Positions 1 through 37,783 of a DNA stretch of 37,783 nt are shown one piece after another. Origin of the DNA: Candidatus Bathycorpusculum sp. (lineage in GTDB: Archaea > Thermoproteota > Bathyarchaeia > Bathyarchaeales > Bathycorpusculaceae); NCBI GenBank assembly GCA_009778385.1, contig WRJX01000092.1, forward strand, positions 1 through 37,783, written 5' to 3'. The translations under genes were made by a program, and so were the position numbers. The notes beneath the pieces were generated by a model that saw only the letters and a program-made list of their open reading frames with translations, ran no database searches and was not told the DNA's origin. The stretch's first letter is position 1. Each line of letters starts with the position of its first letter.

Positions 1-1213
<1,213 letters not shown>

Positions 1214-2275
1214 ATGATGTTGATCCAAACAAAAAATTACGCCAAAATTTTACCTAAAATTGGTGTAGAACGAAGCAGGCTGCTTAGTGACATTAGACTA
1301 AAAGCTCTCTCTGATAGTGCGAGCCTCTCTGATTTTGTTACACAACTTGGAGACACTACTTATCAAGAGCAAATCAGTAAACTATCCACACCGCTTACCG
1401 CTCGAAAACTAGACCGTGCCTTCAACGAAAACCTTCTCAACACTTACCTTATGCTACTAAAAAACCTACCAAAAAACGTGAAACCCTTCTTTGAACTATA
1501 CTTAAAACGCTTTGAGATTGAACACATAAAAATGCTCATCAAAGCAACCCTTGCCAAAATGACTCCAAAAGAAAAACTATCAAAAATATATCTACCTGTT
1601 GAAGACTATTTCAACAATCGCACAATCATCGAAGAAGCTGCTAACGCTTCAAACATGTCCTCAATAGTTCAAGCCTTCAAAAAAACCGAATATAATACAA
1701 GTTTGAGTACAGGTTTAAAAAAGTATGACGAGACTGGTTTAACTATACATTTTAACCTCTTACTCGACAAGCAATATTTTGATAAACTCTATAACATTTA
1801 TGAAAAATTACCTAAAAAAGAAAAACCTCACGCAAAATTTTATGCAAGCATGGACGTTGACGGATTCCTACTGTTTACGGTTCTTCGCGGAAAAGCCTTA
1901 GCATACGATTCTGACTGGCTAAAAATCGCCCTACCAACTAATCATTTCAACATTAACAAACGCACCTTTGAATCTCTCCTATATGCAATAGACTATGATG
2001 TAGCCTTAAGAATCATCGAAACAACAAAATACAAAACCTATTTTGTACCTGCAGCTACTCCTGAAGAAACAATTTCTGCAGCTGAAAAAGCCTTCAAAAA
2101 CGCAGTACTACAGTATGCCAAGTCTCGAGTACTTCTTGACGTCTTTAACATCGGCGCACCTCTATCATTTATTACTCTTAAAGAAACTGACATCCACAAC
2201 TTGGTTGCCTTAACTTTGGGCGTAGATGCTTCACTAAAACCAGAAGAAATCCAAACCAAACTCTTAACTTACTAA
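1214..2275 (+). CDS. atpC: A-type ATP synthase subunit C
   Basis: Subunit C (family of yeast Vma6/subunit d) forms the funnel-shaped socket linking the central stalk (D, F) to the membrane c-ring. The 353-residue, helix-rich protein has the family's usual length. It begins near NYAKILPKIGVERSRLLSD and repeats a pattern of short helical bundles, with motifs such as FELYLKRFEIEHIKMLIKA around residues 93-112, characteristic of the V-ATPase C/AC39 fold. A GGAG at 1203-1206 sits 7 bases before the ATG at 1214, which supports this start over the second ATG at 1217. It is the first plus-strand gene of the ATP synthase cluster, but it is separated from F-E-A-B-D by the oppositely oriented subunit I gene, with which it converges. 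Confidence 0.88.
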   Translation: MMLIQTKNYAKILPKIGVERSRLLSDIRLKALSDSASLSDFVTQLGDTTYQEQISKLSTPLTARKLDRAFNENLLNTYLMLLKNLPKNVKPFFELYLKRFEIEHIKMLIKATLAKMTPKEKLSKIYLPVEDYFNNRTIIEEAANASNMSSIVQAFKKTEYNTSLSTGLKKYDETGLTIHFNLLLDKQYFDKLYNIYEKLPKKEKPHAKFYASMDVDGFLLFTVLRGKALAYDSDWLKIALPTNHFNINKRTFESLLYAIDYDVALRIIETTKYKTYFVPAATPEETISAAEKAFKNAVLQYAKSRVLLDVFNIGAPLSFITLKETDIHNLVALTLGVDASLKPEEIQTKLLTY

Positions 2276-2284
2276 AAAAGAAAA

Positions 2285-2320
2285 TTTGTTTTGCCTAAAA
2301 GGCTTTTGTTTTATTGTTCT
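2285..2320. terminator. Bidirectional terminator between subunits C and I
   Basis: A small hairpin GCCT-AAA-AGGC at 2293-2303 lies between the convergent stops. It is followed by T-rich sequence on the plus strand (2304-2320) and, read from the other side, by the T-rich complement of AAAACAAATTTTC-like sequence. The convergent placement fits a shared terminator. Confidence 0.5.
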
Positions 2321-4359
2321 TTATCCGTTACTTCCTCTTCAAAAACTATGTCAGTGTAAACGTGTTTCTGTTTGAGAGGTGTAAATACTGTTCCAGTACC
2401 TGAATAGAATTTGCTAAACCACTCATAGAAATGCAGTCTTAAAGTGTGGATAAAAACTATTAAGCCTTCAAGTGCAAGCACAAATATATTTCCAAAAATG
2501 ATCACGACACTACTTGCAATTATGGCTAATATTGATGCTGAGCCTATTAGGTCTGCAATGGTGTAGACTACAAGCATTAATGCCCAGTGTGCCATAAGTA
2601 ATGCCAGAATTCTTGAGTAGGAAATTGTATTACCTAGTAGTCTAGTGAAGAAGTCTCCCCCTTCAAACAGTCTGTTTGAGAGGTGATCCATTTCTTCATG
2701 TTCACCTGAAGGGTTTGCAGGTTTTGCTATAGCTAAATATGCCGGTTTGCCTACAACTAGTAAGATAAATGGAATTATTGCTGCAAGTATTGGACCACTA
2801 AGCCAGGCAGCAAAATCTAACTGGTAATTGTAGATTATGAAAATGCCACCTATGAAAAATGCTATTTTAGGTATTGACGTTAATACTGCATCTGCTATTT
2901 TATGATTTACAATAAAGTTGCCCATTTCCACTACTAGGCCAACCATTATTTGTGCTATACCTACAAATAGACAAAAGATTAGAAACCCAAATATGTCTTC
3001 AAATGGGCTAAACCACAATGGTGTAAATATCTGCCGACCAAAAAAATCGCCAAATAATACACCTGTAATACAGGCAGCTATACCACAGGCTGCCATGATA
3101 TAACACAAGTTTTTCATACCCTGATTCTTCTTTAACAGCTTACCTACCGTTAACCCACCTATCAACATCAGCAAGCCGTGTCCAAGATCACCAAACATTA
3201 ACCCAAAAAGAATTGGAAACGTTATTGCCATAATCGGGGTAGGATCTATTTCATTGTATTTTGGTAACCCGTAAAGCTTTGTTAATTCCTCAAAAGGCCT
3301 AACAAACCTGTTATTAGATATTCTTGTAGGCGGCATTACCTGAGTATGCGCTTCATGATCCTGCTGCCCACCTGTAACTGCTGAGGTTTCCTCATTTTTA
3401 ACTATGATAATTTTCCCATTGAGCCTTTTGTCTAGTGTATCGCTAAGTTCATTAAACTTGTTTTGTGGGGTAAATCCTTCAATGGTTGTAAATAGCCCCG
3501 ACTGCAAAACTTTCGTTTTTGTGCTCAATAGAAGTAAAATGTTTTCTGCTGTTTCTTTCCAAACAGCAAAATGTTCTCTGTTGTCCTTACCTATTTTGTT
3601 TAGTTTATCTGTTAGTTCTTTTTCTTTTTCAGCATTGACTTTTAACTGGTTATCTACTTCTTTTATGGCCATAGCTGTATTGTCAGGCAAATCTTTTGGT
3701 GCTTGAAAAATTTCTGCATGATACATTTTTAAAAGTTTAACAACGCTATCATAATGCTTGTTAGGCGTTGCTACAAAAATAAAATTCGTGTCTTTCCCAA
3801 ATTTGCGCTGGCTAAAATAAACTGGACTACTATTTGTGAGGGCTGCTTGTAGTTCTTCTATATACCTCACAGGTATACTTGCAAAAATGGCTTGAATTAA
3901 GTTTAACTCTTTTACGGTTGCAAAGTCTGCATTCATTGCCTCCATGTTTACTAGCATGTCTTTAATGTGATTAAGCTGCTCCTTTTCTTTGCTCAAATTG
4001 CTTAATGACACTTTTACTTCCTTAGTTTCATTAACTACTGAGGATATTTTTTGAATAGTTGATTCTGATAGGGTATGCCAATTATTTGTGATTACAACAG
4101 TTTTTTTTGGCTGTTCATCTTTGAATAAGTCTAAAAAATTTCCCTTTTCATTAGCAAACTGTATAATCAAAGAATCAATATTATTGATGGCTTCTTTGAG
4201 CTTTTGAATGCTGCTTTTATACTCAGAAAGATCCATATTGTCTTCTTGAACTTCTTTAATATGGAACTCGCCAAAGTCACTTAGCACTTCTAATATTGTT
4301 TCAACATCTTTTTTTATGCAGATAATTGATGTTGAGGTCATCCTTTCAGGTAGCAACAT
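2311..4359 (-). CDS. atpI: A-type ATP synthase subunit I (a-subunit)
   Basis: This is the membrane stator subunit that carries the ion half-channels facing the c-ring. At 682 residues it matches the archaeal family. The N-terminal half (about 1-340) is soluble, with long coiled-coil stretches (around 90-125 and 220-265) that reach the peripheral stalks. The C-terminal half has seven to eight membrane helices starting near PIMAITFPILFGLMFGDLGH. The essential arginine sits in SYSRILALLMAHWA at R583, and a second conserved arginine lies at R641 in FIHTLRLHFYEWFSKFY. The gene is on the opposite strand to all other ATP synthase genes here, between C and F, so it needs its own promoter. Its first codons and upstream DNA occur again just upstream as a dead copy. 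Confidence 0.95.
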   Translation of the reverse strand: MLLPERMTSTSIICIKKDVETILEVLSDFGEFHIKEVQEDNMDLSEYKSSIQKLKEAINNIDSLIIQFANEKGNFLDLFKDEQPKKTVVITNNWHTLSESTIQKISSVVNETKEVKVSLSNLSKEKEQLNHIKDMLVNMEAMNADFATVKELNLIQAIFASIPVRYIEELQAALTNSSPVYFSQRKFGKDTNFIFVATPNKHYDSVVKLLKMYHAEIFQAPKDLPDNTAMAIKEVDNQLKVNAEKEKELTDKLNKIGKDNREHFAVWKETAENILLLLSTKTKVLQSGLFTTIEGFTPQNKFNELSDTLDKRLNGKIIIVKNEETSAVTGGQQDHEAHTQVMPPTRISNNRFVRPFEELTKLYGLPKYNEIDPTPIMAITFPILFGLMFGDLGHGLLMLIGGLTVGKLLKKNQGMKNLCYIMAACGIAACITGVLFGDFFGRQIFTPLWFSPFEDIFGFLIFCLFVGIAQIMVGLVVEMGNFIVNHKIADAVLTSIPKIAFFIGGIFIIYNYQLDFAAWLSGPILAAIIPFILLVVGKPAYLAIAKPANPSGEHEEMDHLSNRLFEGGDFFTRLLGNTISYSRILALLMAHWALMLVVYTIADLIGSASILAIIASSVVIIFGNIFVLALEGLIVFIHTLRLHFYEWFSKFYSGTGTVFTPLKQKHVYTDIVFEEEVTDKEQ

Positions 4360-4390
4360 TTTTAGGACAAATTTTTTAAATAATTGTACA

Positions 4391-4471
4391 TCAAGGATTT
4401 AAACATTTTAATACTTCAACACCTTTTACGCTGATAATCTATGTTGAAGTCATCCTTTCAGGTAGCAACAT
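4391..4471 (-). pseudogene. Dead tandem copy of the first codons of subunit I
   Basis: Read on the minus strand from ATG at 4471, this segment gives MLLPERMTST, then an in-frame TAG, then IISVKGVEVLKCLNP and a stop. The true subunit I gene starts MLLPERMTSTSIICIKKDVE. DNA identity is very high over about 50 bp around the start (for example the shared string GTCATCCTTTCAGGTAGCAA), and the two start codons are exactly 112 bp apart. This is a tandem duplication of the gene start that has since decayed. It could still carry a duplicated promoter or leader. Confidence 0.88.
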
Positions 4472-4538
4472 TTTTATGGCAACTTTTTTAGGTAGTTTAA
4501 ACTTAAAATTCAAACAAGCATCTGGAGACTAGTATAGG

Positions 4539-4850
4539 ATGATTGGATACGTAATCGGGGATAGTGACATGCTTACTGGGTTTCGTTTAGTGGGTGTTGA
4601 AGGAATCGAAGTATCTTCACTTGATGAAACACAAAAAGCACTAAACGATGCACTAAACCGCACAGACATAGCTGTCCTTATAGTTAGTGACGTATTCTCA
4701 AGCGAGCCTTCTATTCGCGAAAAAATTGACAAAACACGCTTGGAGCACACAACCCCCCTAATTGTCGAAATGCCTCCAAGCAGGGGTCAATCAAACAGGC
4801 CTGACTTATCCAGTATCATCAGTAAAATACTTCATGTCACAGTAAGGTGA
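4539..4850 (+). CDS. atpF: A-type ATP synthase subunit F
   Basis: Subunit F is a small central-stalk protein that binds subunit D and couples A3B3 catalysis to the ring. The 103-residue product has the family opening MIGYVIGDSDMLTGFRLVGVEG, then the VAVLIVSD-like strand (IAVLIVSDVFSS, about 46-57), and ends with a P-rich segment (PLIVEMPPSRG) followed by a C-terminal helix. This is the Rossmann-like F-subunit fold. It is the first gene of the plus-strand run F-E-A-B-D. The upstream region is shared with the divergent subunit I gene and holds the duplicated I start. Confidence 0.93.
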   Translation: MIGYVIGDSDMLTGFRLVGVEGIEVSSLDETQKALNDALNRTDIAVLIVSDVFSSEPSIREKIDKTRLEHTTPLIVEMPPSRGQSNRPDLSSIISKILHVTVR

Positions 4851-4857
4851 ATAACTG

Positions 4858-5475
4858 TTGGATGTCAAAAATGGTGTTTCAACAATAGCAGACGAAGTAA
4901 TTGGAGACGCTAAAAAAGAAGAAAAAACTGTAATCTCAAAAGCCGAAAATAACGCCAAAGAAACTCTAGAGAAAGCTAAAGCGCAAGCAGACCAAATTCA
5001 CCAAGAAATACTTAACCAAGCAAATGTGAAAGCAGCATCTGAAAAACGAAAAATCGCGTCCGTAACTGAAGTGGACATACGTAACAATTTACTTCAAGCC
5101 AAAGAAAATTTAGTTGATATCGCCTTCGAAAAAGCCCTTGTTAACCTCAAAGACTTTGTTGAAAGCGAGGAATACCATGATTATTTTCTTAAACTTATAG
5201 AATATGCAGCCAAAAAAATCGGCCAAAAAAATCTAATTCTCCAAGTAAACGCTAAAGATCATGAATGGATAACACAAAATACGCTGAAACATTTATCTGC
5301 TAAGTTACAGCTCGACCTGCAGCTATCTGAAAAAATTGAACCTTATATTGGGGGATGTAAAATCCACACTGTTGATGACAAAATAATCTTTGACGCAACA
5401 TTAAACAGCAAGTTGCAGGAACTTAAACCCCTTTTACGTGTTGAAGTAGCAAAAAACCTCTTTGAGGCGCTTTAA
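4858..5475 (+). CDS. atpE: A-type ATP synthase subunit E
   Basis: Subunit E forms the peripheral stalk, normally as a coiled coil with subunit H. The 205-residue protein has a long charged N-terminal helix (about 10-70, rich in Lys, Glu and Ala) and a C-terminal globular domain ending in a VDDKIIFDATLNSKLQEL-type segment around 177-194, typical of the family (a conserved D-T-R/L-N core near the C terminus). The start is a TTG at 4858 with AGGTGA at 4844-4849 as ribosome-binding site, 7 bases after the F stop. The coiled-coil partner subunit H is not encoded in this window. Confidence 0.92.
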   Translation: MDVKNGVSTIADEVIGDAKKEEKTVISKAENNAKETLEKAKAQADQIHQEILNQANVKAASEKRKIASVTEVDIRNNLLQAKENLVDIAFEKALVNLKDFVESEEYHDYFLKLIEYAAKKIGQKNLILQVNAKDHEWITQNTLKHLSAKLQLDLQLSEKIEPYIGGCKIHTVDDKIIFDATLNSKLQELKPLLRVEVAKNLFEAL

Positions 5476-5478
5476 ATT

Positions 5479-7242
5479 ATGCCCGGTAAAGTATCTAGAG
5501 TTGCAGGACCCGTAGTAGAAGCCATAGACATGTTCGAAGTAGTTATGCACGAAATTGTACAAGTAGGCCAAGCCGAATTGATTGGTGAAATCATCCGTTT
5601 AGACGGCGGCAAAGCCACAATACAAGTATATCAAAACACTACAGGACTAAAACTAAACGAACCGGTTTTAGGCACAGGGGCACCTCTATCAGTAGAACTT
5701 GGCCCCGGCTTACTAGGCAACGTTTTTGACGGCATTGCACGGCCACTTGAAACCCTTAAAGAATTAACCGGCGCATTCATCATGCCCACCCATGGAATAA
5801 CTTCTATATCAAGAGAGAAAACATGGGCATTCACACCCAAAGTAACAATCGGTGACACAATTTCAACAGGTGATATTGTTGGCGTAGTCCAAGAAACAGA
5901 CCTTATTGAACACCGAATCCTTGTTCCACATAACCTTTCAGGCAAAGTCACAAAAATTGCACCGAAAGGCGACTACACTATAACTGAACCCATCATTACC
6001 ATAGAATCCGATGACAAAAAGACAGAGCTTCAAATGCTCCAAAAATGGCCCGTAAGAATACCCCGTCCACACAGCAAACGACTATCTGCATTTAAACCAT
6101 TAATTACAGGTCAACGTGTCATCGACACATTCTTCCCCTTAGCTAAAGGCGGCAGCGCAGCTATTCCCGGCCCCTTTGGCGCAGGCAAAACTGTAACTCA
6201 ACAACAACTTGCCAAATGGTCAGACGCAAACATCATAATATACGTCGGCTGTGGCGAACGCGGAAACGAAATGGTCGATGTGCTAGACAGCTTTCCAAAA
6301 CTAACTGACCCAACAACAGGTCACCCACTTATGGAACGCACCATACTTATTGCTAACACAAGTAACATGCCCGTTAGCGCACGTGAAGCTAGTATTTACA
6401 CAGGAATCACACTTGCAGAATACTATCGAGACATGGGTTATGCAGTTGCTTTAATGGCTGATTCAACAAGCCGATGGGCAGAAGCACTCCGAGAACTTTC
6501 CGGCAGACTTGAAGAAATGCCAGCCGAAGAAGGCTTCCCAAGTTATCTACCCTCACGACTAGCAGAATTCTATGAACGCACTGGTGTCGTCGAAACGTTA
6601 GGCTCTGATAAACGCATCGGCTCAATATGTGCAGTCGGCGCCGTTTCCCCACCAGGCGGTGACTTCTCTGAACCCGTAACACAACACACTAAACGGTTCA
6701 CCCGCGTTTTCTGGGCATTAGATGCAGAATTAGCTAATGCAAGACATTATCCATCCATTAACTGGATGAACAGCTACAGTGGCTACATCGATGAACTCGC
6801 AGAATGGTGGCATCAAACTGTTGACAAAGACTGGTCTAACTACCGCGATGAGGCCATGCGCATTTTGCAAGCAGAAGACGAACTTAAAAACATCGTCAAA
6901 CTTGTCGGTCCAGAAGCTTTACCTGACAAGCAACGATTAATCCTAGAAACAGCACGGATCATCCGTATTGCTATACTGCAACAAAACGCATTAGACGATA
7001 TCGATACTTACTGCTCACCCCAAAAACAATTCAAAATGCTAAAAATAGTAATGGACTTCCATCACTTAGCTGACAACATTATAAGCAAAGGTCTGCCAAT
7101 CTCAAAAATAACTTCACTACCCGTAACCGAAGAAATACTACGTATCAAAACCAGTATACCAAACGACAAATTATACATGCTTGACGATTTAGCAAAAAGA
7201 ATGCATGAACGCTTCGAAATATTAGAAACAAACATGAGATGA
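5479..7242 (+). CDS. atpA: A-type ATP synthase catalytic subunit A
   Basis: This is the catalytic subunit of the A1 head (A3B3). The 587-residue product shows the N-terminal beta-barrel (MPGKVSRVAGPVV), the non-homologous insert (about 110-190) that separates A from B/beta subunits, and the archaeal Walker A loop GPFGAGKTV at 231-239. GERGNE follows, with the catalytic-base glutamate at 260. The DSTSRWAEALRELSGRLEEMPAEEG region holds the Walker B and arginine-contact elements. The sequence contains no intein. It starts at ATG 5479, 3 bases after the subunit E stop, as part of a tight operon. Confidence 0.98.
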   Translation: MPGKVSRVAGPVVEAIDMFEVVMHEIVQVGQAELIGEIIRLDGGKATIQVYQNTTGLKLNEPVLGTGAPLSVELGPGLLGNVFDGIARPLETLKELTGAFIMPTHGITSISREKTWAFTPKVTIGDTISTGDIVGVVQETDLIEHRILVPHNLSGKVTKIAPKGDYTITEPIITIESDDKKTELQMLQKWPVRIPRPHSKRLSAFKPLITGQRVIDTFFPLAKGGSAAIPGPFGAGKTVTQQQLAKWSDANIIIYVGCGERGNEMVDVLDSFPKLTDPTTGHPLMERTILIANTSNMPVSAREASIYTGITLAEYYRDMGYAVALMADSTSRWAEALRELSGRLEEMPAEEGFPSYLPSRLAEFYERTGVVETLGSDKRIGSICAVGAVSPPGGDFSEPVTQHTKRFTRVFWALDAELANARHYPSINWMNSYSGYIDELAEWWHQTVDKDWSNYRDEAMRILQAEDELKNIVKLVGPEALPDKQRLILETARIIRIAILQQNALDDIDTYCSPQKQFKMLKIVMDFHHLADNIISKGLPISKITSLPVTEEILRIKTSIPNDKLYMLDDLAKRMHERFEILETNMR

Positions 7243-7248
7243 TTATAG

Positions 7249-8628
7249 ATGGCATCAGGATTAGAGTACAAAGGCGTAGCTTCAATTTCAGGCCCAATAA
7301 TAATCATAGAAAACGTACAAAACGTAGGCTATGATGAACTGGTATATATTAAAACTCAAACCGGAGAAACCAGACTAGGTAGAGTCATTCAAATTATGCA
7401 AAAAGCCGTAGCAGTTCAAGTATTTGAAGGAACAAGTGGCCTATCTACCACAGAAACCCGCACCCGTTTCTTAGGTCACCCATTAGAAGTTCCGGTATCA
7501 ACTGAAATGCTTGGCCGAATTATGAACAGCTTTGGTGAGCCAATCGACGGATATCCACATTTTTTCACAGAAGAAAAACGAGACATCAACGGTTACCCAT
7601 TAAACCCTGTAGCCCGCGAGTACCCACGAGAATTCATACAAACCGGAATATCTAGCATTGACTGCTTAAGCAGCCTTGTCAGAGGACAAAAACTCCCCGT
7701 TTTTAGTGGCCCAGGCTTATCACACAATGAACTCGCAGCACAAATAGTAAGACAAGCCCAAATTCGAACAGGAGAAAACTTTAACATCATATTTATTGCC
7801 ATGGGCCTAAAAAATGATGATGCCGCCTTCTTTAAGAAAAGCTTTGAAGAAACTGGAGCAATTAAAAATGTGGCAATGTTTCTCAACTTAGCTGACGATC
7901 CCCCAGTTGAACGCATTCTCACACCAAGAGTAGGCCTAACATTAGCTGAATACCTAGCATATGAACAAGACCGACATGTACTAGTTGTCATGACTGATAT
8001 AACTAACTACTGTGAAGCCCTACGTGAACTCAGCGCCTCACTAGAAGAAGTACCTAGCAGAAAAGGCTACCCCGGCTATATGTACAGTGACCTTGCAAGC
8101 CTCTATGAACGTGCCGGCAGAATTCACGGCAAGAAAGGATCAATCACACAAATGCCCATCTTGACAATGCCTAACGACGATATTACCCATCCAATCCCAG
8201 ATTTAACAGGTTACATCACTGAAGGACAAATAGTACTTTCACGTGCATTAGAAAAACAGAGTATTTATCCACCAATTTACATTACAACAAGTCTATCAAG
8301 ATTAATGAAAGACGGCATCGGTAAAGACAGCACCCGAGAAGACCACGCTAGCGTTGCAAGTCAATTGTATGCAGCATATGCACAATATAACTCTGTAAAA
8401 TCGCTGGTTACAATAATTGGCGAAGAAGGCTTAGGTAGCAGAGACAAAGACTACCTACGTTTCGGCGAATACTTTGAAAAACATTTGGTCAATCAAGGCA
8501 ACACTGAGAACCGATCAATTGAAGAAACTCTACAAATTGCTTGGAACGCACTTTCACTTCTACCTACTGACGAATTAACCTCTATTAAACCTGAATACAT
8601 CCAAAAATACTACAAAAAACATCTCTGA
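7249..8628 (+). CDS. atpB: A-type ATP synthase regulatory subunit B
   Basis: Subunit B alternates with A in the A3B3 head and binds nucleotide without hydrolysing it. The 459-residue protein has the beta-barrel start ([14 protein letters not shown]), and [14 protein letters not shown] at the position where A has its P-loop, so the Walker lysine is absent as expected for [15 protein letters not shown] and [24 protein letters not shown] are B-family hallmarks. It starts at ATG 7249, 6 bases after A stops. Regulation is presumably with the operon. Confidence 0.98.
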
Positions 8629-8642
8629 GGTAAATAAATTCC

Positions 8643-9272
8643 ATGGCAATGGAAAATATTAGCCCAACAAGAATTAGCCTAATTCAAACAAAAAAAACCT
8701 TAAAACTAGCAGAGACAGGACGTGAAGTTCTCGAACATAAACGTGATATTTTACTGCGTGAATTAAGAAACAGTATCTATGAAGCTGAACAAATACGCAA
8801 AGAGCTAACAGAGGCCCTAACTGTTGCCTACCAAAATCTTAGAGACGCAAACATTGCCAAAGGCTCCGAAACCATCTTTAATACTGCGCTAGTTTCTCCC
8901 TTTAAAGCTAATTACCTAGTAGATGCCAGAAGCATAATGGGCGTCACTGTTCCACTTATCAAATTTCAAAGCGAAAAAAACGTAAAACCTGACTATGGGT
9001 TTGCAAACACAAGTGCAAACCTAGACAAAGCCTTTAAAAAATTCTATGACGTACTTAGCTTAGTTGACAAGTTAGCAACAGCCGAAGGCACCACCTTCCA
9101 GCTTGCAAACAACATCAACAAAACACAACGCAGAGTTAACGCCCTAAAACACGTTCTCATCCCCAAATACCGTGATGCAGTAAAGTGGATCGAACTTGTT
9201 TTAGAAGAAAAAGAACGCGAAGAATTCATACGAACAAAACGAATTAAAAACATGCTCAAGGTCAGACAATAA
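8643..9272 (+). CDS. atpD: A-type ATP synthase subunit D
   Basis: Subunit D is the central rotor shaft, two long antiparallel helices inside the A3B3 head. The 209-residue protein begins with the family signature ISPTRISLIQTKKTLKLAETG, where most D subunits read PTR-L-LK-L-A-G-LL--KR. A conserved central globular part and a C-terminal helix rich in Arg/Lys/Glu (RRVNALKHVLIPKYRDAVKW) follow. It starts at ATG 8643 (another ATG lies two codons downstream), 14 bases after B. Its TAA is directly followed by the ATG of the universal stress protein with no spacer. Confidence 0.96.
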   Translation: MAMENISPTRISLIQTKKTLKLAETGREVLEHKRDILLRELRNSIYEAEQIRKELTEALTVAYQNLRDANIAKGSETIFNTALVSPFKANYLVDARSIMGVTVPLIKFQSEKNVKPDYGFANTSANLDKAFKKFYDVLSLVDKLATAEGTTFQLANNINKTQRRVNALKHVLIPKYRDAVKWIELVLEEKEREEFIRTKRIKNMLKVRQ

Positions 9273-9725
9273 ATGCAAGAAACCAAAAAACTGTTTAGCT
9301 CAGAAACAATCAAACTAATTTTAGTTCCAACAGATGGATCCGGACACAGTGCACGTGCAGCCGAATACGCAATGAGCATAGCCAAAGCACACGACGCAAA
9401 AATTTTAGCCGCTTTTGTCATTGATACTATAGTAATTGATCAACTATCAAGAGTATCCCCACATGTCGAAGAAGACCTAAAAAAAAGTGGACAAAATTAC
9501 GCTAACTATATCGTTAACTTAGCAGAAAAACAAGGTGTAACTGTTGAATCTATAATTACAAAAGGTCAGCCATTTGAACAAATCTTGCATCTGGCTAAAA
9601 GCAAAAACGTAGACTTAATAGTTATGGGTACAACTGGACGCAGAAGCACCGATCGCATTCTCATAGGCAGCGTCACACAACGTGTCATAGAATATTCTCC
9701 ATGCCCCGTCCTAGTACTAAGATAA
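9273..9725 (+). CDS. Universal stress protein (UspA family)
   Basis: This 150-residue single-domain UspA protein has the opening strand IKLILVPTDGSGHSARAAEYA (Asp of the ATP-binding site at residue 17) and the C-terminal nucleotide-binding motif G-2X-G-9X-G-S, seen as GTTGRRSTDRILIGSVTQRV, then PCPVLVLR. Such proteins bind ATP and signal energy or stress state. Its ATG directly abuts the stop of subunit D, so it is almost certainly co-transcribed and translationally coupled with the ATP synthase. Placement between D and K suggests it reports on or adjusts the enzyme, which is inference from context only. Confidence 0.93.
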   Translation: MQETKKLFSSETIKLILVPTDGSGHSARAAEYAMSIAKAHDAKILAAFVIDTIVIDQLSRVSPHVEEDLKKSGQNYANYIVNLAEKQGVTVESIITKGQPFEQILHLAKSKNVDLIVMGTTGRRSTDRILIGSVTQRVIEYSPCPVLVLR

Positions 9726-9912
9726 TAATCAAGCCTTCAAAAATAACGTACATATCTAAAACCATAGCTTCATCTATATATGTATCATTAATTTTACACA
9801 AACTTAACGCACGCTGATAAGCCTGCATTTCATTAAAACGTTTATTTTGCTCACTATTAATGCTTCAATTACATCATTAAAATAAAAAGGTTAATAGCTG
9901 ACCTTGTGGTGA

Positions 9913-10299
<387 letters not shown>

Positions 10300-10323
10300 A
10301 CAAACAGTTAAAATCCCCAAAAA

Positions 10324-10357
10324 CACTGGTTACACAACTAGTGATTTCTCTTTTTTA
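10324..10357 (+). terminator. Hairpin terminator after subunit K
   Basis: CACTGGTT (10324-10331) and AACTAGTG (10336-10343) pair over 8 bp with one G-T pair and a 4-base loop, and are followed by a T-rich tail ending in TTTTTT. It lies 25 bases after the K stop and closes the ATP synthase cluster. The rest of the gap to 10631 shows no gene that I can support. Confidence 0.6.
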
Positions 10358-10630
10358 CTCAACCTAACTCAAACAACTTCACATTTCTGCTTCAGCAAAA
10401 ATTTATTGTTAATGATGACCACGGATTTTATGGCTATTCCATGGCGTACTTTATGTTACGTGTTTGTAACTGTGATTGTGGTTATTTTACTGTTTTAAGC
10501 GGTTGCTGTTTTCAGGGTTGTATTGCTGGTTTATATTTTAGCTTTTTCTGTTTACATGAACATGGTTAAAAAAGGGTTGATACCTAAAACCTCTGTGAAG
10601 TTCCTGTTGGCAACAAATAATTAAAATAAT

Positions 10631-11080
10631 TTAGGCTTTATTGCCTGCGGTTTTTCTGGCTGGTTTGGCTCTAACAGGTTTAGTTGTTTGTTGGGTCCTT
10701 GGTTTAAGCTGAGTTTTTTCAGGGTTTTTTATGTTCCAGTCTGGGTAGTCTCCGTGCTCTTTTTTGTATATGTTGAGCAGTTCTTGTTGGGCGGCTTTTG
10801 GGTTCTCACTTGGTAGCCAGCTTATTGCTGTTCTTTCTAGAAAGCCTTCTTCTAAGAGTTTTGAATTGATTTTTTTGTTTGTTTTGTTGCCGTAGCCCGC
10901 TAAGTAGCCTCCGAGGATTTTTTTAGTAGGGTTTTTAGTTTTGCCAATGTACATGATGCCTGATGTTGTTTTGTCTGCTAAAACTATGACGCATTCTTTG
11001 CGTGGGATACTTTGAAATGAGATTTCTGTTAAAGGTGCAAATTCTGTAAAGTTTTTTTCTTTAAGAGTTAAAGAATTCAT
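10631..11080 (-). CDS. Divergent GIY-YIG-like small protein with basic tail
   Basis: This 149-residue protein has a compact domain matching the GIY-YIG fold: strand CVIVLADK (30-37), hairpin to GIMYIGKTKNPTKK (41-54), a central helix, and a C-terminal helix with a candidate metal-binding glutamate in AAQQELLNIYKKEHG (E100). The first GIY tyrosine is not recognisable (VIV/VLA instead) and the usual catalytic Arg after YIG-x-T is unclear, so activity is uncertain. Residues 119-149 are a disordered Lys/Arg/Pro/Gln tail, which suggests nucleic-acid binding. It stands alone, divergent from the polyphosphate operon. A TATA-like box about 26 bases before the ATG points to a leaderless mRNA. Confidence 0.6.
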   Translation of the reverse strand: MNSLTLKEKNFTEFAPLTEISFQSIPRKECVIVLADKTTSGIMYIGKTKNPTKKILGGYLAGYGNKTNKKINSKLLEEGFLERTAISWLPSENPKAAQQELLNIYKKEHGDYPDWNIKNPEKTQLKPRTQQTTKPVRAKPARKTAGNKA

Positions 11081-11100
11081 AGGCTTACTAAATTTGTCTT

Positions 11101-11112
11101 GTATTTAAATTT
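11101..11112 (-). promoter_or_regulatory. TATA box for the GIY-YIG-like gene
   Basis: Read on the minus strand, AATTTAAATAC is centred about 26 bases upstream of the ATG at 11080, the distance between an archaeal TATA box and the transcription start. The message would start at or very near the ATG (leaderless). Confidence 0.5.
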
Positions 11113-11130
11113 TTTCTATATGCACTATTA

Positions 11131-11143
11131 AGGTATATATAGT
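11131..11143 (+). promoter_or_regulatory. TATA box upstream of the polyphosphate operon
   Basis: AGGTATATATAGT is a strong archaeal TATA-like element. It is nearly symmetric, so direction is not certain. On the plus strand it would start transcription near 11162, giving a leader of about 225 bases before the ppk TTG start at 11387. The leader includes a 32-codon ATG frame (11205-11303) whose status is unknown. Confidence 0.4.
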
Positions 11144-11386
11144 CTATTTTCATAGAATTTAATGGCTACATTAGCTGTTAACTGTACTCTCGGGTAAGTT
11201 TGTCATGAATAAAAAAGTTCCTCTATTCAAATATGAAACTTTCACTGTCTATAAATCAAAAAAAAAAATTACTGTAGACCTGCTCAAGAAACATAACCAC
11301 TGAGAGCCTGCAAGTTTTCGGTTTTAATGTTTCTACTGAGGCAAAAGTGTGCAGTTAATGCTGAGTATTTATGAGGATACAAACCT

Positions 11387-13510
11387 TTGTTAGACACAAC
11401 TGATGTAGAGTCATCCTTGAGTTTGGCGATTTCCAAAAACGTTAATCCAGATTTTTTTATAAATCGTGAGTTAAGCTGGATACGTTTTAACGTTCGTGTG
11501 CTTGAAGAGGCACGGGATTATAGACACCCGTTATTGGAACGGATAAAGTTTCTTGCAATTTGTGGCAGTAATTTAGACGAATTTTTTATGACGCGAATTC
11601 CAAGACTCTTAAAACAAGTCAATAATGGGTCAAATGAGTTGTCTGCCGATGGATTAACCGCTATTGAACAAATTCAAGTTTCACGAGAAGAAATACTTCC
11701 ACTTATCCAGCGCCATGCTGATTGCTGGCATGGCGAGTTAGTTCCAGCGTTAGCAAAAGCGGGTATTTACATCAAACGATTTGATGAATTATCTACTCAG
11801 GATAAAGCTGCTTTGCGAACGTTTTTTCAAAATAATATTTTACCAAACATCGCTACTCCTCTAAAAGGTTGTGACATTGACACTCTTGAGAATTTACACC
11901 TTTACCTCTTAGTTGTGGATGTTTTTAAAAAAGATGACTTTTACATTTTTGATGTTCCTACTGAAAAATTTGGTCGATTCATTGAAATTCCAGATAATTT
12001 TGTAAGTAAAACAGAGAAACCTGTGTGTCAATATGTTTTTCTAGAGGAATTGATTGCAGATAATTTGGATCTTATTTTCTCAAATCATCAATCTTTGGGT
12101 GTGTATCCTTTTCGTTTAACCCGTAACTTTGAGATTGATATTCTGATGGATGAAACTTCAGATTTTATTAATTCAGTAAAGAATAGTTTGTCCAAAAGGC
12201 AATTGGGTTTTCCAAGTCGGCTTGAATTTGACAAAAAAACTCCTCCAGCTGTACGAAATGAACTTGCTTTGTCATTAAAACTACCTAATTACTTGATTTA
12301 TGAAACTGACGGACCTCTAGGGTATGTTGATTTTTGGCAGTTGCTAAAAATAAACCGGCCTGATCTTAAAGATGCCTCATTTATACCATACGTTCCACCA
12401 TTGCTTTCAAATAGAAAACATATTTTCAAAAACATTGCTAAACAGGATATTGTTCTTTATCACCCTTATGATAGCTTTGAGGTAATAATTGACTTACTTA
12501 CGGAAGCAGCGGTTGATGTCAATGTTTTGGAAATTTATGTAACAATGTATCGTATGGATACAAAGTCACCTGTTGTTGACGCCTTAATAGAAGCTGCAAA
12601 GAATGGCAAAAAAGTGATAGCTGTAATTGAGTTGAAAGCCAAATTTGATGAAGAAAACAATATTTTATTAGCTTCAAAACTTAAAGCAGCAGGCGTAGAA
12701 ATCGTTTACAATTTTCCAAAAATCAAAGTACATGCTAAACTATGCCTAATAGTTAGGCGTGAAAATAACCGTCTTGCTCGATATTCTCATATTGGCTCAG
12801 GCAACTACAATGCGGTTACTGCTAAAATTTATGGCGACATAGGATATTTAACAGCTCGCCAAGACGTTGGTTTAGAGCTTGAGGATTTATTTAACATATT
12901 GGAGAATGGCTTGCAAGATAAAGAATTCAAATTCAAATACTTACTTGTAGCACCAACAACCTTAAAGCATGAAATTCTAAAAAGAATAGCTAGGGAAATA
13001 GCTTTTCACCAAAAAACAGGTAAGGGCTATCTTGCTTTTAAGCTAAATAATTTGGAAGAAACTGACGTTATCCAAGCACTTTACCAGGCCTCTATGGTAG
13101 GCGTTAAAATCGACTTGAACGTCCGCGGTTTATGCTGCTTAAAGCCCGGCTTGAAAGGTGTTAGTGAAAACATTTCAGTTATCTCTATTGTTGGCCGCTT
13201 TCTTGAGCATGCCAGAATCTTTTATTTCCAAGCCGGCGATGAAAGTGACGTCTTAATTGGCAGCTCTGACTTAATGTTTAGAAACCTCAATGAACGTATT
13301 GAGGTACTCTTTAGCGTGCCAGACCCAAAAGTACGACAGGTAATTCTTGAAGACATGCTTAAAATTCACCTTAAAGATAACGTTAAAGCTAGACGACTCC
13401 TTTCTGATGGAACATACCAAATGGTTACACCTAAAAAAGACGAAGAAGTCGTAAATTCCCAGCTCTGGCTTATACAAAACAGGGGTATCTGGCATGAGCA
13501 TAACATCTAA
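11387..13510 (+). CDS. ppk1: Polyphosphate kinase 1
   Basis: Ppk1 reversibly polymerises the gamma-phosphate of ATP into inorganic polyphosphate. The 707-residue protein has the full-length domain order: N domain (about 20-115, with FINRELSWIRFNVRVLEEA and the SNLDEFFMTR motif), head domain (about 116-320), and two phospholipase-D-like C domains. The autophosphorylated histidine is H449 in KIKVHAKLCLI, followed by SHIGSGNYN. The second conserved histidine is H608 in RFLEHARIFYF. ELKAKFDEENN (415-425) is the family's nucleotide-site motif. The start is TTG 11387 with GAGGA at 11372-11376 as ribosome-binding site. The 3' end overlaps the next gene by 17 bases, so the two are translationally coupled. 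Archaeal Ppk1 is patchy in distribution and may trace to bacterial transfer, which would need a tree. Confidence 0.97.
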   Translation: MLDTTDVESSLSLAISKNVNPDFFINRELSWIRFNVRVLEEARDYRHPLLERIKFLAICGSNLDEFFMTRIPRLLKQVNNGSNELSADGLTAIEQIQVSREEILPLIQRHADCWHGELVPALAKAGIYIKRFDELSTQDKAALRTFFQNNILPNIATPLKGCDIDTLENLHLYLLVVDVFKKDDFYIFDVPTEKFGRFIEIPDNFVSKTEKPVCQYVFLEELIADNLDLIFSNHQSLGVYPFRLTRNFEIDILMDETSDFINSVKNSLSKRQLGFPSRLEFDKKTPPAVRNELALSLKLPNYLIYETDGPLGYVDFWQLLKINRPDLKDASFIPYVPPLLSNRKHIFKNIAKQDIVLYHPYDSFEVIIDLLTEAAVDVNVLEIYVTMYRMDTKSPVVDALIEAAKNGKKVIAVIELKAKFDEENNILLASKLKAAGVEIVYNFPKIKVHAKLCLIVRRENNRLARYSHIGSGNYNAVTAKIYGDIGYLTARQDVGLELEDLFNILENGLQDKEFKFKYLLVAPTTLKHEILKRIAREIAFHQKTGKGYLAFKLNNLEETDVIQALYQASMVGVKIDLNVRGLCCLKPGLKGVSENISVISIVGRFLEHARIFYFQAGDESDVLIGSSDLMFRNLNERIEVLFSVPDPKVRQVILEDMLKIHLKDNVKARRLLSDGTYQMVTPKKDEEVVNSQLWLIQNRGIWHEHNI

Positions 13511-15848
13511 AAACCATACACTTAACTATGATGAAAGTTATTGCCAGTTTGGCTGTAATACGTTAAGCACACTTTTGAAGAATTTCGAAACTCAAATAGA
13601 TGGAGTTATAGAAAATAAAGACATTGAATATGTCCACAAAATGCGAGTTAACTCACGAAAAATAAGAACTGTCCTGCTTCTTTTTCAATCATGTTACCCA
13701 AAGAAGAAATACAAACGCTGGCTTAAAGAAATCAAAGCTATCACAAAACTGCTCCGCGAAGCACGTGATCTTGACGTTCAAATTACCTTTATACAAAAAT
13801 ATATCCAAGAATCACCAACCGAACGCCACTACTTGACGCCTCTGCTAAAAGACCACAGAGACCAACGAAACGTTCTCCAAAAAACCGTAACTGAAGGTTT
13901 AGAGAAACTACAACACACTGGTGTATTAAAGGAACTTTCTGACTTTCTAAAACAGATTAACTATGAATCATCAAGGGACTCTTTTGACTCTTTATCTGTT
14001 ATAGAAAAAGCCAGCCAAAACATAACTAGCAGGCTTAAAACTTTTTTAGCTCTATCTAAATACGTTCACCAAGAATCCGCATCACTTAAACATCATGAAA
14101 TGCGAATAGACGCTAAACATCTTCGCTACACAATGGAAACATTTGCCCCCCTATACAAAAACGAATTAACCCAAGAAATCCAGTTGATGAAAAACTTTCA
14201 GGACCTGCTTGGCGAAATACATGACTGCGACATATGGCTAATAACTATCTCACATTTCACTACTAACCAACCAGAAAATGATAACCAGCAAAAACCTCTC
14301 AAAAAAGACCTACAAACCGACGAATTCAAAAAAGCAGCCACAGCTTTTTTAGCGTACATAACTGAGCACAGAAAACGTAATTACAACAACTTTATTCAAC
14401 AATGGGATAAAGCTATGAAACAAAACTTTTTTGATAACCTAAAAAAAACTGTTAATACTGAGACAAACCTTGAAGAAAAACAATTTGATTCAAATTTACT
14501 TTTAAAAAACAACATAAAAATCGCCGTTTTAGCAGATATTCACGCTAACATACATGCATTAGAAATAGTAATTCAAGATGCCGAAAAAAGAGGTGCACAA
14601 TTATTTTTAAACGCCGGCGACTCAATTGGGTATGGTGCTTTCCCAAACGAGGTACTTCACTTAATTTATGAAAAAAATATGCTTAATGTTTGTGGAAATT
14701 TTGACGCTGAAACATTAAAAAATTCACACAAACACAATAGTAATAATAGTAATACCAAAAAAGTTGCCCTATCCTACACTAAAAAAGAATTAACAAAATC
14801 TTGTAAAATTTATCTCAATTCTTTTGCTGCCCAAATCGAATTGGAACTTGCCAACAAAAAAGTGTTTATGACCCATGCAAGCCCGTTATCCCCTACAGAA
14901 CACCTTACCCCTGATACTCCTGAACGACATTTAAAAAAGGTCGTTGCTCACACGGATGCTGACATAATAATCGTGGGGCATTCTCATGAACAATTTCATA
15001 AACAATTAGATGACGTTTCCATTATCAATCCTGGAAGCGTTGGACGCCCCGGTGATGGTAACCCCCAAGCTGCTTATGTAATGTTAAGCTTAAACCCCTT
15101 AAAGATAGACCTGATTAGATTAAAATATCCTGTTGAAGCAGCTGCTGAAGCTTTAAGAAAGAAAGGACTACCTGAAAGTTTTGCACAAATGCTGCTCAAC
15201 GGAATGCCCCTAAATACAATAGTTAGCAAAGATAAAACAAAAAAACAAGACCCCCACAGAAACTGGCCTGAAATAATCAAAACCGCTCAAGACTTAACCG
15301 AAACTTGCCTACAAGATAAAGCACACCTTAAACAAGTACAAATCATCGCTTTAGACTTGTTTGATAACCTGCAAAGCCTTCATCACTTAGACAACTATGA
15401 AAGGAACCTTTTAGAATGCGCCGCTTTACTACATGATTTAGGCTTATCACAAGGTATAAAAGGGCATAACAAAACCTCAATGACCCTGATTTTAAACGAG
15501 TCTTCACTACCTTTAACATCTGAGGAACGACGAATTATTGCAAGTATTGCTCGCTACCACAGAAAAGGCCTCCCAAAACAGAACCACTACAACTTAACAT
15601 CCCTAAACAGTAAAACAATTAACATAATCTGTGCTTTATCAGGGATTCTTCGAATCGCCGATGCTTTTGATTACCTCCATAACGCTGACTTTAAACTCTT
15701 AGCTATCAAAATCGTCCCCAAAAAAATTGTGTTTGAATGTTTTTCTACATCGAATACTTCTTTAATAGAGCAGGCATTTAATAAAAAGAAAAACTTATTT
15801 GAGATTTTCTTCAAAAAGAAGGCTATGCTAATATGGAACAAACAGTAG
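13494..15848 (+). CDS. CHAD - metallophosphoesterase - HD three-domain fusion
   Basis: Three domains lie in one 784-residue cytoplasmic protein. Residues 15-315 are a CHAD domain, a helical bundle with paired basic motifs VHKMRVNSRKIRT (47-59) and HHEMRIDAKHLRYTME (200-215) plus RDLDV (91-95); CHAD domains bind polyphosphate. Residues 340-550 are a calcineurin-like phosphoesterase of the YfcE/MJ0936 type with all metal ligands visible: DIH (D348, H350), GD (D376), GN (N402), H461 and GHSH (496-498). Residues 600-784 are an HD domain with H647-D648 in CAALLHDLG and ARYHRKGLPK (686-695), closely resembling the C-terminal HD domain of the neighbouring Ppx. It overlaps ppk1 by 17 bases and ppx by 16. 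The setting implies binding and processing of polyphosphate or a linked phosphate signal; the actual substrate is unknown. I know of no described protein with this architecture. Confidence 0.92.
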   Translation: MSITSKNHTLNYDESYCQFGCNTLSTLLKNFETQIDGVIENKDIEYVHKMRVNSRKIRTVLLLFQSCYPKKKYKRWLKEIKAITKLLREARDLDVQITFIQKYIQESPTERHYLTPLLKDHRDQRNVLQKTVTEGLEKLQHTGVLKELSDFLKQINYESSRDSFDSLSVIEKASQNITSRLKTFLALSKYVHQESASLKHHEMRIDAKHLRYTMETFAPLYKNELTQEIQLMKNFQDLLGEIHDCDIWLITISHFTTNQPENDNQQKPLKKDLQTDEFKKAATAFLAYITEHRKRNYNNFIQQWDKAMKQNFFDNLKKTVNTETNLEEKQFDSNLLLKNNIKIAVLADIHANIHALEIVIQDAEKRGAQLFLNAGDSIGYGAFPNEVLHLIYEKNMLNVCGNFDAETLKNSHKHNSNNSNTKKVALSYTKKELTKSCKIYLNSFAAQIELELANKKVFMTHASPLSPTEHLTPDTPERHLKKVVAHTDADIIIVGHSHEQFHKQLDDVSIINPGSVGRPGDGNPQAAYVMLSLNPLKIDLIRLKYPVEAAAEALRKKGLPESFAQMLLNGMPLNTIVSKDKTKKQDPHRNWPEIIKTAQDLTETCLQDKAHLKQVQIIALDLFDNLQSLHHLDNYERNLLECAALLHDLGLSQGIKGHNKTSMTLILNESSLPLTSEERRIIASIARYHRKGLPKQNHYNLTSLNSKTINIICALSGILRIADAFDYLHNADFKLLAIKIVPKKIVFECFSTSNTSLIEQAFNKKKNLFEIFFKKKAMLIWNKQ

Positions 15849-17401
15849 CACCTTTGGGACACGTAATAGGCTTTATTGATATTGGAACTAATGCGATTAG
15901 GCTACTTGTTGTAAGAATAAACCCTAACTTTTCATACACTATAATCAGCCAAGAAAAAGAAGTTATACGACTTGGCGAAAACGAATTCAATGATAACTTA
16001 CTTAAACCCGAAGCCATGAACCGCGCCATATTTGTCTGCGGAAAATTCACTAGTCTAGCTAAGACTTATGGTGCAACAAAAATGTTTGCAGTAGGCACCT
16101 CTGCTATTAGGGAAGCTGAAAACAAAACAGTGTTCTTACAGAGACTTTTTGATGAAACTGGCCTAACCGTTCAGGTAATCTCTGGGGAAGAAGAGGCTCG
16201 CTTAGTTTACAGGGGTGTTTTAAGCGGTATAGATATTGGCAAAGAAAAAGCACTATTTGTCGATTTAGGTGGTGGCAGTACAGATATTGCCATAGGTGAC
16301 CAGCATCAATTGTACTACACTTTTAGCATTAAAGTTGGTGCAATAAGACTTACAACACAATTTATCGGTGAAAACTGGACCAAACCCATTCCTGATAGTG
16401 TTTACAAGAAAATGAAGGATCATGTACACCAAAACTTGCACCCAGTAAACGCGATTGTTAAAGAATGTGGATCACATCTCGCATGGGGCTCTTCAGGCAC
16501 CATCATAAACCTTGCTGAAATAGCCGGGAAACTGTTTAAGAAAAACAGCAGTGGACTTGTACTTAGCAAGAAAAATCTTAAACGATTAGCTTCCAGATTG
16601 TGTTCTTTACCTCTTGAAGAACGACGAAAACTTCCAGGAATTAACCCATACCGAGCAGACATAATTGTTGCCGGAGCAGCCATTATGGATGCATTAATGG
16701 AAGATTTTGGTTTAGAGGAAATTTGTGTTAGCCACAAAGAGCTTCGTGACGGTATGCTTGTGGATTATCTCTCAAACTTTGAGGGCTATAGAGAACTACA
16801 AAAAACTCCCTTACATACCCGAAGCATCCTACATTTAGGCAGATCTTTTAACTTCGATGAGAAACACTCTAAAACAGTTTCAACTTTAGCCCTACAATTG
16901 TTTGATAGTGCAAAACAACTTGGATTACATTACTTATCAGACAAATACCGAGAACTATTAGCATACGCTGCTACACTGCATGACATTGGAGACATAATCT
17001 CTTTTAACAATCACCACTTACATTCCCATTATATAATTAGCAACGCAGAACTTTACGGCTTTGAACCTCAAGAAATCACCATAATCGCTAATGTAGCCCG
17101 CTTCCACCGCAAAAAAATACCCACTAACAAAACACTAAAAAAAATCAACCTAACCGAAGAAGCAAAATACGCAGTAATGGTTCTTTCAATGTTCCTTAGA
17201 CTAGCAGAGAAACTAGACCGTAGCCACACAGGGTTAATATATAAAGCAGAGTTCATCCGCAACGAAGAAGGCGTTGCTACACTTTCCTTTAACTCTAAAA
17301 CAGACTGCAGCCTAGAAAAATGGAGCATAATACAGAACAGACGCGCATTTTTCGAAACATTCCAAAAACAATTAGACGTAATCTGCATAGTAGACCCATA
17401 A
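15833..17401 (+). CDS. ppx: Exopolyphosphatase (Ppx/GppA) with C-terminal HD domain
   Basis: The enzyme removes terminal phosphate from polyphosphate, and GppA relatives also cleave pppGpp. The 522-residue protein opens with the actin-fold phosphate-1 motif FIDIGTNAIRLLV (14-26). Next come FAVGTSAIREA (85-95), the catalytic glutamates in SGEEEARL (117-124) and the phosphate-2 motif VDLGGGSTDIAIG (143-155). Residues 330-522 are the HD-type helical domain found in long Ppx proteins, with H383-D384 in ATLHDIGD and ARFHRKKIP (422-430). The ATG at 15833 lies inside the end of the preceding gene (16-base overlap). With Ppk1 upstream the operon contains both synthesis and breakdown of polyphosphate, so the balance must be set post-transcriptionally or by the fusion protein between them. 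Confidence 0.96.
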   Translation: MEQTVAPLGHVIGFIDIGTNAIRLLVVRINPNFSYTIISQEKEVIRLGENEFNDNLLKPEAMNRAIFVCGKFTSLAKTYGATKMFAVGTSAIREAENKTVFLQRLFDETGLTVQVISGEEEARLVYRGVLSGIDIGKEKALFVDLGGGSTDIAIGDQHQLYYTFSIKVGAIRLTTQFIGENWTKPIPDSVYKKMKDHVHQNLHPVNAIVKECGSHLAWGSSGTIINLAEIAGKLFKKNSSGLVLSKKNLKRLASRLCSLPLEERRKLPGINPYRADIIVAGAAIMDALMEDFGLEEICVSHKELRDGMLVDYLSNFEGYRELQKTPLHTRSILHLGRSFNFDEKHSKTVSTLALQLFDSAKQLGLHYLSDKYRELLAYAATLHDIGDIISFNNHHLHSHYIISNAELYGFEPQEITIIANVARFHRKKIPTNKTLKKINLTEEAKYAVMVLSMFLRLAEKLDRSHTGLIYKAEFIRNEEGVATLSFNSKTDCSLEKWSIIQNRRAFFETFQKQLDVICIVDP

Positions 17402-17532
17402 ACCTTCTTCCATTTTTACTTCTGTTGTAGCAATAGTAATGTTAATAATTATAGTACATACTAAATATTTACAAATGGTGAATGGGAACTAAGCTTATTT
17501 TCCACTATACCAGTATGATAAGGTAAGGGCCT

Positions 17533-18942
17533 ATGCGGAGAAAGTTGTTTGCTGTAATTGTGGTGGTGTTGTTATTGGTTGGGTCGGTGGTAGTTACAAG
17601 CTATGTTGTGCTTAGTCAAGAGGTACAAAAGCCGTTCTTTGTGGGAGTTACGCATTGGGGTTATTCTGTTCAAGAGGCAAAAGACCGCATTGACCAAGTG
17701 AAAGATTACACAAACCTTTTCATTACGCAAGGTGGCGAGATTTTTTGGGGAAATATTGAGGCCATGGATGAAATTGGGGAGTATGCAATTGCTTCAAATT
17801 TAACTTATGCCGTTGCTGTTAGTGCAACTATTGCAGCTCCACGTTTGGTTGATTGGGCTGTTGAAGCAAAAGAACGCTGGGGTGAACAGTTCCTTGGAAT
17901 ATATTTCAATGATGAACCTGGAGGGCACATGCTTGACGGACAGGCTATTTTAGAAATGACATATCAACCAGCAATAAATTCTATGGGTATTTCCATCCAA
18001 AAAATGCCAGGCGGAATAATCATGACTCAGAGTGATAATGGGAGAACTTACTATAAGCCTAGTGGTGAAATCAACACTCAGCCTGCTTTTTCGCCGATTG
18101 ATGTAACTTATTATACCAATGGAACAATAACAGCAAACGTATTTAATTCCGATTATGAGCGATCTGATTTTTACACGTCAGAGAACATTACAAAATGTCC
18201 TTATCCAATACCGCTCTATGAGGAGGTTTTAGCGCAAAATCCTATACAAAATTATGATGATGCAGCTAATGCATATGTAAATATGAACAGAGAATTACTT
18301 GAAAGCACATGTAAAACGCTGTTAAGTGAGAATTCAGCTGTGGTTTTTACGGCTGATTATGGTCTTTACTGGTGGGATTACCAGAGCGGTTATGACTTGG
18401 TGCTTGCTGAGTTAGGTTGGAATAATTCCATCACTCAAGAACTCGGTTTAGTGCGAGGGGCTGCAAATCTTCAAAATAAACAATGGGGTACCATACTCAC
18501 TTGGAAATACGATCAAGCCCCATATCTCCCTGATGGGGAGGAAATGTTTGAGCAAATGAAAACCTCCTATGAAGCTGGAGCTGATTACGTGGTAATTTTT
18601 AACTACTCCGAAGATCCACGTAATCCCAACACTTTACAAGGAGAACACTTCCAAGCTTTAGAGCGTTTCTGGAATGATGTGGTTCAAAATCCCAAAATAA
18701 AGCACGGTGGTATTAAAGCTGAAGCTGTGCTAGTTTTACCGCAAAACTATGGTTGGGGCATGCGACACTCAAATGATAACATATGGGGTATATGGCAACC
18801 CGATAACACTTTACAACAAATATGGACCCAACTACAAAACAAAATAGACCAATATGGATTAAAGCTTGACATAGTTTTTGAAGACCCAAGCCACTCCACT
18901 ACATGGAAATATTCCAATATCTACTGCTGGAACCAAAAATAG
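17533..18942 (+). CDS. Secreted protein with glycosidase-like (TIM-barrel) features
   Basis: The 469-residue protein has an N-terminal signal or anchor helix (MRRKLFAVIVVVLLLVGSVV, then TSYVVLSQ) and a body that begins FVGVTHWGYSVQEAKDRID. The alternating strand and helix pattern, aromatic richness, and acidic-end strands such as FLGIYFNDEPGG (about 115-126) and AVVFTADYGLYWWDYQSG resemble glycoside-hydrolase-like TIM barrels. No family can be named with confidence and no catalytic pair is proven. It is preceded by its own 131-base spacer and starts at ATG 17533 with TAAGG at 17520-17524 as ribosome-binding site. It is probably not part of the polyphosphate operon and probably acts on extracellular glycans or the cell surface. 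A hairpin follows its stop. Confidence 0.6.
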   Translation: MRRKLFAVIVVVLLLVGSVVVTSYVVLSQEVQKPFFVGVTHWGYSVQEAKDRIDQVKDYTNLFITQGGEIFWGNIEAMDEIGEYAIASNLTYAVAVSATIAAPRLVDWAVEAKERWGEQFLGIYFNDEPGGHMLDGQAILEMTYQPAINSMGISIQKMPGGIIMTQSDNGRTYYKPSGEINTQPAFSPIDVTYYTNGTITANVFNSDYERSDFYTSENITKCPYPIPLYEEVLAQNPIQNYDDAANAYVNMNRELLESTCKTLLSENSAVVFTADYGLYWWDYQSGYDLVLAELGWNNSITQELGLVRGAANLQNKQWGTILTWKYDQAPYLPDGEEMFEQMKTSYEAGADYVVIFNYSEDPRNPNTLQGEHFQALERFWNDVVQNPKIKHGGIKAEAVLVLPQNYGWGMRHSNDNIWGIWQPDNTLQQIWTQLQNKIDQYGLKLDIVFEDPSHSTTWKYSNIYCWNQK

Positions 18943-18947
18943 CAAAA

Positions 18948-18962
18948 CCTCAAAAATTGAGG
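18948..18962 (+). terminator. Short hairpin after the secreted protein gene
   Basis: CCTCAA-AAA-TTGAGG forms a 6-bp stem with a 3-base loop 5 bases after the stop at 18942. No strong T-run follows directly, so termination activity is uncertain. Confidence 0.4.
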
Positions 18963-19034
18963 CATCAAATATGTCTGTAGTAGATTTTGATAGAATTTTG
19001 GTTGTTTGAGCCTTTATTTTTTTGTTTGCTTTCA

Positions 19035-20322
19035 TTAGGTTTGTTTGTGGCGTATCTTGTCAATTGTGGTTTTGATGTAGGTTTTTCCTGTGTCAGTGAG
19101 TTTGTAGCAGTCGTTGTTTTCTATTAGGTAGTCTGCTTTAAGTAAAGGTGATATGAGCTCAGAAAAGCTTGTTTCAAAATTTACGTCTTTGTTGGCCGTA
19201 AGCTCTGTGAACACTGGATGCATGTAGCTGGGTCGAAAAGTTTTCTCTAGCGAAGCTACAATCTCCTTTTTAGTGCTTAGCTTCTCTTTGTGTATAGCAT
19301 ACATTATCCAATGCTGGAAGTTATTAGTACGCCGTTGAGCCATCTGTTTTTCGAAGGGAAGCTCAAATTTAGAGAAGTCAAGCGTGTGCCCCTGCAAAGT
19401 TCGTCTAGTTTCTCGAAGCAGTCCCACTCCGTCAATACAAATGCGGCCTGCTATGATGATTCCAACGACTGCGTCTACCCAGTATATGCCAAAAATGGCG
19501 CAAACTGCGTCGATTATGACTACCGCAGCAGAGTAAACGGCATTTTTAGAGTCAATGGATAGTGAGATTAATGCGAGACTTTTGCTTCTTTTACCTACAA
19601 ATCGCTGGTAATTAGAGAGCGTAAACATAACAAGCATAGCTATGAGTTCAACTGCTATAACGACATAGGGCATGGTCATAGGTTGGAAGGTGTCTGCTAA
19701 AATATTTATGATAGAAGAAATAGAGTGGTATAACAGGATTCCAGCGGTGAGGAACAGTAAACCGATGATGGTAATGGTGCCTATGACTTCTTTTTTTGAA
19801 TTTTATGCCTGCCCAAACTATCACTGAGGCTGCCGTGTCAACTATTGTGTCTGCGCCGTCTGCAATTAACCCAACACTGCCGCTAATTAGACCAGCGGCC
19901 ATTTTGAGAACGGACATAGCAGCATAACGTATGGTGGTGTTTTTTGCAGCGGCAGGTGGACTAAGGATATGAGTTTCGATTCTATGAGTACCATCATCAA
20001 GTGTTTTAATGATTTGCTCTACCCTCTACTTGACCCATATCAGTTAACTCGTACTTTGCTTGGGTGCCAAATTTTATCCAGTTTTTACCGATTAGTGTCT
20101 CACATGCTATGGCTACACTCTCAACGGTTTGTCGTCTCTTCTATGACGACGGTGTCTTTGTCGGATGCGGTTGTCAAAATTAATAGATCTAATGGTCTGT
20201 AACGCTGTCTTTTCTTCCAGTTGCTCTATGGATTGGGGGCCATCTTTGTAGAGAATTAGTAGTATAAGTTCATCTAAGTCGTCATTGATTCTGCGTTTCT
20301 TGTTCTGCACCATGCTGACCAT
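19035..20322 (-). pseudogene. Broken cation diffusion facilitator gene with winged-helix ends
   Basis: Joining frames on the minus strand rebuilds one protein. A winged helix comes first (DDLDELILLILYKDGPQSIEQLEEKTALQ, then KFGTQAKYELTDMGQ). It runs into VEQIIKTLDDGTHRIETH and the CDF membrane domain (KMAAGLISGSVGLIADGADTIVDTAAS, then GTITIIGLLFLTAGILLYHS, then SIDSKNAVYSAAVVIIDA). A second winged helix ends the protein (YKLTDTGKTYIK). The frame is lost at least four times: twice between about 20165 and 20115, once in the GGG near 20022-20024 (VEG/VEQ junction), and once in the 7-T run 19791-19797, where one base fewer restores the frame. Intact relatives export divalent metals. Several lesions argue for true decay rather than a single sequencing error. 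Neighbouring genes are intact. Confidence 0.85.
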
Positions 20323-20444
20323 ACGCAGTATTTAATGCTGACCTTTTAAGTTTACCCAAATTGGAAAAACAAATAATCAGTTTGCTACACAGAAATATAT
20401 TGCTTTAAAACAGAAAGAAAAATATGGCTGTAAGCCCAGTGGGT

Positions 20445-21950
20445 TTACATACCTTGTTTCAGGCGTCGATAGGTTGCATAATCGACGAATTCGATAAACG
20501 GATTTTCTGCTAAGAATTTAACGTTGATCTTTTGGTGTTTTCTTTTGTCAAGAATTTGGCTTGTTACCCGTAACACGTATGCATCGCTTCCTGCACCTGA
20601 GCCATAACTTGCTATAAGTATGTGATCGTCTGGTTTTGCAATGTCAAGAATGGCTGCTAAGCCTACAAGGGATGCTCCTGAGTAGGTGTTGCCGAATTTA
20701 GTCATTTGAATTGCTGGCATGAATTGTTCTTCTTTAAAGCCTAATTCTTTGGCTATACGTACTGGAAAACTTGGGTTTGGCTGATGTGGAACAAAATATG
20801 CAAAATCGCTGGCTTTCATATTGCATTTTTCCATCATTTTGCTAGCTGCCTTTCGTACGTGTTTATTGTATGCTGGATCACCTGTGAATCTACCGCCATG
20901 CATAGGGTATGGTTCACCATCACGACGCCAAAAGTCTGGTGTATCTGAGGTGCAACTGTACCAACTTTCAACTTCAGCGATGACATCTTTTTTACCAAAG
21001 ATAAAAGCTGCACCGCCATAACCTACAAAAGCATCAAGTTCTCCACCTGGACATCCACGTGGTGCGGCCTGAGAATTGTCTGCACCTATAACCATTGCAT
21101 AGTTAATGTCTGAACGTGGATAACTTACTAGAGCGCAGGCGTCTTTAAACATACTTGAGGCGGCTTTACAAGCAAATTCGGTATCTACTGCATCAACGCC
21201 TTGTACATCACCGTCCTGCTCACCTAACTGTAGTACTTGAGCTACTTTAGACGCTATTGGTTTAACTGCGTACGGGTTAGATTCTGAGCCTGTGTAAACT
21301 TTACCTACCCAGCTATTGTCAAGGCCAGAGTGGATAAGTGCAAGTTTTCCTGCTTCAACAGCCGCTGTTATGGAGTCCTCATCTATGAAGGGTACCGCAC
21401 GCTCAATACCCTCGTCCTTTATGCGGAAACGTGAACTGTAAACACCATAACCCACAATACCGGGCAATTCAGAGTCTTTTGTTGGTTGGATAACTTTGTA
21501 CTCTTGATGTGGATAATATTCATCTGCTAATGTAAACGCTAAAGAGATTGTTGGAACAACTTCACTTTTACCTACTGAGTAGCGCCGTCTAAATCGCGGA
21601 GTAACTTCCCGACCTTCTAAACTTGACAAATCAAAGTCACTTTTATTTAACAACTGATCGGTTACTCTGGCGGGTACACGAATTTTGCCATTATGGAAAC
21701 TTACTATGCCGTAAACAAAGCGTTCAAGTTTTCTAAACTTGTTAGTCGGTTCATCAATTAACGTGCAAAGCTCCAGTTTGCCTTTCTCATAGAACAAATC
21801 TGCGTTGTCCATTTTGTTATAGCTTTTTCTGCCACAGTTTCCACAGTAATCACGTACTTCAAAGTATTCTTTTCCACAAATCTTACAACGGCTTGCACGT
21901 AACCTATCGCCAAGATAAGATACTCTACGTTCTATTGGTTCACTGCTCAC
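20445..21950 (-). CDS. DUF35 zinc-ribbon/OB domain fused to HMG-CoA synthase
   Basis: HMG-CoA synthase condenses acetyl-CoA with acetoacetyl-CoA for the mevalonate route to archaeal lipids. Residues 1-155 are a DUF35-type module: a zinc ribbon (C22, C25, C36, C39) followed by an OB-fold (RFVYGIVSFHNGKIRVPARV). Residues 163-501 are a thiolase-fold synthase opening PGIVGYGVYSSRFRI. Candidate catalytic residues are E223 (GSESNPYAVKP), C261 (VDTEFACKAA) and H389 (YFVPHQPNPSFP), all present. In known archaea DUF35, HMGS and thiolase are separate polypeptides that form one complex, so here two of the three are fused. The start is GTG 21950, 2 bases after the stop of the thiolase-like gene. The C-terminal part (LAENPFIEFVDYATYRRLKQGM) is also as in archaeal HMGS. 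Confidence 0.93.
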   Translation of the reverse strand: MSSEPIERRVSYLGDRLRASRCKICGKEYFEVRDYCGNCGRKSYNKMDNADLFYEKGKLELCTLIDEPTNKFRKLERFVYGIVSFHNGKIRVPARVTDQLLNKSDFDLSSLEGREVTPRFRRRYSVGKSEVVPTISLAFTLADEYYPHQEYKVIQPTKDSELPGIVGYGVYSSRFRIKDEGIERAVPFIDEDSITAAVEAGKLALIHSGLDNSWVGKVYTGSESNPYAVKPIASKVAQVLQLGEQDGDVQGVDAVDTEFACKAASSMFKDACALVSYPRSDINYAMVIGADNSQAAPRGCPGGELDAFVGYGGAAFIFGKKDVIAEVESWYSCTSDTPDFWRRDGEPYPMHGGRFTGDPAYNKHVRKAASKMMEKCNMKASDFAYFVPHQPNPSFPVRIAKELGFKEEQFMPAIQMTKFGNTYSGASLVGLAAILDIAKPDDHILIASYGSGAGSDAYVLRVTSQILDKRKHQKINVKFLAENPFIEFVDYATYRRLKQGM

Positions 21951-21952
21951 GT

Positions 21953-23152
21953 TTATTCTCTCCCTAAAATATTTACATACGCTTTAGTGCCAAACCCTTC
22001 AAACTCTAACGAACCACCATACTTTGGAGTAGTGCCGTCAATGGTTACTTGGCGTTGATCAGCTTTTCCGGTTAATTGACGGAAAATCTCGTAAATTTGT
22101 GCCCCACCCGCAGCGCCAAGAGGGTTGCCATCCGCTTTTAAGCCACCGTCCATGTTAACGTATAATTCTTTACCGTTAATTTCATAACAGCCTTTACTGT
22201 TTGGAGATGATTCAGCTATACTCTTCCAAGCAGTTCCAGAGGCACAGTAGCCTAAATCTTCAAGGGAAACCAGCTCCATCATTGTGGATTGATCATTAAC
22301 TTCCCAAAGATTGATATCCCAAGCGTTTAGTTTACTGGTTTTAAGGGCTTTTTTCATTGCAATTTGCGCTGCAACAAAATGACTTAACTCATCTCGAGCT
22401 GAATAATCCAGATAATCTGTCGCAGAGTCATAACCGTAAATATATACGGGGGTAACATCCATTTTTTTGGCGACTTCTTCACTTGTAAGAATCAAAGCTG
22501 TTGCACCATCAGTTATTGGCGCATAATCAAATAAGCCTAAAGCCTTGTTTACAGCTTTACGTGAACTTAACACATTTTCTAAACTGATTTTACGTTGATA
22601 CTGAGCATATGGATTTTTTGCGCCGTTAGCATGATTCTTGATTGCTACTTGAGCTAAGGCATTGTATAGTTTCTCAAGATTTTCACCGTTTATACAATGC
22701 TTCTTTATGTATGCACGTAATAACAATTCATGATTCGCTTCGGGGGTTCCACCTGCATAGTAACTCCAAGGATCTTCAAGCAGCATAAGATCATCACGGA
22801 TTTTATCCAAACGATCCGTCATTTTCTCAATGCCACCAACTAGTACAGTACTGTAGACACCTGCCTGTATAGCATGACATGCAGTTTTAAGCGCAGCACT
22901 AAAGGAACGTGTTACTTCCATGGGCACATGAAGCTCAGTTAATTCAGAAAGAAAGCCTTCTTCCAAGCCAAGTTTGTTGGTAATTAACAAAAAATAGTCA
23001 GACATGTAGCATGTTTCTAGATTTTTACGTTCTAGATTACATTCATTTGAGGCTGCAAGCCAAGCTTCTTCTATTAATTTTTCTGGCTCTTTGCCGTAGT
23101 GTTCTCCAAATTTTGTTCGGCCAACAGCCACTATTACGGGGCGATTTTGCAT
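21953..23152 (-). CDS. SCP2-type thiolase-like protein, catalytic residues replaced
   Basis: The 399-residue protein follows the thiolase fold from MQNRPVIVAVGRTKFGEHYG to AYVNILGRE, with VLVGGIEKMTD (103-113), KNPYAQYQ and ITDGATALIL. It heads the minus-strand pair with the DUF35-HMGS fusion and by context would feed acetoacetyl-CoA. However, the catalytic positions differ from active family members. The nucleophile cysteine position reads Thr (T81 in TRSFSAAL; the nearest Cys is C92). The His of EVHD reads Asn (N286, EVNDQST). The His of the GHPLG motif reads Asn (N343, GNPLGAAGG). It may be a structural partner or channel scaffold rather than an enzyme. ATG 23152 is preferred over an upstream TTG at 23182 because homologues begin just before RPVIVAVGRTKFG. 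Confidence 0.85.
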   Translation of the reverse strand: MQNRPVIVAVGRTKFGEHYGKEPEKLIEEAWLAASNECNLERKNLETCYMSDYFLLITNKLGLEEGFLSELTELHVPMEVTRSFSAALKTACHAIQAGVYSTVLVGGIEKMTDRLDKIRDDLMLLEDPWSYYAGGTPEANHELLLRAYIKKHCINGENLEKLYNALAQVAIKNHANGAKNPYAQYQRKISLENVLSSRKAVNKALGLFDYAPITDGATALILTSEEVAKKMDVTPVYIYGYDSATDYLDYSARDELSHFVAAQIAMKKALKTSKLNAWDINLWEVNDQSTMMELVSLEDLGYCASGTAWKSIAESSPNSKGCYEINGKELYVNMDGGLKADGNPLGAAGGAQIYEIFRQLTGKADQRQVTIDGTTPKYGGSLEFEGFGTKAYVNILGRE

Positions 23153-23265
23153 AGCTTGTTTTCTTCCCTTGTGTAATGGCAATACAATTTTCCTAAAAAG
23201 ACTATTAAGTGTTTGCCAATGTCCATCAAGTTTAAACTTGAAAAAATAACCCTTACTAGGCTGCT

Positions 23266-24666
23266 CTAAGTACGGTTATGGTTAATTATTTCATTTTCAG
23301 TGATTTTTTCACGTAAAGTTTCAACGAGGGTCTGTAATTTTTGGCTTAATTCTACGGGGTATGTTTCAGCTTCAGTAAGTGCTTTATATTTTTCTGGAAG
23401 TTTGGATAGGTTTTCAGCAGCAAACTCTTTTATCTGATTTAGCGATGGTAAGGTGTAGGTCATTTTGCCCTCAGACATTACATTAACAAGTAATGGTTCT
23501 GCGTCTATTTTTTCAGAAGCTAAGGCTATAACATCTCGTACATAGTTACCTTCAGAGTCTTTATAGCGGTAAACTTGTTTGCGACCTGGTAGAGTTGACT
23601 TGTCTGTACTTAGTTTCATAATAGGTGAGTAAACGTTAGGCACCGTCATGGTTTCGCATAGTTTATAGATAACGTCAAGGTACGGTCTGTCAGAAGATGT
23701 ACCCATTTTAGTACCTACACCAAAAGAGTCAAACTTTGCGCCTTTACTAAGTAACTCGGCAATGCGGAATTCATCCAAGTCACCGCTAACAAAAATTTTA
23801 ACATAGCCTAAGTCGTTATCATCAAGAATTTTCCTAATTTTTTTGCTAGTTTCAGCTAAGTTGCCGCTGTCTAATCGTACACCACCAAGTCGAAACCCTT
23901 TAGTTTCAAGTTCTTTAGCTACCGTTATGGCTTTCTCTAACCCTGCGAGATCATCATAAGTATCAATAAGTAAAGTGGATTTATCAGGGAAAGTTTTGGC
24001 AAAAGCACGGAAAGCCTCCAGCTCTTTGGGGTATGACATGACAAAAGAATGTGCCATTGTTCCAAATACCGGAATGTCATAGACCATACCTGCCAATACG
24101 TTAGATGTTCCTTTACAACCTGCAATGTAGCTGCTTCTTGCCACTTTCATACCTGCGTCAATGCCTTGTTCTCGGCGTAGACCGAATTCAATGACGTTTT
24201 TGCCTTTTGCAGCATGTATAACACGGCTAGCTTTAGTTGACATGGTAGTTTGTAGGTTTACAGTGTTAAGGGCAAATGTTTCAATAATTTGTGCTTCAAT
24301 AATTGGTGCAGTAATGCGAATAAGGGGTTCGTTAGGAAATGCTACTGTACCTTCTGGAACTGCCCATACGTCGCCTGTGAATTTGAAATTTTGAAGGTAA
24401 TTAAGAAACTGCTGATTAAATCCCTGCCGTTTAAGATAAGCAAGATGTTGCTTAGTAAATTTGATGTCTTGCAAATGCAAAAGGATTTGCTCTAGGCCTG
24501 TAAATAGAATGTAGGATCGGTTTTCTGGTAGACGCCTAATGAATAAGTCAAAAGTGGCAGGTTTAAAATTTTTGTTATCAAAATACGCCGCGCACATTGT
24601 TAACTCATAAAAGTCCGTAAATAAACTCATATCCTCTTCTTTATATGCGCCAAGAAACTGCTTCAT
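23266..24666 (-). CDS. pncB: Nicotinate phosphoribosyltransferase
   Basis: The enzyme makes nicotinate mononucleotide from nicotinate and PRPP for NAD salvage. The 466-residue protein has the family start (SLFTDFYELTMCAAYFDNK, 14-32), the substrate-site motif EFGLRREQGIDAG (160-172), GTSNVLAG (186-193) and the phosphorylated histidine H206 in FGTMAHSFVMS. GGVRLDSGNL and VSGDLDEF form the PRPP/phosphate-binding strands, and GVGTKMGTS is the late loop. Length and order fit the long archaeal/bacterial NAPRTase group. ATG 24666 opens the frame with no upstream in-frame alternative of note. It appears to be a single gene, 113 bases upstream of the thiolase-like gene on the same strand. Confidence 0.95.
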   Translation of the reverse strand: MKQFLGAYKEEDMSLFTDFYELTMCAAYFDNKNFKPATFDLFIRRLPENRSYILFTGLEQILLHLQDIKFTKQHLAYLKRQGFNQQFLNYLQNFKFTGDVWAVPEGTVAFPNEPLIRITAPIIEAQIIETFALNTVNLQTTMSTKASRVIHAAKGKNVIEFGLRREQGIDAGMKVARSSYIAGCKGTSNVLAGMVYDIPVFGTMAHSFVMSYPKELEAFRAFAKTFPDKSTLLIDTYDDLAGLEKAITVAKELETKGFRLGGVRLDSGNLAETSKKIRKILDDNDLGYVKIFVSGDLDEFRIAELLSKGAKFDSFGVGTKMGTSSDRPYLDVIYKLCETMTVPNVYSPIMKLSTDKSTLPGRKQVYRYKDSEGNYVRDVIALASEKIDAEPLLVNVMSEGKMTYTLPSLNQIKEFAAENLSKLPEKYKALTEAETYPVELSQKLQTLVETLREKITENEIINHNRT

Positions 24667-24799
24667 ACATATCTTAGAAAAGTAGTTTATGATTTAATTC
24701 TTTCTAGCCAACTATAAATTTCCAAAATAGAAGTAAAACAAGTCATTAAGACATTAACTAACTGATACTTTGCGTTTTCATGTTAAACTGTGTATAAGC

Positions 24800-25329
24800 T
24801 TATTTCAGTTTGATCCAGTATATGTTTAGGGGTTTTCCATCTGTGTACGGTTTTGTTTCTGTTAATTTACCGCTACACTTTTCTATTGTCCTTATAGACG
24901 CGGTATTATCTGAATAACAGCCTAACATAACTTTTTCAATATGTAGTGTTTTTGCGTATTCAAGTCCCATTTTAAGTATCTTTGTTGTATACCCTTTTTT
25001 TCTTTCACTTGGTCTAACAGCATAACCCATATGTCCAAAATATTTCTTTAGAGCGTCACTATTCAAGTTATGCCGGATATCAATTATTCCGATTATTCGG
25101 TTATCTGATTTATTGACTGCAAAAAAAGTATCTGACACAACCCAACCACTTTTTACAGTGCTTTCTTGTCTGTTATTTGTAGTGTTGATTAACATGGTTC
25201 ATAATCCATTTGGTCAAGTAAGGCACTTCCGTTGATTACCTGTTCTTGTGCTTCAAAAAACTCATTTTTAAAGCTCTCCGCTTCTGCTTTGTGGCGTATT
25301 GTGGGAATCTGTAAATCAATTTCAGGCAT
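24800..25329 (-). pseudogene. GNAT N-acetyltransferase split by a one-base deletion
   Basis: The minus strand from ATG 25329 reads PEIDLQIPTIRHKAEAESFKN and on to SALLDQMDYEP, then hits a stop at Cys-TAA. One base further on, the next frame continues with the missing body: LINTTNNRQESTVKSGWVV, then GIIDIRHNLN, the acetyl-CoA loop VRPSERKKGYTTKILKMGL, and the C-terminal NTASIRTIEKCSGKL. Adding one G in CCATG|TTAATC (near 25192-25194) restores Trp-Leu and a full-length GNAT protein of about 176 residues. All conserved parts are otherwise intact, so this is either a very recent inactivation or a single-base sequence error. The substrate is unknown. Confidence 0.85.
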
Positions 25330-25374
25330 AGTTTGTTCTTTTCCTATGTATCTTTGTCTAAAGGGAAAGGGCAT

Positions 25375-25743
25375 CTTTGAACGTAATACTGTTATTCTTC
25401 GGGTATTTTTCTTTTTTTCAGGGTGTTATTGGTGGTTTTTTTAGGTTGAGAGGAAGGAGGAGGTTACATGAAAATAGGTATTATGACATTTTTGCTAAAA
25501 AACATGAACAAAGCCATTTTCTTGTTTTTCAAGGGTTTATGCTATTTTTCGGGACAGACTGTGGGGTTTTGTAAAGTATTCTTTGAAGTGAGAGAAACTG
25601 TTTTTGTATCTTCTAGATATGCCTGTTAGAAATCTGAACGTATACTACAATATGGTATAGGAACAAAATATGCTTTGACACAGTTTAACCTGAAAACGCA
25701 AAATATCAGCTAACTAAGAGTAAACAAAAAAGAAAAAGGGATT
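25375..25743. other. Intergenic stretch without a supported gene
   Basis: About 370 bases between the broken GNAT gene and the propeller protein gene. A plus-strand open frame at 25377-25574 is rich in Phe and Gly with no domain and no ribosome-binding site, and I do not accept it. I see no tRNA or clear repeat. Confidence 0.5.
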
Positions 25744-28377
25744 TTAATGTTTTCTAAGGATTAAAACACCGACTATAGCAATTGCAATAATTATGATAAT
25801 TACGCCGATAGCTAGGTAAGTCATTAAGTCAGCCATTGTAGCTAATGTGCCTCTATCTGCGGGTGGTGTTGATTGACTGCCCTCAGCGACATTAACGAAT
25901 GCAGAAGTGAAAGAGCTACCATATGAGTCATCACCCATAAAGGTTGCAGTCAGTTGATAATCTCCTGCCGTTGAAGGAACATTCCACGTATAACCAAATG
26001 TGCCTGTTAAGTCACTTGTGATGTCTGCAATATGTATCGAGTTTCCGTTGGGATCTACAGCGTCTATAGATATTGGAACGCCAGTGATAGTTACATTATG
26101 GTGCAATCCGTCTATTGGCATCTGAAAGTGTATGTAGTCCATCCATGTTGACATTGAATCCGATGAAACACATGCTATACCCGGCTGAGCAGGAGACATA
26201 TCGAGAATTGAACCTGAAAGCACTACACCTTGTCCTTGAGTTAAAGCTGTTTGTGGTGCTGTTAAAGTAATCGCAGTTTTACCTCTGCCTAACACGTAAA
26301 AGTAACCACTGTAACTGCTTGAAGCTGTTAGATAACCGTCTGCTGCCGGACCTGGACTCAAATTGGCACCACTTATCTTCCACATGAAATCGCCATTAGT
26401 TACATTGAGACAAATTAAGCCCCAACCTCTTGTTGCAGGCTGTGATGGTGTGTGTTCATTGTTCTGGACATAGACTTTTCCGTCTGCAATTCTAATTGTT
26501 TGAACAGCGTAAACCGGCTCAGTTATATTACTATTATATGGCGTTTCAAAGGGAACAGCAGGATCTGCATAATGCCAAACTACGTCACCATTGGTTTCAT
26601 TGAAAGACCAAACACCAGTATAACCAACACCTAAAACCATATCACTATATGCAGCTACATCATAAAGCCAAAATTCGCCCCACGGATAATCATTTATGTC
26701 AGTTTCCCATAGCATTTCTCCTGTTCGTATGTTACGTGCTTGCAAGTAGCCTCGTTCCATTTCAGCTATATACAGTCCATGCCTAGCCCATGTGTTAGTT
26801 GGCCTGTAGGCTGATTCCATCAAATTTTCCGGGGTTGAGATGTTCCACAAAAGTCTGCCTGTTGTTAAATCTACCGCTTCATAGATTGAACCATAGTAGC
26901 CACCATATATGAATCTACCCTGAACCACAGTTATGCCTGTATCTGGGTCATATGAACCCAAGTTTCCATAGGAGCCAGTTTGATAAATTGTTCTTAAGCT
27001 TGCCGGAAGAGTAACACTTACATTACTTACTATTCTTGAAGTAAAATTGTTAGAGTTGCCTTCTGCAGTCCAATTTATCATAAAGCCTGTGAAAGCCCGT
27101 TGGATAGTAATGTCTGCGGTGGTCTGGTTAATTGAGCCTGTATTTTGGAAAGCTAAATAGTAGCCATTTCGGTAATACATTTCAAGGCTACCTGGTGATG
27201 ATCCCATGCTGGCGAGTGTAATGTTTTGTGCTATAGCACCCGTTAATGCGTTGATTTTGTATAGTCGGTTGCCACTTATTGTGATAAGTTCTGCTCCTAT
27301 GCCTGCGGATTCTGTAGCGCCTGGAACAGCTCCTTCAGATCCTTGCCAATATGCAATGCGATTAGGCGTAATACCGCCTTGAGCAACGGGGATGGCATAG
27401 TATTGTTCACCTGTGCGGAGATCAAAACAGACTGCACAGCTTGTTGGGACACCGTTTATGGGTACTGTTTTTGTTTGGTAACATCTACCCATGAAAATTA
27501 CGCTTGGTGTACCCGGCGCACTAAGTGCCGAGTATTGTCCCGCCTCACCGCCAATAATACCTGCTATACTGCCAAGTTCTTTCCAAACAATATGAGGTGA
27601 ATTTGGTGCGGTAACATATGGGCCATAATAGTTTTCTCTGTCACTAGTCTGAGTGGGTGAGCCTTTAAATTCCGTCCAAGGGAAGTTTCCTGCGATGACG
27701 TACCAGTCTCTGTTGTTAGGTAATATTGGGCGTGTCCAGTAGTCATTTGGAGGAGCAGCAGATGGCCAAGAAGATACGCCCTCTTCCTGAACTGTTAGAA
27801 TTGTAACTGGAGATTCTGCGGGTGCAACGAAAACTGATGGGTTAAATATTGCTTCACTGAAATTCCCTGTTCGCGTAGTGGAGTACATGCCGTCCATCCA
27901 GTACCCTGCTGGGAACCATTCACCTGCAAAAAAGAATTGGATTTTCCACTCGCCTACTTGATCAACTGTGTATGAAAACCAGCTCGTTCCATCTGCAACA
28001 TATGACTTAAGATTAACAGTATTAACTGTGCCGTCTGGTTTTGTAATGTTCACTGCGTAGCCTACCATGTATTTGCCTTCACCTGAGGGAAAAGTAATCC
28101 ACACGTTAACTAGAATGTCTTGACCTACACCAATGGGGTTTGGTGAAACACTTAGAAATGCTAGAGGATAAATTGTGTAGTCCGGTGTTTCTCCAGCTGG
28201 CACCATGGAAGGACCTTCATAACCTCCTGTGGTTGGGTGACCGCCATGTGCGGTTACTCCACTTGTTACGTTATTTTGTGCTTCAACTGAATTATTTATT
28301 GACACTATTAAAGTGGCTATTAAAAGTACCGTAACGATCGTTATTGACTTCAAAACTGTTGTTTTAGAATTTTTCAT
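25744..28377 (-). CDS. Large exported PQQ-like beta-propeller protein
   Basis: The 877-residue protein has a signal sequence (hydrophobic core about 11-28, before NNSVEAQ), an Ig-like domain (about 50-170, SVSPNPIGVGQDILVNVWITF), and a large middle region (about 240-705) with repeated strands and Trp-rich PQQ/quinoprotein-like motifs (DLRTGEQYYAIP, DLTTGRLLWNIS, NIRTGEMLWETD, NETNGDVVWHYAD, NVTNGDFMWKIS). It ends with a second Ig-like domain (about 715-835, GTFGYTWNVPSTAGDYQLTATFMGDDSYG) and a membrane anchor (IGVIIIIIAIAIVGVLIL) with RKH tail. The propeller repeats resemble outer-surface propellers without an identifiable quinone enzyme site, so binding rather than dehydrogenase activity is likely. 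Function is unknown. It is transcribed alone, divergent from the aIF1 gene. Confidence 0.85.
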   Translation of the reverse strand: MKNSKTTVLKSITIVTVLLIATLIVSINNSVEAQNNVTSGVTAHGGHPTTGGYEGPSMVPAGETPDYTIYPLAFLSVSPNPIGVGQDILVNVWITFPSGEGKYMVGYAVNITKPDGTVNTVNLKSYVADGTSWFSYTVDQVGEWKIQFFFAGEWFPAGYWMDGMYSTTRTGNFSEAIFNPSVFVAPAESPVTILTVQEEGVSSWPSAAPPNDYWTRPILPNNRDWYVIAGNFPWTEFKGSPTQTSDRENYYGPYVTAPNSPHIVWKELGSIAGIIGGEAGQYSALSAPGTPSVIFMGRCYQTKTVPINGVPTSCAVCFDLRTGEQYYAIPVAQGGITPNRIAYWQGSEGAVPGATESAGIGAELITISGNRLYKINALTGAIAQNITLASMGSSPGSLEMYYRNGYYLAFQNTGSINQTTADITIQRAFTGFMINWTAEGNSNNFTSRIVSNVSVTLPASLRTIYQTGSYGNLGSYDPDTGITVVQGRFIYGGYYGSIYEAVDLTTGRLLWNISTPENLMESAYRPTNTWARHGLYIAEMERGYLQARNIRTGEMLWETDINDYPWGEFWLYDVAAYSDMVLGVGYTGVWSFNETNGDVVWHYADPAVPFETPYNSNITEPVYAVQTIRIADGKVYVQNNEHTPSQPATRGWGLICLNVTNGDFMWKISGANLSPGPAADGYLTASSSYSGYFYVLGRGKTAITLTAPQTALTQGQGVVLSGSILDMSPAQPGIACVSSDSMSTWMDYIHFQMPIDGLHHNVTITGVPISIDAVDPNGNSIHIADITSDLTGTFGYTWNVPSTAGDYQLTATFMGDDSYGSSFTSAFVNVAEGSQSTPPADRGTLATMADLMTYLAIGVIIIIIAIAIVGVLILRKH

Positions 28378-28584
28378 TTAATTTTCACTTTTAAAATTAG
28401 AGAGCAATATTTCCAGAAATGCTTAATCAATCTAGAAATGCTCAATTAATCAATAATCAAAAACTTACCTATAAAGTAATGGGCAAAAAGACTAGACTAT
28501 ACTTAAACACCTGAAGATATAAATCGACACTTTAGTTAAAAACTAAAAATGTGTCACACAGTTTGCCATCTTTATTTTTGAAAC

Positions 28585-28594
28585 TTTTATATAC
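28585..28594 (+). promoter_or_regulatory. TATA box of the aIF1 gene
   Basis: CTTTTATATA lies about 25 bases before the ATG at 28615, the normal TATA to transcription-start distance in archaea. It supports a leaderless mRNA starting at or next to that ATG, and the ATG at 28615 over the in-frame ATG at 28624 or the start at 28600. Confidence 0.65.
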
Positions 28595-28614
28595 ATCAAG
28601 TGCTAATCCATTTG

Positions 28615-28932
28615 ATGAGTATCATGGCTGAAGTTTGTTCAACATGCGGGCTTCCAAAAGACTTATGTGTTTGCGGAGAAATTGAAAAAGAACAGCAAAG
28701 GATTCGTATAAGGCTCGAAACCCGAAAGTTTGGTAGACCAACCACAATAATTGACGGTATTGATGATAAAAATTCGAATCTACAAAACATTGCACAAAAA
28801 TTGAAAGGTTACTGTGCATGTGGTGGAACACACAAAAACGGGCAAATCATGCTTCAAGGTGACCACCGAGATAGAGTACGAGAATTTTTAATTAAAGCAG
28901 GTTATCCGCAAGAAAACATTGAACTCCAATAA
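28615..28932 (+). CDS. Translation initiation factor aIF1 (SUI1 family)
   Basis: aIF1 acts on the small ribosomal subunit in start-codon selection. The product (105 residues from ATG 28615) starts MSIMAEVCSTCGLPKDLCVC, a cysteine pattern seen in many archaeal SUI1 proteins. The SUI1 domain follows: RIRIRLETRKFGRPTTIIDGI (about 32-52), then NLQNIAQKLKGYCACGGTHKNGQIMLQGDHRDRV-type basic loop and final helix. All SUI1 hallmarks are present. The start was chosen from the TATA position. The following zinc-ribbon gene begins 35 bases downstream and is probably co-transcribed. Confidence 0.95.
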   Translation: MSIMAEVCSTCGLPKDLCVCGEIEKEQQRIRIRLETRKFGRPTTIIDGIDDKNSNLQNIAQKLKGYCACGGTHKNGQIMLQGDHRDRVREFLIKAGYPQENIELQ

Positions 28933-28967
28933 ACCCCCTATTATTGCAAATCTCTCTGGGATGTAAA

Positions 28968-29204
28968 ATGAAAAAGTTGGATGACCTTCGTGAAGTTTTT
29001 AAAAATGCAAAACGTAGAAAGCCATCTCAGATTTTTTGCCCAAGATGTGCCAGTCCTAAAATTCACCTCTCAAGTGGCCTTGATTTATGGTTAACCCCTA
29101 AATCTTATGTCTGTGACGAGTGTGGGTACAATGGCGTAATTGTAATGGAACTTGAAGAAGAAAATCAAACTGAAGAAGAAAAACAAACTAGCACAGAAGA
29201 ATAA
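28968..29204 (+). CDS. Small zinc-ribbon protein
   Basis: The 78-residue protein has one zinc ribbon: FCPRCAS (CxxC) and YVCDECGYNG (CxxC), about 24 residues apart, with a basic N-terminal helix (MKKLDDLREVFKNAKRRKPSQ) and an acidic Glu-rich C-terminal tail. This layout is common for small archaeal ribosome- or transcription-associated zinc proteins, but no specific function can be assigned. ATG 28968 is chosen because it directly starts the basic helix. It lies downstream of aIF1 in the same direction and converges with the TFB gene. Confidence 0.75.
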   Translation: MKKLDDLREVFKNAKRRKPSQIFCPRCASPKIHLSSGLDLWLTPKSYVCDECGYNGVIVMELEEENQTEEEKQTSTEE

Positions 29205-29226
29205 AAATGTTCTAAAAAGGGAGAAA

Positions 29227-29247
29227 TGCCTGGTTTTTAGTCAGGCA
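29227..29247. terminator. Hairpin between the zinc-ribbon and TFB genes
   Basis: TGCCTG (29227-29232) and CAGGCA (29242-29247) form a 6-bp stem that includes the last codons of TFB. It stands between convergent genes and has a T-rich loop (GTTTTTAGT), so it may act on either or both strands. Confidence 0.4.
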
Positions 29248-30178
29248 GTTCAAGGTTTAATTGTTTTTTAAGTGTTTTATAGCGGTTTCGAACGGTGACT
29301 TCTGTTACGCCTGCGGCTTCTGCGATGTCTTTTTGGGTTTTCTTTTCATTGTTCTGTAAGCATGCAATGTAGAGGGCGGCAGCAGCAAGTCCCATTGGAT
29401 CTTTGCCGGCTGCGGCACGTTTTCGTCTGGCTTCTCGTAGAATATTGATGGCTGCTCCTTGAGTTTTTCCTGAGATGCCTGTTTTTTCTGCAATCTTTGA
29501 GACGTAAGTTAATGGATCTGCAATAGGCATGTGTACTTCAAGTTCGCGTAGAAGTAGCCTGTAGCATCTTGCGACATCTTTTTTGTCAACAAGACTTGCC
29601 TCAGCGATTTCTCGTAGTGTACGAGGTGTTCCGCTTCCACGACAGGCTGCATATAGAGATGCAGCTGCGATGGCGGCAATGGATCTGCCTCGTACGAGTC
29701 CTTTGTCTAGGGCTTTTCTGTAAACAACGGCTGCTTTTTCTTTGATTGGTGGTGGAATGTAGACTTTGTCAGATAAACGGTCTAATTCAGCCATTGCTTG
29801 TGCAAGATTTCTGTCAATGGATGAGTGTACTCTGCTTCGGATTTGCCATTTTCTAAGACGCCACATTTGTAGTCTTGTGGATAGGGGGAGTTTTCTTCCG
29901 AAAGCATCCCGGTCTACTTGGCTGATGGCTGTTGATAAGCCTTTATCATGAACTGAGTAAGATGTTGGAACACCAACACGGCTTCTGGAGGCTTTTTCTT
30001 CTTGTGTGAATGCGCGCCATTCTGGTCCTTTGTCCATCATTTGTTCGTATAAGACCAGGCCGCAGTCTCCGCAGACGGTTTCGCCAGTGTCATAGTCGTG
30101 TACTAAATTGTCACTTCCGCATTCAGGACACTTGTCAGCTAAGCGTTGTGATGTTTTTGGTGCTTCTTTTTTGCTCAA
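29237..30178 (-). CDS. tfb: Transcription initiation factor B (TFB/TFIIB)
   Basis: TFB recruits RNA polymerase to TBP-bound promoters. The 313-residue protein has the zinc ribbon C17-C20...C36-C39 (KCPECGSDN / VCGDCGLVLYE), the B-reader/B-linker segment (RSRVGVPTSYSVHDKGLST, 65-83) and two cyclin-like repeats (about 120-205 and 215-310), the second ending VRNRYKTLKKQLNLELPD with the BRE-contacting helix. The start is TTG 30178, with AAAGGAG 10 bases upstream on the minus strand. A TATA-like box lies further up (30290-30298). All core features are intact, so this is likely the general factor. Confidence 0.98.
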   Translation of the reverse strand: MSKKEAPKTSQRLADKCPECGSDNLVHDYDTGETVCGDCGLVLYEQMMDKGPEWRAFTQEEKASRSRVGVPTSYSVHDKGLSTAISQVDRDAFGRKLPLSTRLQMWRLRKWQIRSRVHSSIDRNLAQAMAELDRLSDKVYIPPPIKEKAAVVYRKALDKGLVRGRSIAAIAAASLYAACRGSGTPRTLREIAEASLVDKKDVARCYRLLLRELEVHMPIADPLTYVSKIAEKTGISGKTQGAAINILREARRKRAAAGKDPMGLAAAALYIACLQNNEKKTQKDIAEAAGVTEVTVRNRYKTLKKQLNLELPD

Positions 30179-30288
30179 TTTTCTATAACTCCTTTAGGGG
30201 ATTTTGCGTTATGACCTTCACTATTGGCCTTTTAGGCTGAAGAAAATTGTACATTTGGTCCGCGCAAACTAAGCAGATGAACAGTTTA

Positions 30289-30299
30289 TGTATATAAAC
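30289..30299 (-). promoter_or_regulatory. TATA box upstream of the TFB gene
   Basis: On the minus strand this reads TTTATATAC. Transcription would begin about 85 bases before the TFB start, giving an untranslated leader that carries the AAAGGAG ribosome-binding site. Confidence 0.5.
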
Positions 30300-30508
30300 A
30301 TTGTGGTCTTATTAAACTTATCGGACAAGAAATTTAACAAAAATTAACACACCATAAAATAACCCTATGGAAAAGCTTAAAGAAAAATGTTTACTCCTAA
30401 CAACACATTTTTCCACGAGCTTCATCTAATTTCATGGGAACGCTTATTAGGAAAAACACGACCTTACAACCTTAACAATAGGTAACGCGCCGCTAAAAAC
30501 TAAATTGC

Positions 30509-30581
30509 AGCCCGGTGGTGTAGTGGTCAAGCATAGCGGGCTTTGGACCCGCTGACGAGAGTTCGAATCTCTCCCGGGCTA
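30509..30581 (+). tRNA. tRNA-Gln (anticodon UUG)
   Basis: The 73 nucleotides fold as a cloverleaf. The acceptor AGCCCGG pairs with CCGGGCT, D-stem GTG pairs with CAT (with a G-T pair), anticodon stem GCGGG/CCCGC encloses loop CTTTGGA with anticodon TTG at 30543-30545, and T-stem GAGAG/CTCTC encloses TTCGAAT. The discriminator base is A and CCA is not encoded. No intron is present. Confidence 0.96.
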
Positions 30582-30762
30582 CTATACATCCCAACTTATA
30601 CACCAACATAACGCCTACGACTTCTAATATCAATCGATAATCATAACAAAATAGATGTTAAAAAGAAACCAAATTTTGGAGATTTCAAACTTTTTAACTT
30701 AACTTCAAATTTTGCACTGTTGGAAACTAAAATCCATATAAAGGTAAAGATGGTTTAAACAT

Positions 30763-31323
30763 TTGCTTGAGGCCAAACAGTTGACCAGTGAACAAACAAT
30801 AGTGTCTAAAGAGATGGCTAACATTACAGCCACAAAAACTATTGGTTTAATTTCAGACACACATATCCCGTCAAGAGCACAAGCGCTCCCCAGGGAAGTG
30901 TTTACCAGTTTTGAAAACGTTGATTTCATAATCCATGCAGGCGATCTAGTTGAGTTGTCAGTAATTGATGAGCTTGAACAGATTGCACCTGTACTAGCAG
31001 TTCGCGGCAACATGGATGGTCCAGAAACAATTGGTGTCCTGCCAAACTTAAATTCCTTGAAAATTTTTGACAGAAAAATAGGTGTAATACATGATCCTGA
31101 CATTCTATTTGGAATGGATCGGATGCGTGAGTTAACAAAGGCAAACGGATTTGACGTACTGGTTTATGGGCATACGCATAATGCTAACATTAAATGGGAT
31201 GAAAAAATTCTCTATATTAACCCTGGAAGTCCCACAAACCCTTCACCATTACTAAATAAGCCATCTGTTGCACTGCTAAAAATCACAAAAGACCTCATTA
31301 CCCCCGAAATTATTCGCATTTAA
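30763..31323 (+). CDS. YfcE/MJ0936-type metallophosphoesterase
   Basis: A single-domain calcineurin-like phosphoesterase. Counting from the TTG at 30763 the metal ligands are D32 and H34 (LISDTHIPSRAQ), D61 (HAGDLVE), N83 (RGNMDGP), H110 (GVIHD) and the pair H137/H139 (YGHTHN), followed by NPGSPTNPSP. Members hydrolyse phosphodiesters or phosphomonoesters in vitro and the native substrate is unknown. A TATA-like CATATAAAGG ends about 20-25 bases before the TTG, so the transcript may begin at the TTG itself. ATG 30814 is the alternative start and leaves the catalytic domain complete. The same family of domain is fused in the polyphosphate operon protein at 13494-15848. Confidence 0.9.
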   Translation: MLEAKQLTSEQTIVSKEMANITATKTIGLISDTHIPSRAQALPREVFTSFENVDFIIHAGDLVELSVIDELEQIAPVLAVRGNMDGPETIGVLPNLNSLKIFDRKIGVIHDPDILFGMDRMRELTKANGFDVLVYGHTHNANIKWDEKILYINPGSPTNPSPLLNKPSVALLKITKDLITPEIIRI

Positions 31324-31347
31324 CCCCTTAGAGCTTAAGTCCTTCAC

Positions 31348-31767
31348 TTAGGGAAAATATAGCATAAAGTATAACACTGCACCTAATATGAGCACAATTG
31401 TCCAAGTTGAAAAAGTAGCAAGCATGACGTTTTTTTTAGGTGCACAATATTGCAGAGTCTGACGAAAACGCCATGTAACAGTAAGCCATATTCCTAAAAT
31501 CAAAGTAGTTAAACCTAAAACACCATGAGCAGCCAATAGGGCAATTATTGTTGTTGAAAAACCTGATATTGTTATCGTGATAACTACAAGTGATGGTATC
31601 ATGACAATAAGCACTAAAATTAAATGCAAAACAACCGCTACAGCCATTAATGTGCCGTGTTGATAAAAACGCTTTCGACGTTGTAAACTAAAACCCCAAA
31701 ATAACAAGACTAAGATTACAAGCTGAATTATTAAAGTAACAGTTGAAGCTAAAAAATAGATATTCAT
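31348..31767 (-). CDS. Four-helix membrane protein, DUF420-like
   Basis: The 139-residue protein has four membrane helices (about 5-26, 37-60, 70-94 and 112-136) with short loops. RRKRFYQHGTLMAVAVVLHLILV contains a helix-boundary His, and VMIPS and a later His (LLAAHGVLGL) fit a possible heme or metal-binding membrane fold as in DUF420/YozB-like proteins. The assignment to that family rests on the pattern only. It is a single gene on the minus strand that converges with the phosphoesterase gene. Confidence 0.55.
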   Translation of the reverse strand: MNIYFLASTVTLIIQLVILVLLFWGFSLQRRKRFYQHGTLMAVAVVLHLILVLIVMIPSLVVITITISGFSTTIIALLAAHGVLGLTTLILGIWLTVTWRFRQTLQYCAPKKNVMLATFSTWTIVLILGAVLYFMLYFP

Positions 31768-31897
31768 AAAATTTAATCCTCTAAATTATAATGCGCACAG
31801 TTTTACTTTAACTCACCTCTCCCCCGTCTTAATTAGCAGTTTAAACAGCCGATTTAAAAGCAAAACAGGAACAATAAACATTTTTGAGGAATAAATC

Positions 31898-32047
31898 ATG
31901 GAACACAACATTGAACATTGTCAAAACCCATGGGAAAACGCATGTCATGGAGAACAAATCAAACTATACATTCAATTCAAAGGAGAAATAATCCCAATCT
32001 GCGAGCAATGCTGGAGCAAAATCGCAGACCAAGATAATGAATGGTGA
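31898..32047 (+). CDS. 49-residue zinc-finger-like small protein
   Basis: ATG at 31898 follows GAGGA (31886-31890) at good spacing. The product has four cysteines in two pairs, CQNPWENAC and CEQCW, that can bind one zinc, with tryptophans beside them. It is too short to place in a family. Its last codons overlap the start of the next gene (ATG 32041 within GAATGGTGA), the signature of translational coupling. Confidence 0.65.
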   Translation: MEHNIEHCQNPWENACHGEQIKLYIQFKGEIIPICEQCWSKIADQDNEW

Positions 32048-32292
32048 CCAGCATGGAGAATTTCAGAATAAACAGCGCGAAATCTTACATAGGAAAAAAC
32101 GTTAATTTACACCTAAAAGACGGTGCAGTAATAGTAAACGTTCAATTAACGGCCATAAAAAAACCTGAACTGGGCAAAACAAATCTGTTGGAATATACAC
32201 CGTTTGGAAACATTAACCGCAAAGAAATCCCCCTAAAAAATGTTGCATACGCTGAGATGCTTAACCAAAACATTATGCTTGTGCAAAGCTAA
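32041..32292 (+). CDS. Small beta-rich protein of unknown function
   Basis: The product has 83 residues from ATG 32041 (79 if ATG 32053 is used). Alternating hydrophobic strands (KNVNLHLKDGAVIVNVQLTAI, then VAYAEMLNQNIMLVQ) suggest a small beta-barrel such as an SH3/Sm-like fold, but no motif proves this. The first start overlaps the stop of the 49-residue zinc-finger-like gene, so the two are co-expressed. I do not recognise it. Confidence 0.6.
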   Translation: MVTSMENFRINSAKSYIGKNVNLHLKDGAVIVNVQLTAIKKPELGKTNLLEYTPFGNINRKEIPLKNVAYAEMLNQNIMLVQS

Positions 32293-32342
32293 ATAGTACG
32301 CGTTAGATAAAGGCTAAAATAACCTTTGTATGACTTTAGGTT

Positions 32343-32720
32343 ATGCATTGTTCACATTGTGGAATCTGTTGCACTGAAACAGAAATGCTACTGTCAAAAG
32401 AAGATATCAAACGGATCGAGAAAAAAGGATTCCATAAAAAATATTTTCTGAAAATCGACAAAGAGGGATACGCTCAACTTAAAAACCGCAATGGCTACTG
32501 CGTCTTTTATGATTTAGAAAAACGCCAATGCCGTATTTACCCCGATAAGCCATCTGGGTGTGGCGTTTATCCTGTGATTTTAGACGAAGACATAGGTATA
32601 ATAATTGACGAGATTTGTCCAGAAAAAGCCACTATAACTCCTGAGGAAAAAGAGGAAAAAGGCAAAGCGGTAATTAACCTTATCAAAGTTATAGATGCAG
32701 AAGCAGAAGCTAGACATTAA
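32343..32720 (+). CDS. YkgJ-family cysteine cluster protein
   Basis: The 125-residue protein has the family's pattern: HCSHCGICC at the N terminus (C3, C6, C9, C10), then C53 (GYCVFYD), C63 (RQCRIYPDKP) and C73 (SGCGVYP). This is the CxxC-GxCC ... C ... C-x-IY-xx-P-xx-C-xx-YP signature of YkgJ/UPF0153 proteins, thought to chelate zinc or an iron-sulfur cluster. Their role is undefined. It stands 50 bases after the small beta-rich gene and 69 bases before purA on the same strand. Confidence 0.9.
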   Translation: MHCSHCGICCTETEMLLSKEDIKRIEKKGFHKKYFLKIDKEGYAQLKNRNGYCVFYDLEKRQCRIYPDKPSGCGVYPVILDEDIGIIIDEICPEKATITPEEKEEKGKAVINLIKVIDAEAEARH

Positions 32721-32789
32721 CGTCACCTTTTGCTTTTGCTCCAACAGTTTTAAATAATTCTAAACTGCACCTTTCAACGGTGAATTATT

Positions 32790-33791
32790 GTGCCTTGCAC
32801 GGTTATTGTAGGCGCCTTCTGGGGAGATGAAGGCAAAGGGAAAATTATTTCATATTTAGCACTTAAAGACCAACTTGATTTTTGTGTCAGAACAGGTTCA
32901 GTAAATGCGGCTCACACCGTTTGGAATGAAGGCAAAAAATATGCTCTACACATGATTCCAGCAGGTTTTTTATATGAAAAATGTCGGTTGTTGATTTCTG
33001 CTGGTGCAAACGTACATGTTGGACAATTCTTTAAAGAACTCGAATTAACCCAAGTTGACAGGAGCCGTGTTGGTATAGATCAGATGGCATCTATTATCGA
33101 GGAAAAACACAGTGAGCAAGATAAAGCCAGCGCAGTTAACAAGGCCATTGGAACAACAAATTGGGGCGTTGGTCCAGCTATAGAAGAACGTGTACGGCGA
33201 ACAGCTAAGCTCGCAAAAGACATTCCCGAACTTCACGCTTTTCTTACCGACGGAATAGCAGAAGTCAACGATGGCTTAGATGAAGGCAAAAAAGTACTTC
33301 TTGAAGGCACACAGGGTTTCATGTTATCCCTGTTTCTAAGCAACGGTTACCCATACGTTACAGGTAGAGACACTGGAGCATCTGCAATCGCTTCAGAAGC
33401 AGGTGTAGGTCCAACAAGAGTTGACGATGTAATAATAGTCTACAAGTCGTTTATTACTAGAGTTGGCGGTGGACCATTGCCTGGCGAAATCAGTAAGGAC
33501 GAGGCTATTAAGCGTGGTTGGTTTGAAACAGCTGCAGGTACGGGTAGAGACAGACGTAGTGCTCCATTTGATTTTGACTTAGCAAAGAAAACTGCTAAAA
33601 TTAATGGCGCAACACAAGCAGCACTTACAAAACTTGATTGCCTGTTTCCTAAGTGTAATGCTGTCAGGAGGTTTGAGGATTTGCCTGTAGAGGCTAAAGC
33701 GTTTATTAAAGATGTTGAGATAAGGACTAATTTGCCTGTTACGTTGATAGGTACCGGTCCTGATGCTTTAGATATTATTGATAGACGTTAA
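32790..33791 (+). CDS. purA: Adenylosuccinate synthetase (short archaeal form)
   Basis: The enzyme joins IMP and aspartate with GTP in AMP synthesis. The 333-residue protein matches the short archaeal form (about 340 residues against about 430 in bacteria). It has the GTP loop GAFWGDEGKGKIISY (8-22), NAAHTVWNEGKKYALHMIPAG with the IMP-binding histidine, EGTQGFMLS, and TGRDTGASAIASEAGVGPTRV and GTGRDRRSAPFD, all canonical. The start is GTG at 32790 (no ATG in the vicinity). The next gene begins 52 bases later. Confidence 0.97.
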   Translation: MPCTVIVGAFWGDEGKGKIISYLALKDQLDFCVRTGSVNAAHTVWNEGKKYALHMIPAGFLYEKCRLLISAGANVHVGQFFKELELTQVDRSRVGIDQMASIIEEKHSEQDKASAVNKAIGTTNWGVGPAIEERVRRTAKLAKDIPELHAFLTDGIAEVNDGLDEGKKVLLEGTQGFMLSLFLSNGYPYVTGRDTGASAIASEAGVGPTRVDDVIIVYKSFITRVGGGPLPGEISKDEAIKRGWFETAAGTGRDRRSAPFDFDLAKKTAKINGATQAALTKLDCLFPKCNAVRRFEDLPVEAKAFIKDVEIRTNLPVTLIGTGPDALDIIDRR

Positions 33792-33843
33792 GCAAACATT
33801 TATTTCTCTTTCTTTTTACTTGTTTTTCGAAGGTCACGCGTTC

Positions 33844-34986
33844 ATGAGTCTCTATAATAGTCATGCTAAAGTTATGACTAGTTTGGTTGTAATGATTTTT
33901 GCTACCGGTTTACTTGTTGGTGGGCTTACGCTTTTTTTTGTGACAGTAACTGATGATAGTAATTCAGGTTTACATACTCAAATTGCCGGGTTGCAGGCAC
34001 AGGTTTCTGAGTTAGAGGGATTTCAAAATGCTACATATCAAAATATTACAATTTACCAAGATGACACGGCTCTTATAGAAATTTATGCGAATGTTAAAGA
34101 TTCAGTTGTTCTAGTTCAGGGAATAACTCGTGATGGTTCTGTACAAGGGTCAGGTTTTGTTTATACTTATCAGAAACAAAATGTTGTAATAACTAACTAT
34201 CACGTAGTGCAGGGAGCTGCTAATTTAAGTGTCACGTTCCAAAATGGTAATGGTTACTCTGCAACAGTTCTAGGTTCTGATCCATATGCTGATCTTGCGG
34301 TAGTTTCCGTTGATGCACCCGCAGCAGAATTTAAGCCTCTTCAAATTGCAAGTTCATCCACTTTGCGTGTGGGAGAACAAGTAATCGCTATAGGAAATCC
34401 CTATGGACTTATTGGTACTTTAACTCCCGGGGTAATTAGTGCCCTTGGCAGAACAATTGTTGAGAACACAACGAATCGTTTCTCTATAGCAAACGTTATC
34501 CAGACAAGTACTCCGATTAATCCAGGTAATTCTGGTGGTCCACTGCTAAATGCTGCTGGCGAAGTTATTGGTATAACAACAGCAATTCTTTCGGATTCAC
34601 AAGGATTAGCTTTTGCAATTCCCTCAAATACCATTCTTAGAGAAATAGGGGCGTTGATAACAACAGGTTCTTACAGCGGGCACTCTTATTTGGGTGTAAA
34701 TGGTAATGATATGAATTATAACGTAGCTCAACAGATGGGTTCAAGTGTTACTTATGGCTGGCGAATCGTATCCATTGTAAATGGTGGACCTTCAGACGGT
34801 AAACTACAAGCCGGTGACATTATCATAGCTTTAAACGGTGTTAAAATAAAAAACAACGACGATTTAGTAAGTTATCTTGAAGAAAAAACCTTGCCCGGTC
34901 AAAGTGTAAATATAACTGTAATACGAAACAACGCAAGCACCTCCGTTACCGTTGTGTTAAAGGAGAGACCTGCACCAACAACCTAA
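33844..34986 (+). CDS. HtrA/DegP-like membrane-anchored serine protease with PDZ domain
   Basis: The 380-residue protein has an N-terminal membrane anchor (about 12-35), then a chymotrypsin-fold protease with the triad H120 (TNYHVVQG), D150 (DPYADLAVV) and S230 (NPGNSGGPLL), and a PDZ domain (about 281-374, with LQAGDIIIALNGVKI). The protease domain would face outward and degrade or refold damaged surface proteins. ATG 33844 is chosen over the upstream TTG at 33778, which would add a non-conserved leader overlapping purA. AAGGT upstream is a weak ribosome-binding site. Homologous S1C proteases occur in bacteria and some archaea. Confidence 0.95.
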   Translation: MSLYNSHAKVMTSLVVMIFATGLLVGGLTLFFVTVTDDSNSGLHTQIAGLQAQVSELEGFQNATYQNITIYQDDTALIEIYANVKDSVVLVQGITRDGSVQGSGFVYTYQKQNVVITNYHVVQGAANLSVTFQNGNGYSATVLGSDPYADLAVVSVDAPAAEFKPLQIASSSTLRVGEQVIAIGNPYGLIGTLTPGVISALGRTIVENTTNRFSIANVIQTSTPINPGNSGGPLLNAAGEVIGITTAILSDSQGLAFAIPSNTILREIGALITTGSYSGHSYLGVNGNDMNYNVAQQMGSSVTYGWRIVSIVNGGPSDGKLQAGDIIIALNGVKIKNNDDLVSYLEEKTLPGQSVNITVIRNNASTSVTVVLKERPAPTT

Positions 34987-35047
34987 TCCGTTTTCTTGGG
35001 CTGATAACTTAGCTATACATAGTTACATAAATATCAGAGTTGATTTG

Positions 35048-35674
35048 ATGACGTCTACTTGGCGTGAACCCTACCATGTAGTGCTTGAAGTTGAAAATAA
35101 ACAATGCAAAATGGTCAAAAAACTCACCACCTTAGGTTTGACACACTTAAAAGTTGTTGATGTACGCAGTTCAACTAAAGGTGCAGTTAGACATTTAATG
35201 GATCTTGGCGAGGAGCAGGCTAAAAAGGTACCTAAGAGTCTTGTTGCGCATAAACGTGTGGAGGGGAAAACTGCAGTGTGGCTGGAAAGTGAAGGTTGTG
35301 AGGTTTGTAATGCCATTTTGGGACATGACGCTTTTTTGGTGTCTGGAAAAAGTTTGGAAGATAACCTAATATTATACAGTTTTATGGTTCCAACTTTTGA
35401 AGCGTATCAGGCTATTTTAGCTGAATTAGAAAAGACTGGACATAAGGTTAATGTGCGTAAAATTGGTAAATTTGAGCAGCAGATAGGTGTTTTGACAGAA
35501 AACCAGGAACGTATCTTTTGGTTGGCACTGAAAAGTGGATTTTTTGATTATCCACGGCAAATTGATATGACAGAGCTTTCTAAGAAATTGGGCATTAGTA
35601 CTGCTACTCTTTCAGAAATTATGCGACGAGGCACTCGTAGGTTACTTGAACATTACTTTAGGCAAGAACTTTGA
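35048..35674 (+). CDS. Bat-like transcription regulator with C-terminal HTH
   Basis: The 208-residue protein ends in the HTH_10 domain of bacterio-opsin-activator-type regulators: LTENQERIFWLALKSGFFDYPRQIDMTELSKKLGISTATLSEIMRRGTRRLL (about 150-200), with the marked G-F-F-D-Y-P-R and LGIS-T-L-S-E elements. The N-terminal part (1-140) is a small sensor-like domain with a CEVC motif (around residue 90) that could bind metal or respond to redox. ATG 35048 is used. The target genes are unknown. It sits next to the boundary of the integrated element. Confidence 0.9.
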   Translation: MTSTWREPYHVVLEVENKQCKMVKKLTTLGLTHLKVVDVRSSTKGAVRHLMDLGEEQAKKVPKSLVAHKRVEGKTAVWLESEGCEVCNAILGHDAFLVSGKSLEDNLILYSFMVPTFEAYQAILAELEKTGHKVNVRKIGKFEQQIGVLTENQERIFWLALKSGFFDYPRQIDMTELSKKLGISTATLSEIMRRGTRRLLEHYFRQEL

Positions 35675-35731
35675 ATCTATGTAGTGCTAGGTGAAAAGAA
35701 ACTTGTTAAATGGTGATATCGCCATAAATGT

Positions 35732-35759
35732 GTGGGTTCGAATCTCACCCCCTGCACCA
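35732..35759 (+). other. tRNA 3' fragment, likely attachment-site core
   Basis: The sequence has a T-stem GTGGG (35732-35736), loop TTCGAAT, closing CTCAC, acceptor strand CCCCTGC, discriminator A and CCA (35757-35759), all contiguous. No 5' acceptor strand GCAGGGG or anticodon arm exists upstream, so this is the 3' part of a tRNA only. A tyrosine-recombinase gene starts 101 bases downstream. Archaeal integrases of this kind insert at the 3' end of tRNA genes and leave such a copy at one edge. The interval 35675-35859 holds no other gene. TGGTGATATCGCCA at 35711-35724 is a near-palindrome that may be an integrase arm site. Confidence 0.75.
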
Positions 35760-35859
35760 AACAAACGTGTCTGGTTCTCTTCCTCAAATTTCGGCTCAAA
35801 AAAACCAAAAAACAAAACCAAAATCTTCGCCTTTAAAAATCCCAGAACATACAAGGGAT

Positions 35860-37074
35860 ATGTCAACAAATAAGCCAATTCATGACTACGCCCAGCGCAT
35901 AAAACGAAACCGACACAACATACAACAACTCCCAAACGGACAACTAGGACTACAATTCTTAGATCACCTAAACGCTTTGGGGCTGTCACTTGGTCGCGTA
36001 TCAAAATGCGCCGCCCACCTCCCCGTATTACTACGCATAATCGATGGCGCAGACATTAAAGCCATGACAAAAACAGACATAGAACACATAGTCACCCAAA
36101 TAAACAACCGACCAAACAAAGAATCCACCAAAGCAGACAACAAACTCCTCCTACGCAAAGTAGTCCAATACGCAAAACAAGGCAGTTGCGCCAAAAGCAC
36201 CCCCATACCCCCAGAGGTAAACTGGATAAGCCTAACAGTGAAAGAGAAAAACCCCAAAGTCACCCCCGAAAACCTACTCACCCAAGAAGAAATAACCGCC
36301 ATCCTAAAAGCCGTCACAAACAAACGCGACCGCGCCATCATTTATGTGCTCTTTGAAGCCGCTCTACGACCCAGCGAGCTGTTAACCATGAGTGTCGGCA
36401 GTGTACTATTCAAAGATGAGTACTGCCTCATAGCCGCAAACGGAAAAACAGGCATAAAACGCATGCCATTAGTTACCTCAAGCAAACCACTGTTACAATG
36501 GCTAGAAGAACACCCCTATAGAGACGACCCCCAAGCACCGCTCTGGTGCTCCTTATCAGTCAACCACACAGGCGAACGCCTAAGCTATACTCATTTCTGC
36601 AAGATAATCAAAAATCTCGCCCAAAAAGCAGGAGTAAAACGCAACGTCTGGCCATACCTATACCGACACACCTCCTTGATAGCTATGGCAAAAGTGTTCA
36701 CCGAGAGCAGACTGGAACAGTTCGCAGGCTGGACATACGGAAGCAAAATGACAAGGCGGTATGTGCATTTTTCTGCAAGGGACTTAGAGGATGCAATGCT
36801 AGAACTACATGGCTTAAAGATGCCCGCAAAAGCAGAAGGCCTAGCCAAACTAGTCGAGTGCCCCAGATGCAGTAGTAAAAATCCTTTTGGAGACACAAGA
36901 TGCACCACCTGTGGCATGATACTAGACAAACAGACTGCCCTAAAATTTGAAGAAACCCAAAACCAAAAAGAAACAAAACTACAAGAAAAAAATATAGAGC
37001 TACAAAAACGCATAGAAAAACTAGAAGGAGCTATCTCAACTCTTCTAACCCCCTCCCCCTCTTCTCCGTATTAG
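35860..37074 (+). CDS. Tyrosine recombinase/integrase with zinc ribbon and coiled coil
   Basis: The 404-residue protein has an N-terminal core-binding domain (about 1-130). The catalytic domain (about 140-320) has R170 (ALRPSELL), K196 (ANGKTGIKR), R269 in YLYRHT (the usual HxxR histidine reads Tyr, Y266), W291 in GWTYGS and nucleophile Y301 in RRYVHF. Then follow a zinc ribbon C334, C337, C348, C351 (ECPRCSSKNPFGDTRCTTCG) and a coiled-coil tail. Zinc-ribbon-tailed integrases are known from archaeal mobile elements. ATG 35860 with GGGA just upstream is chosen; an earlier ATG at 35728 lies inside the tRNA fragment and would add a non-conserved leader. The gene reads away from the att-like site, as expected for an element extending rightward. 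Confidence 0.9.
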   Translation: MSTNKPIHDYAQRIKRNRHNIQQLPNGQLGLQFLDHLNALGLSLGRVSKCAAHLPVLLRIIDGADIKAMTKTDIEHIVTQINNRPNKESTKADNKLLLRKVVQYAKQGSCAKSTPIPPEVNWISLTVKEKNPKVTPENLLTQEEITAILKAVTNKRDRAIIYVLFEAALRPSELLTMSVGSVLFKDEYCLIAANGKTGIKRMPLVTSSKPLLQWLEEHPYRDDPQAPLWCSLSVNHTGERLSYTHFCKIIKNLAQKAGVKRNVWPYLYRHTSLIAMAKVFTESRLEQFAGWTYGSKMTRRYVHFSARDLEDAMLELHGLKMPAKAEGLAKLVECPRCSSKNPFGDTRCTTCGMILDKQTALKFEETQNQKETKLQEKNIELQKRIEKLEGAISTLLTPSPSSPY

Positions 37075-37174
37075 TAAGACAAAGTTGTTCTTTAGCGAGC
37101 TTTTTTATCTCGCTTACTTCTTTTAGAAGCTCTTCTAACACCACTCTATCTACTTTAACATATTCTACAGTCAT
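37031..37174 (-). CDS. Small coiled-coil protein antisense to the integrase end
   Basis: Minus-strand ATG at 37174 opens 47 codons, ending inside the integrase 3' end. The product MTVEYVKVDRVVLEELLKE... is a strongly amphipathic helix with Leu/Val heptads (VVLEELLKEVSEIKKLAKEQL) and a short basic tail. Such small helical proteins are common beside archaeal mobile-element genes as DNA-binding or oligomerising regulators. No family is recognised, and the overlap with the integrase end leaves some doubt. Confidence 0.5.
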   Translation of the reverse strand: MTVEYVKVDRVVLEELLKEVSEIKKLAKEQLCLTNTEKRGRGLEELR

Positions 37175-37218
37175 TGCTTTTTACCAAAGAATAGGGTTGG
37201 CTATCTTTTTAAAGCGGC

Positions 37219-37275
37219 AGCCAAGGTTTGGGCTAAACGACACAGTCACTATGTCGTTTTGAACAAACCATGGCT
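37219..37275 (+). repeat. Nested palindrome A
   Basis: The outer arms 37219-37230 and 37264-37275 pair at 11 of 12 positions. Inside them inner arms AAACGACA (37235-37242) and TGTCGTTT (37252-37259) pair perfectly, separated by the loop CAGTCACTA. A linker GGCT joins outer and inner stems on the left. The same architecture recurs at 37450-37509. Confidence 0.85.
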
Positions 37276-37306
37276 CCATCCAAATATTGAACACAAAAAC
37301 CGTAGT

Positions 37307-37384
37307 TCATCTAACCGTAAACTTGCACCTAACCGCAAGATGTCGTTTTAGATGATTGTGACATAGTTTAGGGCAATAATGCCC
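37307..37384 (+). repeat. Cluster of smaller hairpins between the two nested palindromes
   Basis: TCATCTAA (37307-37314) pairs with TTAGATGA (37348-37355) and encloses a hairpin CTTGC...GCAAG (37322-37326 with 37335-37339). A further hairpin GGGCA-ATAA-TGCCC spans 37371-37384. The segment also holds a lone TGTCGTTTTA copy of the inner-arm sequence near 37341-37350. Confidence 0.6.
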
Positions 37385-37449
37385 CAAAGGAACACGTTTT
37401 AACCAACGCGTCGCACATGTCCATTGCACACAGCCATAGTTTACCGTAA

Positions 37450-37509
37450 AGCCCTAGTTTTAGGCTAAAACGAGACAGTCAGTGTCTCGTTTTGACAAAA
37501 ACTAGGGCT
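37450..37509 (+). repeat. Nested palindrome B
   Basis: The outer arms AGCCCTAGTTTT (37450-37461) and AAAACTAGGGCT (37498-37509) pair perfectly over 12 bp. Inner arms AAAACGAGACA (37467-37477) and TGTCTCGTTTT (37483-37493) pair perfectly over 11 bp around loop GTCAG. The left linker is AGGCT. It aligns with palindrome A, but arm bases differ on both strands in paired fashion. Confidence 0.9.
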
Positions 37510-37512
37510 CAT

Positions 37513-37783
37513 TATTTGCCGCTGTGGTGGGGTTTTTCTGTGAATGAGCCTGATTTGTTTGAAAGTTAGAGTTTGTTTTTGGCAGGTTGTTTGTTGTGGG
37601 GGCGAAAAAAAGCGGTGGGGGCGAAAAAAAGCGGTGGCGGTTGCGCTGGTTGTTGGGTGTGAGGCTTATTGGTTGGCTGGCTGGGTTTGTGGAGGTTTTT
37701 GTAATGTAAAATGGGAACGCTCAAAAACGGTTTATTTTGGTAAAATGTCTGTTAGCGACCAAAATAAGCAATAAACAAGACTT
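37513..37783. other. G-rich right end of the window, no supported gene
   Basis: No convincing gene. A plus-strand open frame from 37544 encodes a Trp/Cys/Val-rich peptide without recognisable features. The segment contains a 19-bp tandem repeat (listed separately) in strongly G-rich plus-strand DNA. Confidence 0.5.
37597..37634 (+). repeat. 19-bp direct tandem repeat, two copies
   Basis: TGGGGGCGAAAAAAAGCGG occurs twice without a gap (37597-37615 and 37616-37634). Strand asymmetry (G5 and A7 runs on one strand) is marked. It may be an iteron-like or protein-binding repeat of the element, or a simple slippage product. Confidence 0.85.

Follow-up and report, generated by a model that had tools for sequence, protein, structure and literature searches.

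A fusion of CHAD, calcineurin-type phosphoesterase and Ppx-type modules encoded between ppk1 and ppx is a candidate polyphosphate-cutting enzyme of uncultured archaea

Introduction

In prokaryotes, the breakdown of polyphosphate is mostly credited to Ppx, Ppk and CYTH enzymes. Ppn1 and Ppn2, which belong to one superfamily, act in the vacuoles of eukaryotes and have neither CHAD nor Ppx modules. The processivity of Ppx reportedly originated with the fusion of its C-terminal HD part, as proposed by Alvarado et al. in 2006. A polyphosphate probe known as the PPBD peptide consists of the C-terminal part of Escherichia coli Ppx, beginning at residue 306 (PMC9079103). The polyphosphatase activity of E. 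coli YgiF is raised by its CHAD domain, and mutation of H29, R32, R36 and R69 abolishes polyphosphate binding by SsCHAD (both PMC6537752). Cleavage inside the polyphosphate chain is carried out by the metallophosphatase Ppn2 (PMC11352482), and a survey of 2019 obtained no endopolyphosphatase hits in archaea (PMC6864096).

Here we analysed a stretch of 37,783 nucleotides from Candidatus Bathycorpusculum sp. (the window), in which a gene between ppk1 and ppx encodes a CHAD domain, a calcineurin-type phosphoesterase and a Ppx-type module in one protein. The original prediction noted that such an architecture is not known to have been described, and we likewise found no account of the combination in the open-access papers that were searched.

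Results

The fusion gene overlaps ppk1 and ppx

The genes and domains of the locus were as follows.

11387..13510, + strand: ppk1, polyphosphate kinase 1, 707 aa (four Pfam PP_kinase domains; TIGR03705 and NF003921 above cut-off)
13494..13510, + strand: 17 nt shared by ppk1 and the fusion gene (open reading frame coordinates and sequence)
13494..15848, + strand: fusion gene, 784 aa, with CHAD, metallophosphoesterase and Ppx-type C-terminal module (open reading frame and Pfam; orthologues in 22 Bathyarchaeia genomes)
13566..14240, + strand: CHAD domain, residues 25-249 (PF05235, E 2.6e-45; fold match to 6qva)
14517..15203, + strand: calcineurin-type phosphoesterase of the SapH/PF1291 type, as judged by homology, residues 342-570 (PF12850, E 3.2e-21; 3rqz, 3qfm and 1nnw; ligands)
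15279..15845, + strand: predicted Ppx/GppA domain III with the stretch that follows it, residues 596-784 (PF21447, E 8.8e-17; fold match to 3rf0)
15833..15848, + strand: 16 nt shared by the fusion gene and ppx (this exact length in 14 of the 17 distinct genomes)
15833..17401, + strand: ppx, 522 aa, an exopolyphosphatase that has a domain III itself (PF02541, E 3.4e-59; PF21447, E 7.2e-32)

The overlaps of 17 and 16 bases that had been predicted were recovered at the same lengths from the coordinates of the open reading frames. Pfam matches bore out the joining of CHAD, phosphoesterase and HD domains in a single frame, with the ligands at the residues originally named. In the three genomes without the 16-nt overlap, the junction with ppx had a 10-nt overlap (two genomes) or an 8-nt gap (one). 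The overlaps with both neighbours suggest that the fusion protein, Ppk1 and Ppx are probably made together by coupled translation. Scans for promoters and terminators yielded site numbers no higher than in shuffled sequence.

Across relatives the usual order was CYTH, a reversed GIY-YIG gene, ppk1, the fusion gene, ppx, often a reversed ppk2, and then pst/phoU genes. A separate CYTH gene lay near the locus in many relatives; no CYTH match was obtained in the window's own genome, which carries ppk2 on another contig. In the window, the small GIY-YIG-like gene (10631-11080, − strand) scored under the Pfam cut-off, and almost every locus had it reversed and 5′ of ppk1. The gene at 17533-18942 (+ strand), 3′ of ppx, encodes 469 aa with a signal-like N terminus and gave no convincing Pfam match.

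The CHAD domain retains residues for polyphosphate binding

The match to PF05235 scored 155.6 bits against a curated cut-off of 25.6 and covered positions 4-224 of the 228 in the model. When structures were predicted, the CHAD part matched the fold of 6qva, a CHAD-polyphosphate complex, and the match extended via helices to about residue 320. Conservation was then read from 19 distinct full-length fusion orthologues with pairwise identities of 38-77%, and the basic residues H48, R51, R55, R91 and R211 were found to be invariant in all of them. By motif, H48, R51, R55 and R91 look like the counterparts of the four SsCHAD residues required for binding, in the order given above. Homology and conservation thus strongly support binding of polyphosphate by the fusion protein.

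The phosphoesterase is related to SapH

Residues 342-532 matched Metallophos_2 (PF12850), and an NCBIfam match to the YfcE-family phosphodiesterases was barely above its cut-off. Three solved phosphoesterases, 3rqz, 3qfm and 1nnw, matched the domain along its whole length by sequence, the latter two being aligned to residues 339-570 with the C-terminal extension included. The full-chain model was weak in this region (pLDDT below 50 over residues 322-446 and 515-574), so a shorter model of 450 residues was used (pLDDT 78, pTM 0.74; residues 398-442 at low confidence). Its top fold match was 3qfm (SapH, E 3.7e-9), with moderate TM-scores of about 0.6 by target for the fold matches of the domain. 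On sequence and predicted fold, the phosphoesterase is therefore classed here as SapH/PF1291 type. SapH, the nearest characterised phosphoesterase, is by its PDB titles an asymmetric Ap4A hydrolase and phosphodiesterase, which indicates that the subfamily cuts phosphoanhydrides. From this homology we infer that the fusion phosphoesterase would be metal dependent and would cleave phosphoanhydride bonds.

All seven metal ligands (D348, H350, D376, N402, H461, H496 and H498) were present in the window protein and intact in 17 of the 19 orthologues, the exceptions being L045, which carries D348N, and a second copy in genome G086 (L038_b). Stand-alone phosphoesterase relatives in other Bathyarchaeia had all seven ligands in common with the fusion and differed at several other positions that are invariant in it. 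One viral relative of the phosphoesterase was found, and it was distant.

The C-terminal module corresponds to domain III of Ppx

The C-terminal part had been predicted to be an HD domain with H647-D648. These residues were present; the identity of a generic HD hydrolase was replaced by that of Ppx domain III on the basis of Pfam and fold matches. Ppx-GppA_III (PF21447) matched residues 596-741 with 61.9 bits (cut-off 27.3), and the generic HD match at residues 611-727 was weaker (E 7.6e-8). The nearest solved chains by sequence were exopolyphosphatases, and the predicted structures matched those of Ppx, including 3rf0, a fragment of Yersinia Ppx, with about 200 aligned columns (TMt 0.71-0.74). 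The "HD domain" of the fusion is thus, as far as sequence and modelled fold can tell, Ppx/GppA domain III with the region behind it, and would be the counterpart of that part of E. coli Ppx which binds polyphosphate. It follows that each end of the protein bears a homologue of a polyphosphate-binding module. No match to PF02541, representing the ASKHA catalytic domains, was obtained with Pfam in the fusion protein, indicating that it is not a Ppx; a CYTH domain was likewise not matched.

We found a full set of HD ligands in the module (H611, H647, D648, H658, H689 and D723), of which five were invariant in the 19 orthologues, and 18 of these retained D648. Each of the 18 operonic Ppx proteins compared had E at the position of D723 and kept the other five. 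The complete motif of the fusion may possibly form a second active site. The earlier proposal of two phosphohydrolase-type domains has to be qualified: the HD part shares its ancestry with Ppx domain III, a domain that contributes to polyphosphate binding in Ppx, even though the metal motif is complete in the fusion.

A recent copying of the module from domain III of the neighbouring ppx was considered and found to be unsupported: operonic Ppx and some free-standing HD proteins clustered away from the fusion HDs (97/96) in a tree whose deeper order is made unsure by long branches and by a row that was cut wrongly (SA_L103). HD proteins of the Ppx-III type also occurred free-standing (L103, L104 and L107) and fused to a dual-specificity phosphatase, in a 349-aa protein with PF00782 and PF21447 (L105, genome G567) and, judged by eye, at L106 (genome G492).

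The fusion accompanies one type of ppk1

Among 257 Bathyarchaeia genomes, 22 carried the fusion. Of these, 15 belong to the window's genus and 4 to genus g17, a member of that family, and the remaining 3 belong to genus g84 of a different family. A ppk1 gene was detected in 23 genomes, and the two occurred together in 21 (Fisher p 1.6e-27, a statistic that ignores shared ancestry). The two genomes with ppk1 and without the fusion (G079 and G105) had distant ppk1 genes at 34-40% identity, and in the single genome with the fusion and without a detected ppk1 (G038) the gene was cut at a contig end. Each genome with this type of ppk1 therefore had the fusion. Every CHAD detected in the window's family and in that of g84 was part of a fusion. 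Distances between fusion proteins correlated with those between Ppk1 (r 0.89) and Ppx (r 0.87) proteins, consistent with co-inheritance.

Beyond this class, a sample of 398 Thermoproteota genomes yielded single domains only, as did plasmids, on which no match reached 80% coverage, and no viral relatives of the full-length protein were found. A scan of 84,980 species genomes returned Bathyarchaeota only, with patterns that were taken from one sequence and reach close relatives. Split frames in relatives had been named as a sign that the fusion might be an assembly or frameshift artefact. One such split was found, into 113 and 654 aa (L044 in genome G095), and several other genomes had the fusion cut at contig ends. 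The frame was, however, intact in most of the 22 genomes, among them G131, assembled as a single contig, and G100, assembled as three, and intact orthologues across three genera led us to reject an artefact, whose probability we regard as negligible.

Variant loci

In genus g84 the order, assembled from three genomes, was CYTH, ppk1, the fusion gene and ppk2, with ppk2 at the place where ppx would be. No Ppx/GppA match was obtained in any of the three, which are 74-82% complete. This gene content suggests that the fusion itself may degrade polyphosphate.

A second copy of the fusion was found beyond ppk2 in genomes G086 and G087, and in G088 (L005) ppk1 and ppx were adjacent and the sole fusion gene lay beyond ppk2. 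The second copy of G086 (L038:14864-17296) had lost H350, N402, H461, H496 and H498 and carried E in place of D648, with the CHAD residues kept. By its residues it looks like a natural, catalytically dead form, which suggests that binding is valuable by itself.

Some genomes, including G079, carried an unrelated pair of ppk1 and a short ppx of about 310 aa (L087, L088 and L091), which in G082 occurred besides the fusion operon and was perhaps acquired from elsewhere. In genus g70, CHAD and ppx were separate genes. These were adjoined by a gene for a protein of 400-428 aa with a VTC domain (PF09359, E 3e-7 to 4e-6; L077:1599-2873 and the same place in L078-L081), and the genomes had ppx and no detected ppk1. 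The protein is a possible VTC-type polyphosphate polymerase of archaea, a group for which the 2019 survey reported an absence of VTC hits (PMC6864096).

Discussion

Collectively, conserved gene order, the overlap of 16 nt between the fusion gene and ppx, a strict association with ppk1 and the conservation of binding and metal residues support the original proposal of a dedicated polyphosphate-processing protein made with Ppk1 and Ppx. We consider it somewhat probable that the fusion is a polyphosphate-tethered metallo-polyphosphatase, acting within the chain or trimming its end, and coupled to synthesis. The CHAD domain at one end and the Ppx-type module at the other would hold a polyphosphate chain or granule, and the two-metal phosphoesterase between them would cut phosphoanhydride bonds of the held chain, either internally, which would supply Ppx and Ppk2 with further chain ends, or terminally. 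This account follows the logic of YgiF, in which CHAD raises activity, and of Ppx, in which the C-terminal HD part is linked to processivity. We infer polyphosphate cleavage, endo or exo, and the position of the gene between ppk1 and ppx, near pst/phoU genes, speaks in its favour. On the other side, the ppk2 of g84 can also use polyphosphate and the genomes of that genus are incomplete, and Ppx is present in most genomes with the fusion, so that the need for another polyphosphatase is not obvious. Still bolder, and in our judgement tentative, is the proposal of a first archaeal, and first prokaryotic calcineurin-type, endopolyphosphatase, a chain-spanning enzyme in which a CHAD and Ppx-type clamp surrounds a two-metal cutter, possibly with a second, HD active site, and which would replace Ppx altogether in one genus.

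The chief rival takes its substrate from SapH, since enzymes of this type are known for nucleotide substrates and SapH is both the top fold match of the phosphoesterase and a sequence match over its whole length. The fusion could accordingly hydrolyse ApnA (for example Ap4A) or another nucleotide alarmone while tethered to polyphosphate, coupling alarmone removal to polyphosphate state, or could trim nucleotide-capped polyphosphate. We consider this unlikely, though worth keeping in view: two polyphosphate-type domains and an operon with ppk1 and ppx point towards the polymer, and the subfamily is broad (YfcE, PF1291 and many uncharacterised members), so that ligands common to all of it give no substrate. 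Retention of the G086 paralogue with its phosphoesterase site destroyed and its CHAD kept also counts against a polyphosphatase and, with the D348N of L045 and the CHAD proteins that are said to coat granules, would fit a phosin-like scaffold that binds polyphosphate and brings Ppk1 and Ppx together on the granule, with catalysis secondary or absent. A pure scaffold would not have retained the seven ligands in 17 of 19 orthologues of such divergence, and we give this explanation little weight. Less probable again is an HD domain acting as the main or second enzyme, for instance on (p)ppGpp-like or cyclic nucleotides, with the phosphoesterase assisting. Its six-residue set is complete whereas that of the operonic Ppx is not, and free-standing and phosphatase-fused HD relatives occur in other Thermoproteota, but by sequence and fold the module belongs to domain III, a binding module in Ppx, and metal binding may be structural.

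The polyphosphate-tethered hydrolase remains our preferred reading, and the protein of these uncultured archaea is a good candidate for an enzyme that cuts polyphosphate. Made with Ppk1, and wrapping an unrelated fold in two polyphosphate-binding modules, it renders the archaeal endopolyphosphatase gap directly testable. The occurrence of the Ppx C-terminal module with another catalytic fold furthermore bears on the evolution of polyphosphate processivity.

When compared with known systems, the fusion resembles the CYTH-CHAD polyphosphatases, such as YgiF, in joining CHAD to a metal-dependent phosphoanhydride hydrolase, and differs from them in a catalytic fold that is calcineurin-type instead of CYTH and in the added Ppx module. 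With Ppn1 and Ppn2 it has a similar proposed action, a likeness drawn from the shared superfamily. The closest relatives of its phosphoesterase by sequence and fold, SapH/Spr1479 (3qfm), PF1291 (1nnw) and the Sphaerobacter phosphoesterase (3rqz), occur as stand-alone proteins, some 250 aa long, that lack polyphosphate-binding domains. Finally, it shares with the Ppx/GppA exopolyphosphatases a homologous C-terminal module against which the catalytic domain is set, but in place of the ASKHA domains an unrelated phosphoesterase forms the catalytic part.
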